A stretch of 64,000 nt of DNA, taken from Pelobacter sp. GTDB lineage: Bacteria; Desulfobacterota; Desulfuromonadia; Geobacterales; Pseudopelobacteraceae. Location: the NCBI GenBank assembly GCA_030824515.1, contig JAVBXN010000009.1:1-64000 (forward strand), in the 5' to 3' direction. The first letter of the stretch is position 1. Each line of letters begins with the position of its first letter. This document shows, piece after piece, positions 1 through 64,000 of this stretch. The translations under genes and the position numbers were made by a program. The notes beneath the pieces are model-generated. The model was not told the origin of the DNA and did not search any database. It worked only from the letters and a program-made list of their open reading frames with translations.

Positions 1-1406
1 ACAATTCAGTCAGCGATGTATCAAACGGCGAAACAAGCACCCTTACAAGGACTGTTGCAAGTACGGGTGATTATTATCTCAGAGTGTATGTTTCTTCCGG
101 GACGCCAGCGGGATCATTTGCCCTGTCGCATACCGGTGGGATCGATGCGGAAAATGCACAATCTCCTGCAGTGTATGGAGTGTCTGTCAATATCGGCGGT
201 AGCGGCAACGGAGCCATTAATGCTGTCGGGATTTCATGTGTCTCTACAATTTGCTCAGGAAACTACGTAGCAAACTCACAGTTGATTCTTGCTCCGCAAG
301 CAGAAAATGGTTCAACTTTTACCGGTTGGTCGGGTGCATGTTCTGGGGCTGGAACATGTGCCTTGACATTGGATCGTTCATACATGGCAACGGCAACATT
401 CACCATAAACAGTTATCCACTAACAATAAATACCGGCGGCACTGGTAGTGGTAGCGTCCGCTGGAATGGAATATCGGTTCTCATCGGTCCCTACGTTGCC
501 TCTTATCCCTACAATTCGACTGTTACCTTAACGACTGTGGCTGAAACAGGCTCATCGTTCACCGGTTGGTCCGGAGGGGGGTGCAGCGGCACCGGAAGCT
601 GTAACGTCACGATCGACCAGGCAAAGAGCGTAACCGCATCCTTCACCCTGAATACCTATCCACTGTATGTACTCAAGCTTGGCGAAGGCAGCGGAAGCGT
701 CACAGGTTCCGGCATCTCGTGCAACGGTGCTTTATGTTCGGGAACATACAGCTACAATACTCCGGTTACTTTGACAGCCGCAGCAGATACTGGCCACACC
801 TTTGTGGGCTGGTCTGGTGGCGGATGTTCAGGAACCGGTACCTGTATCACCACCATACGCAACCTTACGAAAGTGTCGGCCCGTTTTGAACCGCCTACCC
901 ACAACATCACCGTCTCGCTTGCCGGAGACGGCGGAGGGACCGTGACCAGTAATCCGGGCGGTATTTCGTGTGCCAACCTCTCATGCACCGGTACTGCGGC
1001 ATTTGCTTACGATTCAACGGTTGAACTGTTGAGTACCCCTGATGCCATATCTGTCTTTGGAGGCTGGTCCGGCGCATGCAGTGGTCAAAGTACATGTTTT
1101 GCTGTAATATCAGCTGACAGGATGGTGACCGCTACCTTTAATCTGGCTCCAAAAGCGATGATCGGAACTACCGGTTACACCTCTCTGAACCTGGCCTACA
1201 CCGGTGCTGAAGTCAGCGGATCGACTCTCCTTGTACTTGATGCCGAGCTTTCGGAGAATCTGGAAATGAACAGCGGTAAGGCCATCACGCTCAAGGGTGG
1301 CTATAAAGCCGATTACAGCGGCAAGAGCGGGTTGCCGACCGTGCTGAAGGGGATACTGACCATAGGAACCGGTAGCCTGACAGTGGAAGGGCTGACTGTA
1401 AAGTGA
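1..1406 (+). CDS. Secreted repeat protein with four InlB-type repeats (5' end missing)
   Basis: The reading frame is open from the first complete codon at base 3, so the true start lies upstream of the window. The visible part begins with a beta-rich stretch (SVSDVSNGETSTLT) resembling bacterial pre-peptidase C-terminal domains. Four repeats of about 80 residues follow (about 174-415, 415-655, 655-895 and 895-1145). Each carries a GW-SG core and a Cys pair (for example GWSGACSGAGTC), the pattern of divergent InlB B-repeats. The last 80 residues form a separate module that ends in VEGLTVK. A very similar module closes the protein at 48379-50079. Secretion is inferred from composition because the N-terminus is not visible. 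A strong hairpin follows 50 bp after the stop. Function unknown; a surface or extracellular adhesion or structural role is plausible. Confidence 0.8.
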   Translation, partial: NSVSDVSNGETSTLTRTVASTGDYYLRVYVSSGTPAGSFALSHTGGIDAENAQSPAVYGVSVNIGGSGNGAINAVGISCVSTICSGNYVANSQLILAPQAENGSTFTGWSGACSGAGTCALTLDRSYMATATFTINSYPLTINTGGTGSGSVRWNGISVLIGPYVASYPYNSTVTLTTVAETGSSFTGWSGGGCSGTGSCNVTIDQAKSVTASFTLNTYPLYVLKLGEGSGSVTGSGISCNGALCSGTYSYNTPVTLTAAADTGHTFVGWSGGGCSGTGTCITTIRNLTKVSARFEPPTHNITVSLAGDGGGTVTSNPGGISCANLSCTGTAAFAYDSTVELLSTPDAISVFGGWSGACSGQSTCFAVISADRMVTATFNLAPKAMIGTTGYTSLNLAYTGAEVSGSTLLVLDAELSENLEMNSGKAITLKGGYKADYSGKSGLPTVLKGILTIGTGSLTVEGLTVK

Positions 1407-1717
1407 TCTGACGACTTGTTTCGAACAATCCCTAAGAGCAGTGTTCCGTGATGAGTGCAGAAACCGTCCCGATGTTTTCGGGGCGGTTTCTGCTTGTGGT
1501 GGTATCCCGCAGACTCTAAGATGCTCCTTTATATATGATTATTAATATTTTGCGGTTGCTGTTATGAATAAACAGCCTGTAGCTGATGCCACTGGTACCA
1601 TAACATCCTTGATTTTGTAGAAGCCGGACTCCGTTTGCTCTTGTCAACCTGACCTTCCTATGCTAGTTTTACAAAATTTTTAACGCCACACACTGCTTAA
1701 TCAAACGGGGGTTTGCC
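1407..1717. other. Intergenic region between secreted protein and ftsH
   Basis: These 311 bases hold the terminator at 1457-1493 and then an AT-rich stretch leading to ftsH. The ftsH promoter should lie in about 1630-1690 (TTGTCA at 1641 and TATGCT at 1659 are seen, but their spacing is poor), so I do not call it. No convincing small ORF. Confidence 0.4.
1457..1493 (+). terminator. Hairpin terminator after the secreted repeat protein
   Basis: A 16-bp stem starts with arm GCAGAAACCG (1457-1466) pairing with CGGTTTCTGC (1484-1493). The stem is extended by CCCGA/TCGGG around a 5-nt loop. There is no long T run, so termination is likely but not textbook. Confidence 0.65.
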
Positions 1718-3574
1718 TTGAATCAATTTTACAAGAATCTTTCACTTTGGCTGGTAATCAGCCTGATGATGATCCTGCTTTTCAACATGTTCAACAAACC
1801 GCGGCCAACCGCCGAAAAGATCAATTTCAGTGATTTCATCGCGCACGTGGAATCCGGAAAGATCACTGCGGTAGTCATGCAGGGCAACGATATCTCCGGC
1901 AAGTTCGAGGGTAAGGACGGCAAGGAGTTTCGTACCTACAAGCCTTACTCGGATGCCGACCTGACTGAAAAACTGCTGGAAAAGAAAGTCACGATCAACG
2001 CCAAACCGGAAGAGGAAAAGTTCTCCTGGTTCTCGATCTTCATTTCATGGTTTCCGCTGATTCTGCTGGTAGGAGTCTGGATCTTCTTCATGCGCCAGAT
2101 GCAGATGGGGGGCGGCAAGGCCATGTCGTTCGGCAAGAGTCGGGCCAAGCTTCTGACCGAAACTCAGGGTAAGATCACCTTTGAGGATGTTGCCGGTATC
2201 GAGGAGGCCAAGGAAGAGTTGGAAGAGATCATCGCATTTCTTAAAGAACCCAAAAAATTCACGGTGCTGGGCGGAAAGATCCCCAAAGGGGTGCTGCTGG
2301 TAGGCCCTCCGGGTACCGGCAAGACCCTGCTGGCGCGTGCCGTTGCCGGCGAGGCCGGCGTTCCCTTCTATTCGATCTCCGGATCCGACTTCGTCGAGAT
2401 GTTTGTCGGCGTCGGCGCCAGCCGTGTGCGCGACCTGTTTCTTCAGGGCAAAAAGAGTGCTCCCTGCATCATCTTCATCGACGAGATCGATGCGGTGGGA
2501 CGCCATCGCGGCGCAGGCATGGGAGGGGGGCATGATGAGCGCGAACAGACTCTCAACCAGCTGCTGGTGGAGATGGATGGCTTCGAGTCCAACGAGGGTG
2601 TCATCCTTATTGCCGCCACCAACCGCCCCGATGTCCTCGATCCGGCTCTGCTCCGCCCGGGTCGCTTCGACCGTCAGGTTGTAGTGCCGCGTCCGGATGT
2701 CAAGGGACGTGAAATGATTCTCAAAGTCCACTCCAAGAAGGTGCCGCTTTCGGACAAGGTCGACCTGGCCGTGATTGCCCGCGGTACCCCCGGTTTTTCA
2801 GGCGCTGATCTGGCTAACCTGGTCAATGAAGCTGCGCTGTTGGCTGCCCGTTTGAACAAGACCGTCGCCGATCCGAGTGATTTTGACAGCGCCAAGGACA
2901 AAGTGCTGATGGGCGCCGAACGTCGCAGCATGGTCATCTCCGACGAGGAGAAGAAGAGTACCGCCTACCATGAGGCAGGTCATACGCTGGTTGCCAAACT
3001 GGTGCCCGGTACCGACCCGGTTCACAAGGTTTCCATCATACCGCGCGGGCGTGCTCTGGGCGTTACGATGCAACTTCCAATAGAAGACAAGCACAGCTAT
3101 TCCCGCGAATCCCTGCTGGCCAGAATCGCCGTACTGATGGGCGGCCGGGCTGCAGAGGACCTGATCTTCAACACTTTTACCACCGGAGCCGGCAACGACA
3201 TCGAACGGGCCACCGAGATGGCTCGCAAGATGGTCTGTGAATGGGGTATGAGCGACAAGATGGGACCGCTTTCGTTCGGCAAAAAGGATGAGTCGATCTT
3301 CCTTGGTCGTGAAATGGCGATGCACAAGAACTTCAGCGAAAAGACCGCCGAGAATATCGATGACGAGATCAAGCGCATCGTGGATGAATCCTACGACCGC
3401 GCCCTGACTCTGTTGCGCGATAATCTTAAGAATCTCCACAAGCTGTCGGTATGCCTGATCGAAAAAGAAAATCTGAGCGGAGCCGAGGTTGATGAAATCA
3501 TGGCCTCCGATGATACTTGTGCCGATAAAGTGGCTGAGGTAACCCAGATGCCGCATACCGACACCCAGGCCTGA
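1718..3574 (+). CDS. ftsH: ATP-dependent zinc metalloprotease FtsH
   Basis: Membrane-anchored AAA+ protease that degrades misfolded membrane proteins and short-lived regulators. The protein starts at TTG 1718, preceded by a G-rich ribosome site; [13 protein letters not shown] is a typical FtsH N-terminus. Two membrane segments (about residues 8-25 and 100-122) flank a periplasmic loop. Walker A GPPGTGKT is at residues 196-203, Walker [12 protein letters not shown] follows, and then the second region of homology. The zinc site HEAGH is at 418-422. At 618 residues it has normal family length. It is separated by one base from folP, a neighbour pair common in many bacteria. Confidence 0.97.
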
Positions 3575-3575
3575 C

Positions 3576-4781
3576 ATGGCCGGTTTTTCGCCCAGGGTGC
3601 TGTCGGTCAGCACTCCCGGTCAGGCCAGGGCCGAGCTTGAACGTGTCGGTGTGGATGCCGGCGGCTTGGGCATGATGAGCGGCAAGATGTTGACCCGTTG
3701 TATTCAGCTGCCTGGTCTGCAGTGCCGTCAGGCCAACATACTCAAACAGGAAATGTTGTCTCTGGGGGGGGATGCCGCGGTTGCACGCGGCACGGTGGCC
3801 TGCAGCATAAACGAAACAGATGTGATCCTGATTGGGACTGATAAGCAGCTGTTGCAGCTCTGTGACAAATTGAAGGCGCAACCATTCGACTTGCCGGGCT
3901 TGGCAATCGAACTCGGTAAGCTTCTGGTCAACATCAAACAACCTCCGCAAAGATGGGTGACATCCCGTCGCGAGTTTTCACTCGATCGCCCGTTGATAAT
4001 GGGCATTCTCAACCTGACACCGGATTCATTCTCGGACGGCGGGCGTTTTATCGACCCCGGACTTGCCGTCGAGCATGCCCTGCTGATGGAGGCCGAGGGA
4101 GCCGACATCATCGATATTGGCGGTGAGAGCACTAGACCAGGATCTGTGCCTGTTCAGGCCGATGAGGAGTCCGCTCGAATCATCCCGGTTATCGAACGCC
4201 TATCCAATGTTCTTAACTGTGCAATCTCCGTGGACACCTGGAAGAGTGACGTCGCCGACCGCGCTCTCTCGGCCGGGGCGGAAATAATAAATGATATCAG
4301 CGGTTTCAGCTTCGACCCGGGAATGGCTGCCGTCGCGGCCGGGAGCGGCGCCGCCGCCGTGCTGATGCATACCCGGGGCAAGCCGGATCAGATGCAGAAA
4401 AATACCGGTTACTCGGATCTGATCACAGAAATTGTCAGGGGTTTGCAAAGTTCAGTTACACTTGCGTTGGAAGCGGGCGTAGAACCGTGTCGCATCGCAG
4501 TAGACCCCGGCATCGGATTTGCCAAGGATACCGCCGGCAACCTGGAGGTTTTACGTCGCCTCCGCGAACTGACCGGAATGGGAATGCCGGTTCTGGTGGG
4601 CACATCCCGCAAGGCATTCATCGGAAAGATACTGGAGCGAGATTCGGCTTCAGAGCGCCTGTTCGGCACTGCTGCCACGGTGGCTCTCTCGGTGGCCAAC
4701 GGTGCCTCGATCCTGCGGGTGCATGATGTCCGGGCGATGCGTGATGTCGCTGACGTTGCCCATGCCGTTTTACGGCACTGA
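3576..4781 (+). CDS. folP: Dihydropteroate synthase with N-terminal extension
   Basis: Joins p-aminobenzoate to hydroxymethyl-dihydropterin pyrophosphate in folate synthesis. The catalytic TIM barrel starts near residue 138 with MGILNLTPDSFSDGG and continues with DIGGESTRPGS, the pterin-site DPGIGFAKD and the C-terminal GTSRK. At 401 residues it is about 125 residues longer than the E. coli enzyme (about 280). The extra N-terminal part (residues 1-130) has no motif I recognise. The start ATG is one base after the ftsH stop, and its frame is continuous with the barrel, so the extension is probably real. It lies between ftsH and cdaA, which suggests translational coupling. Confidence 0.93.
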   Translation: MAGFSPRVLSVSTPGQARAELERVGVDAGGLGMMSGKMLTRCIQLPGLQCRQANILKQEMLSLGGDAAVARGTVACSINETDVILIGTDKQLLQLCDKLKAQPFDLPGLAIELGKLLVNIKQPPQRWVTSRREFSLDRPLIMGILNLTPDSFSDGGRFIDPGLAVEHALLMEAEGADIIDIGGESTRPGSVPVQADEESARIIPVIERLSNVLNCAISVDTWKSDVADRALSAGAEIINDISGFSFDPGMAAVAAGSGAAAVLMHTRGKPDQMQKNTGYSDLITEIVRGLQSSVTLALEAGVEPCRIAVDPGIGFAKDTAGNLEVLRRLRELTGMGMPVLVGTSRKAFIGKILERDSASERLFGTAATVALSVANGASILRVHDVRAMRDVADVAHAVLRH

Positions 4782-4811
4782 AATGCCACACTCCACTCCG
4801 AATGGGGAACC

Positions 4812-5597
4812 ATGGCTCCATCCTCCGACAGCCTCACCCTGATCAACTTCTTTGACAAGCTTTTCGTGGCCGGTCTGATCTGCTGTTGTGCTCTTGTACT
4901 GCGAAGGGAAGCCGCGCTTCGGCTTCTGGCGGTTCTCTCGGTTCTCTTTATCGGCGAGACCGTGGCCGAAAGCATTGGACTCGCCTCGACCGCCGCGTTT
5001 TTGAAGAACCTGCTGTATTCATCACCGGTTATACTGGCCGTCATATTCCAGAGCGACATCAAGCGGGCGCTCTTTTCGTTCTGGAAACGTCACAAGCCGG
5101 ATGACGGTACCGATTCGGACCTTTCCGCAACGGTAGATGAGTTGTCCAAGGGATTGCATGAGCTGGCTGAACGCCGGATCGGCGCACTGATCGTGATTAT
5201 ACGCCAGATGTCGATCGACCACATGATCCAGGTTGGAACGGAAATCGATGCCAAGGTGACCAGCGAACTCCTGAACTCTATCTTTCTTCCATATTCTCCC
5301 ATCCATGACGGCGCGGTAATCATCCAGCGGGACAAGATCACCAGGGCCGGCTGCTTTCTGCCTTTGACCCAGAATCCGGATATTGCCAAGAGCTTCGGTA
5401 CGCGCCACCGGGCGGCGCTGGGTATTTCGGAACAGACCGACGTGCTGGTGCTGGTGGTATCGGAAGAGACCGGAAAGATATCCATCGTTCACGACGGGAA
5501 AATTACCTATGACGCCGACCCGGCCGAAATCCGCCGGCTTTCCCGCAAGGCGGTGGAAGGGAAGCGTGTTCCAAGGGCACAGGCCACTGCAGATTAA
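4812..5597 (+). CDS. cdaA: Membrane diadenylate cyclase (DisA_N domain)
   Basis: Makes cyclic di-AMP from two ATP. The N-terminal about 85 residues contain three hydrophobic segments (around 15-30, 35-52 and 62-80), as in the CdaA/DacA class. The cyclase domain follows, with IGALIVI, the DGA motif in SPIHDGAVII and the RHR motif in GTRHRAALG, and ends with VVSEETGKIS. Length 261 residues, usual for the family (about 270). It lies directly upstream of glmM with a 24-bp gap. The regulator gene cdaR/ybbR, often found between these two genes, is absent here. Confidence 0.93.
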   Translation: MAPSSDSLTLINFFDKLFVAGLICCCALVLRREAALRLLAVLSVLFIGETVAESIGLASTAAFLKNLLYSSPVILAVIFQSDIKRALFSFWKRHKPDDGTDSDLSATVDELSKGLHELAERRIGALIVIIRQMSIDHMIQVGTEIDAKVTSELLNSIFLPYSPIHDGAVIIQRDKITRAGCFLPLTQNPDIAKSFGTRHRAALGISEQTDVLVLVVSEETGKISIVHDGKITYDADPAEIRRLSRKAVEGKRVPRAQATAD

Positions 5598-5621
5598 TCA
5601 GTCACCAGGAGAGAAACAATC

Positions 5622-6980
5622 ATGAAAAAACTGTTCGGAACCGACGGCGTTCGTGGTGTCGCCAATGTATATCCCATGACGACCGAGATAGCGATGCAGC
5701 TCGGGCGCGCCGCCGCCTATATTTTCAAAGGCTCCAGCAAACGCCGTCACCGTATAGTAATCGGCAAGGACACCCGTCTTTCAGGTTACATGCTTGAAAA
5801 CGCATTGGTAGCCGGCATCTGTTCGATGGGTGTCGATGTGCTGCTGGTAGGTCCGCTGCCGACTCCCGGCATTGCAAACATCACCTCTTCCATGCGGGCC
5901 GACGCCGGGGTGGTCATATCTGCTTCACACAATGCCTTTCAGGATAACGGAATAAAGTTCTTTTCCGCCGACGGCTTCAAGCTGCCAGATGCGGTGGAGC
6001 TGAAAATCGAGAAGCTGATCGAATCCAACAAAATAGACGCGCTGCGTCCGACCGCGACAGAAGTCGGAAAGGCCTTCCGGATTGACGATGCCGCCGGCCG
6101 TTACATCGTGTTCCTTAAAAATACCTTCCCGCCGGAGATGGACCTGTCCGGACTTAAAATAGTGCTGGACTGTGCCAATGGGGCCGCCTACAAGGTCGCT
6201 CCGGCCGTTTTCGAAGAGCTGGGCGCCGAGGTGATCGCTCTGGGTGTCAAGCCGAACGGCACCAACATCAACGCCGAATGCGGTTCTACCTGCCCATCGG
6301 TGATCAGTGAAGCGGTAAAACTGCATCGCGCCGACATAGGCATCGCGCTGGACGGGGATGCCGACCGGGTCATCGTTTGTGACGAATTCGGCAACGAGGT
6401 GGACGGCGACCATATCATGGCCATCTGCGCCAGTGATATGCTGAAGCGCAAGCTGCTCAAGAAGAAGACCCTGGTGGCCACTGTCATGAGCAACATGGGG
6501 CTGGATATTGCGCTTCGCAAATCAGGCGGCAAGATCGTCAAAACCGACGTAGGAGATCGCTATGTGGTTGAGGCGATGCGCAAGGGTGGCTTCAACCTGG
6601 GGGGCGAGCAATCAGGGCACATGATCTTCCTGGACTACAGCACCACCGGTGACGGTATCCTCTCTGCCCTGAAACTGCTGGCGGTCATGCGCCGCGAGGG
6701 GAAACCGCTTTCGGAACTGGCCGAGATCATGATTCCGCTCCCCCAGGTGCTGTGCAACGCCAGGGTCAGCGAAAAACGCGATATCCTCACCTTCAGTGAC
6801 GTGGCCGCCAAAGTCAGCGATGTCGAACAGAAGCTGGGTAACGAGGGACGGGTGCTGATCCGCTATTCCGGCACGGAACCGTTGTTGCGGGTGATGATCG
6901 AAGGGCAGGACAAGTACGAGATCACCACCTGGGCCAACGAGATCTGCGAACTGGTCAAGAAACATATCGGAGAGAAATAG
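5622..6980 (+). CDS. glmM: Phosphoglucosamine mutase
   Basis: Interconverts glucosamine-6-phosphate and glucosamine-1-phosphate on the way to UDP-GlcNAc for peptidoglycan and lipid A. The N-terminus is [11 protein letters not shown]. The phosphoserine loop [12 protein letters not shown], the metal-binding DGDADR and the phosphate-binding [12 protein letters not shown] are all visible, and the 452 residues match the family. A good ribosome site (AGGAGAG) precedes ATG 5622. It sits two bases upstream of pdxJ, and the cdaA-glmM pairing is widely conserved. Confidence 0.97.
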
Positions 6981-6982
6981 CA

Positions 6983-7702
6983 ATGGCGAAATTGGGACTC
7001 AACGTTGATCATATAGCAACCGTTCGGCAGGCCAGGGGCGGAAACGAGCCTGATCCGGTAACTGCCGCTGCCCTGGGCGAACTGGCAGGGGCCGAGGGGA
7101 TCACTATCCATCTGCGTGAAGACCGCCGTCATATTCAGGATCGCGATCTGGATATATTGCGCCGGACGGTCAAGACCAAGCTCAATCTGGAAATGGCAGC
7201 TACACAGGAAATGGTGCGCATTGCGCTCCGCATTAAACCGGATCAAGTTACGCTAGTGCCTGAAAAGCGCCAGGAACTGACCACCGAAGGCGGCCTGGAT
7301 GTGATCATAAACGCCAAGCAGATCGCCGATACCGTCAAACGCCTCAAAGACGGTGGCATAGTCGTCAGCCTTTTTGTCGATCCGAACCAGGAACAGATCA
7401 AGGCCGCCAACAAGACCGGCACCGATTACATCGAGATCCACACCGGAGCCTATGCCGAGGCACAACTTTGGGATGACCGGAAACGGGAACTGGATAATAT
7501 CGACACTGCCATAAAACTGGCCCGCAAGGTGGGGTTGGGTGTTAACGCCGGCCATGGCCTGAACTATGTCAATGTCAAGGCGCTGGCGGCATTGGGCGGT
7601 ATCGAAGAGTATAACATCGGGCACTCGATCATTGCCCGCGCCATGCTGGTGGGACTGGAACGTGCCGTGCGCGACATGGTTGAGTTGATCAAATACGCAT
7701 GA
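6983..7702 (+). CDS. pdxJ: Pyridoxine 5'-phosphate synthase
   Basis: Condenses 1-deoxyxylulose-5-phosphate with 3-amino-2-oxopropyl phosphate to pyridoxine phosphate (DXP-dependent vitamin B6 route). The signatures [16 protein letters not shown] at the N-terminus, [12 protein letters not shown] near residue 190 and [12 protein letters not shown] near the end are intact. Length 239 residues is standard. It overlaps acpS by four bases (ATGA), so the two are translationally coupled, an order found in many proteobacteria. Confidence 0.97.
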
Positions 7703-8079
7703 TCCACGGGATTGGTGTTGATATCGCCGCTACCGACCGCTTCCAGCGTTTTCTGGATCAAGGTAACAACGCGCTGCTGGAAAGGCTCTTCACGCCCGTG
7801 GAGCTGTCAACCTGCCGCAATCGCAAAGACGCCGCATCCTGTTTTGCCGCCCGCTTCGCCGCAAAGGAGGCCTTTTTGAAGGCATTGGGGACAGGGCTTC
7901 GTGATGGGATTTCATGGCATGACATTGAAGTAGTCAATGATATGCTCGGAAAGCCGGAACTGATCCTGTCCGGCAAGGCTGCCGAGTTGTTTCAGGCGCG
8001 TAGTTTGCGCGAGGCCCTGCTTTCCGTGTCACATGACGGCGGACATGCCGTTGCAATGGTTGTTCTGGAGGTTTTATGA
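7699..8079 (+). CDS. acpS: Holo-[acyl-carrier-protein] synthase
   Basis: Transfers 4'-phosphopantetheine from CoA to the acyl carrier protein. The Mg/CoA-binding motifs are present: [15 protein letters not shown] at the N-terminus and [14 protein letters not shown] near residue 50. The 126-residue length is typical of the trimeric AcpS type. It is coupled to pdxJ upstream and overlaps the start of nnr downstream by four bases. Confidence 0.96.
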
Positions 8080-9656
8080 GAGTCGTAACCGCGCATACCA
8101 TGCAGGAAACCGACAGAAGAGCAATCGAGGAGTTCGGAATCTCCGGCCTTGAATTGATGGAGAAAGCCGGGCGCAGCTGCGTTGACGAGGTTATTGCGGA
8201 GTTCGGTCTGAAAGGCCGGGCTGTGATCATGTCCGGCAAGGGAAACAATGGCGGTGATGGATATGTGATCGCCCGTCTGCTGAGTCAGAAGGGGTGGAAC
8301 ATCAAGGTCATCATTCTGGCTGAACATGAACAGATCGGTGGTGATGCAGCCGTTAATCTGGAGAAGATTCCAGCAGCATTGACCAACTTCTGTATCCACG
8401 AAGGTCAGCTATCCGCATTACATATGGATGATATTTTCCAGGCCGACGTGGTAATCGACGCGCTGCTGGGCACCGGACTGCGTAGCGATGTCAACGGCAT
8501 ATTTCTGGAAGCTATTGAATTGATCAATGCCTCGGGACGTCCGGTGCTTTCCGTCGATATACCTTCGGGAATCCATGGAACAACCGGTCGCGTGCTGGGA
8601 TCCGCCATACGGGCCTATATCACGGTGACCTTTGCTTTTGCCAAGTTGGGGCACGTACTATATCCCGGTGCCGAACATACCGGGAGATTGGTGGTCGCCG
8701 ATATCGGTGTCCCGCAAAAACTGATCGAGTCAGCTTCAGGCTATGATTTTCTGAATGAGGAAACAATCCGCCCGATGCTTTGCCGGCGAGATCGTCAGGC
8801 CCATAAAGGAGTTTTCGGCCATTGCCTGATTATTGCCGGCTCCACCGGAAAAACCGGAGCGGCGTCACTCTCTGCCAACAGTGCGGTGCGGGCCGGGTCA
8901 GGACTGGTGACGCTGGCAATTGCAGAAAGCCTCAACAGTATACTGGAAGTAAAGACGACCGAAGCGATGACGGTTCCGCTTCCCGATGCCGGCAGCGGCC
9001 ATCTTTCCAGCAGCGCCTTTCCGGTCATTGAAAAACTGTTACCGGGTAAGGACGCCGTGGCTCTCGGGCCAGGGCTTGACCGCCGTCCCGGCACGGTAGC
9101 CCTTGTACAGGCACTGGTGGAGGCGATTAATCTGCCGTTGGTGATTGATGCTGACGGCCTGAACGCCTTGGCGGAGGATATGAGCGTGTTGAGACGCAAA
9201 AAATCCCGGAACGTGATATTGACACCCCATCCTGGTGAAATGTCGCGCCTGTTGGGAACTTCAATACCGGACGTGGATGCGATCCGCATCTCGGTGGCCC
9301 AGGAATTTGCCCGTGACTACGGCGTCTATCTGGTCCTGAAAGGGGCCAGAACCATCATAGCATCGCCCGAAGGGATTGCGGCCATCAACGGCAGCGGTAA
9401 TCCGGGGATGGCTACCGGCGGCATGGGTGATGTTTTGACCGGGATCATAGTGTCGCTTTTGGGGCAGGGCTACTCCTCCTGGGATGCCTGCCGACTGGGA
9501 GTGTTCATACATGGTTATTCGGCGGACCAGGTTGCCGAAGAAAAGGGTGAGATCGGTATCAATGCCACGGATGTTCAGGAAAAACTGCCTTTTGCCTATA
9601 ACAAGCTGCTTAAAAACACATTGCTGTCGAACCTGAGAATGTTTGGCGAGTTCTGA
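8076..9656 (+). CDS. nnr: Bifunctional NAD(P)HX epimerase / ADP-dependent dehydratase
   Basis: Repairs hydrated NADH and NADPH. The N-terminal YjeF_N half (residues 1-215) epimerises S- and R-NAD(P)HX and shows [16 protein letters not shown]. The C-terminal carbohydrate-kinase-like half (about 230-510) dehydrates S-NAD(P)HX using ADP and shows [13 protein letters not shown] and the active-site [16 protein letters not shown]. Length 526 residues is normal for the fused form. It overlaps acpS by four bases. Confidence 0.96.
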
Positions 9657-9672
9657 ACAAAGGAGAATTACC

Positions 9673-10122
9673 ATGCAAAACGTTGCAGATATAATGACAA
9701 AAGAGGTTGTAAGTGTAAAAGGAACCACCACGGTGCGCGAGATGGCGGAAATATTCGACAAGATGGGTTTCGGCAGCCTGCCGGTGCTGGATGATCAGGG
9801 CAATCTGTCCGGTATTGTCACAGCTTCGGATCTGATCGAGCAGGGTCGTCCATTGCATATTCCGACGGTCATTTCGCTTTTTGACTGGGTAATACCGCTT
9901 GAAAGCGAACAGAGCCTGGAGCGGGATCTGAGGAAAATAACTGCCCAGACGGCAGCCGAACTGGCTTCAAAGGATGTTGTCACGATCTTGCCAAGTGAAC
10001 CGGTCAGCAAGGCGGCCGAGCTGATGAGCAGCCATAAACTGCACGCTCTCCCGGTTGTGGAGGGGAAAAAAGTTGTCGGCATTGTATCGCGCATTGACAT
10101 TATTCGAGCCATGAATCGTTAG
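9673..10122 (+). CDS. Tandem CBS-domain protein
   Basis: A 149-residue protein made of two CBS domains (about 1-60 and 85-148), the fold that usually binds adenine nucleotides or S-adenosylmethionine to sense cell state. Visible landmarks are DIMTKEVVSVKG, FGSLPVLDDQGNLSGIVTASDL and LHALPVVEGKKVVGIVSRIDI. I choose ATG 9673 because AAAGGAGAA lies just before it; an in-frame start at 9643 would overlap nnr. It is co-oriented with nnr and overlaps tsaE. The ligand and partner cannot be told from sequence. Confidence 0.88.
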   Translation: MQNVADIMTKEVVSVKGTTTVREMAEIFDKMGFGSLPVLDDQGNLSGIVTASDLIEQGRPLHIPTVISLFDWVIPLESEQSLERDLRKITAQTAAELASKDVVTILPSEPVSKAAELMSSHKLHALPVVEGKKVVGIVSRIDIIRAMNR

Positions 10123-10613
10123 TGCCGGATATGCGGATCGTCTCATGCTCTCCGTTGGAGACCGAACGGCTGGGATATCAGTTAGGCTTGATACTCAAGC
10201 CCGGTTCCTTTCTGGCGCTTCGGGGGGGACTGGGAGGGGGCAAGACCTGTTTTACCCGTGGCGTGGTTTCAGCGGTAGCACCGGTCAGCGCTCATATGGT
10301 TGCCAGCCCTACCTTTGCAATTATGAACAGCTATACCGGCCCAATTCCGGTCTATCATTTTGATTTTTACCGACTGAGCGGTGATGACGACATTGTTGAA
10401 CTCGGCTTTGAAGAATATTTCCATGGCAAAGGTGTCTGTGTTGTGGAATGGTCAGAACGGTTGGAAAGTCTCTTGCCGGACGATTATCTGGTTGTCGAAT
10501 TCGACTATCTCGAAGACGACCGGCGCTTGATTACCATAACCGCAAACGGTCCTATATCGGCGGATACTCTTGAACAATTGTCTGTAGAGCGATTAAAGGA
10601 AAATTTTCTTTGA
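10122..10613 (+). CDS. tsaE: tRNA threonylcarbamoyladenosine biosynthesis ATPase TsaE
   Basis: P-loop ATPase that works with TsaB, TsaC and TsaD to form t6A37 on ANN-decoding tRNAs. Walker A reads GGLGGGKT, a slight change from the usual GDLGAGKT. The family motifs SPTFAIMNSY and YHFDFYRL and the acidic EWSERL are present. Length 163 residues is normal. The GTG at 10122 overlaps the upstream stop; ATG 10131 is an alternative start. A small hairpin (GATAGCAG/CTGCTAT, about 10616-10635) follows the stop. Confidence 0.93.
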   Translation: MPDMRIVSCSPLETERLGYQLGLILKPGSFLALRGGLGGGKTCFTRGVVSAVAPVSAHMVASPTFAIMNSYTGPIPVYHFDFYRLSGDDDIVELGFEEYFHGKGVCVVEWSERLESLLPDDYLVVEFDYLEDDRRLITITANGPISADTLEQLSVERLKENFL

Positions 10614-10689
10614 CCTGATAGCAGCTTATCTGCTATAGAGCAAAATCCGATATTTACTTTTTAAAGCAATTATAATCAGGGAGGATTGT

Positions 10690-11904
10690 ATGGCGCTTGT
10701 AGTCCAGAAATACGGCGGCACTTCGGTCGGTACAACCGATCGCATAAAAAATGTCGCCAAACGCATCATCAAAACATACGATGCCGGAAACGACGTAATC
10801 GTTGTTGTCTCGGCCATGTCCGGCGAGACCAACAAGCTGGTTGCGCTTGCCAATGAAATGTGTGAAATTCCGGACGGTCGCGAATATGACGTTCTGGTTG
10901 CCACCGGTGAGCAGGTCACGATCGGCCTGCTGGCTATGTATCTCAAGTCACAGGGATATAAGGCCAAATCATACCAGGGCTGGCAGGTGCCGATCGTTAC
11001 CGATTCCACTGCTACCAAGGCCCGTATTGAAAGCATTGGCGATGCCAACATGCGTGCCGATCTGAAGGATGGCACAATTGTCATCCTGGCCGGTTTCCAG
11101 GGAGTAGATGCCAATGGGAACGTAACCACGCTGGGACGCGGCGGTTCCGATACCTCGGCCGTGGCCATTGCCGCTGCATTGAAAGCCGATGTTTGCGAGA
11201 TTTACACCGACGTCGACGGTGTTTACACCACTGATCCCAATGTTTGCAAGGAAGCCCGCAAGATCGAAAAAATATCCTACGACGAGATGCTGGAACTGGC
11301 AAGTCTGGGAGCCAAGGTGCTTCAGATCCGTTCGGTCGAATTCGCAAAAAAATACAATGTGGACGTGCATGTCCGCTCCAGTCTAAATGAAAACACCGGT
11401 ACGATGGTTACCAGGGAGGATAAGGAAATGGAAGGAATTCTCGTTTCAGGGGTTGCGTACGACAAGAATGAGGCCAAAATTGCCGTGATGGGTGTGCCCG
11501 ATAAGCCGGGTATCGCCGCAAAGATTCTCACTCCGCTCTCTGATGCGGCCATTTCGGTTGACATGATCGTGCAGAACGTGAGCAGCGATGGGCTGACCGA
11601 CTTCACCTTTACCGTTACCAAGGCCGACTTGAAACAGGCGCTACTGATCACAAACGAGTCCGCCAAGGAGGTTCAGGCCAAGCAGGTTATTTCCGACGAA
11701 AACATCAGCAAGATATCGATCGTCGGACTCGGCATGCGCAGCCATGCCGGTGTGGCGACCCAGATGTTCACCGCGCTGTCGAAGAACGGAATAAACATCC
11801 AGATGATTTCCACTTCCGAGATCAAAATCTCGGTTATAATCGATGAAAAATATACTGAACTGGCCGTGCGAGTCATGCATGAGACTTTCGGTCTGGCCGG
11901 CTGA
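10690..11904 (+). CDS. lysC: Aspartate kinase
   Basis: Phosphorylates aspartate in the first step towards lysine, methionine, threonine and diaminopimelate. The N-terminal kinase motif is [11 protein letters not shown]; the catalytic region includes [16 protein letters not shown] and [11 protein letters not shown]. Two ACT domains follow (about 265-330 and 340-404), the usual site of feedback inhibition; [17 protein letters not shown] is typical. At 404 residues it belongs to the monofunctional class. A clear ribosome site (GGGAGGA) precedes ATG 10690, and a strong terminator follows. Confidence 0.97.
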
Positions 11905-11929
11905 TTCTTAAAAGACAGCTTTGTTTGGC

Positions 11930-11962
11930 AAGGGGGGAGAACACATGTGGTTCTTCCCCCTT
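11930..11962 (+). terminator. Intrinsic terminator after lysC
   Basis: A 13-bp stem (AAGGGGGGAGAAC with GTTCTTCCCCCTT, one G-U pair) encloses a 7-nt loop and is followed by TTTCATATT. Confidence 0.8.
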
Positions 11963-11987
11963 TCATATTACTGGATGCGAGTGAGCC

Positions 11988-13367
11988 ATGACTACAGAAC
12001 CCACTAAATATTCATTTTTCAGTTTTCGAGACGATTGCCTGCAACCGGTTTCGGCCGGAGTGGTCAGCGAATACCCGGTCCAGTTGATCGTCAATGGCCG
12101 TGAAATAGCCACCCTGATCGGTTCTCCACACGACCTGCGTTTTCTTGTGGCAGGATTTCTCCGGCTTCAGGGCTTTGTCTCAACTCTGACCGATTTCGAG
12201 ATGTTCAGCGTCTGCGAAGAGTTCGGCAGTGCCAATGTCCGGATCAAGGGCGAGCTGCCGGAGCGGCTTAAACCGGTTCTGACCTCCGGTTGCGGCACCG
12301 GCATCAGCTTCAGCATGCCCAATGCTGGTTCAGACACCCATGTTGCCCGGGGGGACGGGCAGCTTGTGCTGCCGGCCCAGATTTTTGGATTGATGGAGGA
12401 GCTGGCCAGAAGGGCGGCACACTATCGCTCGCATGGTGGTATCCATTCGGCCGCCATCGGCCGCGCCGGACGGATGATGCTGTATGCCGAGGATCTTGGA
12501 CGACACAACACTTTTGACCGGATTGCCGGGGAAGCGCTCTTCAAGGGTATCAACATGACAGGCGCCGAACTGGTGACTTCCGGCCGGGTTTCGACAGAAA
12601 TGGTTGCCAAGGCGTCGCTGATGGGAATCAAGCTGATCGCATCGCGAACCTCGCCCACCGATATGGCTGTCAAGCTCTGTGAACAGGCCGGAATCTGTCT
12701 GGTCGGTTATGTGCGGGGCGGCTCTTTCACGGTTTACAGCCACCCGGAAGTGATCGAACCATTTCCATCCGTCGGCAAAATAGAAGGGGTGACCGGTGTA
12801 ATCCTGGCCGGTGGCGAGTCAAGTCGCATGGGCAGGAACAAGGCGCTGATGGAGGTTGAGGGGCACACGATAATCACACGCAGCTACCGCACGCTGGCGT
12901 CCCTCTTTCATGAAGTAATCGTTGTCACCAACACTCCCGAAGCATACGACTTTCTCCCCTGCCGCAAGGTTGCAGATCTTCATCCCGGTGTCGGTTCCAT
13001 AGCGGGACTTGAGGCCGGGCTGGCAGCCAGCAGTACCGAGATGATCTTTGTGTCGGCCTGTGATATGCCCTTTTTAAGCCCTGACCTGATCAGGCTGCTC
13101 TGCCGTGCATCCGGCAACTGTGACGCGGTTGTGCCGCTCAATAGTGAAGGACTGCGTGAGCCGTTGCACGCGGTATATCGTAAAACCGCTTTGGATGTGA
13201 TGCGGAGCGTTATCGGGAACGGGGAGAAAAGCATCCTGCAGGTTCTGGACAGTGTGAATACGAAGCTGGTTCAGCAGGAAGCGTTCAGCTCAATCTCCGG
13301 TGCGCTGGACTCGTTCAGCAATGTGAATACTCCTGACGAGTACGAGAAGATTACCGGTCAGCAATGA
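11988..13367 (+). CDS. fdhD-mobA: FdhD-MobA fusion: formate dehydrogenase accessory protein and molybdenum cofactor guanylyltransferase
   Basis: Two enzymes in one chain of 459 residues. Residues 1 to about 260 are FdhD, which brings sulfur from the IscS persulfide to the molybdenum cofactor of formate dehydrogenase. Its motif here is SGCGTG with Cys102, so the second Cys of the E. coli CxxC pair is replaced by Gly. GRHN-type sequence LGRHNTFDRIAGEAL and the GRVSTEMV segment are intact. From residue about 268 a MobA domain begins with VILAGGESSRMGRNK and continues with HPGVGSIAGLEAGL and SACDMPFL; it attaches GMP to molybdopterin. Both act in succession on the same cofactor, so the fusion makes functional sense. 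It converges on tadA with a 17-bp overlap. Confidence 0.95.
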   Translation: MTTEPTKYSFFSFRDDCLQPVSAGVVSEYPVQLIVNGREIATLIGSPHDLRFLVAGFLRLQGFVSTLTDFEMFSVCEEFGSANVRIKGELPERLKPVLTSGCGTGISFSMPNAGSDTHVARGDGQLVLPAQIFGLMEELARRAAHYRSHGGIHSAAIGRAGRMMLYAEDLGRHNTFDRIAGEALFKGINMTGAELVTSGRVSTEMVAKASLMGIKLIASRTSPTDMAVKLCEQAGICLVGYVRGGSFTVYSHPEVIEPFPSVGKIEGVTGVILAGGESSRMGRNKALMEVEGHTIITRSYRTLASLFHEVIVVTNTPEAYDFLPCRKVADLHPGVGSIAGLEAGLAASSTEMIFVSACDMPFLSPDLIRLLCRASGNCDAVVPLNSEGLREPLHAVYRKTALDVMRSVIGNGEKSILQVLDSVNTKLVQQEAFSSISGALDSFSNVNTPDEYEKITGQQ

Positions 13368-13848
13368 GTCTTTCTGCGCGTTTGCGCTTCCTGAGTTTTG
13401 AAAAGAATTCGCTTAGCATTCCGGAACACTCGCTTTCCATGATCCGTGGCAACAGCTCTACTCTGTGGTTCAGGCGAGGGTCGCTGGACAGGTCGTAGAG
13501 GGAGCCGGCCGCGCCGCCTTTCGGGTCGTAGCAGCCGAAGACGACGGTGGGTATGCGGGAAAGGATGATGGCCCCCATGCACATGGTGCAGGGTTCCAGG
13601 GTCACATAAAGAGTCGTGGCCAGAAGCCGCCAGGAACCAAGTTTCCTGGCGGCTTTTCTGATGGCGAGCAGTTCGGCGTGGGCAGACGGGTCTTGCGATG
13701 ATTCACGCAGATTATGGCCGCGGGCGATGATTTTCCCCTCACGCACAATAACGCAGCCAATCGGCACCTCGGCTTTTTCCTCCGCCTTGCGAGCCTCCGC
13801 TAATGCCCGTAGCATCCAGTACTGGTGGTTTTTTTCAGGTATAGTCAT
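13351..13848 (-). CDS. tadA: tRNA-specific adenosine deaminase
   Basis: Converts A34 to inosine in tRNA-Arg(ACG). The zinc and proton-transfer motif HAELLAIRKA and the second zinc motif PCTMCMGAI are intact, with the typical substrate segment after GAAGSLYDLSSDPRLNH. I choose ATG 13848 (protein begins MTIPEKNHQYW); the longer frame would need TTG. About 165 residues, usual for TadA. Its 3' end overlaps the end of fdhD-mobA on the other strand by 17 bp. Confidence 0.95.
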   Translation of the reverse strand: MTIPEKNHQYWMLRALAEARKAEEKAEVPIGCVIVREGKIIARGHNLRESSQDPSAHAELLAIRKAARKLGSWRLLATTLYVTLEPCTMCMGAIILSRIPTVVFGCYDPKGGAAGSLYDLSSDPRLNHRVELLPRIMESECSGMLSEFFSKLRKRKRAERLIADR

Positions 13849-14024
13849 GTTCCTCAAGCCGGATATTCAGTTTCAGTTGACTCGACAACGACATGCTACC
13901 ACAACAAAATATCCAGCTGAAGAGAATACAGCGATCGGGTCTGCCGAAAGTGTTAATTCTTTCGACAAAATATTATCCGCCAAAGGGCGTATTGCTGTAT
14001 AAAGGTGTCGGCGTAGGACAAGAA

Positions 14025-14061
14025 AGTGCCGCAAGAACGTCAAAACAGATCTTGCGGCACT
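14025..14061 (-). terminator. Intrinsic terminator after the PEP-CTERM gene
   Basis: A perfect 12-bp stem (AGTGCCGCAAGA with TCTTGCGGCACT) lies about 37 bp past the stop of the minus-strand gene. It is followed, on that strand, by TTTCTTG. Confidence 0.8.
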
Positions 14062-14097
14062 CAGGTTGTTTCGTAAGCTCCGGTTTGAGTTCGGAGC

Positions 14098-14709
14098 TTA
14101 TCTCTTGGTGGTTCTTCTACGCAACAATCCGATCCCGGCCAGGCCCGCGCCCAGCAGCAGGAAGGTGGCTGGCTCGGGTACCGGAGTTGTTGTCGGCTGG
14201 GCAGTTTCCACGCCCAGAATGTGAAATTCGTAGAAGTCACCTCTCGGGCCATTAGACGGTTGATTCCAGCCCAGGATCGGAATCGGAGTCTGGTTGTCAT
14301 AAGCGAAACCGTCGCTTAGGTTGTTACCGTTCGGGCTGTTGTAGAATGTGGAAAGTGTCACGATATACGTACCGGCTGTGAGCAGTTCCGTGAAATAGGA
14401 GTCCCAGCTTCCGTGATCATAGCCAACCCCGTTGGAATCAGTGGTTCCCACTTCATGCCCGTCGTCCTGCCATTGCACCAGGCTTCCGTCGCTTCTCCAG
14501 AGCCCCAGCATCGGGTCAAAATTGCCGTCATCCCAGGATGAGCTGAAAAGTGTCACGTTACCAGTTCCATTGGTGGTGAAAGTATAGCGGAGAATATTAT
14601 TGTGATACTGCATATTCCCGGAGTAGTCGTAGTCCAGCGCATATCCGCTGCCGCAAAGCATCAGTACGGTTGACAATGCCAGCAATAATGAATTGATATG
14701 AGATCTCAT
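14098..14709 (-). CDS. PEP-CTERM sorted exported protein
   Basis: A 203-residue exported protein. It has an N-terminal signal peptide (hydrophobic 5-24, ending CGSGYA) and a beta-rich middle part with many Asp, Gly and Asn. Its C-terminal sorting signal is VPEPATFLLLGAGLAGIG followed by a short basic tail, which in known systems is recognised by exosortase and links export to an exopolysaccharide pathway. The middle resembles DVUA0089-type PEP-CTERM proteins (RYTFTTNGTGNVTLF, then GTYIVTLSTF). I choose ATG 14709 because AAGGAG lies nine bases before it; an ATG at 14718 sits too close to that site. No exosortase gene is in the window. Confidence 0.88.
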   Translation of the reverse strand: MRSHINSLLLALSTVLMLCGSGYALDYDYSGNMQYHNNILRYTFTTNGTGNVTLFSSSWDDGNFDPMLGLWRSDGSLVQWQDDGHEVGTTDSNGVGYDHGSWDSYFTELLTAGTYIVTLSTFYNSPNGNNLSDGFAYDNQTPIPILGWNQPSNGPRGDFYEFHILGVETAQPTTTPVPEPATFLLLGAGLAGIGLLRRRTTKR

Positions 14710-14898
14710 GGCGCGCATCTCCTTAAATAGAACTTAGAAACTTATAAGAGGATAAGCATTAAGCGTGCCGATGTCATAAGGCCTCGTAATTAAAAGAAAA
14801 TATATGTTGATCAAAGTGTGTGATCTGGAATGTAAAAAAAACCGACGAGTTATTGTGTAAACATTTTGATTCGATACTGTTTCTGTCATGCACCGATT

Positions 14899-15900
14899 CT
14901 ATGGCACCAGAACACCGGCCCCCCTGATTTTGCCGTTTCTAAGGGCGCTAAGCGCCTCGTTTGCGTGCTGTAATGGGAAAACTTCTATTTCGGTCCTGAT
15001 CGGGATGCGTGGAGCCAATTCCAGAAACTCATCGCCGTCGCGACGGGTCAGGTTTGCTACTGAAACTATGCTGCGTTCGCCCCACAGCAGTTCATACGGA
15101 AAACCGGGAATCCGGCTCATGTGAATGCCGCCGCAGACCACTATTCCCCCCTTGCGCACCGCCTTCAGTGCAGTTGGAACCAGTTCTCCGGCCGGAGCGA
15201 AAATGATTGCTGCATCCAGCTCTACCGGTGGCCGGCTTGACGCTGATCCTGCCCAGCAGGCCCCCATTTCCATCGCAAATAGCTGTCCGGCCGAGTCTCC
15301 GTCACGGGTAAAGGCATAGATCTCACGTCCCTCCCAGATCGCAGTCTGGGTAACAATATGTGCCGCCGCGCCGAAACCATAAACACCGATCCGTTTTCCC
15401 GTTCCGGTCATGCGCAACGAGCGGTACCCGATCAGGCCGGCGCAGAGCAGGGGAGCCGCTTGGGTAGCCGGGTATGACTTGGGAATGTTGAAGCAGAAGC
15501 TGGCATTGGCGGTACAGTATTCGGCAAAACCTCCATTGCGTTGATAACCGGTGAACAGTGCCTTGTCGCAGAGATTTTCCCGACCTGACAGGCAGTAGTC
15601 GCATTCCCCGCATGTTCCGCCCAGCCACGGTACGCCAACCAGGTCTCCCGGCTTAAAGCCGCTCACGCCTTCGCCGACTTTTTCCACCAGTCCAACTATC
15701 TGATGTCCGGGTATCAGCGGCAGTCGTGGTTCTGTGAGTTCCCCATCCACAACGTGCAGGTCTGTACGGCAGATGCCGCAGGCCTGGATTTTCAGCAGAA
15801 GTTCTCCGCTACCTGCCGAAGGTATCGAAAGTTCCCTTGGTTTCAGTTGTTCTCCAGTTCTTTCAAGAACCATGGCCATCATCAATGATTTATCTGTCAC
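14899..15900 (-). CDS. Zinc-dependent alcohol dehydrogenase family protein
   Basis: Medium-chain dehydrogenase/reductase of 333 residues. The catalytic zinc ligands are seen in CGICRTDLH and GHQIVG, and the four structural zinc cysteines in CGECDYCLSGRENLC. The nucleotide-binding turn is YGFGAAAH rather than a standard GxGxxG, typical of the AdhA-like subgroup. Translation starts at GTG 15900 with GGAGA six bases upstream. Substrate is not predictable; ethanol or another short-chain alcohol is likely. A structured RNA with its own terminator lies immediately upstream on the same strand. Confidence 0.9.
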   Translation of the reverse strand: MTDKSLMMAMVLERTGEQLKPRELSIPSAGSGELLLKIQACGICRTDLHVVDGELTEPRLPLIPGHQIVGLVEKVGEGVSGFKPGDLVGVPWLGGTCGECDYCLSGRENLCDKALFTGYQRNGGFAEYCTANASFCFNIPKSYPATQAAPLLCAGLIGYRSLRMTGTGKRIGVYGFGAAAHIVTQTAIWEGREIYAFTRDGDSAGQLFAMEMGACWAGSASSRPPVELDAAIIFAPAGELVPTALKAVRKGGIVVCGGIHMSRIPGFPYELLWGERSIVSVANLTRRDGDEFLELAPRIPIRTEIEVFPLQHANEALSALRNGKIRGAGVLVP

Positions 15901-15944
15901 AATGTATCTCCAGGCCGATTAATCAATCCATATGTTGCTCATAG

Positions 15945-16136
15945 AAAAATTAAAGCCCACCAAATCTGTTCGGTGGGCTTCGGTATCTTATTAATCCTGG
16001 TTACCTTATCAAGGCCTTTTCCGGCGCATTCAACCTCCGGAGTATTGTTGTATTCTATTGTGGTTTGCAGCCTGGCGGAGTTTCTTCCATAGAAGATGTA
16101 AAGCCTCCTTTTGAAGATTTTTACTTCCTTACAGCT
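15945..16136 (-). ncRNA. Unclassified structured RNA, copy A
   Basis: A second copy lies at 27598-27781. Read on the minus strand, both copies share an AT-rich upstream block (TTAATT, then -10-like TATATT at 16143-16148 here). They then share GGAGG or GGGGG closing on GAAGAAACTCC, followed by CTCCGGAGG, GCCGGAA, CCTTGA-AAGGTAAC and ACCGAAGCCC. A final 9-bp hairpin (AAGCCCACC/GGTGGGCTT) is followed by TTTAATTTTTC. The small hairpin before GAAACTCC is CTTC/GAAG here and CGAT/ATCG in copy B. The terminator pair A-T in the stem here is G-C in copy B. Those are compensatory changes. GGA occurs at least five times. The adh start is about 45 bases beyond the terminator. It matches no riboswitch class I can recall. 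Confidence 0.6.
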
Positions 16137-16568
16137 GATTTAAATATAACACCGTGGAATTGAATTAACAGTCTTTTTAAATTATTTTTTTTCGAGTACA
16201 ATCGGAAATTGCTCTCCCGTTTTTAATGATCAAATCCCCCCTGTATTCTGCACGATGAGTGATGCTCTCCAACCAAGGCTCCGATAGATCCAGTCAATTG
16301 TGTCTCATGCTTGGACTTTTGTTTGACCGGAAAGTGCGACGCTGCTGGTGTTTCAGTAATGTCGGAATTTCTACATAGATCCCTTAATAAATTGTAAAAA
16401 AAATCGACAGCTGGACGCCGAAGGAATACATGATTGGGCTTGAATAATGTTAAAATACTTAAACTGTTAAACAAAATATGTTTGGCGTGATCTATGCACA
16501 AAAACGGCTGTAACGAGTCGGGGTTATGGAAGTATCCTGGCGCTGCAACAGGACACCGGGCTGGCAAA

Positions 16569-16608
16569 GTTATTTTCTGCCGTAAAAAGGCGGAAAATAG
16601 CTTTTGAT
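16569..16608 (+). terminator. Hairpin terminator upstream of a small gene
   Basis: A stem of 13 pairs (TATTTTCTGCC with GGCGGAAAATA plus two outer pairs, G-U allowed) encloses loop GTAAAAA and is followed by TTTTGATTT. It lies about 50 bases before the small ORF at 16660. It may end an upstream plus-strand transcript or act as an attenuator. Confidence 0.55.
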
Positions 16609-16659
16609 TTACCGGAGTAGTTCAGATTTGATAGACACCTGGAAAGGAGGATATTTCAA

Positions 16660-16818
16660 ATGCCATGGTACATGAATCCGGTTGAGACCCGTAAAGTCTT
16701 GAACAGAATTGCCAATCGATACCAACGCACCCCGCTCCAAGACCTGAAATCAGTTTTGGATCGCGCCACCGAATTGATCTGGTCCAAACAGGAGAGCTAC
16801 TACCAGAATCGCCGATAA
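16660..16818 (+). CDS. Small protein of 52 residues, function unknown
   Basis: The frame begins MPWYMNPVETRKVLNRIA and ends ESYYQNRR. A perfect ribosome site AAAGGAGG sits nine bases before ATG, which is why I call it despite its size. The protein is basic, rich in Arg, Gln and Tyr, with a central predicted helix, no membrane segment and no cysteine. It stands alone between a terminator-like hairpin and a convergent small gene. I do not recognise a family. Confidence 0.6.
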   Translation: MPWYMNPVETRKVLNRIANRYQRTPLQDLKSVLDRATELIWSKQESYYQNRR

Positions 16819-16861
16819 CCGGGGCAACCTTGCAACAGCCCTGATTATCGGCCCAGGATGA

Positions 16862-17047
16862 TCAGTTAATCAATGAATCTGCATTTGCCTGCATCTCCTC
16901 CCGCACCACAGCAAGTAATTCCGCACAGATCACGATCAATTCCTGCCTGAGACTTTCAGCTTCCGATGATAGTGGCATATCAGCGGACTCGGCGAAATAT
17001 TTGAATTTGGCCAGCACATCCTCAAATTGATTGATTGTGCAAATCAT
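16862..17047 (-). CDS. Small acidic helical protein of 61 residues
   Basis: Starts MICTINQFEDVLAKF and is rich in Glu, Leu and Ala, with a predicted helical C-terminal half (LRQELIVICAELLAVVREE). AAAGGAGAG lies just before the ATG, which supports translation. It begins 14 bp after the stop of the lipid A acyltransferase on the same strand, so probably co-transcribed with it. No recognised family. Confidence 0.55.
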   Translation of the reverse strand: MICTINQFEDVLAKFKYFAESADMPLSSEAESLRQELIVICAELLAVVREEMQANADSLIN

Positions 17048-17061
17048 GTTTTATCTCTCCT

Positions 17062-18042
17062 TTAAGTTGTCATGCGTGTCTCATGCGCCGAAAGCAGATG
17101 CTGCGGTGACATGGCCGGTTCGGAGGCATCAACAGTCTGACCGGCCCTTTTCCAGCGGCGGTGCACCCAGTACCATTCGTAGGGGTGCCGGATGATGAAA
17201 TTCTCAATGGCATTTGAATAAAGTTGCACATCCGTGGTCATACCGGAGGCGGAGTTGTCGCCGGAGAAGGAAAGTTCTGGCTGAATCTCGATCACATGCC
17301 GATCCGCTTCACGATGGACAAAAGCCGGCAACACCGCGGCTCCGGATTTGCGCGCCAGCACGACCGGTGCTTTTGAAGCCCAGGCTTTGCGTCCGAGGAA
17401 GTTGATCAGGGCGCCGTCCTCGGGGAACACCGCCTGGTCCACCAAGATGCCGACCATGCCATTGCTGCGGAAGACCGATAACATGTTTTTAAGGGCCTTG
17501 TCCTTGTAGATGATGCGGTTGTTGTAGCGCTGCCGCATCTTTTCCACCATGCTGTTCAGATACGGGCTGTTCTGGCGCCGGGCTATAACCGACATGGTAG
17601 ATTTGAAGTGGTGGGACAATCCCATTGCTGCCAGTTCCCAGTTGCCGCAATGCCCGGTCAGGAAGATTACCCCTTTACCTCGTGCTTTTGCTCTTTCGAC
17701 ATGCTCCGCCCCGCGAATCTCAACCTGCTCGATGATTTTTGTGCCGCGTCCGTGGTACAGGCGCGCGGTTTCAATCAATGACATTGCCAGATGATCAAAC
17801 ATGTTGCGCGAGATATCTTCCGGTGATTGATCCGGCAAATTCCAATCAGAATCCTTTGACATAGTTGGCAGGGCCTGGCGAATATTGTCGATTGCAATCT
17901 GTCTTCTCTTCGGGATCAGAACGGCGCTCATTCTTGATAACAGTCTGCCGGTTGATCGGATTCCAGTTTCCGGAATCATGGCGAATAAAATGGTAAACAG
18001 ATAAAAAATGATTGCCTGTATGAACCATAAAACCCTTTTCAT
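17062..18042 (-). CDS. lpxL: Lipid A biosynthesis acyltransferase (LpxL/HtrB family)
   Basis: Adds a secondary acyl chain to the KDO-lipid A precursor at the inner membrane. The catalytic HX4E motif is TGHCGNWELA; an N-terminal hydrophobic anchor (VLWFIQAIIFYLFTILF) precedes it, and PYEWYWVHRRWK near the C-terminus is typical. I choose ATG 18042 (MKRVLWFIQ, 326 residues); the 27 extra in-frame residues upstream do not fit the family. Whether it is the LpxL or LpxM type cannot be told. KDO genes for the same pathway lie at 50-53 kb. Confidence 0.9.
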   Translation of the reverse strand: MKRVLWFIQAIIFYLFTILFAMIPETGIRSTGRLLSRMSAVLIPKRRQIAIDNIRQALPTMSKDSDWNLPDQSPEDISRNMFDHLAMSLIETARLYHGRGTKIIEQVEIRGAEHVERAKARGKGVIFLTGHCGNWELAAMGLSHHFKSTMSVIARRQNSPYLNSMVEKMRQRYNNRIIYKDKALKNMLSVFRSNGMVGILVDQAVFPEDGALINFLGRKAWASKAPVVLARKSGAAVLPAFVHREADRHVIEIQPELSFSGDNSASGMTTDVQLYSNAIENFIIRHPYEWYWVHRRWKRAGQTVDASEPAMSPQHLLSAHETRMTT

Positions 18043-18252
18043 TTCTGGATGGTCAGCTCCTTGAATGTTTTGAAAACTGTGCCGAAGCAAAAATTTTATA
18101 TCAATCCAAAACTTGATTTGCAAGTAATAAGTATTGCAGCTTTCAGGGGTCGCAAACGCCGATAATTAGAATGCTTGACCTGCCTGCAAACCGTATTTAG
18201 AGTGATGTTTATTGCCGTGATCTAATATCCGGCCTGTTTGAGAGGAGCTGCC

Positions 18253-19572
18253 ATGAACGATGTGATCCTGCACGCTTTTGATTGGAAATATAAAGACATC
18301 GCTGATAATGCCGGCAGGATTGCCGGACTCGGTTACGGGGCGGTTCTGATACCGCCGCCTCTATACAGTGATGAATCCGGAACCGAATGGTGGCAACGAT
18401 ACCAGCCCAAGGACTACCGGATCCTGCGCTCACACCTGGGCAACAAGGACGATCTTGAAAAGATGATTACGGCGCTGCACAGTTACGGGGTGCGTGTGTA
18501 CGCGGATATCGTTTTCAACCATATGGCCAATGAAACCAGGCCGGACAGGCTCTGCTTTCCCGGTGACGCGGAGCTTGCACGTTATCAGCTGGAGAGGGGA
18601 GCGTTTGAAAGAGACCGCTTGTACGGCAACCTTGACGAAGGTTTGTTCTCTCCATGGGACTTCAATTCGGATGGCAACATACTGGACTGGATGGATGCCC
18701 ATGAGGCAACGGAACATTCGCTTTCGGGACTGCCCGACCTTGATCTCAACCAATGGGTGATTGAACAGCAGCGCCAGTGCCTGCGTGCGCTGAACGGGAT
18801 GGGAGTGGACGGGTACCGTGTGGACGCTGTGAAGCATCTGCCGGAGGAGCATTTACGAAGCGTGTTTGAAACTCCCGACATGTCCGGCAAGTTTCTGTTC
18901 GGCGAGGCGCTTACCTCCAATGACGATGAAGAGAGGGGTTTCCTCTGGCCGCTGTTCGATAATTCATATTTATCTTTTTATGATTTCCCGCTGCATGAAA
19001 CCCTGCGCCGATCCTTTTCTCCGGGTGGCAGCATGCGCGAACTCGTGGATCCGGCCAGCTTCGGCCAGGCACTGCCGTGGTGGCGTGCGGTTACTTTCAG
19101 TGTTACCCATGACATGCCCAACAATGATGGCTTTCGTGGCGTGATGCTGCAACCCCAGGACGAGTACCTGGCAAATGTTTACCTGATGGGGCGTGATGGC
19201 GGAGTGCCGCTGGTCTACTCCGACAACAACCAGAGTGCCGGCAGGTACCGGGAAGACCTGAATCGTTGGGCAAATTCGTGGCGCCGGGATGATACGGCGG
19301 CCATGCTCCGCTTTCATAACGCGGTGCAGGGACAAAAGCAGCGTTCGTTATATGATGACGACGGGTTCCTGGTGTTTGCCCGTGGTGAGACCGGCATTGT
19401 TGCGATCAACAAGACCGACTCCTGGCAATATCCGGCCATTTTTATTGATGGAGTGCGTCATGGAAGTTATCTTTGCCAGATTCACGGCTATCGGATGCAG
19501 TTGAATGGCGGCAGTCTCACGCTTGCAATACCGCCTCGTGAAGCTCAGATGTGGCTGTACAGCGGAGAATAA
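18253..19572 (+). CDS. Glycoside hydrolase family 13 alpha-amylase
   Basis: Hydrolyses alpha-1,4-glucans. The GH13 regions are visible: ADIVFNHMANE (region I), GVDGYRVDAVKHL with the nucleophile Asp (region II), FLFGEALT with the acid Glu (region III) and VTHDMPNND (region IV). No signal peptide, so it is probably cytoplasmic and may act on glycogen or other stored glucan. 439 residues. I choose ATG 18253 (MNDVILHAFDW), which has GAGGAG before it. It is a single gene with no co-oriented partners. Confidence 0.92.
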   Translation: MNDVILHAFDWKYKDIADNAGRIAGLGYGAVLIPPPLYSDESGTEWWQRYQPKDYRILRSHLGNKDDLEKMITALHSYGVRVYADIVFNHMANETRPDRLCFPGDAELARYQLERGAFERDRLYGNLDEGLFSPWDFNSDGNILDWMDAHEATEHSLSGLPDLDLNQWVIEQQRQCLRALNGMGVDGYRVDAVKHLPEEHLRSVFETPDMSGKFLFGEALTSNDDEERGFLWPLFDNSYLSFYDFPLHETLRRSFSPGGSMRELVDPASFGQALPWWRAVTFSVTHDMPNNDGFRGVMLQPQDEYLANVYLMGRDGGVPLVYSDNNQSAGRYREDLNRWANSWRRDDTAAMLRFHNAVQGQKQRSLYDDDGFLVFARGETGIVAINKTDSWQYPAIFIDGVRHGSYLCQIHGYRMQLNGGSLTLAIPPREAQMWLYSGE

Positions 19573-19632
19573 ACTTAAAGATGGAGCTTGTGATCTGCAC
19601 AGAGTCAGAAAACGCCCTCTCAGAGACTTTAA

Positions 19633-19938
19633 CTACTTGCCGAAGGCCAGCAGGAACTGTTTCAGCAAAAGTGGCGCATCGGATTTGATCTTGCCGGTCA
19701 TGAAGTCCATGATCCCGGGGCGATAGCCCTCATTCCAGATTTTGTTGAAGATGGCGGGACTGGTTGCGCAACTGCAATCCGCATCCGCCTCGGGTTTTCC
19801 GTCACGGATGTGGCATCCTTGGCTGTCAAGGGTAAGTGTTTTCTTTGTATCACCCACGGTAAAATAGAAAACGGTGGTTTCATCGAAAATGCCTTTTATG
19901 TAACTGTCCGGCAATGTTCTGAAAAGTTCTTCCTGCAT
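19633..19938 (-). CDS. SCP2 sterol-binding-like domain protein
   Basis: A 101-residue single-domain protein. It resembles bacterial SCP2-type lipid carriers: a beta sheet with FYFTVGDTKKTLTLDSQG, a DADCSCATSPAIF turn and the closing helix around GIMDFMTGKIKSDAPLLLKQF. In bacteria such proteins bind hydrophobic ligands, but none is known here. It follows a small membrane protein gene on the same strand. Confidence 0.75.
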   Translation of the reverse strand: MQEELFRTLPDSYIKGIFDETTVFYFTVGDTKKTLTLDSQGCHIRDGKPEADADCSCATSPAIFNKIWNEGYRPGIMDFMTGKIKSDAPLLLKQFLLAFGK

Positions 19939-19993
19939 TCATTCTCCCAAGTTAATCAAATAAGTTAATCATCAGCGGCGGAGATCCCAACCG

Positions 19994-20146
19994 TCACACA
20001 TTATCTATATCTGTCCTTTTCTGTTGAGCGCTGGCTTTTTTTGCGAGCCGCAGTCGCCGTCCACCCAGAAAAAGCTCCTCAATTACAATTGCCACAAAAC
20101 AGATGATAAACAGTGCGAATATGACTCCGAGAATCTTTGCAAACAT
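19994..20146 (-). CDS. Small single-pass membrane protein of 50 residues
   Basis: Starts MFAKILGVIFALFII with one membrane helix (about 4-26) and then a basic, Lys/Arg/Gln-rich tail ending TDIDNV. AGGAG precedes the ATG by nine bases. It lies 55 bp upstream of the SCP2 gene on the same strand, so the two may form an operon. Too short for family assignment. Confidence 0.55.
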   Translation of the reverse strand: MFAKILGVIFALFIICFVAIVIEELFLGGRRLRLAKKASAQQKRTDIDNV

Positions 20147-20484
20147 ATGCTGCTCCTACGGTTTTGAAGTGTTCGTACTTTTCGCCAGACTCATGTCACG
20201 CCCCCATTGAGTTGCGCTTTTCTTGCGGATATTACAAAAAAACTATCGACAATGCACACGAATAACGAAGCGCCGTACAAAATATTTCAGTTCCTGCGTA
20301 AAGTTTCGTTCTTGATTTGATTTTGTATGGCATGGCGGCGTGTTGGCGGGCATGTTTTCAGGCAGCATGCTTAAGGATTAGAATTTTGAGCAAGTATGTG
20401 ATATTTTTCGCGGATCGATTTTCCATCATTTGCGGATCCATCACACCAACAATTCGGCGCAAGGTAACTACAGGAGGGTAATTT
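20147..20484. other. Intergenic region, no gene seen
   Basis: These 338 bases separate a minus-strand small gene from the plus-strand AAA cassette, so they should contain two divergent promoters. I see no clear -35/-10 or -24/-12 pair. An ACAGGAGGGTAA ribosome site ends the region just before 20485. Confidence 0.4.
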
Positions 20485-21087
20485 ATGGAAGAAACGGTCA
20501 CTTTCTGGCTCGACAACAAGATATCATCGGGATTCAAGGTGGCGGAAATCGGCGCTCAGACTCTGGTATCTTATCGTGACAAGTACTATGTGATCGAGGG
20601 CGGGGCCGCGAAGATGAAGGGTGTCAGGCCGTTGCACTACTCCAAAACCTCGCTGCCGACAATCTGGAAAAAGGCCATCAAGGGCATTCTCCCCCCCCCA
20701 GTTACAGTCATAGTGCATCCGGAAGAGGAAAATCTGCCGGTAACAACATCGATAAAAAAGGAGCGACCCAAAATGAAAAAGATCGAACCGGCCGAAATGG
20801 AGCTGTCCGAAACATCTCCGCAGGAGTCAAAATCGCCTGCCCAGCCAGATACCTCGCCAGCGGCGAAGCCCGCCGCCAAGATCATTAAAAAGACGGAGGC
20901 CAGGCCGCTGCTCCAGAATATTGTCGTTGCCAATTGTCCTTATTGTAACCACAAGCATGAACTGGCGCTGGAGAAGGGTAAAAACGGCAAGCCGTTCTTC
21001 GTGGCCTGCGCCAGATGCACGGTGGAGTTTGCGGTGCGCTATGTGCCGGTGACGGTCTACCAGGCCCAGGTGGCGGCTTTCAAGTGA
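20485..21087 (+). CDS. Zinc-ribbon protein, first gene of AAA cassette
   Basis: 200 residues. An N-terminal domain (1-75) with WLDNKISSGFKV and SYRDKYYVIEG is unfamiliar. The middle (80-145) is low in complexity, Pro/Lys/Glu/Ala-rich and probably disordered. The C-terminal part carries a zinc ribbon with CPYCNHKHE and CARCTVEF, followed by a beta strand. AGGAGG precedes the ATG. It is 31 bp upstream of the AAA ATPase on the same strand. I know no function; a linker between a substrate and the ATPase is one idea. Confidence 0.7.
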   Translation: MEETVTFWLDNKISSGFKVAEIGAQTLVSYRDKYYVIEGGAAKMKGVRPLHYSKTSLPTIWKKAIKGILPPPVTVIVHPEEENLPVTTSIKKERPKMKKIEPAEMELSETSPQESKSPAQPDTSPAAKPAAKIIKKTEARPLLQNIVVANCPYCNHKHELALEKGKNGKPFFVACARCTVEFAVRYVPVTVYQAQVAAFK

Positions 21088-21118
21088 TCGGTAAAAATCA
21101 AATCGCGGAGCCTCTTTT

Positions 21119-21937
21119 ATGGAAAAGGTAACACTGGATGGCATAACACTTTCTCTGGCAGGTCCGGTGGAGCTCAATCTGAAATGGGTCGGCCAGGAAG
21201 AGCTGCTGCAGCAACTGCTGGCGGCCTGGATGGTGATCGATGAACGGGACATCCCCTTCAACCCGCGACTGATCGGCAAGCCTGGAGTGGGCAAAACCAC
21301 CCTGGCCTATGCCGCCGCCCGGCGCCTGGAAAGGCCGGTCTACCTGTACCAGGCCACAATGGACACCCGTCCCGAGGATCTGATCGTGACACCGGTGATC
21401 GGACCGGACGGCAGGATCCAGTATGCCGCCTCGTCACTGGTGTCGGCCATGCTGACCGGCGGGGTGCTGATTCTGGACGAGGGCAACCGCATGAGCGAAA
21501 AGGCCTGGGCTTCGCTGGCGCCGCTTCTGGACGATCGCCGCTACGTGGAGTCGATCGTGACCGGTCTGCGGATTCCGGCCCAGCGTGATTTCCGGATCGT
21601 GGTCACGATGAACGAGGATGCCTCGACCTTCGAGATCCCCGAATACATCCATTCTCGCCTGCAGCCCCAGATCTACATCGATTTTCCTGAAGCCGACGAG
21701 GAACTGGTGATCCTGCAGGAAAACCTCCCTTTTGCCGACAGCGGCATCCTCAAGTATGTGGTGGACTTCCTGCAGCGCTCCCACGCCGCCGATGAACTCT
21801 ACTCTGTTCGGGATGGCATCAACATCGCCCGCTATGCCCTCAAGATGTCCGCGGCCGGCGGTAAGCCGCCCCGCGACCTGCTCCGACTGGCGGTGCAGCG
21901 CATCCTGGGGGACGAAGCCCTGCCGTATCTGGTCTGA
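21119..21937 (+). CDS. MoxR-like AAA+ ATPase
   Basis: 272 residues. Walker A GKPGVGKT is at 53-60, Walker B is ILDEGNRM near 118, sensor 1 is VVTMNED, and arginine-rich SRLQPQIYIDFP follows. This is the AAA_5/dynein-related or MoxR class, which usually remodels a partner protein, often through a vWA-domain protein. No vWA gene is present here. The stop is two bases before the next gene, a 653-residue protein, so the two are very likely translated together and act as partners. Confidence 0.88.
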   Translation: MEKVTLDGITLSLAGPVELNLKWVGQEELLQQLLAAWMVIDERDIPFNPRLIGKPGVGKTTLAYAAARRLERPVYLYQATMDTRPEDLIVTPVIGPDGRIQYAASSLVSAMLTGGVLILDEGNRMSEKAWASLAPLLDDRRYVESIVTGLRIPAQRDFRIVVTMNEDASTFEIPEYIHSRLQPQIYIDFPEADEELVILQENLPFADSGILKYVVDFLQRSHAADELYSVRDGINIARYALKMSAAGGKPPRDLLRLAVQRILGDEALPYLV

Positions 21938-21939
21938 CC

Positions 21940-23901
21940 ATGCCCCAACGCCTGTACCTCGAACGATTCGGCCCGATCCAGGCCCTGCCGGTGCTGCATT
22001 ACCGGATGGAGTTTGCCCAACTGGTGCGGATGGCATTTCAGCGGGTCCGGCCGGATGCGGTGGCGATTGAACTGCCGCATACGCTGGAAGTCCCTTTTCT
22101 AAGGGCCTTGCGGCGCCTGCCGCAGATTTCGGTTATCAGCTACCGGTGTAAAACAAAGGATAAAGAAGAAACTGTCTACCTGCTGGTGGAACCGGCCGAC
22201 CCGCTGGTGGAGGCCGCCCGGTTGGCTCTGGAGCATGGTCTGCCGCTGCATCTGATCGATGTGGACAGTGACGGCTACCCCGGTCACGCGGAACAGTTGC
22301 CAGATTCCTACAGCGTATGCCGTATCGGGCTGGAGGCCTACTATCGCGAATACCGCGCCGCCTGTGCCTGGCAACTCCCCGGACGGGAGGATCAGCGTCG
22401 TGAACAGGGCATGGCTTTTCGTCTGCAGGAACTGGCCCGCCGGCACCAACGTATTCTTCTGGTCTGCGGCATGGCCCACCTGGAGCGGATCAAGCAACAC
22501 TATCATGCACCGCTGGCGGCGCCGCTGGAACGGGTCCGTCGCGAGGGGGTCGGCGTCTTCAACCTGCATCCCGAATCCTGCGGCGAGATTATGGCCGAGC
22601 ACCCATTCCTGTCGGCGGTCTATGAGTATCGTCGCGCAGTGTTGCCGGACGAGCCGCTGGAGAACGGGGCAGGTCTGCGCAAACGGTTTCATGCACTGGA
22701 GCTGATTGCCGGCGGTAAACAGGAGATCAGCGAAGAAAAGCTGCTGGACAATGCTATCCGCCGCAGTGCACGCCACCTGGGGCGCGAAGGCCTTTTTCTC
22801 GACCGGCAGCGGGTCATCTACCGTCTGTTCAGCGAGGCGTCCCGCCACTATCGCCAGGAGACCGGCGAAAACCTGCACCTCTGGCAAAAACGGGCTTTTT
22901 TCCGCTTTGCCCGCAACTACGCCCTGTCCGGCGGCATGCTGCTGCCGGACCTGTTCCAGTTGCTGGCGGCCGCGCGGGGCTGCATTGATGACAACTTTGC
23001 CTATGCCTTCTGCCGCCTGGCGGTCTGCTACCCCTGGCAGCAGGAGAGCAGCGACCTGGCCACCATCCGCATTTCTCCGGAAGAGATCTGGGGCGGCAGC
23101 CGCCGCATCCGCTTCCGGCCGCGCCAGAAGCGGGACAAGGGACTCTCCCGTTTCGGATTTCTGAAACGCAAACGGGAACGGCGCCCGGGCGAATGGCTGG
23201 AAGGCTTTGACGATCCCTCGATCTGCTCCTATCCCCCCGAGGATCTGGCGATAGAGGATTACGGCCGTTACCTGAAGCGCAAGGGGAGCATGCAGCTTTC
23301 GGAAGAGCTGACCCGCTGCGAGAAGTTCAGCAGCTCGATGCTGGACGGCATCGATATCCGCGAAACGATGCGCAACATCCACGAAGGGGCGATCTACGTC
23401 CGGGAACAGCTGCGGGCCAAGGGTGGGGTGGGGTGCCTGGTCGTGATTTTCGATGAGGATCGCCGCAATCTGAAATATTCCTACCGCATGACCTGGCTGG
23501 GGGAACATGATCAGGAATCGGACATGGCCTTCTATGCCAGCGACCCGGCCGAAAACGTGGTTGGTCCCGGCATCTGCCGCTGCGAGTACGGCGGTTTCCT
23601 GCTTTCCTATCCGCCGCGGCGCATGCTGGATGTCTGGGACGACCCGGATTACCGCATGGCTGTCAGTCGGGCCGAAGTCCTGCTGATGGCGGCGCTGGAT
23701 TATTCGGTAGAAAAGTACGTGGTCTATGCCGCCGCCAAGCCGCCCCGCAGCATCTTTAAACAGATGGCCGCCCGGCTGGACCGGCGCATCGTCTACATCC
23801 CGCTCGGTTCGCTGTCACCGGTCAAGCTCAGGCGGATGCGGATCATGCACATCCTGGCCGGCAAGGACAAACGCGAGATTGCCGGGGAGTATATCTGGTG
23901 A
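21940..23901 (+). CDS. 653-residue TraB/ChaN-like protein paired with AAA ATPase
   Basis: I do not recognise a named family. The first 210 residues have the layout of the TraB/ChaN/DUF5682 superfamily: RPDAVAIELPHTLEVPFL near residue 37, LHLIDVDSDGYPGH near 105, and ILLVCGMAHLERIKQHY near 170, with conserved-looking Glu, Asp and His. DUF5682 proteins are known to sit beside MoxR-type ATPases. The long C-terminal part (residues 240-653) is rich in Arg and aromatic residues and has no motif I can name. CRCEYGGFLLSYPP near 545 and GVGCLVVIFDED near 490 stand out. No signal peptide or membrane helix. Confidence 0.65.
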   Translation: MPQRLYLERFGPIQALPVLHYRMEFAQLVRMAFQRVRPDAVAIELPHTLEVPFLRALRRLPQISVISYRCKTKDKEETVYLLVEPADPLVEAARLALEHGLPLHLIDVDSDGYPGHAEQLPDSYSVCRIGLEAYYREYRAACAWQLPGREDQRREQGMAFRLQELARRHQRILLVCGMAHLERIKQHYHAPLAAPLERVRREGVGVFNLHPESCGEIMAEHPFLSAVYEYRRAVLPDEPLENGAGLRKRFHALELIAGGKQEISEEKLLDNAIRRSARHLGREGLFLDRQRVIYRLFSEASRHYRQETGENLHLWQKRAFFRFARNYALSGGMLLPDLFQLLAAARGCIDDNFAYAFCRLAVCYPWQQESSDLATIRISPEEIWGGSRRIRFRPRQKRDKGLSRFGFLKRKRERRPGEWLEGFDDPSICSYPPEDLAIEDYGRYLKRKGSMQLSEELTRCEKFSSSMLDGIDIRETMRNIHEGAIYVREQLRAKGGVGCLVVIFDEDRRNLKYSYRMTWLGEHDQESDMAFYASDPAENVVGPGICRCEYGGFLLSYPPRRMLDVWDDPDYRMAVSRAEVLLMAALDYSVEKYVVYAAAKPPRSIFKQMAARLDRRIVYIPLGSLSPVKLRRMRIMHILAGKDKREIAGEYIW

Positions 23902-23951
23902 AAACAGTATGCTCAGGAACGGTTCGAAACGAAAAATACGAGGAGTGAATA

Positions 23952-24758
23952 ATGACTCAAAGGGCAATACTCTGTCCCCGTTGCCGGCAGTTGATCGGCA
24001 GCGAAGAAAAGGTCTGCTCATGGTGCGGAACGTCGCGTTCGGCGTCATGGTGGCACCTGATAAACTGGACACAAAAGGGGGGTGACGGGGACTGGCTGGT
24101 CAAGGCCATCATCACGCTCAATGTGCTGTACTTTGCGCTTTCGCTGATGATCGGCGGCGGAAACGGGGGGGGATTCATGTCCCCGGGTGAGACCAGCCTG
24201 CGGATTTTGGGCGCCACCGGCACGATACCGATCGACTATTACGGCCGGATCTGGTCCTTGCTCAGTGCCAATTACCTGCATGGCGGCATTCTGCATATCA
24301 TATTCAACCTGATTGCGCTGCGCCAGATCGCGCCGCTGGTGATCGGAGAATACGGCCCCAGCCGCCTGCTGATCATCTACACGCTGGGTGGGGTCTTCGG
24401 TTTCATCGTCTCCTATCTGGCCGGCGTTTCATTTACTATCGGCGCTTCGGCGGCCGTCTGCAGCCTGATCGGTGCGATGCTCTATTACGGCAAGAGTCGC
24501 GGGGGCGCTTACGGCAACACGGTCTATCGCGAAGTAGGGGGCTGGATCTTCAGCCTGTTCCTGTTCGGGCTGATCTTTCCGGGGATCAACAACTGGGGGC
24601 ATGGCGGCGGCGTCGTCGGAGGTGTCCTGATCGGCATGATCGTGGGCTACAATGACCGCCGGCCTGAGTCGTGGATCCATAAGCTCCTGGCGCTGGTATG
24701 CGCCGCCATGACTGTTGCGGTGTTGGGGTGGGCGATATATGGTGCGATGCTGAGGTGA
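23952..24758 (+). CDS. Rhomboid intramembrane serine protease with zinc ribbon
   Basis: 268 residues. The N-terminus has a zinc ribbon (CPRCRQLIG and CSWCGTSR). Six or more membrane helices follow (from about residue 48). The rhomboid catalytic pair is Ser166 in TIGASAAV and His217 in NNWGHGGG. HGGILHIIFNLIAL is the typical helix 2 segment. Family members cleave membrane proteins within the bilayer. It follows the AAA cassette by 50 bp on the same strand, with a ribosome site GAGGAG, so it may be part of the operon. Its stop abuts the convergent gene at 24759. Confidence 0.9.
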   Translation: MTQRAILCPRCRQLIGSEEKVCSWCGTSRSASWWHLINWTQKGGDGDWLVKAIITLNVLYFALSLMIGGGNGGGFMSPGETSLRILGATGTIPIDYYGRIWSLLSANYLHGGILHIIFNLIALRQIAPLVIGEYGPSRLLIIYTLGGVFGFIVSYLAGVSFTIGASAAVCSLIGAMLYYGKSRGGAYGNTVYREVGGWIFSLFLFGLIFPGINNWGHGGGVVGGVLIGMIVGYNDRRPESWIHKLLALVCAAMTVAVLGWAIYGAMLR

Positions 24759-25613
24759 TTAGTGTTGTTTGGCGGTTGCTTTCGGGTGGCGGGCTGTAGG
24801 ATTCGGCAGCGGCGCGGCCGACTGGAGAAAGGCAAAGTTGCCACCCAGCGCAGCATAGGTGTCCAGGATCCTGGAGAGACCCTTTCTTTCCTGCTCGCTT
24901 ATCTCCCGTTTTACTTCCCCCTTTGCGCCGATACAGGTCAGCGAAGCCTTGCGCGATCTGAGAACGGCCTGCAGGGCGGTGTATGACTGCTTGTCGAGTA
25001 ACGCGTCGAAATATTCGGAAACCTTGTCCTCGAACTTCTCGGTTTTTACCATCGTGGGCAGGATCGTAAATGTTTTTCCATCGGCATTGATGCTGAAACT
25101 GGTGATGCCGATCGCTTTTTTACCTGCCGACTGGATGCAGATGCGTGGCCAGACCGTGCCGTAAATATCAACCAGGTAGATATAGAGGGCGTCTGTAGAT
25201 CTGTCGCGGGGCGATGTTTCGTCTAAATATTTAACCGGATTCTGGGGATTTTCAGCCACTTTCCTGATGCCGGGGCGTTTTTGCGATTTGGCCTCCTTTT
25301 CCAGCAATTTGCGCAATTCTTCGGATTCAGCGGAGTCTTTGAGGGGCTTGCCCAGCTGCATGTAGGCGGTTGAATTGTTGCCCTGCTTGATCGCTTCGCG
25401 GACGCTTTTGATTACTTCCTGGGGGGGGAGCTTGGCCAGAATCTGCTTCTTTTCGGCCTCGGTCACTATGACGGTCATCTCGCGGGGTTTGGCTGGTGGC
25501 GCTTCCAAATCGGTGAAAAGGTTGAGCAGGTAGAATATCACCGGGACCATCAGTACCGCTACGACGATGACGACCGTAAATTTCATTTCTTCGGACAGTT
25601 TTTTGAAAATCAT
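24759..25613 (-). CDS. Membrane-anchored protein of unknown function
   Basis: 284 residues with one N-terminal membrane helix (VVIVVAVLMVPVIFYLLNLF) and a soluble part that is mostly Lys/Glu-rich helix, then a mixed alpha/beta region. The frame is open far upstream to 26606, but that part is antisense to the topoisomerase. I choose ATG 25613 (MIFKKLSEEMKF). It is convergent with and directly abuts the rhomboid gene, and divergent from the topoisomerase. No family recognised. Confidence 0.65.
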   Translation of the reverse strand: MIFKKLSEEMKFTVVIVVAVLMVPVIFYLLNLFTDLEAPPAKPREMTVIVTEAEKKQILAKLPPQEVIKSVREAIKQGNNSTAYMQLGKPLKDSAESEELRKLLEKEAKSQKRPGIRKVAENPQNPVKYLDETSPRDRSTDALYIYLVDIYGTVWPRICIQSAGKKAIGITSFSINADGKTFTILPTMVKTEKFEDKVSEYFDALLDKQSYTALQAVLRSRKASLTCIGAKGEVKREISEQERKGLSRILDTYAALGGNFAFLQSAAPLPNPTARHPKATAKQH

Positions 25614-25760
25614 GATGATTCCACACCGGGATGATTGTGAATGCAAAAAGCTATACTGCCGAAAGTACACCAGTTTAATTGAATTCACCAGTGGAATATG
25701 TCGGTATCTGAGGCTAAGCGATTGGAAGATGATGATGGCGTTCAATATGTGTAGTAATCC

Positions 25761-27578
25761 ATGCTGATTATCGTGGAGTCGCCGACCAAGGCGAAAAAAA
25801 TCCAGGAGATCCTCAAGGTCAAAACCATTTCCACGGTGGGACATTTCAAGGATCTGCCCGATGCTTCGATCGGCGTCGATCTGAAGAGCTATGAGCCGAC
25901 CTTCGTTTACCACGAGAAGAAGGCCAACCTGCCCAGGGAACTGCGGGCGGCTGCCAAGGGTGAGACCGTAATGCTGGCCGGTGACCCTGACCGGGAAGGT
26001 TACGCCATCAGCTGCCATATTCATCAGGAGGTCCAATCCGTTGCCAGGGAGTGCCTGCGGATGGAGATCTTTGAAGTTACCGAGAAGGGATTGAAGGAGT
26101 CTCTGGCCAGGGCGGTGCCGTTCGAAAAGACCAACGCAGGGCTTTACAACGCCTTTCTCGGCCGCAGGATCGGAGATCGGCTGGTCGGCTACATCCTGTC
26201 GCCGATCGCCAGCAGGAGTCTGCGCGGCAAGTACAGCGTCGGAAGGGTGCAGTCTCCGGCTGTGCGTCTGGTGGTTGACCGTGAACGGGAGATTCGTGCG
26301 TTTGTACCGTCCCCTTATTGGATGCTGGATATTCAGCTGGACAAGGACGGCGTCAGGTTTCTGGCGCGGCACGTCAGGGGCAAGTTCGAACGGATCGAGG
26401 ATGCCCGGACTATTATGGATGCCATCCGCTCGGAAACCCATGCGTTGGCGATAAAGGTCGAAAAAAAGGAGGTCAGGCAATCGCCCAGGCCACCTTTCAC
26501 AACGGTTGATCTGCAGGCGGCGGCAGCCGTCCGCTTGAAACAGTCTCCCGAACAGACGATGAAGCTGGCCCAGGCGCTGTTCGATCACGGCATCATCACC
26601 TATCACCGTACCGATTCGGTCCGGATGGACGATGCCTTCATATCCGAGATTCGCGACTTCCTGGGCAAAACTCTCGGTTCAAACTATCTCCCCGAAAAAC
26701 CCAACCGGCACAAATCCAAAAACTCGCAGGCCGATGCGCATGAAGGCATCCGTCCCACCCATATGCATTCCATGGCCGATATTGCCGGAATCGTCAGAAA
26801 GGAGGGCTTGACACAGGAGCATGCCAAACTTTATGAACTGATCTTCAAACGTGCCGTTGCCAGCCAGATGGCTCCAGCCCGCTTTGATTCAACGGTCCTG
26901 CTTTTCGAGGTGGCCGGGGAACGCTTCAAGGCTTCCGGCAGGGTGCTGGTTTTCGACGGTTTTCTGAAGGTCTATGCCGAGCCGGATGAGGAAAAGGAAA
27001 AGGGTGAGGACGAAAAACTGCAACTATTGCCGCCGGTTGAGCCTGGTGAAATGGTGCCAAAATTGGGGGAAGTCCTGGATGAGAAAAAAACCAAACCGCC
27101 CGGACGCTTTACGCTGGGTTCACTGGTGAAGGAGCTGGAACGGTTGGGCATCGGCCGTCCCTCCACCTATGCCGCGATCACTAAAAATATTACCGAGCGG
27201 GGTTATGTCAGAGAAGAGAAGGGCAAGGTGGTTCCGATGCCGCCCGGTGAAACCCTGATCGATTATCTGAGGGGACAGCACGCCTGGGTCATAGATTATG
27301 AGCTGACCAGCAAGATGGAGAGTTTTCTGGATCTTGTGGTCGAGAACCGGGAAACCTGGCAGCGTTTTTGCCGTGGTGTTCACAACAAGATGGGGTTTGC
27401 CATACCGGCCGCGCGCGGCGTGGGTGGCGGTCCCAGCGAAGGGCAGCTCAAGTATTCGGCTGACCTGGCGGCTAAAAGCGGTTTGACCATCCCGGAGGAG
27501 ACGCTGAAGAGCGGCAGGGAACTTTCCCTCTGGATTGAAAAGGCTGTTGCCATGAAAACATCGCAGAAAAAGTCTTGA
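25761..27578 (+). CDS. topA: Type IA DNA topoisomerase, short form
   Basis: Cuts one DNA strand through a tyrosine to relax negative supercoils. TOPRIM starts MLIIVESPTKAKKI and contains GDPDREGYAIS. The active-site Tyr281 lies in HGIITYHRTDS. DAHEGIRPTHM and GIGRPSTYAAI, typical of topoisomerase I, are intact. At 605 residues it lacks the C-terminal zinc fingers of the standard enzyme (about 865 in E. coli). It is therefore probably a second, divergent type IA enzyme rather than the main TopA. No helicase domain, so not reverse gyrase. Confidence 0.9.
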   Translation: MLIIVESPTKAKKIQEILKVKTISTVGHFKDLPDASIGVDLKSYEPTFVYHEKKANLPRELRAAAKGETVMLAGDPDREGYAISCHIHQEVQSVARECLRMEIFEVTEKGLKESLARAVPFEKTNAGLYNAFLGRRIGDRLVGYILSPIASRSLRGKYSVGRVQSPAVRLVVDREREIRAFVPSPYWMLDIQLDKDGVRFLARHVRGKFERIEDARTIMDAIRSETHALAIKVEKKEVRQSPRPPFTTVDLQAAAAVRLKQSPEQTMKLAQALFDHGIITYHRTDSVRMDDAFISEIRDFLGKTLGSNYLPEKPNRHKSKNSQADAHEGIRPTHMHSMADIAGIVRKEGLTQEHAKLYELIFKRAVASQMAPARFDSTVLLFEVAGERFKASGRVLVFDGFLKVYAEPDEEKEKGEDEKLQLLPPVEPGEMVPKLGEVLDEKKTKPPGRFTLGSLVKELERLGIGRPSTYAAITKNITERGYVREEKGKVVPMPPGETLIDYLRGQHAWVIDYELTSKMESFLDLVVENRETWQRFCRGVHNKMGFAIPAARGVGGGPSEGQLKYSADLAAKSGLTIPEETLKSGRELSLWIEKAVAMKTSQKKS

Positions 27579-27904
27579 AATGTTTCGAAGGAATGACAAA
27601 TGAAAAGCCCGCCAATTAGTTTAGGCGGGCTTCGGTTTTTGATGTTTACTGTTACCTTTTCAAGGATTATTCCGGCTCCACTTGCCTCCGGAGCGATAAT
27701 GCATCCTGCTTGAATGTACTGCCCGGTGGAGTTTCTTCGATAGCATCGCCCCCCTTTTAACAGTTTTTTCCTTCTCCAACTAAGTTTAATATATCACTGT
27801 CAAATATATAATTAAAGGCTTTTTAATATAAAAATATCGGTATATAATTTCAAGTTTATAGTTTAAAAGTGTCTCGCAATGCAAAACAGCCATACAGGAG
27901 CCTT
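27579..27904. other. Intergenic region with second copy of structured RNA
   Basis: These 326 bases contain the RNA at 27598-27781 and its promoter-like upstream part to about 27840, then a short AT-rich stretch and the ribosome site of the next gene. The hairpin at 27605-27632 can also stop the plus-strand topoisomerase transcript because CGGTTTTT follows it on that side. Confidence 0.5.
27598..27781 (-). ncRNA. Unclassified structured RNA, copy B
   Basis: Homologous to 15945-16136; see that entry for the shared blocks. Here the -10-like box is at 27788-27793 and the terminator stem is AAGCCCGCC/GGCGGGCTT (27605-27632), followed on the minus strand by TTCATTT. The downstream gene on this strand is missing, because the RNA points into the 3' end of the topoisomerase gene. 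That argues for a free-standing RNA rather than a cis riboswitch. GGA occurs about five times (for example TTGGAGAAGGAAA), which would fit a CsrA-binding RNA, but that is only a guess. Confidence 0.6.
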
Positions 27905-28393
27905 ATGATGACAAACAACGATATTTTACGCAGGTTGCGCTATGCGCTGGATATCAGCAATCCGGCCATGGTTGAAATATTCAAGCTTTCCGGCTGCAAC
28001 ATCGAACAGCCCACCCTGCTCAAGTTTCTAAAAAAAGAAGATGAGGATGACTATATTGAGTGCAGCAATCCTCTGATGACGTTCTTTCTGGATGGTTTGA
28101 TAACCAAAAACAGGGGGCGCCGTGAACCGGCTGACGGTCAGGTGGCAAAACCTGATACAAACCTGACAAACAATACCATTTTGAAAAAACTGCGAATCGC
28201 CCTGGATTTCAAGGAAGACGATATGATCGCCGTTATGAAACTGGCGGACATCGTTATTTCAAAATCGGAATTGAGTGCGTTGTTCAGGAACAAGGGGCAC
28301 AAAAATTACAAGGAGTGTGGCGATCAGTTCCTGAGGAATTTTCTGAAGGGTCTGACCATACGACTCAGGAATACTGATCCGATCGAGGATTGA
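27905..28393 (+). CDS. DUF1456 family protein
   Basis: 162 residues built from two similar halves, each starting TNNDILRRLRYALDI or TNNTILKKLRIALDF and each containing a Phe/Lys-rich helix. That is the layout of the DUF1456 (YehS-like) family, whose function is unknown. The two ATGs at 27905 and 27908 follow CAGGAG. A frame back to 27869 has no ribosome site. The next gene is convergent, 9 bp away. Confidence 0.8.
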   Translation: MMTNNDILRRLRYALDISNPAMVEIFKLSGCNIEQPTLLKFLKKEDEDDYIECSNPLMTFFLDGLITKNRGRREPADGQVAKPDTNLTNNTILKKLRIALDFKEDDMIAVMKLADIVISKSELSALFRNKGHKNYKECGDQFLRNFLKGLTIRLRNTDPIED

Positions 28394-28402
28394 TTTCTGC
28401 TT

Positions 28403-29077
28403 TCAATGGGTTCGGAAGTCTCTGATACATGCGCTGCTGTCAAAGGCCGGTTGATTGACCTGTGAACCGACTGTATAGATATCCAATTTATCGGATGGCT
28501 CGGATTTCAAAACGGCACGGTAGTTTGCCGCTGAGAACCTGGCAGCTGAAAGCCAAAGCGAGAAGTCTTCCTCGGCAATGGTTGCCGGCATGCGTTCATG
28601 AATCGGTCGAATCAGACCATTGGCGGCCGTTGTGATAATGGTGCATGTATCTATCTCTTTTCCACCCGGTGTTCTCCAGCGATTGAGCAAGCCGGCAAAG
28701 GCCATGTGTGCGCCATCCTTGCGGGTAACGTACCATGGCTGCTTTTTGTCACCACCGTTTTGCCAGATGTAGAACCCGTTGGCCGGTATTATGCACCTGC
28801 AATTGTCCGACAGGCAGTTCCAGTCGGATTCACCGGTCAATGTTTCCGCAGCCGTATTGATCAGGTTAGTACCGATACCAAGATCATTGGCCCAGGAAGG
28901 CGCCTGGCCCCAACGGACAAACGACAGCCGCCGTACCCCGTCCTTTTCTTCTCTGATGATCGGTATCTGGTGCGTTGGAGCAATGTTGTAGCGTGGCCTG
29001 CATGATTCCGGCACAGCCACACCGAATGTTGCTGAAAGAAGTTCAGGCAAAAGCAATGAAGTGAAGCGTCCGCACAT
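28403..29077 (-). CDS. SRAP domain protein (YedK/HMCES family)
   Basis: Forms a covalent link to abasic sites in single-stranded DNA through its N-terminal cysteine, protecting the site. Cys2 in MCGRFT is present, along with the active-site Asn in LINTAAETL and HERMPA. RRCLVPADGFYEW is here CRCIIPANGFYIW. The usual Arg of NARAET is replaced by Thr (NTAAET). 224 residues is normal. Monocistronic and convergent with DUF1456. Confidence 0.9.
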   Translation of the reverse strand: MCGRFTSLLLPELLSATFGVAVPESCRPRYNIAPTHQIPIIREEKDGVRRLSFVRWGQAPSWANDLGIGTNLINTAAETLTGESDWNCLSDNCRCIIPANGFYIWQNGGDKKQPWYVTRKDGAHMAFAGLLNRWRTPGGKEIDTCTIITTAANGLIRPIHERMPATIAEEDFSLWLSAARFSAANYRAVLKSEPSDKLDIYTVGSQVNQPAFDSSACIRDFRTH

Positions 29078-29372
29078 TTTGATACCCCTTGCCGGATTAG
29101 AATCGAATTCAGTTCAATACAATCTTGTCAAAAGGCCGTCTCTGGGTCTTGGCGGAGCTTTCCGCCATTGTATACACTTCTAATTATACCAATTAACTGA
29201 AAACTCTTTAATGTGCGATAAAAAAATCCCAATGTGTGCAGATGGTTGCCTATAGCGCAACTGAAGGCGTTATATCTGTTGAAAACATGCGGGCGTTCAG
29301 GAACTTGTATTAGTGCTCTCACAGGCGTATAACACCCGGTGGATACTAACCGACATAGGGGAGAATCGAATC

Positions 29373-30152
29373 ATGTCACTTATATTAACCTCCTACAACG
29401 ACCTCATCGGCACCATCACCTTCAATCATGACGAGACCCGCAACAGCCTTTCAAACAATCTGCTGAACGAGTTGATCGAGGCGTTACACCTTTTTGAACG
29501 GCACAAGGCGCGTGCCGTTGTAATTCGCGCCAAGCCCGGTGTCAAAGTCTGGTCGTCGGGCTTTGACATCAAGGAACTGCCGATTCCTGGACGGGATCCG
29601 CTCTCCTACAATGATCCACTGGAACAGGCTCTGCGGGCGATTCAGCTGTTTCCGGCGCCGGTGCTGGCGATGGTCGAAGGCAGTGTCTGGGGCGGCGCCT
29701 GCGACCTGGCCTGCATCTGCGACATTGCAATCGGCTGCCCCAGCGCTTCATTTGCCATCACACCGGCCAAGATCGGAGTTCCGTACAACTCCACCGGGAT
29801 ACTGCACTTCATTAATGTGGTCGGTCCGCGTTTGGCCCGCGAGATGTTTTTTACCGCCAAGCCGATCAATGCCGAAAGAGCCTTGCAGGTCGGAATTCTC
29901 AATCATCTGGTTCCAACCGATCAGCTGGAGCCTTTCTGCTATGCCATGGCCCGTCAGATTACCGAAAATTCCCCGCTGGCGATTTCGGTGATCAAGGAGC
30001 AACTTCGCCTGCTCGGCAATTCGCACCCGCTAAGTCCGGAAACGTTCGAGCGCATACAGGGTCTGCGTCGCAAGGCCTATGACAGCGCCGATTACCTGGA
30101 AGGCAAAAACGCTTTTTATGAAAAACGGATGCCGAACTTCAAGGGAGAGTAA
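29373..30152 (+). CDS. scpB: Methylmalonyl-CoA decarboxylase (crotonase fold)
   Basis: Decarboxylates methylmalonyl-CoA to propionyl-CoA. The protein is close in sequence to E. coli ScpB along its full length: ELP-GRDPLSYNDPL, MVEGSVWGGACDLA, GVPYNSTGI, PITA-like PINAERALQVGILNHLV and KRMPNFKGE. 259 residues. I choose ATG 29373 with GGGAG before it. A crotonase of another specificity is possible but the similarity is high. Followed by the promoter and start of ilvD. Confidence 0.85.
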   Translation: MSLILTSYNDLIGTITFNHDETRNSLSNNLLNELIEALHLFERHKARAVVIRAKPGVKVWSSGFDIKELPIPGRDPLSYNDPLEQALRAIQLFPAPVLAMVEGSVWGGACDLACICDIAIGCPSASFAITPAKIGVPYNSTGILHFINVVGPRLAREMFFTAKPINAERALQVGILNHLVPTDQLEPFCYAMARQITENSPLAISVIKEQLRLLGNSHPLSPETFERIQGLRRKAYDSADYLEGKNAFYEKRMPNFKGE

Positions 30153-30167
30153 GCTCTTGTATTCCAA

Positions 30168-30196
30168 TTGACATATTCCAACTTATATATTATTGT
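30168..30196 (+). promoter_or_regulatory. Predicted sigma-70 promoter of ilvD
   Basis: TTGACA at 30168-30173 and TATTGT at 30191-30196 are separated by 17 bases. The ilvD ATG is at 30274. A small hairpin (AGCCG/CGGCT) occurs in the leader. Confidence 0.55.
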
Positions 30197-30273
30197 TCCA
30201 AACCCGCTAAGCCGCATCAATCGGCTGTTTGACGGGATGAAACATTCAACCCATCGACAAGGATGATAACCGT

Positions 30274-31932
30274 ATGCGTAGCGATACAATTAAAAAAGGA
30301 CTTGAGAGGACGCCACATCGCGCCCTGCTGAAGGGAACCGGCGTACCACAGAGCCAGATGGACAAGCCGTTCATCGGGGTAGCGACCAGCTTTACCGATC
30401 TTATTCCCGGCCATGTGGGTATGCGCGATCTTGAACGTTTCATCGAAAAGGGTGTTCATACCGGTGGAGGCCATTCCTTCTTCTTCGGCATTCCCGGTGT
30501 CTGCGACGGCATGGCCATGGGGCATAAGGGGATGCACTATTCATTGCCGACCCGCGAGCTGATTGCCGATATGGTCGAGTCTGTGGCCGAGGCGCACCGG
30601 CTGGACGGCCTGGTGCTTCTGACCAACTGCGACAAGATCACCCCCGGCATGCTGATGGCCGCTGCACGGCTGGATATTCCCTGCATCGTCGTTACCGCCG
30701 GTCCGATGATGAGCGGCCGCGGCCAGTCCGGTCGCCAGTTTTCGTTCGTATCCGACACGTTCGAGGCCATGGCCCGTTACAAGGCCGGTGTGATCAGTGA
30801 CAAGGAACTGCAGGTTTGCGAAGACAACGCCTGTCCTGGCATGGGTTCCTGTCAGGGACTCTTCACCGCCAACACCATGGCGATACTGACCGAGACGATG
30901 GGGATGAGTCTGCCGCGCTGCGGCACGGCACTGGCGGTCTCTGCTCTGAAAAGACGCATAGCTTTTGCTTCCGGCGAAAAAATTGTCGAGCTGGTTCAGA
31001 ACAACATCACTCCGCGCAGCATCATGACCCGAGAAGCCTTCGAGAACGCCATCCGCGTCGATCTGGCCCTGGGAGGGTCATCCAATACGGTGCTGCATCT
31101 GCTGGCTATCGCCAGGGAGGCCGGAGTGGACCTGCCCCTGGAATTATTTGATGAACTGGCCAAGGATACGCCACAGCTGGCTTCGATGAACCCTGCCGGC
31201 GAGCATTTCATGGAAGACCTGGACATTGCCGGCGGAGTGGCTGGTGTGTTCAAGCAGCTGGGAGACAAGATCAAGGATACGCAGACACTCTTCGGCCTTA
31301 CCACGCATCAGCTGGCCGAGAGCATTCAGAATGTTGACGAGGAGGTCATCCGCCCGCTTGGGAACCCGGTGAAGAAGGAAGGTGGCATAGCTATCCTTAC
31401 CGGCAACATCGCTCCCAAAGGGGCTGTCGTCAAGCAGTCCGGCGTTTCGGAGGCAATGATGCAGTTTGAGGGCACCGCCCGCTGTTTTGATGCCGAGGAA
31501 CTGGCCATGGCCGCCATCATGGAGGGCAGGATCACCTCCGGCGACGTGGTCGTGATCCGCTACGAAGGGCCCAAGGGAGGGCCGGGCATGCGCGAAATGC
31601 TGGCGCCTACGGCCGCCATCATGGGCATGGGGTTGGGCGACTCGGTCGCGCTGATTACCGACGGTCGCTTTTCGGGCGGCACCCGCGGTCCCTGTATTGG
31701 CCACATCTCTCCGGAGGCCGCCGAGGGTGGCCCGATCGCCCTGGTGGAAGATGGGGACCGGATTCTGCTGGATATTCCGGCCCGGAAACTGGAATTGCTG
31801 GTTGACGAAGCGACCCTGGCAGTACGTCTGGCAAAATGGAAGGCTCCGGAGCCGAAAATAAAGACCGGCTGGCTGGCCCGCTATGCAAAGGCTGTCACAT
31901 CGGCCCACACCGGAGCTGTGACAACCGCCTGA
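30274..31932 (+). CDS. ilvD: Dihydroxy-acid dehydratase
   Basis: Iron-sulfur enzyme that dehydrates dihydroxy-isovalerate and dihydroxy-methylvalerate to the keto acids for valine and isoleucine. The cluster cysteines are in [11 protein letters not shown] and [16 protein letters not shown]. Catalytic-region motifs such as [14 protein letters not shown] and [11 protein letters not shown] are intact. 552 residues. It heads the ilvD-ilvB-ilvN group; 61 bp separate it from ilvB, and a hairpin spans its stop. Confidence 0.97.
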
Positions 31933-31953
31933 ACCGGTTTTTCCGGTTCAGGC
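31927..31953 (+). other. Hairpin spanning ilvD stop codon
   Basis: A perfect 11-bp inverted repeat (GCCTGAACCGG and CCGGTTCAGGC, loop TTTTT) contains the ilvD TGA. There is no T run afterwards, so it may be a weak terminator or an mRNA processing or stability signal between ilvD and ilvB. Confidence 0.5.
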
Positions 31954-31993
31954 CACTACACACGAAATAATTTAATTTAAATGAGGTAATTAC

Positions 31994-33694
31994 ATGAAAA
32001 TGAACGGCGCACGAATAATGCTGGAATGTCTGAAAAAGGAGGGCGTTGACACCGTCTTCGGCTATCCAGGCGGTACAGTGATCAATATCTACGACGAGCT
32101 TTTCAGCTTCAAGGAAATCCGTCACATACTGCCGCGTCACGAGCAGGCCGGCACGCATGCCGCCGACGGTTACGCACGCGCAACCGGCAAGGTCGGCGTG
32201 GCGATCGCCACATCGGGGCCGGGCGCGACCAATACCGTGACCGCGATCGCCACGGCCTACATGGATTCGATTCCGATGGTGATTGTCACCGGGCAGGTGC
32301 CAACTGCGCTGATCGGCAACGATGCCTTTCAGGAAGTTGACATCATCGGCATCACCCGCCCCTGCACCAAGCACAGCTTTCTTATCAGGGATGTCAAGGA
32401 TATCGCAACGATTATGAAGAAAGCCTTCTATATCGCCCGCACCGGCCGTCCCGGCCCGGTTCTGGTTGACTTTCCCAAGGATATCCAGGTTGCCATGGGT
32501 GAGTTCTCCTACCCCGACTCGGTCGAAATCCGCAGTTACAAGCCGACCGTTGAAGGGCATCCTCGTCAGGTTGAAAAAGCCTGCAAGATGATTCTTGAGG
32601 CACACAAGCCGGTGTTGTACGTCGGTGGTGGCGTAGTGCTCGGCGACGCGTCTGAACAGCTGACCGTCCTTGCGCGTAAACTCGGTATTCCGGTTACCAC
32701 CACTCTGATGGGATTGGGTTCCTTCCCGGGCGACGACCCGCTTTCTCTGGGCATGCTCGGCATGCATGGCGCATATTGCGCCAATATGGCCATGACCCAC
32801 AGCGATCTGATCATTGCGGTCGGGTCACGTTTCGATGACCGGGTTACCGGCAAACTGGCCACCTTCGCTCCCCATGCCAAGATCATCCATATCGATGTCG
32901 ATCCGACCTCGATCAAGAAAAATGTGCGGGTTGACCTTCCGATTGTCGGCGACGTCAAGGACGTTCTGGCGCAGATGATCAAGTTTACCGATAAGATGAA
33001 AGACAAAACGGTCGAATTTGCTGCCGCCATGGAACCGTGGCATGAGGATATCTCAGCCTGGAAGGACAAGCATCCGATCAGCTATAAAAGCAGCACTACA
33101 ACCATAAAGCCCCAGTTTGTGATTCAGAAACTGCGCGAACTTTGCGACGAAAATGCGATCATATCCACCGATGTCGGACAACACCAGATGTGGACCGCCC
33201 AGTTTTTCAAGTTCAACTCCCCTCGTACGCTGCTGACTTCCGGCGGACTCGGCACGATGGGTTACGGTCTGCCGGCAGCGATGGGGGCCCAGGCGGCTTT
33301 CCCGGGGCGTCAGGTGATAACGATCTGCGGTGACGGCGGGGTGCAGATGAACATCCAGGAAATGGCCACGCTGGTACAGAACAAGCTGCCGGTCAAGATC
33401 GTAATCCTGAACAACAACTTCCTCGGCATGGTTCGCCAGTGGCAGGAGCTGTTCTTCGACAAGCGCTATTCACAGACCTGCATGGAATTGCCGATCGACT
33501 ACATCAAGCTGGCCGACGCCTATGGCGCGAAAGGCTTTCTCGCCACCAAGCCGGACGAGGTTGAGAAGGTCATCAAACAGGGCTTTGCGGAAAAAGGGCC
33601 GGTGATCATGGAATTCAAGATTGCCCGTGAAGAGAAGGTCCTTCCGATGGTTCCGGCCGGTGCGTCATTAAATGAAATGGTACTGAACGCGTAA
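31994..33694 (+). CDS. ilvB: Acetolactate synthase large subunit
   Basis: ThDP-dependent condensation of two pyruvates, or pyruvate and 2-ketobutyrate. The N-terminal GYPGG, the FAD-region GSRFDDRVTG and the ThDP/Mg motif GDGGVQMN ending in NNNFLGMVRQWQ are intact. 566 residues. A 13-bp gap separates it from the regulatory subunit ilvN. The start ATG 31994 follows GAGG. Confidence 0.97.
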   Translation: MKMNGARIMLECLKKEGVDTVFGYPGGTVINIYDELFSFKEIRHILPRHEQAGTHAADGYARATGKVGVAIATSGPGATNTVTAIATAYMDSIPMVIVTGQVPTALIGNDAFQEVDIIGITRPCTKHSFLIRDVKDIATIMKKAFYIARTGRPGPVLVDFPKDIQVAMGEFSYPDSVEIRSYKPTVEGHPRQVEKACKMILEAHKPVLYVGGGVVLGDASEQLTVLARKLGIPVTTTLMGLGSFPGDDPLSLGMLGMHGAYCANMAMTHSDLIIAVGSRFDDRVTGKLATFAPHAKIIHIDVDPTSIKKNVRVDLPIVGDVKDVLAQMIKFTDKMKDKTVEFAAAMEPWHEDISAWKDKHPISYKSSTTTIKPQFVIQKLRELCDENAIISTDVGQHQMWTAQFFKFNSPRTLLTSGGLGTMGYGLPAAMGAQAAFPGRQVITICGDGGVQMNIQEMATLVQNKLPVKIVILNNNFLGMVRQWQELFFDKRYSQTCMELPIDYIKLADAYGAKGFLATKPDEVEKVIKQGFAEKGPVIMEFKIAREEKVLPMVPAGASLNEMVLNA

Positions 33695-33707
33695 GGAGAA
33701 TACTGCC

Positions 33708-34199
33708 ATGCAACATACAATATCGGTTATGGTTGAAAATGAATTTGGTGTGCTTTCCCGGGTGGCGAGCCTGTTTTCCGGGCGCGGTTTTAATATTGAT
33801 TCGCTTTCGGTGGCGCCCACCAACGAAGAAGGTCTGTCGCGGATGACCATCGTTACCCGTGGTGACGACAAGGTTCTGGAACAGATCAACAAACAGCTTA
33901 ACAAGCTGATTGATGTGCTCAAGGTGATCGACTTCACCGATGGCAGCGGTATAGAACGCGAAATGGCGTTGATCAAGGTTACGGCCGAAGACGAGAGCCG
34001 CGCCGAGGTGCTGCGCATCGTCGATATCTTCCGCGCCAAGATTATTGACGTTACCCCCAAATCCTATACGATCGAGGCCACCGGCAACCCGCTCAAGATT
34101 GACGCGATTCTCGATCTTTTGCGCCCGTTGGGGTTGAAGGAGCTGGTCCGTACCGGTTCGGTCACGATCGGCCGTGGAGCAAAAGGGTGGAAGGGTTAG
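33708..34199 (+). CDS. ilvN: Acetolactate synthase small subunit
   Basis: Regulatory subunit that gives valine feedback inhibition and raises activity. The N-terminal ACT domain shows SVMVENEFGVLSRVASLFSGRG with FNIDSLSV, and the C-terminal half contains GNPLKIDAIL. 163 residues. Coupled to ilvB and followed by an intrinsic terminator. Confidence 0.96.
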   Translation: MQHTISVMVENEFGVLSRVASLFSGRGFNIDSLSVAPTNEEGLSRMTIVTRGDDKVLEQINKQLNKLIDVLKVIDFTDGSGIEREMALIKVTAEDESRAEVLRIVDIFRAKIIDVTPKSYTIEATGNPLKIDAILDLLRPLGLKELVRTGSVTIGRGAKGWKG

Positions 34200-34230
34200 G
34201 CGGTTCCTTGTCGGAACGTGAAAAAATGAC

Positions 34231-34258
34231 AAGCCGCCACTAAACCGGCGGCTTTTCT
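34231..34258 (+). terminator. Intrinsic terminator after ilvN
   Basis: Stem AAGCCGCC/GGCGGCTT (8 bp) is followed by TTCTTG. Good quality. Confidence 0.8.
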
Positions 34259-34315
34259 TGTGGTGTTCATATGTGCAGTGTGCGGCCATGACCGCGGTCT
34301 AAACAGCTATTTGCG

Positions 34316-34344
34316 TTGACAGCCGCGGTCGAATGTAGTATCTG
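34316..34344 (+). promoter_or_regulatory. Predicted ilvC promoter
   Basis: TTGACA (34316-34321) and TATCTG (34339-34344) are separated by 17 bases. The repeat CCGCGGTC occurs inside the spacer and again at 34291-34300 upstream. Confidence 0.6.
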
Positions 34345-34357
34345 TCTCGTTCCTTTT

Positions 34358-34380
34358 CTTATCCAGATTATCTGGATAAG
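34358..34380 (+). promoter_or_regulatory. Operator-like palindrome in the ilvC leader
   Basis: A perfect inverted repeat has 11-bp arms (CTTATCCAGAT and its complement) around one T. It starts about 13 bases after the predicted -10, where a bound repressor would block transcription. An AT-rich 11-bp inverted repeat (34390-34413, arm GAAATTATTTT) and a third small hairpin (TCTGAC/GTCAGA) follow before the ilvC ribosome site. Confidence 0.6.
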
Positions 34381-34448
34381 TGCGTCAACGAAATTATTTT
34401 AAAAAATAATTTCTGACTTACTAAACGTCAGACCGGTTTGCCGGATAA

Positions 34449-35483
<1,035 letters not shown>

Positions 35484-35504
35484 CGGATAGTCACTGCGAT
35501 TAAC

Positions 35505-35537
35505 GACACCCCTTTACCCTTGCGGGAGAGGGGTGTC
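35505..35537 (+). terminator. Hairpin after ilvC
   Basis: Nine paired bases (GACACCCCT with AGGGGTGTC) enclose a 15-nt loop and are followed by TGCGCTTGTG. No T run. Confidence 0.5.
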
Positions 35538-35598
35538 TGCGCTTGTGGCATACTGTAAATAACTACACGTTATCCCATTTATCGGGGTTAGGCAGATC

Positions 35599-36258
35599 AT
35601 GGACAATTCATCACCTTTTGCCAGGGAAGGCTACCCTTTCATCCTCTTCTCGGTCGGATTGACTTTCATACTCGTGCTTGCGTCATGGAAACTGGCGTCA
35701 CTGGTACTGGCTGTTCCCGCAGTCATAGCTTTCCTGCTGATGCTTTTCGTGTTGTACTTTTTCCGCAACCCTGAAAGAACCCCTTCCGCCGACCCCAAAG
35801 AAGTTGTTGCTCCGGCGGACGGAACCGTAATAGTCTGCGAGCGTGTATCCGAAACTCCTTTGGGAGTCGAGTCTCTCAAGATCAGCATTTTCATGTCCGT
35901 GTTCAACGTGCATGTCAACAGAGTGCCCTTGGACGGCAAAGTGCTGGATGTCTCGTACAACAGGGGCAAGTTCTTCGACGCCCGTGACGGGCGGGCATCC
36001 TGTGAGAATGAACGCAACGGTATTGTTCTGGAAACAGCCGGCGGAGTTAAAATCGCATTCGTACAGATCGCCGGCCTGATTGCGCGCCGTATTATCTGCT
36101 ATCCGCAGATTGGTGACATTCTGAAGAGAGGCGAACGCTATGGTCTGATACGTTTCGGTTCGCGCGTGGATGTATATCTGCCGCCAGATGTCGTGCCTTT
36201 GGTCAAGATAGGCGATAAAACCGTGGCCGGAGAGACTGTTCTGGGAAGAATCGGTTAA
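35599..36258 (+). CDS. psd: Phosphatidylserine decarboxylase proenzyme
   Basis: Makes phosphatidylethanolamine. Two N-terminal hydrophobic segments precede the catalytic part. The pyruvoyl-forming cleavage site is in RFGSRVD near the C-terminus, and VVAPADGTV and SVFNVHVNRVP are typical of the short Psd class. 219 residues. It is 16 bp upstream of pssA, which supplies its substrate. Confidence 0.95.
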   Translation: MDNSSPFAREGYPFILFSVGLTFILVLASWKLASLVLAVPAVIAFLLMLFVLYFFRNPERTPSADPKEVVAPADGTVIVCERVSETPLGVESLKISIFMSVFNVHVNRVPLDGKVLDVSYNRGKFFDARDGRASCENERNGIVLETAGGVKIAFVQIAGLIARRIICYPQIGDILKRGERYGLIRFGSRVDVYLPPDVVPLVKIGDKTVAGETVLGRIG

Positions 36259-36274
36259 GTGAGGATTCCGTCGC

Positions 36275-37087
36275 ATGAGCCTTGAAATTCAGGAAGAAAC
36301 CATTACAAAAAAAGATAGCATCAAACGCGGAATTTACATCCTGCCCAACCTGTTCACTACTGCCAGCCTGTTTGCCGGATTCTACAGCATGGTCAAGACG
36401 CTTAACGGTGGCAGCGAGGATTTCAGGATCGCGGCCCTGTTCATCTTCGTCTCGGCCATTTTTGACGGGCTGGATGGCAAGGTTGCCCGCATGACCGGCA
36501 CCACCAGCAAGTTCGGTGTCGAGTATGATTCTCTGGCCGATGTTGTCGCGTTCGGCGTGACGCCGGCCCTGATGATGTACGCCTGGGCGCTGAAGCCGTT
36601 CGGCCGGTTGGGCTGGTTGGCGGCTTTCCTGTTTCTGGCCTGTTGCGCGTTGCGCTTGGCCCGTTTCAACGTGCAGGTCGATACGGTCGAAAGCAAACGT
36701 TTCGTGGGACTCCCCACGCCGGCTGCAGCCTGCATGGTCGCTTCCACGGTACTGCTCTTCCATCATTTCGGTTGGCCCAGCTCTTTCAAACGCCTGGCAA
36801 TTGTCGTGCTGATCTATCTGCTGGCATTCCTGATGGTCTCCAACTTCCGCTATTATTCCTTCAAGGATCCGGCGCTGATCAAGCGTCAGCCCTTCGGTTT
36901 TCTGCTGCTGGCGGTTGTGCTGCTGATAGTTGTGGCTGCCGAGCCGGTGGTGATGATATTCTCGATCATGCTGCTGTATGTGTTTTCCGGACCGGTGGAT
37001 TTTCTGATTACCTGGCCGAGGCGTCGCAGGCTTGAGAAGGCGGTTCATAAGGGACACGAGGCGTCAAACAGGGGAGGCGAGGTTTAA
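36275..37087 (+). CDS. pssA: CDP-diacylglycerol-serine O-phosphatidyltransferase
   Basis: Makes phosphatidylserine from CDP-diacylglycerol and serine. The CDP-alcohol phosphatidyltransferase motif DGLDGKVARMTG with YDSLAD is visible near residue 65, and about seven membrane segments follow. 270 residues. Its stop shares the palindromic TTAA with the stop of convergent yfcE. Partner of psd upstream. Confidence 0.96.
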   Translation: MSLEIQEETITKKDSIKRGIYILPNLFTTASLFAGFYSMVKTLNGGSEDFRIAALFIFVSAIFDGLDGKVARMTGTTSKFGVEYDSLADVVAFGVTPALMMYAWALKPFGRLGWLAAFLFLACCALRLARFNVQVDTVESKRFVGLPTPAAACMVASTVLLFHHFGWPSSFKRLAIVVLIYLLAFLMVSNFRYYSFKDPALIKRQPFGFLLLAVVLLIVVAAEPVVMIFSIMLLYVFSGPVDFLITWPRRRRLEKAVHKGHEASNRGGEV

Positions 37088-37554
37088 TCGATATCGTACA
37101 GTCTGGCGGTGATGCCGTCCGTGGAAATTTCCATTACGGCAAACGTGCGATGATGGGCTGCGTGTGTCAGCGTGCCGGGGTTCAGCATCAGAAGCTCGGC
37201 ACGAAATTCATTGATTGCCCTGTGGCTGTGCCCGAACAGAATGGCATCGGCTCCGACCTCCCTGGCCCGCCGTTCAAGTTTGGACAGCCCGCTTTTTACC
37301 CCGTAAACATCTCCGTGCGACAACAAAATCCTTTTTCCTTCACATTCCCATAAGAGCTCTCGCGGGGCGTTTGAGCCGATATCGCAGTTTCCGGCAACAT
37401 TGATTACCGGGATCTCCAACACTTCGAGCATCAGGTTGGCATCATCGCTTCCGTCACCGAGATGCAGCACCATATCAACCGGCTCCGACAGAGTGTGGGC
37501 CTTGAAGGCGAGCGTCGTGTTGCCGTGTGTATCTGATATGACCAAGATTTTCAT
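37084..37554 (-). CDS. YfcE-type metallophosphoesterase
   Basis: 156 residues with all metallophosphoesterase motifs: VISDTHGN, LGDGSDD, GNCD, LSHGDVYG and GHSHRAI. Related enzymes hydrolyse phosphodiesters using Mn2+; the true substrate is not known. Convergent with pssA (four-base overlap) and divergent from sppA. Confidence 0.9.
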   Translation of the reverse strand: MKILVISDTHGNTTLAFKAHTLSEPVDMVLHLGDGSDDANLMLEVLEIPVINVAGNCDIGSNAPRELLWECEGKRILLSHGDVYGVKSGLSKLERRAREVGADAILFGHSHRAINEFRAELLMLNPGTLTHAAHHRTFAVMEISTDGITARLYDID

Positions 37555-37617
37555 ATCATGTACTCTAGCAGAACAGTCGCCTTCATTAAAGTCAAAATAA
37601 ACAAAAGGTATCCGAAT

Positions 37618-38499
37618 ATGTCAAAAAAAATCTTTATCATCATACTGGCAATTGCATTTTTCGTAACAGTGCTATTCACGGTTTCGGTCAAAATCGCCAA
37701 GTCGTTGCTGGATGGCGCCGATAACGCGTTAGTCTCCAAAGACGGCATCGGACTGGTTGAAGTTAAGGGAATGATTCTGGATTCCAAGGAAACCATTCGC
37801 CAGTTGAGACATTTTCTCAAGCAGGATGGCGTCAAGGCGGTTGTGCTCAGGGTTGACTCGCCTGGCGGTATTGTGGCCCCCTCGCAGGAAATTTACGAGG
37901 AGGTCAAGAAGTTTGCCGTTAAAAAGAAAATCATCGTCTCGATGGGGAGCCTGGCGGCTTCGGGCGGCTACTACATCTCCGCTCCGGCGACGTTGATCTA
38001 CGCCAACCCCGGTACGATTACCGCCAGCATCGGTGTCATTCTCAAACTGTCAAACATTGAGGCGCTGATGGACAAAATCGGCATCAAGTCCCATACACTC
38101 AAAACCGGGAAGTACAAGGACTCCGGGTCGCCGTTGAGAAAATTCTCGCCCGAGGACCGGGCCATGTTGCAGTCCGTGATAGATAACACCCACGAGCAGT
38201 TTATCAGGGCGGTGGCGGAAGGCCGCAAGCTGCCGGTCGAGGACGTCAGGAAAATCGCCGACGGCCGGATACTCTCCGGCGAACAGGCCAAGGGTGCCAA
38301 ACTGGTTGACCGCTTGGGAACTTTACAGGACGCGATTGAGGAGGCCGGAAAGCAGGCCGGAATCAAGGGTGAACCGGAAGTTATTCTGCCGCCGAAGAAA
38401 AAAATGAACTATCTGGATATTCTCAGCGGCGGGGTTGAGGAAAAGTTTGAAGGGACATTGAAGAGCGCTCTGGGTGGCATGCGGCTGATGTACGAGTAA
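37618..38499 (+). CDS. sppA: Signal peptide peptidase SppA, short form
   Basis: Membrane protease that cuts leftover signal peptides. An N-terminal membrane helix is followed by a serine-lysine catalytic dyad: Ser in MGSLAASGGYY and Lys in KTGKYKDSG. 293 residues, the half-length form. I choose ATG 37618 with AAAAGG upstream; the frame back to 37558 would run into the yfcE promoter. Confidence 0.94.
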   Translation: MSKKIFIIILAIAFFVTVLFTVSVKIAKSLLDGADNALVSKDGIGLVEVKGMILDSKETIRQLRHFLKQDGVKAVVLRVDSPGGIVAPSQEIYEEVKKFAVKKKIIVSMGSLAASGGYYISAPATLIYANPGTITASIGVILKLSNIEALMDKIGIKSHTLKTGKYKDSGSPLRKFSPEDRAMLQSVIDNTHEQFIRAVAEGRKLPVEDVRKIADGRILSGEQAKGAKLVDRLGTLQDAIEEAGKQAGIKGEPEVILPPKKKMNYLDILSGGVEEKFEGTLKSALGGMRLMYE

Positions 38500-38529
38500 G
38501 ATGCGATGGCCTTGGGCCGCGGTGTAGCG

Positions 38530-39051
38530 CTAAAAGCGGCCGTACTCTGTTTTGCCCGCAAAACGGCAGTAGAATTGAGTCAACATCTGGGACTTACTCT
38601 CCTCGCCGTAGAAAAACAGCTTGAAATATTGAAGTTCGATTGAGTCCATCGTCGTGTCGGGCCGGATAAAGGCGGGTACCGGGAGATTATCAGTTAAGTT
38701 GGCATCAATATAGAAACACTTCTCAGTTAAAATCAATTCCTCCACAAAGGAAATACCATGTCCATAAAGCAACACGCTGAAACCCGATTCGTCGAACTGA
38801 TGACTGAACTGTTCCAGCTTGACGAGGCTGAGAGCCTTGATTTCGGCATCTATCGGGTCATTAAGCGATTTGAGGCGATTGAGTCGGTTTTTGTTGGTCA
38901 GTTCGGGAGGTAAATTGTCTCGGCACTGATGAGACAATTTGAAATAATGTACATCTAACAGATGTTGCTCAACGGGAAAAAGTGTCCGCATTGCGGACAC
39001 AATTGAAGTAAAATCTAATAGGGGAGGAGCTGTCATGCCGACAATTAGCAT
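38530..39051 (-). CDS. Uncertain ORF, possibly a gene remnant
   Basis: 173 codons. The C-terminal third (about 38530-38757) reads like real protein sequence (FYIDANLTDNLPVPAFIRPD, then ELQYFKLFFYGEE). The N-terminal two thirds are antisense to a methylase remnant with a good ribosome site on the other strand. I suspect the tail of a decayed gene joined by chance to an open frame. Function unknown. Confidence 0.3.
   Translation of the reverse strand: MLIVGMTAPPLLDFTSIVSAMRTLFPVEQHLLDVHYFKLSHQCRDNLPPELTNKNRLNRLKSLNDPIDAEIKALSLVKLEQFSHQFDESGFSVLLYGHGISFVEELILTEKCFYIDANLTDNLPVPAFIRPDTTMDSIELQYFKLFFYGEESKSQMLTQFYCRFAGKTEYGRF
38758..38913 (+). pseudogene. 5' fragment of a restriction-modification DNA methyltransferase
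   Basis: 51 codons follow a good ribosome site (AAAGGAAATACC). RFVELMTELFQLDEAES followed by LDFGIYRVIKR is the characteristic N-terminus of a large adenine-specific methyltransferase family, type III/Mod-like. The catalytic motifs that should follow are absent, and the frame stops at TAA 38911. It is the truncated start of a lost gene of about 1000 codons. Confidence 0.7.
38982..39000 (+). promoter_or_regulatory. Palindrome upstream of DUF4160/DUF2442 pair
   Basis: Inverted repeat with 9-bp arms GTGTCCGCA and TGCGGACAC around one T, 35 bp before the start of the DUF4160 gene. Toxin-antitoxin modules are often autoregulated through such operators. A second inverted repeat (ACATCT/AGATGT) is at 38951-38965. 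Confidence 0.5.
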
Positions 39052-39304
39052 GTTTTACGGGATCATTATTTCGATGTTTTATGAAATAAAGGAAAAACAT
39101 CACTTGCCACATGTGCATGTTCGCTACCAGGGTGCTAATGCATCCATCGCAATCGAGGATGGATCACTTCTGGCTGGTGACTTCCCAGCACGGCAGTTGC
39201 GGATGGTGCAAGTCTGGATCGACCTGCATAGGGATGAACTCCTTGCTGATTGGGAACTGGCAAGTGCCGGCGAAGAGCTGTTTCGAATCGATCCTCTCAA
39301 GTAA
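39035..39304 (+). CDS. DUF4160 family protein, putative toxin-antitoxin component
   Basis: 89 residues starting MPTISMFYGIIISMFY, with HHLPHVHVRYQGANASIAIEDG, the DUF4160 pattern. GGGGAGGAG precedes the ATG. It is followed after 11 bp by a DUF2442 gene; the two families often occur as pairs regarded as toxin-antitoxin-like. Which is the toxin is not established here. Confidence 0.82.
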   Translation: MPTISMFYGIIISMFYEIKEKHHLPHVHVRYQGANASIAIEDGSLLAGDFPARQLRMVQVWIDLHRDELLADWELASAGEELFRIDPLK

Positions 39305-39315
39305 GGAGGCACATA

Positions 39316-39558
39316 ATGTTATTGGATATTGTACGGGTACAACCCGGACCACACTACACACTGATGCTCGAATTTGAAAACGGCGAAAAACGCCGCTTCA
39401 ACATGGAACCATACATGGAGCAAAAACCATGGATACGTATCAAGCCTGCCCCGCTGTTTCAACGGGCTTTTGTGGAAAATGGCACGGTTGCCTGGCCGGG
39501 TAATGTTGATATTGACCCTGAAACACTTTACGAATTGTCAGAAGTGATTGAAAAATGA
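39316..39558 (+). CDS. DUF2442 family protein, partner of DUF4160
   Basis: 80 residues starting MLLDIVRVQPGPHYTLML, with the DUF2442 features FENGEKRRFNMEPYM and VAWPGNVDIDPETLY. AAGGAGG precedes ATG 39316. Probably forms a complex or regulatory pair with the upstream protein. Confidence 0.82.
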   Translation: MLLDIVRVQPGPHYTLMLEFENGEKRRFNMEPYMEQKPWIRIKPAPLFQRAFVENGTVAWPGNVDIDPETLYELSEVIEK

Positions 39559-39715
39559 GCAAGCCGAAACTGTCCGGGCATTCCCGCCTGAAGTCTGCTC
39601 TGGTACTCGTGATGCGCTGGCTGTTGAGTTGAAGATACCGCTTCATAACTGCTTGAAGACCCTGCTGAATGTGGAGAAAGAACTGGGGTGCGAGCGGGCG
39701 CTACATGAAGGATAG
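39548..39715 (+). pseudogene. Short ORF of 55 codons, likely gene remnant
   Basis: Read from TTG 39548, overlapping the end of DUF2442. It contains DALAVELKIPLHNCLKTLL and ends ERALHEG. No ribosome site and no family known. The helix-rich text looks protein-like, so it may be a fragment of a lost gene. Confidence 0.3.
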
Positions 39716-39747
39716 TTCTGGATATCAATAAACTTACCGACAAAAAA

Positions 39748-40002
39748 ATGGGCGAAGGTGTTTCCATACCCACAGCATTTTTCAAGGATGGCCGCAATCT
39801 GGTTTTTGTTGATGATGAGTATTTAAAACCGGATGCTAACGGTAAAACTGGTACATGGGCTCAGGAGAAGCGCAGAGGGGAACTTTATAAATATTCAAAA
39901 GACGGGGTCTTAGGCATCGGTGCAGAAAAAGCCAAAGATCTTCGTGAACATCCAACACCGTGTGAAGAACTCTGGAAACGGAAGCAGAAAGCAAAAGTAT
40001 AG
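39748..40002 (+). pseudogene. 84-residue ORF, likely gene fragment
   Basis: Encodes FVDDEYLKPDANGKTGTWAQ and a basic C-terminus ending KRKQKAKV. The frame is open upstream of the ATG (DINKLTDKK) back to a TGA, so the start is uncertain. No ribosome site and no family recognised. It belongs to the same decayed region as 38530-39715. Confidence 0.35.
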
Positions 40003-40197
40003 CCTGTAGCCCGTAAAATGACAAAAAATTACATCGCAGAAATAATCAATACTTTAACCGGATTGTCAAAGAAAGAGCCGGCTGACTTACTGGAATTACA
40101 GACCTCATCATATGAATGATTGTTATGGCGACATATAACAGTTGACAGTTGACAGTGTCTGCCATTAAATTGAATATCAAGTTCAATAGGGGGGCGC

Positions 40198-40638
40198 ATG
40201 ATACTGGAAAAGAAAAAAGCCTTCAACCGTTTCGCCGCCAGCAAAGGGTTGCGCTCCACCCGCCAGAGGGACGTGATTCTCGACATTTTTCTTTCGACCC
40301 ACCAGCATGTCAGTGTTGAAGAGCTCTATCTGAAGATCAAAACCAGCAATCCCGGCATCGGCCATGCCACGGTCTACCGTACGCTCAAGCTGTTTGTGGA
40401 GTCCGGTCTGGCGCGCGAAATACTTTTGCATGACGGACAGACCCGCTATGAACATGTGATGGCCGGCGAACACCATGACCACCTGGTCTGTACCGGATGT
40501 AACAGCATAGTCGAGTTCGAAAACGAGACCATAGAGAAACTGCAGGATGAAATCGCAGCTCTACACGGCTTCATGATCAGAAGCCACAAGCTGGAAATCT
40601 ACGGCCTCTGTTCTGATTGCAGAAACACCAAGTCTTGA
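40198..40638 (+). CDS. fur: Fur family transcriptional regulator
   Basis: 146 residues. The winged helix (STRQRDVILDIF, then HATVYRTLKLFVESG) is followed by the metal-binding GEHHDHLVCTGCNSIVEF and CSDCRNTKS with two CxxC pairs. This is Fur rather than Zur or PerR by position beside feoB, but PerR cannot be excluded by sequence. GGGGGG before ATG 40198 gives the ribosome site. A TTGAA-N7-TTCAA motif at about 40174-40190 may be an autoregulatory site. Confidence 0.88.
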   Translation: MILEKKKAFNRFAASKGLRSTRQRDVILDIFLSTHQHVSVEELYLKIKTSNPGIGHATVYRTLKLFVESGLAREILLHDGQTRYEHVMAGEHHDHLVCTGCNSIVEFENETIEKLQDEIAALHGFMIRSHKLEIYGLCSDCRNTKS

Positions 40639-40671
40639 CGCAGAATCAGGACTTTTTTTTGAAAAACCATT

Positions 40672-40690
40672 GAAAATGAAAATCAAAAGC
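40672..40690 (+). promoter_or_regulatory. Candidate Fur box upstream of feoB
   Basis: Matches the 19-bp E. coli Fur consensus at 14 of 19 positions by my hand count (core GAAAATGAAAATCA). It lies 16 bp before feoB. Confidence 0.45.
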
Positions 40691-40706
40691 ATAAAAGGGT
40701 GTAACG

Positions 40707-42698
40707 ATGTCGTCAAGCAGCAATAGCGCCTCCTCTGAATCTGCAAACCGCAGTGTTGTACGCCGGGTAGCTCTGGTGGGAAATCCCAATGTCGGAAAAA
40801 GCGTGCTCTTCAACGCCTTGACCGGCGCCTATGTCACTGTATCAAACTATCCCGGAACTTCTGTCGAGGTTTCACGCGGCAACTCCACGATTGAAGGTGA
40901 ACCCTGGCAGGTGATCGATACGCCCGGCATGTATTCGATCCACACGATAACCGAAGAAGAGCGGGTTGCCCGTGAAATCCTGCTGCATGAGAACCCCGAC
41001 GTTGTTGTGCATGTCCTGGATGCCCGCAATCTGGAGCGCATGCTGGCCATGACGGTTCAGTTGATCGAGGCGGAATTGCCGGTGATACTGGTCGTCAACA
41101 TCATGGATGAAGCCGAGCGGATGGGGCTGAAAATCGACCTGGAACTGCTGCAAAAGCGTCTGGGCATCCCGGTGATTGGGGCCGCCACCGCCCGTAACCG
41201 CGGTGTGGATGCTATCCGGGCGGCCATCGCCGGGTATAAACACCAGGGTGATGCCAGGCGGCGCTTCCCCTATAGTCGCCTGTTGGAACATGATATAAAT
41301 GAGATTGCCGGGATGATGACCGGAGATTATATACTTTCCCGTCGATCGTTGGCGATGCTGCTTTTGCAGCAGGACGAGGAAATCATTGAGATCGTACGTC
41401 ATCGTGAAGGGGAGGGCTACCCGGCGCTGGCGGAACTGGCGCGTGAGATATCCTTCAAGCGCCGTGGTTCGTTCCATCTCAATCTGTCGCTGGAGCGTAA
41501 CGAGATCGCCAAGGATCTGTTGAACGGTGTTTTCGTTGCTCCGGACAAACGGGTCGTAACCTGGGCCGAGCGGTTGTCCAACTGGTCGGTCAAGCCGTTG
41601 ACCGGCGTTCCGATGCTTCTGATCGTGCTCTATTTCGGACTCTACAAGTTTGTGGGACAGTTCGGTGCCGGAACGGTCGTGGACCTGCTGGAAAAACGGT
41701 TTTTTGTGGAAATTGTTAATCCCTGGGTGATCGGTCTGGTCAAGAACATTGTCCCATGGGAGATCGTTCAGGAGCTGATTGTCGGCGAATACGGAATCAT
41801 CACGCTCGGCATCAGATATGCGGTCGGCATTATTCTGCCGATCGTGGCAACCTTCTTCATCTTCTTCTCCTTTCTGGAAGATACCGGATATTTCCCGCGT
41901 CTGGCGCTTCTTGTTGACCGGGTCTTCAAGTATTTCGGCCTGACGGGGAGGGCGGTAATTCCGATGGTGCTTGGTTTTGGCTGTGATACGATGGCCACGA
42001 TGGTGACCCGTACCCTGGAGACGGTTCGAGAGCGGGTGATTGCGACGGTCCTGCTGGCGCTGGCGATCCCATGTTCGGCTCAGCTGGGGGTGATCATTGC
42101 GCTGCTTTCCAAGTCCCCCGGCGCACTGGCGGTATGGAGCGTGTGCCTGCTGCTGATCTTCATTGCTGTTGGTCTGCTGGCCGCCCGGATTCTTCCCGGT
42201 GAGGCGCCGATGTTTTACATGGAGCTGCCTCCGATGAGGCTGCCGCAGTTCTCGAACGTGCTGACAAAAACCTATACCCGCATGCAGTGGTATTTTCTGG
42301 AAATTCTGCCATTATTCGTACTGGCCTCGGTGCTGCTCTGGCTGGGCAAGGTGACCGGCTTCTTTGAAAAGGCCATCGATGCGATGACGCCGGTAATGGC
42401 CTCGCTCGGGCTTCCCAGGGAAGCAGCTGTTGCCTTCATCTTCGGCTTCTTCAGGCGCGACTACGGCGCCGCCGGCCTGTACGACCTGCAGACCAAGGGA
42501 TTGATGGACGCGCGGCAACTGACGGTGGCTGCCGTGACTCTGACCCTGTTTATCCCTTGCGTGGCCCAGTTCCTGGTGATGAAGAACGAACGGGGCTGGA
42601 GGGTGGCAAGCGGCATCGGCCTGTTCGTGAGTCTGCTGGCGTTCGGCAGCGGTTATCTGCTGAACCAGTTGTTGCTGGTGACCGGATTGTTGGCATGA
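40707..42698 (+). CDS. feoB: Ferrous iron transport protein B
   Basis: 663 residues. N-terminal G-protein domain with G1 GNPNVGKS (residues 25-32), G3 DTPGMYSI and G4 NIMDE, followed by a GDI-like helical domain and about eight to ten membrane helices. VLGFGCDTMATMVTR and the Cys-containing IPCSAQLGV are typical of the transporter pore. Shorter than E. coli FeoB (773). Its TGA overlaps the ATG of the next gene. Confidence 0.95.
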   Translation: MSSSSNSASSESANRSVVRRVALVGNPNVGKSVLFNALTGAYVTVSNYPGTSVEVSRGNSTIEGEPWQVIDTPGMYSIHTITEEERVAREILLHENPDVVVHVLDARNLERMLAMTVQLIEAELPVILVVNIMDEAERMGLKIDLELLQKRLGIPVIGAATARNRGVDAIRAAIAGYKHQGDARRRFPYSRLLEHDINEIAGMMTGDYILSRRSLAMLLLQQDEEIIEIVRHREGEGYPALAELAREISFKRRGSFHLNLSLERNEIAKDLLNGVFVAPDKRVVTWAERLSNWSVKPLTGVPMLLIVLYFGLYKFVGQFGAGTVVDLLEKRFFVEIVNPWVIGLVKNIVPWEIVQELIVGEYGIITLGIRYAVGIILPIVATFFIFFSFLEDTGYFPRLALLVDRVFKYFGLTGRAVIPMVLGFGCDTMATMVTRTLETVRERVIATVLLALAIPCSAQLGVIIALLSKSPGALAVWSVCLLLIFIAVGLLAARILPGEAPMFYMELPPMRLPQFSNVLTKTYTRMQWYFLEILPLFVLASVLLWLGKVTGFFEKAIDAMTPVMASLGLPREAAVAFIFGFFRRDYGAAGLYDLQTKGLMDARQLTVAAVTLTLFIPCVAQFLVMKNERGWRVASGIGLFVSLLAFGSGYLLNQLLLVTGLLA

Positions 42699-42886
42699 TC
42701 TGCGGATTCTGCGGGCACAGATTCGATGAAAAGGAAGCCAAACAGGGCTGTGGCGGTTGTCCCGGCGGCTGCCATTCGATCCATTGTCCGCGCTGTAATT
42801 ATAAAAATCCGTTGGAACCCGAACTGCTCAAAAAGATACGCAGGATATTCAATAAGAACGATGCTGATAAAGGAGACGCGGAATGA
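42695..42886 (+). CDS. Small zinc-ribbon protein in feo operon
   Basis: 63 residues with eight cysteines: CGFCGHRF, CGGCPGGCH and CPRCNYK. The start overlaps feoB's stop (ATGA) and the stop overlaps the next start. It may do the job of FeoC or be an Fe-S or zinc protein that helps iron uptake. No named family. Confidence 0.75.
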   Translation: MICGFCGHRFDEKEAKQGCGGCPGGCHSIHCPRCNYKNPLEPELLKKIRRIFNKNDADKGDAE

Positions 42887-43527
42887 AATTATCCGATAAG
42901 GCGGAAGAAATCCTGGAGGCGCTCTGGATTGCGGTTGAGGAAAGAAAGCTGGCTGCTTTGGACCCCCAGGAATTCTCGATTCCGCTGGATGATCCCGCCT
43001 ACGCCGAGCTGACCAGTCGCGCCATGGTGGAAATCAGGCAGGGCTTGGTATATTTCCGGCCCGAAGGGAAAATTGAGGGGCGCACCACGATCCGTCGCCA
43101 CCGGTTGGCTGAACGCCTGATGATGGATGTGCTTAACATCCGTGGTGAAGCCGGTGATTACAAGGCCTGCGAGTTTGAACACCTGTTGCACGAGGGGGTG
43201 GACACCAAGGTCTGCACCATGCTCAACCACCCAACTACCTGCCCCCACGGCAAGCCGATTCCGCCAGGGGATTGCTGCGAACAGGCCCGCGCAGAAGGCG
43301 ACCTGGGAGTGGTGCCGCTGACCGAGTTCAAGTCGGGTCAGGAAGGTGAAATCGCCTACATTCAGACCGAAGACAACAAGAAAATGCAGAAACTGATGGC
43401 GATGGGAGTTTTGCCGGGAAATCGCATCGTGCTGCAGCAGGCGTTTCCGTCCTACATCTTCCGTGTCGGCTATTCCGAGTTTGCCATTGACAGCAATCTG
43501 GCAAAGGAAATTTTTGTAAGGAAGTAA
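42883..43527 (+). CDS. DtxR/MntR-type metal regulator with FeoA domain
   Basis: 214 residues. An N-terminal DtxR-like winged helix is followed by the metal-binding region (RRHRLAERLMMDVL, then CEFEHLLHEGVDTKVC) and a C-terminal FeoA/SH3-like domain (VPLTEFKSGQEGEIAY, then MAMGVLPGNR). The Cys-rich NHPTTCPHGKPIPPGDCC is a typical insertion. It may both sense metal and help FeoB through the FeoA part. No separate feoA gene is nearby. Confidence 0.85.
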   Translation: MKLSDKAEEILEALWIAVEERKLAALDPQEFSIPLDDPAYAELTSRAMVEIRQGLVYFRPEGKIEGRTTIRRHRLAERLMMDVLNIRGEAGDYKACEFEHLLHEGVDTKVCTMLNHPTTCPHGKPIPPGDCCEQARAEGDLGVVPLTEFKSGQEGEIAYIQTEDNKKMQKLMAMGVLPGNRIVLQQAFPSYIFRVGYSEFAIDSNLAKEIFVRK

Positions 43528-43583
43528 GTTCTTGTGGGCAGGTTTTATAAGCTGATATTATTAATAAAAAACCAATAAACATC

Positions 43584-43611
43584 TTGACATGTCAGCGTAA
43601 AGAGGTAGATT
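43584..43611 (+). promoter_or_regulatory. Promoter-like element
   Basis: TTGACA at 43584-43589 and TAGATT at 43606-43611 with a 16-bp spacer. The terminator 115 bp downstream suggests a short transcript or leader. Confidence 0.35.
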
Positions 43612-43725
43612 ATCGGGTAAAAATATCAACTTAAGGTTAAATATATGCGCAGAATACTGAACATGGAATCATTATTTCTAACTCCTCTATGTTCAGTCAT
43701 TAGCGGCTAGTCACGTTTCAGATTT

Positions 43726-43760
43726 CGCCCCGTTGGCCTTGCAAGCCGGCGGGGCGTTTT
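43726..43760 (+). terminator. Intrinsic terminator before RHS gene
   Basis: CGCCCCG pairs with CGGGGCG (with GGC/GCC inside) and TTTTTG follows. Confidence 0.75.
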
Positions 43761-43831
43761 TGTCGCTGTCAAATGGCTTTGATATGGAATTGGAATAAAT
43801 CGGCTTCTGGATTATCCGCAAGGAGAGAGTC

Positions 43832-46800
43832 ATGACCAACAATACCGCCAAAATGTTTCGCCGGATTGCCGCACTGCTACCAGTTGTCGCGGCAGTATTA
43901 ATCCTGAACATCATCCTAAATGCCGGGGATGCCGTTGCTGACAGTCTTGCCAGGGTTCAGCCGGATCTCAAGCCGCTTGACCTCTCCCGTGCGCCAACGG
44001 TGGAGGAACTGATGGCGGCGGGGCAGCTCGGCGGCCAGTTGTATCCGACGTCCGACATCGTGGTGGATGATCCTCGATTCCCCAGACATGCGGCAAAAGC
44101 CATGGGCGCCGGCTCAAAGGGGCTGTCTGCTCCGGATCGGCACCGGCAGATCAATCTTTCCTTCGGCACGGCTATTCAGGAGTGGAACAGACATAATTAC
44201 GTCGAAGCCGTGGTGCTGTTCAAGAAGCATGTGGCTGACTTCTCCGACAGTCCCTGGGTTTCGGAGGCGCTGCTGCATCTGGGCTGCGACGCCTTTTATC
44301 ACGGACGTTCCACTGAGGCGGAAGCGTATTTCAACGACATTATCGGACGGAACCGGAACAACCGTCACGAAGGCGCCATGATCATGACCAACAAGGCCCG
44401 GCTCCGTCTGGCGGTGCTCAAGGCTGCCCGTAACAACACCAAAGAGGCGATTGAACTCTTTGCGCTTCTTGCGAAAGAAAGCAGCGATTGGCGGGACCGG
44501 ACCTACGCCACGCAGTGGCTGCAACGGCTGTCTAAAATGAAAAATGCCGGGACAGCGCCGCTGGCCTGCGGCGCCCAGGCGCTCTCGCGGTTTCTGGAAG
44601 TGAGTGGCCTTGACGACGGGAAGACCGGTCTTGATCTGCTTCGTCCCAAAAACAGCCGTGGTTTCAGCTTCGAAGAACTTGCGCGGATTGCCGCGGAACG
44701 CGGTGTGCAGTTGGCGGCCCTTCGTCTAAAGCCCGAGGATCTTCCCCAGCTGGAACTTCCGGTGCTGGTCCATCTGTCCGGTCATTTGCCGGGTGACAGC
44801 GGACACTACTGGGTGCTGGAGGAGATGAACGATGGCCGGCTGACACTGTTCGATCCCCAGGGAGAGCGTTATTACAGCCAGACTTTTGCCGAATTTGCAC
44901 GGGAATGGAGCGGAGCTGTTCTGGTTAACGAAGATGCGGATACGCCTTTGCCTGGCGTGCGACTCGTCGGCCTGGAGATGGAGGAGATCGCCGGCGGTTG
45001 CTGTGGTGTCCCCAAACCGGAGAGCGATTTGGGGAAAAAAATCAAGCAGGGCGCCGAATTTCTCTCGAATTGGTTTACGGGTGTTTTTGCACCAATGCCG
45101 CCTGTCATTGGCGAATTGGCCCCACTCTTGAGCGAAGAAGGTGCGGCTGCTGAAAGAGGCGGAATGGATGCGCTGAAGGAGATGAAAGCGCGAGAGGCTT
45201 TAAGAGACAGGGGTGACTACGATGAATATCTTCGTGTCAAAAATATGCCCATGGATCAATTCTGCACAGAGTTTGGTTGCGGTGCTCCGACATGGTTTGT
45301 CAATCCGGTCAACATGAACCTATTCGTACAGGATACTCCGCTCTGGTATCGTCCGGCTGTCGGGTTGCCGGTACAGATTACCCTTTCCTATAACTCCCAG
45401 TCGGCCATCGCCCAGCACGAACCGTTCGGTCCAAAGTGGCAGTTCAACTACGGTTCCTCTCTGGTGGTGGATACCGGCGGCGAAGTGACCATCTTCATGG
45501 CCGACGGCCGGCGTGACGTCTATTCACCAAACCCGGCCGGCGGATACCTTCACCCCTATCAGGTCTACAACACACTGGTGAAGCTGGCGGAAAACAGGTT
45601 CGAGCTGCTCTTCCCCGACGGTCGGGTATATCTGTATGCCATCCCGTCCGGAACCTCGTCGCTGCAGCCGTTTCTGACTGAATCCCGCGACGCATACGGC
45701 AACAAGCTCAGCTTCACCTATGACAGCCAGATTCATCTCACAACCATAACCGATGCGCTTGGCGGTGTAACGACCCTCACCTATAACGGCAACGGGCTGA
45801 TCACCAGGGCCACCGATCCGTTTGGCCGACATGCCGACTTTGAATATTCCCCCAGCGGGGCACTCAATAAAATTACCGACATGGGGGGCTATTCGTTTAG
45901 CTTCACCTACGACAGCACGTTTTATCTGACCTCAATCGGCAACACCCTGGGAACCAGTGAGTTTTATATCGAGCCGGCAGAGGGGATCAACAACAGCGCC
46001 GACTCCTATCCTCCGCCAGGTGGAGTGATGTGGGAGAATTACCGGATTACCGTCACCAACCCGCAGGGGGGCAGGGAAGAGTTCTACTACAACGGCTACA
46101 CCGGCAGCAGCTGGCACATTCAGCCACGCGATTATGTCAGTTATTATCCCGGCTATGACGGCTACACCACGCCCAAGACCAGCGTCAACTTTGGCACGAC
46201 AACCGGACAGCGCGCCGAAATCAGCTCGGTCACCACCCCTGCCGGCCATAATTATTCCTATGTCTACGACGTGAACGGAGATCTTCTGACCAACTGGGAA
46301 GGCTCCCGGTATATCTATAATGACAAGGGGATGGTCACCGCCATAACCGATCCGCGGCTGAATCTGACCAACAGAAGTTATGCGCCGAATGGCGTCGATC
46401 TGCTGACCGAGACCAACGGACTCGGGACTGTCACCTACGCCTATAACGCGAACCATGGCGTTACATCCGTTACTGACCGGTTAAACCATAGCACTACCCA
46501 TGTCTATAACAGCCTGGGCCAGCTCACCTCCTCCACCGACCCGCTCGGCGCGGTAAAGAGCTATGAGTATGACGTCAATCATCGCCTGGCCAGGACCAGC
46601 ATCGCCGGAGTGACAATCGGCAGCTTTACACACGACTCCTTCGGCAGGGTCCGCACCTACACCAACAGCGCCGGTGTAACGCTGACCTATGATTACAACC
46701 TGCTTGACGATGTAACGCGCGTAACCTATCCCGATTCCACGTTTGTGGTCATTACGTACTCAACAGCCATCCCGCGCCTCGTCGAAGCCGTGACCGACCG

Positions 46801-48337
46801 TGCCGGAAAAACCACTTCCTACAGCTATGACACGCTCAACCGTCTCACCGGCCTTGTCCGGCCCGATGGAAGTGCGTTCAGCTACGTCCGCGACGCCAAC
46901 GGCAACCTGACGGCAGCGACTGATCCCAATGGCAACACCACGCGCATAAAATATGACCTGGACAACCGGCCGATCCAGGAAACTTATCCGGACGGGACCA
47001 TTCTGAACAGAACCTTTCGGAGCGCCGGGCTCCTGGAAACGATCACCCAGGCTGACGGCAGATGGTTCCAGCTCCAGTTTGACGAGATGTTTAATCTGAC
47101 ATCCATGACCGGAGGCACCCTTAATGGAGCCTCCCATGTCTATGATGCCTATAACCGCCGGATTTCCATGACCGACAGCCGGGGTGAAACCAGCTACAAC
47201 TACGACGCCGCTTCTCGGCTCACGTCAGTCATCGGGCCGGCGGGGAGCGGTACGATAACCCTGACCTATGACAATGCCGGACGGCGCACCGGTCTGGAAA
47301 TTGACGGCCGTACCATAACCTATGCCTATGATGCTCTCGGCAGGGTAACTGGCGTCACCGAAGCCGGAAAGAGCCATGTTTTCGGCTATGCCGGAGCAAA
47401 CCCTTTACCCGGCAGTATCACCAGGCCGAGCGGGAGTATCACCACTGTATTGCGCGATTCTCTCAATCGGCCACAACAGGTTGATAATAAAAAGTCGAAC
47501 AGCAGCCTCATCAACCGCTTCGCCTATACCTACGCTCCCGGCCGGAAGCTGCCGGCCAGCGAGACGGTTACAGGAGGAGCTACTCCACCAGTTGTGCCAA
47601 GCGCTCTGCAAATTTACGGTTACGACAGCATGAATCAACCGCTGTCGGGAACCTCGCCAGACAGGACCTATACATGGGACCAGAATGGTAACCTGATCAC
47701 CGGGTATGCGGCTGACGGCTCAATCTTCACCGCAACCTATGATGAACTGAACCGTTTGATGACCCTGGAGTTTACTGACACCGGCGGTGTTGCCCGCCGC
47801 ACCGAGTATGTTTATGACGGCGACGGCCGGTTGGCTGCGGCTACGGAAAGCGCGGACAGCGTACCGGTCCGGGAAGCGAAGTTCGTGCGCCTCGGTCCGC
47901 TGCTGCTTCAGGAGCGCGACGGCACGGGCGCCGTGGTACGCGACTACACCTGGAGCGGTAGTGCCGGACGCGGTTCAACCCTGCTCGGCATCCGTCAGGG
48001 GGGAGCTGACTACGAATATCTCTTTGACGGCCGGGGGAGGGTGGCGGCGCTGATTGACGGCACACAGACTGTGGCGGCAGCCTACAGCTATGACCCTTTT
48101 GGCGCTCCTTACTCCAGCGGTTCCTTCAAACAACCGTTCCGTTCATCCTTCTCGGAATTCGACGAGCGGGCCGGTCTCTATCAATTCTCATCGCGCTTCT
48201 TTCTTCCAAATCCCGGCGCTATGATTTCCCGTCAGGTGACAACACAGCCGGGAGGTTTGCCGGCCGGGAATCACTTCCGTCCGCTCCGTTTGCTGGAGAT
48301 GCGTCCAACAGCGGCGTTACAGGGTTCTCTGCCCTGA
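43832..48337 (+). CDS. RHS/YD-repeat protein with C39-type peptidase domain
   Basis: 1501 residues. A signal peptide (about 1-36) is followed by TPR-like helices (residues about 110-235). A papain-like C39 peptidase domain has Cys246 (ACGAQA), His325 (SGHYWVL) and Asp341 (FDPQG). YD repeats then run from about residue 560 to 1400, starting with RPAVGLPVQITLSYNSQS. The core motif YDPFGAPYSSG is near 1415. The end, RAGLYQFSSRFFLPNPGA, differs from the usual DPxxGRF closure, and only 40 residues follow. No large toxin tail is visible. The ribosome site AGGAGAG precedes ATG 43832. Confidence 0.9.
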   Translation: MTNNTAKMFRRIAALLPVVAAVLILNIILNAGDAVADSLARVQPDLKPLDLSRAPTVEELMAAGQLGGQLYPTSDIVVDDPRFPRHAAKAMGAGSKGLSAPDRHRQINLSFGTAIQEWNRHNYVEAVVLFKKHVADFSDSPWVSEALLHLGCDAFYHGRSTEAEAYFNDIIGRNRNNRHEGAMIMTNKARLRLAVLKAARNNTKEAIELFALLAKESSDWRDRTYATQWLQRLSKMKNAGTAPLACGAQALSRFLEVSGLDDGKTGLDLLRPKNSRGFSFEELARIAAERGVQLAALRLKPEDLPQLELPVLVHLSGHLPGDSGHYWVLEEMNDGRLTLFDPQGERYYSQTFAEFAREWSGAVLVNEDADTPLPGVRLVGLEMEEIAGGCCGVPKPESDLGKKIKQGAEFLSNWFTGVFAPMPPVIGELAPLLSEEGAAAERGGMDALKEMKAREALRDRGDYDEYLRVKNMPMDQFCTEFGCGAPTWFVNPVNMNLFVQDTPLWYRPAVGLPVQITLSYNSQSAIAQHEPFGPKWQFNYGSSLVVDTGGEVTIFMADGRRDVYSPNPAGGYLHPYQVYNTLVKLAENRFELLFPDGRVYLYAIPSGTSSLQPFLTESRDAYGNKLSFTYDSQIHLTTITDALGGVTTLTYNGNGLITRATDPFGRHADFEYSPSGALNKITDMGGYSFSFTYDSTFYLTSIGNTLGTSEFYIEPAEGINNSADSYPPPGGVMWENYRITVTNPQGGREEFYYNGYTGSSWHIQPRDYVSYYPGYDGYTTPKTSVNFGTTTGQRAEISSVTTPAGHNYSYVYDVNGDLLTNWEGSRYIYNDKGMVTAITDPRLNLTNRSYAPNGVDLLTETNGLGTVTYAYNANHGVTSVTDRLNHSTTHVYNSLGQLTSSTDPLGAVKSYEYDVNHRLARTSIAGVTIGSFTHDSFGRVRTYTNSAGVTLTYDYNLLDDVTRVTYPDSTFVVITYSTAIPRLVEAVTDRAGKTTSYSYDTLNRLTGLVRPDGSAFSYVRDANGNLTAATDPNGNTTRIKYDLDNRPIQETYPDGTILNRTFRSAGLLETITQADGRWFQLQFDEMFNLTSMTGGTLNGASHVYDAYNRRISMTDSRGETSYNYDAASRLTSVIGPAGSGTITLTYDNAGRRTGLEIDGRTITYAYDALGRVTGVTEAGKSHVFGYAGANPLPGSITRPSGSITTVLRDSLNRPQQVDNKKSNSSLINRFAYTYAPGRKLPASETVTGGATPPVVPSALQIYGYDSMNQPLSGTSPDRTYTWDQNGNLITGYAADGSIFTATYDELNRLMTLEFTDTGGVARRTEYVYDGDGRLAAATESADSVPVREAKFVRLGPLLLQERDGTGAVVRDYTWSGSAGRGSTLLGIRQGGADYEYLFDGRGRVAALIDGTQTVAAAYSYDPFGAPYSSGSFKQPFRSSFSEFDERAGLYQFSSRFFLPNPGAMISRQVTTQPGGLPAGNHFRPLRLLEMRPTAALQGSLP

Positions 48338-48378
48338 TTTGACCGGCAGTCGATGTTAACGATGAGAGGATGGATATC

Positions 48379-50079
48379 ATGAAAATAATCAAACGCTTTC
48401 TGGCAACAGTATTCATCGCCGGTTTAATGACGGTAACGGGCTACCCAGTAATCGCCGTTGCTGCCGATTACACCACCACCTACACCTATGACGATCTGGG
48501 TCGTCCCATTTCGGTCAATATCGGCGGTTCTACGGCTGATTTCGCCTATGACGCGGCCGGCAACCGGAATGTCGTAAGTCTGTCGCCCGGCACAACAGCG
48601 CCGTCGGTTGTGGTCGTTTCGCCTCCTGACAGCGCTAGCGGAATATCTCCGGATGTAACGGTTGCCGCCACCTTCTCTCGCCCTGTCGATCCTGCAACCG
48701 TAACTACGGGTTCAAGCGGGTCGTTCAGGCTGATCGGGCCGGGAAGTGTGGCAGTGGCAGGCGCGGTCAGCGTGTATGGGCTTGAGGCGGTTTTTGTTCC
48801 GGGCGCCCCCTTGCAAAACAACACACTTTACACTGCGACCGTCACCACCGGGGTCAAGGATCTTGCCGGTCGCGCCTTGACCCAGCAGAAGGTCTGGAGT
48901 TTCACCATCGGCGCGGCGCCAGACCTGACGAAACCGACGGTACTCTCGACAACTCCTGCAGCGGGTGGAGTAAGCGTCCCACTGGCGAACCCCATCACCG
49001 CGCTGTTCAGCGAGGCGCTCGATCCACTTAGCATCACCAGGTCCAGTTTCCTGGTCTTGAACGGTGCGTATTCTGTTTCGGCAAATGTCGAATATAACGC
49101 GTTGACAAGAGTTGTGACCATGCTCCCGGACGCGCCGCTTGATCCGGGTGTCACCTATGTCGCCGTCCTGCTCTCTTCAATCACCGATCTGTCTGGCAAC
49201 AGTATGGCGGCAAACAAGGAATGGATCTTCACCACCGAATTAACCGGACTTCCCGTCCTGCCGGCGCCGGATGTCCTTATACCGTATGACGGCCAGACCG
49301 ACCTGCCGCTACGCACCTCCGTCGGGGCCATCTTCAACAAGGCGATGCTTCAGAGCACCATCAATGCCTCTACATTCACTCTAACAAAGGGTGCGATGCC
49401 GATCGCTGGGTCGGTCAGCTATAATCCCGTCAAGCATCAGGCGACCTTCATCCCCACCGATGCGCTGGATCCGGAAACCGTCCATACCGCAACATTGACC
49501 ACCGCAATTACCGATGCAGTCGGCGTTCCCTTGCAGAATACGGTCACATGGAGTTTCACCACCGCACCGTTGCCGCCTGTTCTTGTCACCTGCAATCTTT
49601 TCGGCGCCGGAAGCGGTATTGTCGAAAGCACTCCTCCAAACTTCGCCTGCAGTTTGGATAGCTGTTACGGGAACTTTCCCAGGAATGTTGCCGTTTTGCT
49701 TCATCCGGTCCCCTACGACACGTCTCTCTTTGCCGGTTGGGGCGCGCCGTGTGCCGGAACCGGTGACTGTACGTTTGTCCCGGCTGGGGACACGACACTT
49801 AGCGCTGCTTTCGATCTTAAACCGGTACGTATATACGGTGCGCAGCCGCTGTACTTCACCTCGCTCCAGGCGGCCTATGTCGAGACCGTCACAAGCGACA
49901 TAATACAGGTGAAAGCCGTAACCTTCGTGGAAGATCTGACTGCCGACGGTGACAGATTAGTGACTTTCCGGGGCGGCTATGACGCCGCATATGCTACAAA
50001 TGGCGGATACGGTGAGCTGAAGGGGAAGTTGACCATCAAGTCCGGCCAGGTTGTCATCGACAGGTTGGTAATTAAATGA
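48379..50079 (+). CDS. Secreted Ig-like protein with YD stub and shared C-terminal module
   Basis: 566 residues. A signal peptide (to about residue 29) is followed by two short YD-like units (TYTYDDLGRPISV, DFAYDAAGNRNVV). Three SbsA-type Ig-like domains come next, each starting around VVSPPDSASGI or VLSTTPAAGGVSVP and containing W(S/I)FTT. One InlB-type repeat (FAGWGAPCAGTGDC) and an 80-residue C-terminal module ending VIDRLVIK complete it. The same module ends the protein at 1-1406. I choose ATG 48379 with AGAGGA eight bases upstream; 48370 is too close. It follows the RHS gene after 41 bp. Confidence 0.85.
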   Translation: MKIIKRFLATVFIAGLMTVTGYPVIAVAADYTTTYTYDDLGRPISVNIGGSTADFAYDAAGNRNVVSLSPGTTAPSVVVVSPPDSASGISPDVTVAATFSRPVDPATVTTGSSGSFRLIGPGSVAVAGAVSVYGLEAVFVPGAPLQNNTLYTATVTTGVKDLAGRALTQQKVWSFTIGAAPDLTKPTVLSTTPAAGGVSVPLANPITALFSEALDPLSITRSSFLVLNGAYSVSANVEYNALTRVVTMLPDAPLDPGVTYVAVLLSSITDLSGNSMAANKEWIFTTELTGLPVLPAPDVLIPYDGQTDLPLRTSVGAIFNKAMLQSTINASTFTLTKGAMPIAGSVSYNPVKHQATFIPTDALDPETVHTATLTTAITDAVGVPLQNTVTWSFTTAPLPPVLVTCNLFGAGSGIVESTPPNFACSLDSCYGNFPRNVAVLLHPVPYDTSLFAGWGAPCAGTGDCTFVPAGDTTLSAAFDLKPVRIYGAQPLYFTSLQAAYVETVTSDIIQVKAVTFVEDLTADGDRLVTFRGGYDAAYATNGGYGELKGKLTIKSGQVVIDRLVIK

Positions 50080-50203
50080 TTATCGGATAAACGCTGAACT
50101 CAGGCCAGTTTTGAAGCGACTTTATGGTGCCGGCTTATTTCGGACGAACTTCCCGAAGTGCTTTTGGGTTGAGATAGAACATTGCCTGTGGTATTGATAT
50201 GGC

Positions 50204-50235
50204 CACCCGCTGTTTTTTGGCGGGTGTCTTTTTTT
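50204..50235 (+). terminator. Intrinsic terminator upstream of kdsA
   Basis: Stem CACCCGC/GCGGGTG with loop TGTTTTTTG is followed by TCTTTTTTT. It lies 125 bases after the preceding stop. Confidence 0.8.
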
Positions 50236-50336
50236 ATTGATACCGTACTGTTAAGTCGGTATACGATTGGCAATACTGCCTGCTCCGGAATAATTCCGGG
50301 CAATTCACAACTTTGATTAAAGGGACTGGAATTCAA

Positions 50337-51170
50337 ATGACTCGCGAAATAATTATCGGAAATGTCAAGATCGGCGGAACACGTCCGCTGGCGCTGATTG
50401 CAGGGCCCTGCGTGATTGAAAACGAAGCCGCCACGTTGCGCCATGCCGAAAAGCTTCTGACGATCTGTAACGGCGTGAACATACCGCTGATCTTCAAAGC
50501 CTCCTACGACAAGGCCAACCGCACTTCGATCAACGCTTTCCGCGGGCCGGGAATCAAGGAAGGTCTGGCCATTCTGCGCAAGGTCAAGGAAACTCTGGGA
50601 CTGCCGGTCCTGTCCGATGTGCACTCGATCGAGCAGATCTCCCCCGCGGCAGAAGTGCTGGATGTTCTGCAGATTCCCGCCTTCCTCTGTCGCCAGACCG
50701 ACCTTCTGATTGCCGCGGCAAAATGCGGCCGGGTGATCAATGTGAAGAAAGGGCAGTTCCTGGCGCCCTGGGACATGAAAAACGTTGCCGGAAAGATTGC
50801 GGCCAGCGGCAATGAAAACATCATCCTGACCGAGCGCGGCGCTTCCTTTGGCTACAACAACTTGGTCGTGGACATGCGCAGTTTCCCGGTAATGCGTGCC
50901 ACAGGCTATCCGGTGGTGTTTGATGCCACTCACAGCGTGCAGCTGCCGGGCGGGCAGGGTGAAAGTTCTGGCGGGCAGCGCGAATTTGTCGAGTACCTCT
51001 CGCGGGCCGCGGTAGCCACCGGCATCGACGGGATTTTCATGGAGGTGCACGAGGATCCGGACAAGGCGCTCTGCGACGGTCCCAACTCGATTCCTCTGAG
51101 CGAACTTGCCCAGTTGTTGAATACGCTCAAAGCGGTTGACTTGGTTGTGAAACAGAGGATGCACGAATGA
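50337..51170 (+). CDS. kdsA: 3-deoxy-D-manno-octulosonate 8-phosphate synthase
   Basis: Condenses arabinose-5-phosphate and PEP. Motifs [29 protein letters not shown]-like [10 protein letters not shown], and [11 protein letters not shown] are intact. 277 residues. I choose ATG 50337. It heads the kdsA-kdsD-kdsC-lptC-lptA-lptB cluster and overlaps kdsD by four bases. Confidence 0.97.
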
Positions 51171-52135
51171 CAGTGATAGCTGAGGCACGCCGGGTTATCC
51201 GGGTCGAGGCGGAAGCGCTATCCGTGATGGCGGCTCGCATCGATGAATCGTTCGAGAAAGCGGTGGATTTGATCCTGGCCAGTTCCGGCCGGGTAATCGT
51301 CAGCGGCATGGGCAAATCCGGACTGGTCGGGCAGAAAATCGCCTCCACCATGGCCTCCACCGGCACTCCGGCTTTTTTTCTCCACCCGGCCGAAGGCATC
51401 CATGGTGACTTGGGCATGATCATGACCGGAGACGTGGTAATTGCCATTTCCAATAGCGGGGAAACCGAGGAGATCATGCGGATCCTCCCCTCCGTCAAAC
51501 GCCTGGGCGCCCATCTCATCGCGATGACCAGCAGCCAGACATCAAACCTGGCCCGTTCCAGTGACGTGTTTCTGGATGTGTCGGTCAAGGAGGAGGCCTG
51601 TCCGCTGGGACTGGCGCCGACGGCTTCGACTACCGCCGCGCTGGCGATGGGGGACGCGCTGGCGGTGGCGTTGCTGGTTAAGCGTGGCTTCAGGGCCGAG
51701 GATTTTGCCATATTCCATCCCGGCGGCTCTCTGGGCAAAAAACTGCTGCTGCGGGTGGAAGACCTGATGCACAGCGGAGATGGCATACCTTTGGTCCGGG
51801 AAGATACGCTGATGAAGGATGCGCTGTTTGTAATCACTTCCAAGGGACTGGGCGTCACCGGTGTCTGCGACGGCAGCGGTGCGCTGCGTGGAGTGATAAC
51901 CGACGGCGATCTGCGCCGGTCGCTGGAAAAGGGGTATGATATCCTGAACCGGAGCGCCGCCGAGATCATGAAACGCGGGCCTTTACGCATCAAACGCGGT
52001 GAACTCGCCGCTGCGGCACTGCAGATCATGGAGCATCGCGCCATTACCTCGCTGTTTGTCTTTGACGACGACTCAAGCACGGCGCCCTGCGGCATAGTCC
52101 ACCTGCATGACATCCTGAAAGCGGGTATCGCCTGA
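51167..52135 (+). CDS. kdsD: Arabinose-5-phosphate isomerase
   Basis: Supplies the substrate of KdsA from ribulose-5-phosphate. An N-terminal SIS domain ([25 protein letters not shown] and [10 protein letters not shown]) is followed by two CBS domains (about 205-322). 322 residues. It overlaps kdsA by four bases and kdsC by one. Confidence 0.96.
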
Positions 52136-52650
52136 TGAACGATAAATTGAAAAATATCAAACTGTTGCTGCTGGATGTGGATGGCGTCATGACCGACGGC
52201 GGCATTATCTATGACGGCAACGGCCTTGAAACCAAGGTATTCAATGTCAAGGACGGTCACGGCATAAAGATGCTGCAGCGTTACGGTATCGAAGTTGGCA
52301 TTATTACCGGTCGCACATCCCGGGTCGTTGAAATCCGTGCCGCTGAGCTGGGTATCCAGATCGTTTATCAGGGAGCGCTGAAAAAGCTGGACAGCTATCA
52401 GGACGTGAAGCAGAAAACCGGCCTGTCCGACAGCCAGATCGCCTACGTCGGCGATGACGTGATCGATGTCCCGGTGATGAGGCGTGTCGCTTTTTCTGCC
52501 GCTCCCGCGGACGGGCTTCCGGAAGCTCTGGGTGTCGCTGATTATGTGACCTCAAAGGGGGGCGGCAAGGGAGCTGTGCGTGAAGTTTGCGATCTGATTC
52601 TGAAAGGTTGCGGCTTTTGGGACGAGGTGGCCAGCCGTTATGAATTGTGA
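52135..52650 (+). CDS. kdsC: 3-deoxy-D-manno-octulosonate 8-phosphate phosphatase
   Basis: HAD phosphatase that releases KDO. Motif I is LLLDVDGVMTDG; motif III and IV are seen in QIAYVGDDVIDVPVM. 171 residues without cap domain, as expected. Third step of KDO synthesis after kdsA. Confidence 0.95.
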   Translation: MNDKLKNIKLLLLDVDGVMTDGGIIYDGNGLETKVFNVKDGHGIKMLQRYGIEVGIITGRTSRVVEIRAAELGIQIVYQGALKKLDSYQDVKQKTGLSDSQIAYVGDDVIDVPVMRRVAFSAAPADGLPEALGVADYVTSKGGGKGAVREVCDLILKGCGFWDEVASRYEL

Positions 52651-52735
52651 CCTTCAATCTTTGTGCCAAAAATGTAGTCATGAACCACGTTCTGCTGGAC
52701 AGTCCCCCTCCTCGATGGTATAGTCCCGCATTATT

Positions 52736-53410
52736 ATGGTATCGCCCGTTTTTATCAGACCGCTGCTGGTCATTATCGTAACTACGGCGTTTATCGGTAT
52801 CGTGGCCGTCATCTACCGGAACGGTTCTCATAGACAGGTTGCGGCGCAGTCAGTCATTCAGCAGCTTCCCCAGAATATCGATGTCGCCCTGAATAAAGCT
52901 CGTTTCAGTGAAATTCGGGACGGTTCGGTGGTTTGGGAACTGTTGGCCGAACATGTCGAGTATGACAAGAGCGGTGAGGTGGCCCATCTTAGCGGAATCC
53001 AGATGGATTTTGCGCGCAGCAGGTTGGGTGGCGCAATTGCCGTAACCGCTGAACGTGGCGATTATTTCAGTAACAGCAACAATATACAGCTGCAAGGCAA
53101 GGTGCATGTCAAGGCGGAGGAAGGAATCTCCTTTGACACTGACTCGATAGAATACAACGCATTAAAGTCCCGGTTCAAAACAGCCGACCGGGTTGTTTTC
53201 CGGCAACAACGATTGAGTCTCACCGCAAACGGGATGGAGTTGGATGTAAAGGATCAGCGCGCACGTTTCATGAAAACAGTTGAAGCGACTGTGGCCGGGG
53301 CGTCGCTGCATAAGACGGTCCCTGTGACTGCGGTGGCAAAGACCGTTCGTCCCGCAAAAAAACAGCCGGTAAAAAAAGTCGGAAAACGCGGTAAAGGTAA
53401 AAAACGATGA
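52736..53410 (+). CDS. lptC: LPS export ABC transporter periplasmic protein LptC
   Basis: One N-terminal membrane helix (residues 6-24) anchors a periplasmic beta-jellyroll (LPQNIDVALNKARFSE and the WELLAEHVEYDKSGEVAHL segment). It hands LPS from LptBFG to LptA. 224 residues, a little longer than E. coli LptC because of a Lys-rich C-terminus (KKQPVKKVGKRGKGKKR). Its stop overlaps lptA. Confidence 0.88.
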   Translation: MVSPVFIRPLLVIIVTTAFIGIVAVIYRNGSHRQVAAQSVIQQLPQNIDVALNKARFSEIRDGSVVWELLAEHVEYDKSGEVAHLSGIQMDFARSRLGGAIAVTAERGDYFSNSNNIQLQGKVHVKAEEGISFDTDSIEYNALKSRFKTADRVVFRQQRLSLTANGMELDVKDQRARFMKTVEATVAGASLHKTVPVTAVAKTVRPAKKQPVKKVGKRGKGKKR

Positions 53411-53928
53411 ATAAACAGATATCCTTGATGGTTTTGGTCTTCATGCTTTTGGCACCAGTTGCGCTGGCCGCTTCCGCCGACAAGTCCAGTCGCAAGGACC
53501 GCTCCAATTTGCCTATTACGATCAAATCAAATGAACTGACCGCCGACAACAAGGGCAAGACAGCTGTGTTTACCGGTAAGGTTGTTGCCAAACAGGGTGA
53601 CATATCCATCTTTGCCGATAAGATCACCGTCAACTATGCTGATAAAAAAGGTGATGTCGAAAAGATCGAAGCTTCCGGAAATGTGCGCATCGTACAGCAG
53701 AACAAGACCGGGACAGCTGCCCAGGCTGTTTACGACAGTCGCGACGGACGCATCACCTTGACCGGCAACCCCAGGGTAATGCAGGGGGGCGACAGCATCA
53801 GCGGAAAGACCATCACCTACTATGTCGATGATGACAAAAGTGTTGTTTCAGGCGGAGATGACCCAAAATCCAGAGTTGAGGCGGTGATAAATCCGCCTTC
53901 CAGGAAGGGTAATGCAGACGGTCGCTGA
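53407..53928 (+). CDS. lptA: LPS transport protein LptA
   Basis: Periplasmic bridge for LPS. A signal peptide (to about residue 22) precedes the OstA domain with IKSNELTADNKGKTAVFTG and DVEKIEASGNVRI, ending GDSISGKTITYYVDD. 173 residues. It overlaps lptB by 17 bases. Confidence 0.9.
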   Translation: MNKQISLMVLVFMLLAPVALAASADKSSRKDRSNLPITIKSNELTADNKGKTAVFTGKVVAKQGDISIFADKITVNYADKKGDVEKIEASGNVRIVQQNKTGTAAQAVYDSRDGRITLTGNPRVMQGGDSISGKTITYYVDDDKSVVSGGDDPKSRVEAVINPPSRKGNADGR

Positions 53929-54652
53929 ACACTCCCGGCTCTGGACCACATCTCTCCAGAAGCGTTATGGCAGTCGCCAGGTTGTCAATGGTGTTGATAT
54001 TTCAATCCGCTCCGGAGCTGTCATCGGATTGCTTGGTCCGAATGGAGCCGGCAAGACAACCACTTTTTACATGGTGGTCGGCCTGGCGCAACCTGACGGA
54101 GGTCAGGTGTTTCTGGGAGATGAGGAAATTACAGGGCTGCCGATGTATCAACGCGCCCGCCGCGGCATCAGTTATCTACCGCAGGAGGCGTCAGTATTTC
54201 GCAAACTTTCGGTTGCGGACAACCTGCTTGCGATTCTTGAAACAGTCGAACCGGAAAGGAACCTTCGCCGGCAGCGCATGCAGCAGTTGCTGGAAGAGTT
54301 CAGCATCACTCATATCGCCTCTTCCATGGGATATGCGCTGTCCGGTGGTGAGCGGAGGCGTGTTGAGATAGCGCGAGCCCTGATAACGAATCCTTCTTTT
54401 ATCCTGTTGGACGAGCCGTTCGCAGGTATCGACCCGATAGCGGTAGGAGATATTCAGAATCTGATAGTTTCGTTGAAAAACAGAAACATCGGTGTGCTGA
54501 TCTCGGATCATAACGTAAGGGAAACACTGGGTGTCTGCGATGCGGCTTATATAATGAACGCAGGTGAGGTGCTGGAGTACGGTACTCCCGATGAAATCGC
54601 AAACAGCAAAAAAGCTCGTGAAATTTATCTTGGAGATGATTTTAAGTTATAA
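53912..54652 (+). CDS. lptB: LPS export ABC transporter ATPase LptB
   Basis: 246 residues. Walker A GPNGAGKTT, the signature ALSGGERRRVEIARAL, Walker B FILLDEPFAG and SDHNVRETL are intact. Powers LPS extraction with LptF and LptG, which are not in this window. Start ATG 53912 overlaps lptA. Confidence 0.95.
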   Translation: MQTVAEHSRLWTTSLQKRYGSRQVVNGVDISIRSGAVIGLLGPNGAGKTTTFYMVVGLAQPDGGQVFLGDEEITGLPMYQRARRGISYLPQEASVFRKLSVADNLLAILETVEPERNLRRQRMQQLLEEFSITHIASSMGYALSGGERRRVEIARALITNPSFILLDEPFAGIDPIAVGDIQNLIVSLKNRNIGVLISDHNVRETLGVCDAAYIMNAGEVLEYGTPDEIANSKKAREIYLGDDFKL

Positions 54653-54737
54653 TACGATTTGATTTTGACAGCCGTGCGTTGGAATAGATTACAAAAAAGC
54701 AATAGTCTCGTTTAGTCGGGACAGAGGTTTACGATTC

Positions 54738-56177
54738 ATGGCAATGGAGATGCGCCAACAACTTAAGATGTCTCAGCAGCTGGTGATGACGCCGCAATTG
54801 CAGCAGGCCATCAAGTTGCTACAGCTGACCCGACTGGAACTTCAGGATCTGGTTCGCCAGGAACTGGAGGAAAATCCGCTTCTGGAAGAAACCGCGGAAA
54901 CTGAAGACATTAGTGAACCGGATGTTCTGGAAACCGCCGAGCTGGAAGTTGATCCTGCCGAGAATTCAACTGAATTTCACGAAGTTGAAACGGGTGAAGA
55001 AACCCTGCGGGATTGGGACAGCTACCTGGATGGTTATAACTACAGTTCCGGAGAACAGTACAGTGGCGACGACGACCGGCCATCTTTCGAGAATCTTCTG
55101 ACCCGTCAGGGGACATTGATAGATCACCTGTTATGGCAGTTGCATATGGGGCAGTATTCCGAAATGGATGTGCGGGTAGGAGAGGTAATCATCGGCAATA
55201 TCGATGAATCCGGCTACCTGAGGGCATCGCTGCCGGAGATCGCTGCCGCCAGCAATTCTTCGGAAGATGATGTCATGGATGTGTTGGAGTGTATCCAGGA
55301 GTTTGATCCGCCCGGTGTCGCGGCCAGGGATTTGCGGGAATGCCTGTTGATCCAGGCCCGTTTCATGGGGATGAAGGGAAGCGTTGTTGAAGGGATACTG
55401 CTGAACCATATCAGTGATCTTGAAAAACGTAATTACAAGCAGATTGCACGTGCTCTTAAGGTAGACATCAACCAGGTATTGATGGCCTCCAAAATCATCG
55501 GCGGCTTTGATCCCCGCCCAGGATCTTCGTTCAACTCGGATGAAGTGCACTACATATCTCCGGATATATTTGTTCACAAGGTTGGCGACGATTATGTGGT
55601 GATGCTCAACGAGGAAGGGTTGCCAAATCTCAAGGTCAGCACCCAGTATACGGAGATCCGGGGAACCGGTTCAATCGATAACCATGCCGAGGAATATATC
55701 AGCGGCAAGGTTCGTTCCGCCCAGTGGCTGATAAAGAGTATTCAGCAGCGGCAAAGAACAATCTACAAGGTTGCCAAGAGCATTATCCGTTTCCAGCGTG
55801 AATATTTCGACCGTGGCATCGAATATCTGCGCCCTCTGGTTTTGAGGGATATTGCGGAAGATATTGGAATGCACGAATCAACCATCAGCAGGGTGACAAC
55901 CAACAAATACATGCAGACTCCGCAGGGGTTGTATGAGCTGAAGTACTTTTTCAACAGCGGTCTCTCCACAAGCGAGGGCGAGTTCCTCGCCTCCGAGAGC
56001 GTCAAGAACAGAATCAAGGAAATCATTGAAAAGGAAGACCCCAAAAAGCCGCTTTCTGATCAGAAGATTGCCGAGTTGCTGTCGGGACAAACAGTCAACA
56101 TTGCACGCCGAACTGTAACCAAATATCGCGAAATGCTCAAATTTGGTTCATCATCGGAACGAAAGCGACATTTTTGA
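54738..56177 (+). CDS. rpoN: RNA polymerase sigma-54 factor
   Basis: 479 residues. Glutamine- and leucine-rich region I (QQLVMTPQLQQAIKLLQLTR) is followed by an acidic region II. The core-binding part and the C-terminal RpoN box ARRTVTKYRE are intact. Directs enhancer-dependent promoters with NtrC-type activators, such as the one at the window's end. The lptB-rpoN-hpf order is widespread in proteobacteria. Confidence 0.97.
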   Translation: MAMEMRQQLKMSQQLVMTPQLQQAIKLLQLTRLELQDLVRQELEENPLLEETAETEDISEPDVLETAELEVDPAENSTEFHEVETGEETLRDWDSYLDGYNYSSGEQYSGDDDRPSFENLLTRQGTLIDHLLWQLHMGQYSEMDVRVGEVIIGNIDESGYLRASLPEIAAASNSSEDDVMDVLECIQEFDPPGVAARDLRECLLIQARFMGMKGSVVEGILLNHISDLEKRNYKQIARALKVDINQVLMASKIIGGFDPRPGSSFNSDEVHYISPDIFVHKVGDDYVVMLNEEGLPNLKVSTQYTEIRGTGSIDNHAEEYISGKVRSAQWLIKSIQQRQRTIYKVAKSIIRFQREYFDRGIEYLRPLVLRDIAEDIGMHESTISRVTTNKYMQTPQGLYELKYFFNSGLSTSEGEFLASESVKNRIKEIIEKEDPKKPLSDQKIAELLSGQTVNIARRTVTKYREMLKFGSSSERKRHF

Positions 56178-56234
56178 CGCGCTGTCGATACGACAGACGT
56201 CCATATTGCAGCACCCAACAAACAGGAGGATAGT

Positions 56235-56783
56235 ATGCAAACAACCATGACATTCAGGCACATGGAGCAAAGCGATGCCCTTAAGGCGTACGCGGAGGAA
56301 AAACTCGAAAGAGTGGTGAAGTATATCGATGGACCGATCAATGCGCAGGTTTATTTTTCTGTAGAAAAGAAGATCCGCCACATTGTTGAAATCGTTATAT
56401 CGGCAAAGGGTGTCAGCACCAAGGCTTCCGAAGCAACCAATGACATGTATGCGGCAATTGATGCGGTTATTGATAAAATTGAACGCCAGCTCAAACGCTA
56501 CAAGGAAAAGATCAAGGCTCACAAGCCTAACGGCGACGAGCACTCACGTCAGCTTTCCAAAAAAGTATTTGAAGCCGAGAGTATTGAAGCCAGTGCCGAA
56601 CCGGTTGTGATCAAGACCACCACTGAAACAGCCAAGCCGATGTCGGTTGATGAAGCTGTGATGCAGATGGATTTGCTGCACAAGGACTTTATCGTGTTCA
56701 TTGATGCCGACAGCGGAGAAATAAATGTTCTCTATCGTCGTAAAGATGGTAACTTTGGCCTGATTGAGCCGCATCGGGCTTGA
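56235..56783 (+). CDS. hpf: Ribosome hibernation promoting factor, long form
   Basis: 182 residues. N-terminal HPF/YfiA domain (FRHMEQSDALKAYAEEKLERV) and C-terminal dimerisation domain (KPMSVDEAVMQMDLL, FVFIDA-like IVFIDADSGEINVLYRRKDG). The long form joins 70S ribosomes into 100S dimers. AGGAGGA precedes the ATG. Confidence 0.96.
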   Translation: MQTTMTFRHMEQSDALKAYAEEKLERVVKYIDGPINAQVYFSVEKKIRHIVEIVISAKGVSTKASEATNDMYAAIDAVIDKIERQLKRYKEKIKAHKPNGDEHSRQLSKKVFEAESIEASAEPVVIKTTTETAKPMSVDEAVMQMDLLHKDFIVFIDADSGEINVLYRRKDGNFGLIEPHRA

Positions 56784-56799
56784 TTGACGGGAAATTGTC

Positions 56800-57759
56800 T
56801 TGGACGGAATTGCACTTTCAATACAGGAGCTGCTGAGCGAAACCAACTATGGTCTCGCACTGACGCTCCTGGCCGGTGAGCGCGGACTTGCCAACCGTGT
56901 TTCCAGTTCGCGAATTCAAAAGCCCGGTTTGGCTCTGGACGGTTATACCGAGCACCTGCATCCCGATCGGATACAGGTGCTCGGCAATACCGAGATTTCA
57001 TTTCTAAACGAGATTGATATTAATGTCGCTACCGAGAACCTGGGTAATCTTTGCAGTTTCCCCATAGCGTGCTTTATCGTCACCAAGGGCTTGCGGCCGC
57101 CGCAGCTGCTGCTCGACCTGGCTGAACAGAACGCCATTCCGGTGCTGGCCACCCCCCACCAGTCTTCAACCTTTATTTCGCTGATTACCAAATTCCTTGA
57201 GGAACGGCTACTGCCGACCACCTATATGCACGGTGTCCTGATGGATGTGCTTGGCGTTGGTGTGCTGCTGACCGGCAAGAGCGGAATCGGCAAGAGCGAG
57301 TGCGCTCTGGACCTGGTGATCAGGGGACATCGTCTGGTGGCCGACGACATGGTCTTCATCAAGAAGAAAATGCCGGCCGTGCTTGTCGGCCAGGCGGAAG
57401 AGTCGATCCAGTACCTGATGGAGATCAGGGGGTTGGGGATCATAAGTATCAAGGATCTGTACGGGGTTTCTTCGATTCGTGACAAGAAGATTATCGATAT
57501 CATGCTTGAGCTGGTTGAATGGGACGAGTCACACGAATATGACCGGCTTGGTATCGATGACCGCACCACTACCATTCTCGGAGTAGACATACCGCATATT
57601 TACATTCCTATCAGGCCGGGGCGCAACCTTGGCTCCATCATCGAAGTAGCCGCGCGCAACTATCTTCTTAAAGGCATGGGATACCATTCGGCACGGGATT
57701 TTCAGGAACTGCTGCTGGCGCGCATTGAGTCGCGCCCACTTGGTGACGAGGTCGAGTAG
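56800..57759 (+). CDS. hprK: HPr kinase/phosphorylase
   Basis: Phosphorylates Ser of HPr. P-loop GKSGIGKSE and signature EIRGLGII are present. 319 residues. TTG 56800 gives the start MDGIALSIQELL; no nearer ATG is in frame. It is followed by rapZ three bases later. Confidence 0.95.
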   Translation: MDGIALSIQELLSETNYGLALTLLAGERGLANRVSSSRIQKPGLALDGYTEHLHPDRIQVLGNTEISFLNEIDINVATENLGNLCSFPIACFIVTKGLRPPQLLLDLAEQNAIPVLATPHQSSTFISLITKFLEERLLPTTYMHGVLMDVLGVGVLLTGKSGIGKSECALDLVIRGHRLVADDMVFIKKKMPAVLVGQAEESIQYLMEIRGLGIISIKDLYGVSSIRDKKIIDIMLELVEWDESHEYDRLGIDDRTTTILGVDIPHIYIPIRPGRNLGSIIEVAARNYLLKGMGYHSARDFQELLLARIESRPLGDEVE

Positions 57760-57762
57760 TAA

Positions 57763-58623
57763 ATGCGCATCATAATCATCACAGGCATGTCCGGTTCCGG
57801 CAAATCCACGGCAGTACGGGCCCTCGAGGATGAAGGCTTCTACTGTATTGATAATTTGCCGGTGCGGTTGTTCAAGCGCTTTGTCGATCTGATCGATAAA
57901 TCAGGCGAACCCTTCAAGGGTATTGTTCTGGTGGCTGATATTCGCGGCAGGGAATTCTTTAAGGGGTACGAGAGTGCATTTTCCAAGGTTGCGGCCGCAG
58001 GCCACAGTCTGGAAATCCTCTTCTTTGACGCGCAGGACGACATACTTGTTAGACGCTACTCGGAGACCCGTCGCAGGCATCCGGCCGATGAACACTGTTC
58101 GGTGGGAGAGGCGATCAGAATAGAGCGCAAGCGGCTTTCCGGCCTGCGTAGCATGGCCACCAGGATCATAGATACATCGGAATTCAATGTTCACCAGCTT
58201 AAGGAGTTCATTCTCCGCATTATCCGGGGAGAAAACCAGGATAATACTCTGGTGGTGGAAGTACAGTCCTTTGGTTTTCGCTATGGCGTACCACTCGAAT
58301 CGAGTATCGTCATGGATGTGCGTTTCCTGCCGAATCCATTTTTCGTACCGGAGTTGAAAGCGCGCTCCGGGCTGGATGATTCTGTACGGGATTATGTGAT
58401 TGACAACACGGTCACTGCAGCTTTTCTCGACTACTTTTTTCCACTCCTGGACATGCTTTTGCCGGCTCACAGGCAGGAAGGCAAGGCATATTTGACTATT
58501 TCCATCGGATGTACCGGTGGCCGCCATCGCTCGGTGGCGATTGCTGAGGCCACCGGTATGCATTTGCAGGAACTTTGGCCCGTAGTAAGAATAACTCACA
58601 GGGATATTGAAAAGGGAAACTAA
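57763..58623 (+). CDS. rapZ: RNase adapter protein RapZ (nucleotide-binding)
   Basis: 286 residues. P-loop GMSGSGKST, a Walker B region, and the C-terminal IGCTGGRHRSV are typical. In E. coli it directs GlmZ RNA to RNase E and thereby controls glmS. Its GlmM partner pathway is also in this window (5622). It overlaps the EIIA gene by one base. Confidence 0.94.
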   Translation: MRIIIITGMSGSGKSTAVRALEDEGFYCIDNLPVRLFKRFVDLIDKSGEPFKGIVLVADIRGREFFKGYESAFSKVAAAGHSLEILFFDAQDDILVRRYSETRRRHPADEHCSVGEAIRIERKRLSGLRSMATRIIDTSEFNVHQLKEFILRIIRGENQDNTLVVEVQSFGFRYGVPLESSIVMDVRFLPNPFFVPELKARSGLDDSVRDYVIDNTVTAAFLDYFFPLLDMLLPAHRQEGKAYLTISIGCTGGRHRSVAIAEATGMHLQELWPVVRITHRDIEKGN

Positions 58624-59015
58624 TGACAGGATTAGTACTTGTTACTCATGCCGGTCTTGCAACGGCCCTCAAGGCGTCAGCGGAGATGATAGTCGGACCG
58701 ATAGAAAATTGTACAGCGGTGGAAGTTGCTCCCGGTGAATGCGCGGACGACATAATGGCAAGGGTTGTGGAAGCGGTTGCGAAAGTCCAGTCTGAAGGCG
58801 CCATCATAATGACCGATCTTTTTGGAGGCACTCCTTCCAATATGGCAATGTCCTTTCTGAAAGAAGGCAGTGTTGAAGTAGTCACCGGAGCCAATTTACC
58901 TATGTTGATGGAGTTCTGTTCCCGCCGCGATCGTATGGATGTGGCAAAACTGGCTTCCGAGATGCAAAGGTGCGGACGCGAGGGGATTATTGTCGCCGGA
59001 GAATTTTTAAAGTAG
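58623..59015 (+). CDS. PTS EIIA component, mannose family
   Basis: 130 residues. The phosphorylated His is in VLVTHAGLA; ATDLFGGTPSN-type TDLFGGTPSNMA is visible. No EIIB, EIIC or EIID gene accompanies it, so it is likely regulatory rather than transport-linked. Confidence 0.93.
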   Translation: MTGLVLVTHAGLATALKASAEMIVGPIENCTAVEVAPGECADDIMARVVEAVAKVQSEGAIIMTDLFGGTPSNMAMSFLKEGSVEVVTGANLPMLMEFCSRRDRMDVAKLASEMQRCGREGIIVAGEFLK

Positions 59016-59044
59016 ATACCGAGAAAACGAGGAAACAGGAAATC

Positions 59045-59311
59045 ATGCTTCAGAACGAATTTCTGATTGTAAATAAATTGGGCCTTCATGCCCGTGCCTC
59101 TGCCCTGTTTGTAAAAACCGCCAGCCGGTTCACGTCTGAAGTCAAGCTCGCCAGGGAAGGGGTTGAAGTAAATGGTAAGAGCATCATGGGAATCATGATG
59201 CTGGCCGCATCTAAAGGATCTACGGTCAGACTTACCGTTGACGGGATTGATGAGGCAGACGCCATGAATACGCTCAGTGAACTGATCACCAATGGATTTG
59301 GTGAGGAATGA
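59045..59311 (+). CDS. ptsH: Phosphocarrier protein HPr
   Basis: 88 residues. Active His in KLGLHARASALF and regulatory Ser in GKSIMGIMMLAAS are both present, fitting the HPr-kinase target. I choose ATG 59045. Two bases separate its stop from ptsI's start. Confidence 0.96.
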   Translation: MLQNEFLIVNKLGLHARASALFVKTASRFTSEVKLAREGVEVNGKSIMGIMMLAASKGSTVRLTVDGIDEADAMNTLSELITNGFGEE

Positions 59312-59312
59312 T

Positions 59313-61055
59313 ATGAGGTCTTTTACGGGAATTGCCGTTTCTCCAGGAATTTCCGTTGGAAGATTACGCGTTGTAGATCGCAGACGCATAAATATATCAG
59401 AATACCCGATACTTCCGGCAGAAGTTGCCCGCGAAATAGAGCGATTGACGGTCGCAATTTCTGATACGCGTGTAGAACTTGAACACCTGAAAACCCACCT
59501 GGCGGAAACCACCGGTGAAGATCACCTCTTCTTTATTGAAACTCATCTGATGATCCTGTCGGATGAACGGCTTTTCTCTGAAACTTCAGCAACAATAACA
59601 TCAGGACTTGTTAACGCCGAAGGTGCTTTGCAGAGAACGCTGCAACGCTACAGAGAAGCGTTTGCCAGTATCGAGGATGCCTATCTTCGAGAACGGATAA
59701 ATGATGTTGAAACTGTCATTGAGCGAGTGCTTAAAAGCATGAGCGGAGAAAAGACCGAACAGTTTCCAATACATGAAAGCCGTTCCATTGTTGCTGCACA
59801 TGACATTACTCCCGCTGATATGCTGCAGATTGATCGTAATAACGTTCTGGCGGTGATTACGGAAATCGGAGGCCGTACGTCGCATACTGCCATTCTTGCA
59901 AGAGCCCTGGAAATTCCAGCTGTTGCCGGGGTTGAAGGGGTCTGTGACGTTTTGCTGGATGGCGCTCCGGTTATTGTTGATGGAACTGCTGGTACTGTCA
60001 TCGTTAACCCCGACCCGGAAACGTTTCAGACTTTTCTGAGCCGCAAACAGCATTACGAATATGTTGAAAGCGAGCTTCTCAAGACCGCCCATCTGCCGGC
60101 TGTCACTCTTGACGGCCATGCCATAAGTCTAAGGGGAAATGTGGAAATCCCCGAGGAGGGGGCTTCGGTTCTTAAACATGGTGGTATTGGAGTAGGTCTG
60201 TACAGGACTGAAATCCTCTTTATGAATCGATCCGAAATGCCGGATGAGGACGAACAGTATCTGGTGTATCACTCCATGCAGCAGGCGATCAAGCCGCATC
60301 CGCTGACGGTCAGGACTCTGGATGCCGGCGGAGACAAGCTGCTTGAAGGGTTGGATCATGCTGCTGAACAGAATCCGGCGCTGGGTGTGAGAGCGATCAG
60401 GCTGTCGCTCGGCATGCCGGACGAGTTCAAAAAGCAGCTGCGAGCAATTCTTCGTATCAGCGCTGAAGGACCGGTCCGGATAATGTTTCCGATGATATCC
60501 GGAATAGATGAGGTCCGTGCCGCAACCGCTCTGCTTGAGGAAGCAAAGCTAGAGTTGGCAGATGCGGGTATTCCGTTTGACAGCGGAATAAAGGTCGGGA
60601 TTATGATTGAAATTCCGGCGGCAGTAACAATGGCGGATCTATTGGCTAAAGAAGTGGATTTCTTCAGTGTCGGTACCAATGATCTGATCCAGTACACGCT
60701 GGCCATTGACCGCACAAACGAGCAGCTGTCTCAGCTGTATCAACCTCTGCATCCGGCTGTTTTACGTTCTTTGCGGCATATCGTAGATACGGCCCACAAT
60801 GCCGGTATTGAAGCCTGCCTGTGCGGTGAGATGGCGGGGGATTCACTGTATCTTCCGGTTCTGCTCGGTCTCGGCTTTGATGAATTGTCCATGGGGGCCG
60901 GATCCCTATTACGCGTCAAGCAGATTCTGCGGCGCTGCACGCGCAAGCGCGCCCTTCAAATCGCTGCCGGTTGTTTCGATTATTCCACCGCTGCCGAGGT
61001 CGAAATGTACCTGAAACGTCAAATAACCATGGATGTAGCCGAAAGTTTCGACTGA
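59313..61055 (+). CDS. ptsI: Phosphoenolpyruvate-protein phosphotransferase (Enzyme I)
   Basis: 580 residues. The active His is in GGRTSHTAILARAL; the PEP-binding C-terminal region shows GVGLYRTEILFM, IGTNDL-type VGTNDLIQYTLAIDR and CLCGEMAG. Passes phosphate from PEP to HPr. I choose ATG 59313 (MRSFTGIAVSPG). Confidence 0.96.
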   Translation: MRSFTGIAVSPGISVGRLRVVDRRRINISEYPILPAEVAREIERLTVAISDTRVELEHLKTHLAETTGEDHLFFIETHLMILSDERLFSETSATITSGLVNAEGALQRTLQRYREAFASIEDAYLRERINDVETVIERVLKSMSGEKTEQFPIHESRSIVAAHDITPADMLQIDRNNVLAVITEIGGRTSHTAILARALEIPAVAGVEGVCDVLLDGAPVIVDGTAGTVIVNPDPETFQTFLSRKQHYEYVESELLKTAHLPAVTLDGHAISLRGNVEIPEEGASVLKHGGIGVGLYRTEILFMNRSEMPDEDEQYLVYHSMQQAIKPHPLTVRTLDAGGDKLLEGLDHAAEQNPALGVRAIRLSLGMPDEFKKQLRAILRISAEGPVRIMFPMISGIDEVRAATALLEEAKLELADAGIPFDSGIKVGIMIEIPAAVTMADLLAKEVDFFSVGTNDLIQYTLAIDRTNEQLSQLYQPLHPAVLRSLRHIVDTAHNAGIEACLCGEMAGDSLYLPVLLGLGFDELSMGAGSLLRVKQILRRCTRKRALQIAAGCFDYSTAAEVEMYLKRQITMDVAESFD

Positions 61056-61843
61056 TGTCTCCTTACACAATTTATGCCCTGTTTTCATTTGTTTTCGGCA
61101 TGGTGGTCGGATCATTTCTGAATGTCTGCATCTGTCGCATGCCGAAGGAAGAATCGATCGTCTCGCCCCCATCGCATTGTCCGCACTGTAACTATCAGAT
61201 CCGGTGGTACGACAATATCCCAGTAATCAGCTATCTGTTGCTGCGTGGGAGATGTCGTGGCTGTGGCGCCCGAATTTCACCGCAATACCCGTTGGTGGAA
61301 CTGCTAAACGGGATCATCGCGTTGCTGCTGTTTCTGCGTTTCGGCCCGACACTTGCTTTTGCGGTGTTGTTTGTGTTCTGCTCCGCATTGGTGGTAATCA
61401 CGTTCATCGATATCGAACACCAGATTATTCCGGACGAAATATCTCTTTCAGGAATAGTAATCGGATTTGTGATGTCATTTTTCCTGCAGGGGCATAACTG
61501 GCTGAATTCCCTGCTGGGTATCCTGCTGGGTGGCGGCAGCCTTCTGCTGGTTGCCTACGGCTATCAGTGGCTGACCGGCAAAGAGGGGATGGGGGGCGGA
61601 GATATCAAGCTTCTGGCCATGATGGGCGCCTTTCTGGGGTGGAAGTCAATTCCGTTCATTATCCTGGCCAGTTCACTGGTCGGATCGGTTGTCGGCGTAT
61701 CGATAATGCTGCTGCAGAAAAAGGATTCCAAACTGGCGATTCCATTTGGTCCGTATCTGGCTTTCGGTGCGGTGCTCTACATCTTCTATGGACGACCGCT
61801 TATCGAGTGGTATCTCAATCTTGGCGGATTCAATAAAGGCTAA
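61055..61843 (+). CDS. pilD: Prepilin leader peptidase/N-methyltransferase
   Basis: 262 residues with about eight membrane helices. The cytoplasmic zinc site has two CxxC pairs (CPHCNYQIRW and GRCRGCGARI). Catalytic Asp residues are in DIEHQIIPD and MGGGDIKLLAMMGAFLGW. Processes type IV pilins and pseudopilins. Start overlaps the ptsI stop by one base. Confidence 0.94.
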   Translation: MSPYTIYALFSFVFGMVVGSFLNVCICRMPKEESIVSPPSHCPHCNYQIRWYDNIPVISYLLLRGRCRGCGARISPQYPLVELLNGIIALLLFLRFGPTLAFAVLFVFCSALVVITFIDIEHQIIPDEISLSGIVIGFVMSFFLQGHNWLNSLLGILLGGGSLLLVAYGYQWLTGKEGMGGGDIKLLAMMGAFLGWKSIPFIILASSLVGSVVGVSIMLLQKKDSKLAIPFGPYLAFGAVLYIFYGRPLIEWYLNLGGFNKG

Positions 61844-61847
61844 CGAT

Positions 61848-63326
61848 ATGGCCCGCTACCGCCCCAGTCTGACTGTCTCGATCATGGCCTTTCTGGGCTT
61901 TCTGCTGGTAATGACATGGCTGTTGTTCAGCTTTCTGGCCTTTAAAACCGCGGCAAACGACCTGTATGCCCAAAAGGGCGAACATGCCCGTACTCTCCTG
62001 GCGACTTTTGTCAGTCAGCTACCCGATAACCTGCCGGTCTTCCCCGAGGGAATAATCTCACCCGATTCTTCCGCATCGATATACGTTCAGAAACTCTCTG
62101 ATGACGCTGCCTTTACACGTCTGACACTGTTGGACAGAAACGGCAAGGCGATCTTTACCGCCGGCCGCGACGGCAGTGATGTGTATTTGCCGTTTAACGG
62201 CATTCACGTGTCATCGGATGGTAGCGGCATTCTTGCTGATGGCAGCGGCATTGCAAATGTCATTAACGTGACGCGAAACGGCGTTCCGGTCGGCAGGGCC
62301 GGCCTGCTGCTGTCACTGACAGCTGAAAACGCCCGTCTGGACAGGACCAGGCAGCTTTTTGCTGCGTATTTCGTGCTTGATTTTATCATGTTGATGGGGC
62401 TTGGTTCTTTTATACTGTCCCGGATAGTTGTTAATCCGATAAACAGATTGCTGTCTGCCACCGGAAAGATCACCGGGGGGCAATATGGACAGAGCTTGCG
62501 AGTATCGGGCAGTTCCGAACTTGCCCGTCTTGCCGAATCATTCAACGAGATGTCAATGGCATTGCAAAACAAAGATCAGCAGGTTTCAGAACATATGGCC
62601 GCCCTGGAGCGTGTCAACAATGATCTTCACCAGGCCCGTGAAGAGGCCATTCGCACTGAGAAGATGGCGTCGATCGGACTTCTGGCAGCGGGAATGGCCC
62701 ATGAAATCGGAACTCCCTTGGCATCGATAATGGGATATGCCGACCTGGCTGCGGTTGAACAACCGGACAATCCGGCCATCCAGGACTACGCCCGGCGGAT
62801 TTCGACCGACTGTGCCAGAATCGACCGGATCGTACGCGGTTTGCTCGACTATTCCCGCCCGCGTGTTTCATGCCGGGAAACAGCCGATGTCAGGCAGGTT
62901 GCCAATGCGACGCTGGAGTTGCTGTCACAGCAGGGGGTTTTCAAGCATTTTAAGGTCTCTGTTGCAATTGATGAACGTCTGCCACAGGTGAAAGCGGATC
63001 CGCACCAACTGCAGCAGGTACTGATCAATCTTTTGATAAACAGTCGCGATGCGCTGGCGGAAAATGGTGCCATTGTTCTCAAGTCACGGGTCGAGAACGG
63101 TTTCATGCGTATTGATGTTATTGATAATGGGACAGGGATTGAGGATGACGATCTGAAATATATTTTTGATCCGTTCTTTACGACCAAGCCGCCTGGCAAG
63201 GGAACCGGTCTTGGGCTGGCCATAGCAGCACGAATTGTTGAAGGTTTTGACGGTCGCATCACAGTTAAAAGCAAGTTGGGTGCAGGAACCTGCTTTACGG
63301 TATGGTTGCCGACGGTGTCCGGTTAG
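61848..63326 (+). CDS. Membrane sensor histidine kinase
   Basis: 492 residues. Two membrane helices (about 10-30 and 170-195) enclose a periplasmic sensor domain. A HAMP-like region, then HisKA with the phosphorylated His in [13 protein letters not shown], and HATPase_c (N box [11 protein letters not shown], then [28 protein letters not shown]) follow. The next gene encodes its likely NtrC-type regulator. The partner stimulus is unknown. I choose ATG 61848. Confidence 0.92.
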
Positions 63327-63352
63327 CGGCATGTCTGATAAAAGGAGTGCCT

Positions 63353-64000
63353 GTGGGCAAAAAACACATTCTCGTAATTGATGATGAAGAAAATCTGCGG
63401 CACATGTTGTCACTGATGCTGACCCGCCAAGGGTACGTTGCGGATTGTGCCGCCAATGGTGAAAAAGGGCTGGCATGCATAAAGGACAAGGCCTACGATT
63501 TCATACTCTGCGATATCCGTATGCCCGAAATGGACGGGAAAACTTTTCTCGCCAGGGCAATGGAAGAACGCGTCACTGTTCCGGTCATCATGATGTCGGC
63601 TTACGGCACAGTCGAAACGGCCGTGGATTGCATGAAGATGGGGGCATACGACTTCATCTCCAAACCCTTCAAAAAAGATGAAATCGTGATGGTTCTTAAG
63701 AAAGCCGAAGAACGGGAACGGCTGAAACAGGAAAACAGTCAACTGAGAGCTGCTGTAGCAGGTCGTTTTGCCTATAGCGGGATCATCAGCCGCAATGTTG
63801 TTATGGAAGAAATCTTCAGCCAGATCGGGAAAGTTGCCAATCTTAAAACTACTGTAATGATACTCGGAGAATCTGGCACCGGCAAGGAGTTGGTTGCGCG
63901 CGCTATTCATCAGAACGGCCGCCGGATAAATAAATCCTTTGTGGCGGTAAACTGCGGCGCCATACCAGAAAACCTTTTGGAAAGCGAATTATTCGGGCAT
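63353..64000 (+). CDS. Sigma-54-dependent response regulator, NtrC class (3' end missing)
   Basis: 216 codons are visible and the frame continues past the end. The receiver domain has DDEEN, the phosphorylated Asp in [11 protein letters not shown] and the lysine in [10 protein letters not shown] linker helix follows, then the sigma-54 activator domain with Walker A GESGTGKE. The start is GTG 63353 with AAAGGAG upstream. It pairs with the histidine kinase and would act with rpoN-encoded sigma-54. Confidence 0.93.

Follow-up and report, generated by a model that had tools for sequence, protein, structure and literature searches.

The window, a 64,000-nt stretch of the genome of Pelobacter sp. 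(Geobacterales; assembly GCA_030824515.1, contig JAVBXN010000009.1, positions 1 to 64,000), contains two related small RNA genes, designated copies A and B, both on the minus strand, which align over about 200 nt and match each other in a genome-wide search with 66% identity (E 9.5e-7) and are therefore homologous. Copy A (15945-16136, about 190 nt) extends from just after the -10 box to the T-run of the terminator and has homologues in related genomes; copy B (27598-27781) belongs to the same family by its alignment with A and by the genome search, which bears out the recurrence reported in a first-pass annotation. All features described here are on the minus strand. Copy A is preceded by an upstream promoter box, TTGTACTC (16194-16201; family form TATACTC), by a box at the -35 position, AAAGACTGTT (16167-16176; family form AACAGNCTGTT), both identified through the motif counts given below, and by a -10 hexamer, TATATT, with an extended TGN (16143-16148). 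Within the RNA are a Shine-Dalgarno (SD) sequence, AAAAGGAGG (16104-16112), which is the 5' arm of a masking helix, a mini-ORF running from ATG to TAG that would encode MEETPPGCKPQ (16055-16090), the segment ACUCCGCC at codons 4-6 (16074-16081), whose CUCC pairs with the GGAG of the SD (helix 1), hairpin 2 (UCCGG...CCGGA, 16020-16041), hairpin 3 (CCUU-GAU-AAGG, 16004-16014) and an intrinsic terminator stem-loop (15953-15980). The corresponding elements of copy B are the upstream box TTATATAC (27840-27847), a diverged box at the -35 position, AAAAAGCCTTTAA (27812-27824), TATATT (27788-27793), a G-rich SD region, AAAAGGGGGG (27749-27758), a mini-ORF-like frame with no AUG that runs from AUC to TAA, IEETPPGSTFKQDALSLRRQVEPE (27667-27741), hairpin 2 (27671-27692), hairpin 3 (CCUU-GAA-AAGG, 27655-27665) and the terminator (27605-27632). 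The TATATT and terminator of each copy had been recognized in the annotation, as had the replacement of one A-T pair of the terminator stem by G-C, which is present (GCCCACC/GGTGGGC in A, GCCCGCC/GGCGGGC in B); what it had overlooked were the SD with its mini-ORF, the promoter boxes farther upstream and the existence of additional copies.

Comparison between genomes indicates that A and B represent a genuine family of small, free-standing RNAs that has not previously been catalogued. At E<=0.01, DNA searches gave matches in 37 of 58 relatives with copy A as query and in 39 with copy B. Of 112 near-complete genomes from the order, 108 were matched at E<=0.01, and 106 at E<=1e-4, by a covariance model built from 32 sequences, a kind of search that the first-pass annotation had proposed; copies thus occur well outside the genome of origin. 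That genome has four places scoring at least 46 bits, copy B (140), copy A (136), C43:150916-151084 (123) and C58:18007-18157 (46.5), i.e. three strong copies and one weaker; 13 further matches at E<=1 are weaker, and several of these consist of the terminator only. The description of the RNA as present twice therefore stands as regards its recurrence but not as regards the number. In the class Desulfuromonadia, 137 of 200 genomes were matched at E<=1e-4, made up of the 106 from the order and 31 of 88 others; among 25 loci taken from the matches outside the order, nine have, by eye, an SD, a start-like codon (AUC or GUC) and hairpins resembling those of the family. Weaker relatives of the family are present elsewhere in the class. 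Three loci from another family of the class (L262, L265, L266) lack the ACUCC, and their SD can pair, by eye, with an upstream segment (CCUC-ACAAG-GAGG).

No match to Rfam 15 was obtained at the gathering score in the whole window, which agrees with the earlier statement that the RNA resembles no known class, and in E-value mode the A and B stretches gave only sub-threshold hits to unrelated families (E 0.17-4.2). The RNAs in 12 related or look-alike loci also had no Rfam match, nor did eight loci in E-value mode, and membership of a known Rfam family was rejected on the strength of these searches of window, stretches and related loci. A tmRNA or tRNA was likewise rejected, as ARAGORN made no call on the loci of A and B (L009 and L039), nor on the family RNAs in sets of 18 and 60 loci. 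The literature searched, subscription papers being mostly outside its scope, held no description of this RNA, although absence from print is not established by this. The order is much used in electromicrobiology, and an RNA found in nearly all of its genomes examined, in several copies in many of them, and with its own promoter signature, has no Rfam entry.

The promoter signature was examined in 133 upstream stretches, a set (used also for the GGA counts below) that includes one locus twice. The motif AGNCTGK is present in 114 of the 133 (shuffled mean, 9.4), and TATAC lies 15-26 nt 5' of it in 76 (shuffled mean, 0.16); the distance from the AGNCTGK box to a -10 hexamer, measured in 101 stretches, is 19-20 nt in 88. 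The strict pattern has six matches in the genome of A and B (three in the reversed control), the C43 copy being the only family member among them, and the forms preceding A and B are diverged. A regulon sharing this promoter was considered and rejected, as no clear further member was found in this genome. Short palindromes, GGTAGCTACC, CTAGCTAG, GGTAGCGCTACC, GGTGGCGCCACC and GCAACGTTGC, stand just after the -10 box in several lineages (5' ends of L042, L171, L181, L193 and L266), and it is proposed that they represent a 5' hairpin or an operator.

Folding of single sequences is only modestly better than that of shuffled controls (z of -2.40 for A and -1.23 for B), and the convincing evidence for structure is comparative. 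Four helices with 22 pairs, the SD GGAG with CUCC, hairpin 2, hairpin 3 and the terminator, were taken from copy A and scored over 77 aligned cores against 500 shuffles. Overall, 95.2% of the cells pair and 15 of the 22 pairs have changes on both sides, in keeping with the compensatory changes inferred earlier from the two copies; none of the 500 shuffles was as high on any of five helix measures, and pairing falls to 30-59% when the partner columns are slid by 1-3 positions. Double changes are found in four of five pairs of hairpin 2, in three of four of hairpin 3 and in six of nine of the terminator, which has 99.9% of its cells paired. The SD helix is paired in 96.8% of cells, but double changes occur in two of its pairs only, in one sequence each, so its support comes mainly from conservation. 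In copy B, an alternative masking helix may exist, as AUCGCUCC (27690-27697) is able to form, by eye, eight base pairs with GGGGCGAU (27745-27752); similar pairing is possible, again by eye, in L042, L044 and L052. The helix covariation, together with the promoter boxes, supports the earlier proposal of a structured RNA with promoter-like and terminator sequences of its own. The small hairpin highlighted in that proposal (CTTC/GAAG in A, CGAT/ATCG in B) is present as written but was rejected as a feature of the family, since an inner stem of at least 4 bp is found in 46 of 95 copies as compared with a shuffled mean of 47.0. Tandem C-type RNAs show it, by eye, as a regular feature of their second unit.

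An SD followed by the frame AUN-GAN-GAN-ACU-CCN-CCN (M/I-x-[DE]-T-P-P) is present in 95 of 110 single-unit copies. It should be noted that these copies were chosen by a regular expression specifying the SD and ACUCCNCC-like codons, that the 15 misfits include the fourth copy in the Pelobacter genome and one locus, L128, that failed by its SD alone, that 20 C-type tandem loci were left out of the single-unit set, and that the 95 rows correspond to 88 distinct strings. Between the SD and the ACU, 60 AUGs are in frame, none is in frame 1 and 14 are in frame 2, 12 of the latter standing 5 nt before the ACU, across the frame's own NAU-GAN codons; the in-frame AUGs lie 9 nt (40), 12 nt (16) or 15 nt (4) before the ACU. 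By a strict count of the 95 copies, 58 have an in-frame AUG, eight have UUG, 27, copy B among them, have only AUC, AUA or AUU as a start-like codon, and two have none; a looser assignment of 93 copies gives 56 AUG, seven UUG and 30 AUC/AUA/AUU, and in two loci counted as AUC (L052, L138) an in-frame AUG is found two codons upstream. The SD-to-AUG spacing is 10-13 nt in 47 of 56 cases, and the spacing from the SD to AUC/AUA/AUU is 8-9 nt in 22 of 30.

The two codons that precede the ACU are untouched by the regular expression, and over the 95 copies their three positions have entropies of 0.76/0.52/1.69 and 0.46/0.71/1.99 bits; the third positions are the most variable, and Asp and Glu exchange freely at the codon before the ACU. 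Codons 4-6 form part of the expression, and codon 1 was filtered in the inner-hairpin set, so that periodicity at those codons is partly selected; the entropies of the C-type first unit have the same selection bias. The C-type tandem RNAs have a second unit with no AUG, and three-base periodicity of the kind seen before the ACU is absent there. Over the whole ORF, the AUG class has a pN/pS of 0.60, with no value that low among 500 column shuffles, and the AUC/AUA class has one of 0.72, which is not significant (68 of 500 as low). After codon 6 it is 0.89 in the AUG class (239 of 500 as low, with a lower value, 0.70, in shifted frame 1) and 0.84 in the AUC/AUA class (180 of 500), and in the C-type first unit it is 0.37 (2 of 500). 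A conserved full-length peptide is not supported on these grounds, as the signal fades after codon 6, and the resemblance of the later values of the AUG and AUC/AUA classes to shuffles suggests that the start is read, or looks read, and that the rest of the peptide matters little. An ACAUAG element 3' of the ORF is retained also by copies in which it falls out of frame, and in another family of the class one copy (L272) has a conserved stretch that departs from the frame; constraint on the RNA is therefore strong.

The interpretation favored here, to which a probability of about 0.4 is assigned, is that A and B are genes for a free-standing regulatory RNA gated by translation, with a masked SD and a mini-ORF. 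A strong SD would be masked by pairing with codons 4-5 of the RNA's own mini-ORF, and the first six codons (Met or Ile, any residue, Asp/Glu, Thr, Pro, Pro) would provide an acidic-plus-proline start that causes early ribosome pausing or drop-off, of the kinds described as intrinsic ribosome destabilization and polyproline pausing. Initiation by a ribosome and its passage over the start would then decide between alternative folds and so govern the stability of the RNA or its action in trans. In the copies, over a quarter of the total, that have only AUC, AUA or AUU, initiation would be low and conditional, because these are codons disfavored by IF3. If the mini-ORF is translated, the RNA would be a stand-alone version of sensors that, to our knowledge, are otherwise found only in front of genes, and the AUC/AUA starts would be a natural readout of initiation fidelity. 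The comparative analysis shows the homology, conserved promoter boxes, terminator, helices, AUG frame-keeping, periodicity before the ACU and lack of a conserved downstream gene overall; that the RNA is made and translated, that its fold is switched by ribosome behavior and that it acts in trans is what we infer. This interpretation is preferred because Asp/Glu followed by prolines stand in the start, because early acidic and proline residues are reported to lead to ribosome pausing or drop-off in mgtL and in EttA-dependent genes (PMC11282234; PMC8092293), and because IF3 can repress a non-AUG start (PMC5472188).

The main alternative, somewhat doubtful yet the strongest of those considered, is that the RNA is structured and purely noncoding, with AUN-GAN-GAN-ACU-CCN-CCN a motif recognized by a protein or the ribosome and the frame incidental. 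The weakness of peptide selection after codon 6, the substitution of AUC for AUG in many copies, the pairing of the AUC in copy B and in the C-type second unit (by eye), the out-of-frame retention of ACAUAG and the strong covariation are all consistent with this, but it does not account for AUGs that keep to the frame at three different distances and never fall in frame 1, for third-position variability in two codons that were not selected, for UUG in the place of AUG, or for the disappearance of the periodicity from a second unit that has no AUG. Unlikely, though not negligible, is a trans-acting, base-pairing small RNA in which the C-rich ACUCCRCC would be a seed directed against the SDs of target mRNAs and the RNA's own GGAGG would guard that seed. 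Few stretches vary as little as ACU-CC-N-CC, whose sequence is the complement of that of SDs, and the gene is stand-alone with a terminator; however, a generic SD complement would hardly be specific, and the periodicity and in-frame AUGs are left unexplained.

The annotation had suggested a GGA-rich RNA that binds CsrA, and a sponge of the CsrB/RsmZ type is now improbable. CsrB, CsrC and RsmZ are similarly stand-alone, have several hairpins and often occur in multiple copies per genome; A and B have six GGA each, predicted CsrA sites in G. sulfurreducens are listed in PMC5568370, and no CsrB/C-family small RNA has been characterized in that organism according to PMC13407953. However, GGA is not enriched in the family (5.47 per RNA as compared with 5.38 expected from dinucleotide shuffles of 133 RNAs), the conserved GGAG lies in a stem, and FliW has been proposed to counteract CsrA in G. 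sulfurreducens (PMC13407953). The form ANGGA is slightly above the shuffle expectation (2.32 versus 1.78 per RNA in the 133 RNAs).

By their surroundings, the copies look like stand-alone genes with their own promoter and terminator. When ORFs of 100 aa or more are considered, the nearest one downstream shares the strand of the copy in 55 of 124 cases and runs the other way in 65, and four copies have no such ORF. The upstream and downstream neighbors fall into 180 protein clusters; the largest (12 proteins) supplies the downstream neighbor of 10 copies, in every case in opposite orientation. A role as a cis-acting leader or attenuator of the gene that follows, proposed earlier for the alcohol dehydrogenase gene beyond A, is the least probable reading and is rejected for that gene. 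The end of copy A is 45 nt from an ADH_N-domain gene, an alcohol dehydrogenase gene also follows in two close relatives (L010 and L011, by eye), and at the three loci of the fourth-copy class that were seen (L190, L192 and L193, by eye) the RNA precedes a putative DEAD-box helicase gene; however, no downstream gene is conserved overall, about half of the following ORFs and all of the commonest cluster are oppositely oriented, copy B faces the end of a topoisomerase gene, and a second terminator-like stem stands, by eye, before the helicase gene of the fourth copy.

Outside the class, an exact pattern scan (GGAGG-N4-15-AUGGAAGANACUCCNCC) over 84,980 species genomes found 60 loci, of which 38 are Geobacterales-like by title and sequence. 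Thirteen are titled as Alphaproteobacteria or named genera thereof and two more only as Proteobacteria, with short ORFs such as MEDTPPENRLGFA; two loci from Vicinamibacteria and one from Rokubacteria look similar, and there is one match per genome in each of 17 non-Geobacterales genomes. It should be recognized that third-position freedom in these look-alike loci is selected by the exact pattern itself. A relaxed pattern is present in only five of 289 genomes drawn from the alphaproteobacterial class, including L305, which is probably a chance match. L206, L228, L246 and L255 are probably chance matches as well. Ten intergenic RNAs of Alphaproteobacteria, Vicinamibacteria or Rokubacteria with GGAGG...AUGGAAGANACUCCRCC (L242, L243, L254, L225, L210, L215, L221, L241, L256 and L214) have a short ME[DE]TPP ORF and, in most, a terminator (by eye). 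No Rfam match was found over the RNA in ten look-alike loci, seven of them alphaproteobacterial. The likeness of these RNAs to those of Geobacterales is seen in a 30-nt module, and convergence is possible. A broader proposal, that free-standing "ribosome-probe" RNAs with a masked SD, an AUG or IF3-disfavored AUC/AUA and an acidic-Pro-Pro start form a widespread class, maintained throughout Desulfuromonadia and found again as single intergenic RNAs in some Alphaproteobacteria, Vicinamibacteria and Rokubacteria, and that their sole output would be to report on initiation or early elongation to the cell, is speculative and, as stated, rather unlikely.

Several known systems resemble the translation-gated RNA favored here in part. 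SgrS/SgrT is a dual-function small RNA, stand-alone and with a small ORF; in contrast, the family's ORF start is itself in the masking helix and only about the first six codons are kept. The AUU of infC is a non-AUG start under the control of IF3. The GTC of Streptomyces sigR is another (PMC5472188). The family is similar in keeping an IF3-disfavored start codon, but its AUC/AUA would belong to the mini-ORF of a small RNA and alternates with AUG and UUG between copies, and the role of IF3 is putative. The odc1 and other uORF motifs are also structured RNAs in which the ribosome-binding site is masked and a short peptide is conserved, but they lie upstream of fixed genes and have another sequence and clade (PMC8632094). 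The enterobacterial leader ORFs mgtL and mgtQ are also very short, have early acidic residues and prolines, and are overlaid by alternative stems (PMC8092293; PMC11282234). Early acidic and proline residues in a short ORF are found in the family in the 95 of 110 single-unit copies described above; the leader ORFs share their transcript with a Mg2+ transporter gene, on which they act, whereas the family RNA ends at its own terminator, and an adjoining Mg2+ transporter gene was not found as a conserved neighbor among the 180 clusters. The likeness is drawn without any claim of sequence homology.

Some further features of individual loci may be recorded. The third copy in the Pelobacter genome (L194:3017-3185) is convergent with a separate tmRNA gene (3718-4070) about 0.5 kb away, an arrangement for which ARAGORN gave no counterpart in the 60 loci scanned. 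The fourth copy (L193:2900-3160, on C58) lies between a putative SlyD-like FKBP gene and the putative DEAD-box RNA helicase gene, an arrangement resembled by that in L190 and L192, and its frame reads AUC/AUA...VSHQQF in place of TPP. In genus g9 (L171, L178, L179 and L187), a small lipoprotein-like gene has two or three copies on its flanks, within about 1-2 kb, and the second copy has its ACUCC in another frame. In the window, a PEP-CTERM protein gene (14098-14718, minus strand) adjoins the alcohol dehydrogenase gene.
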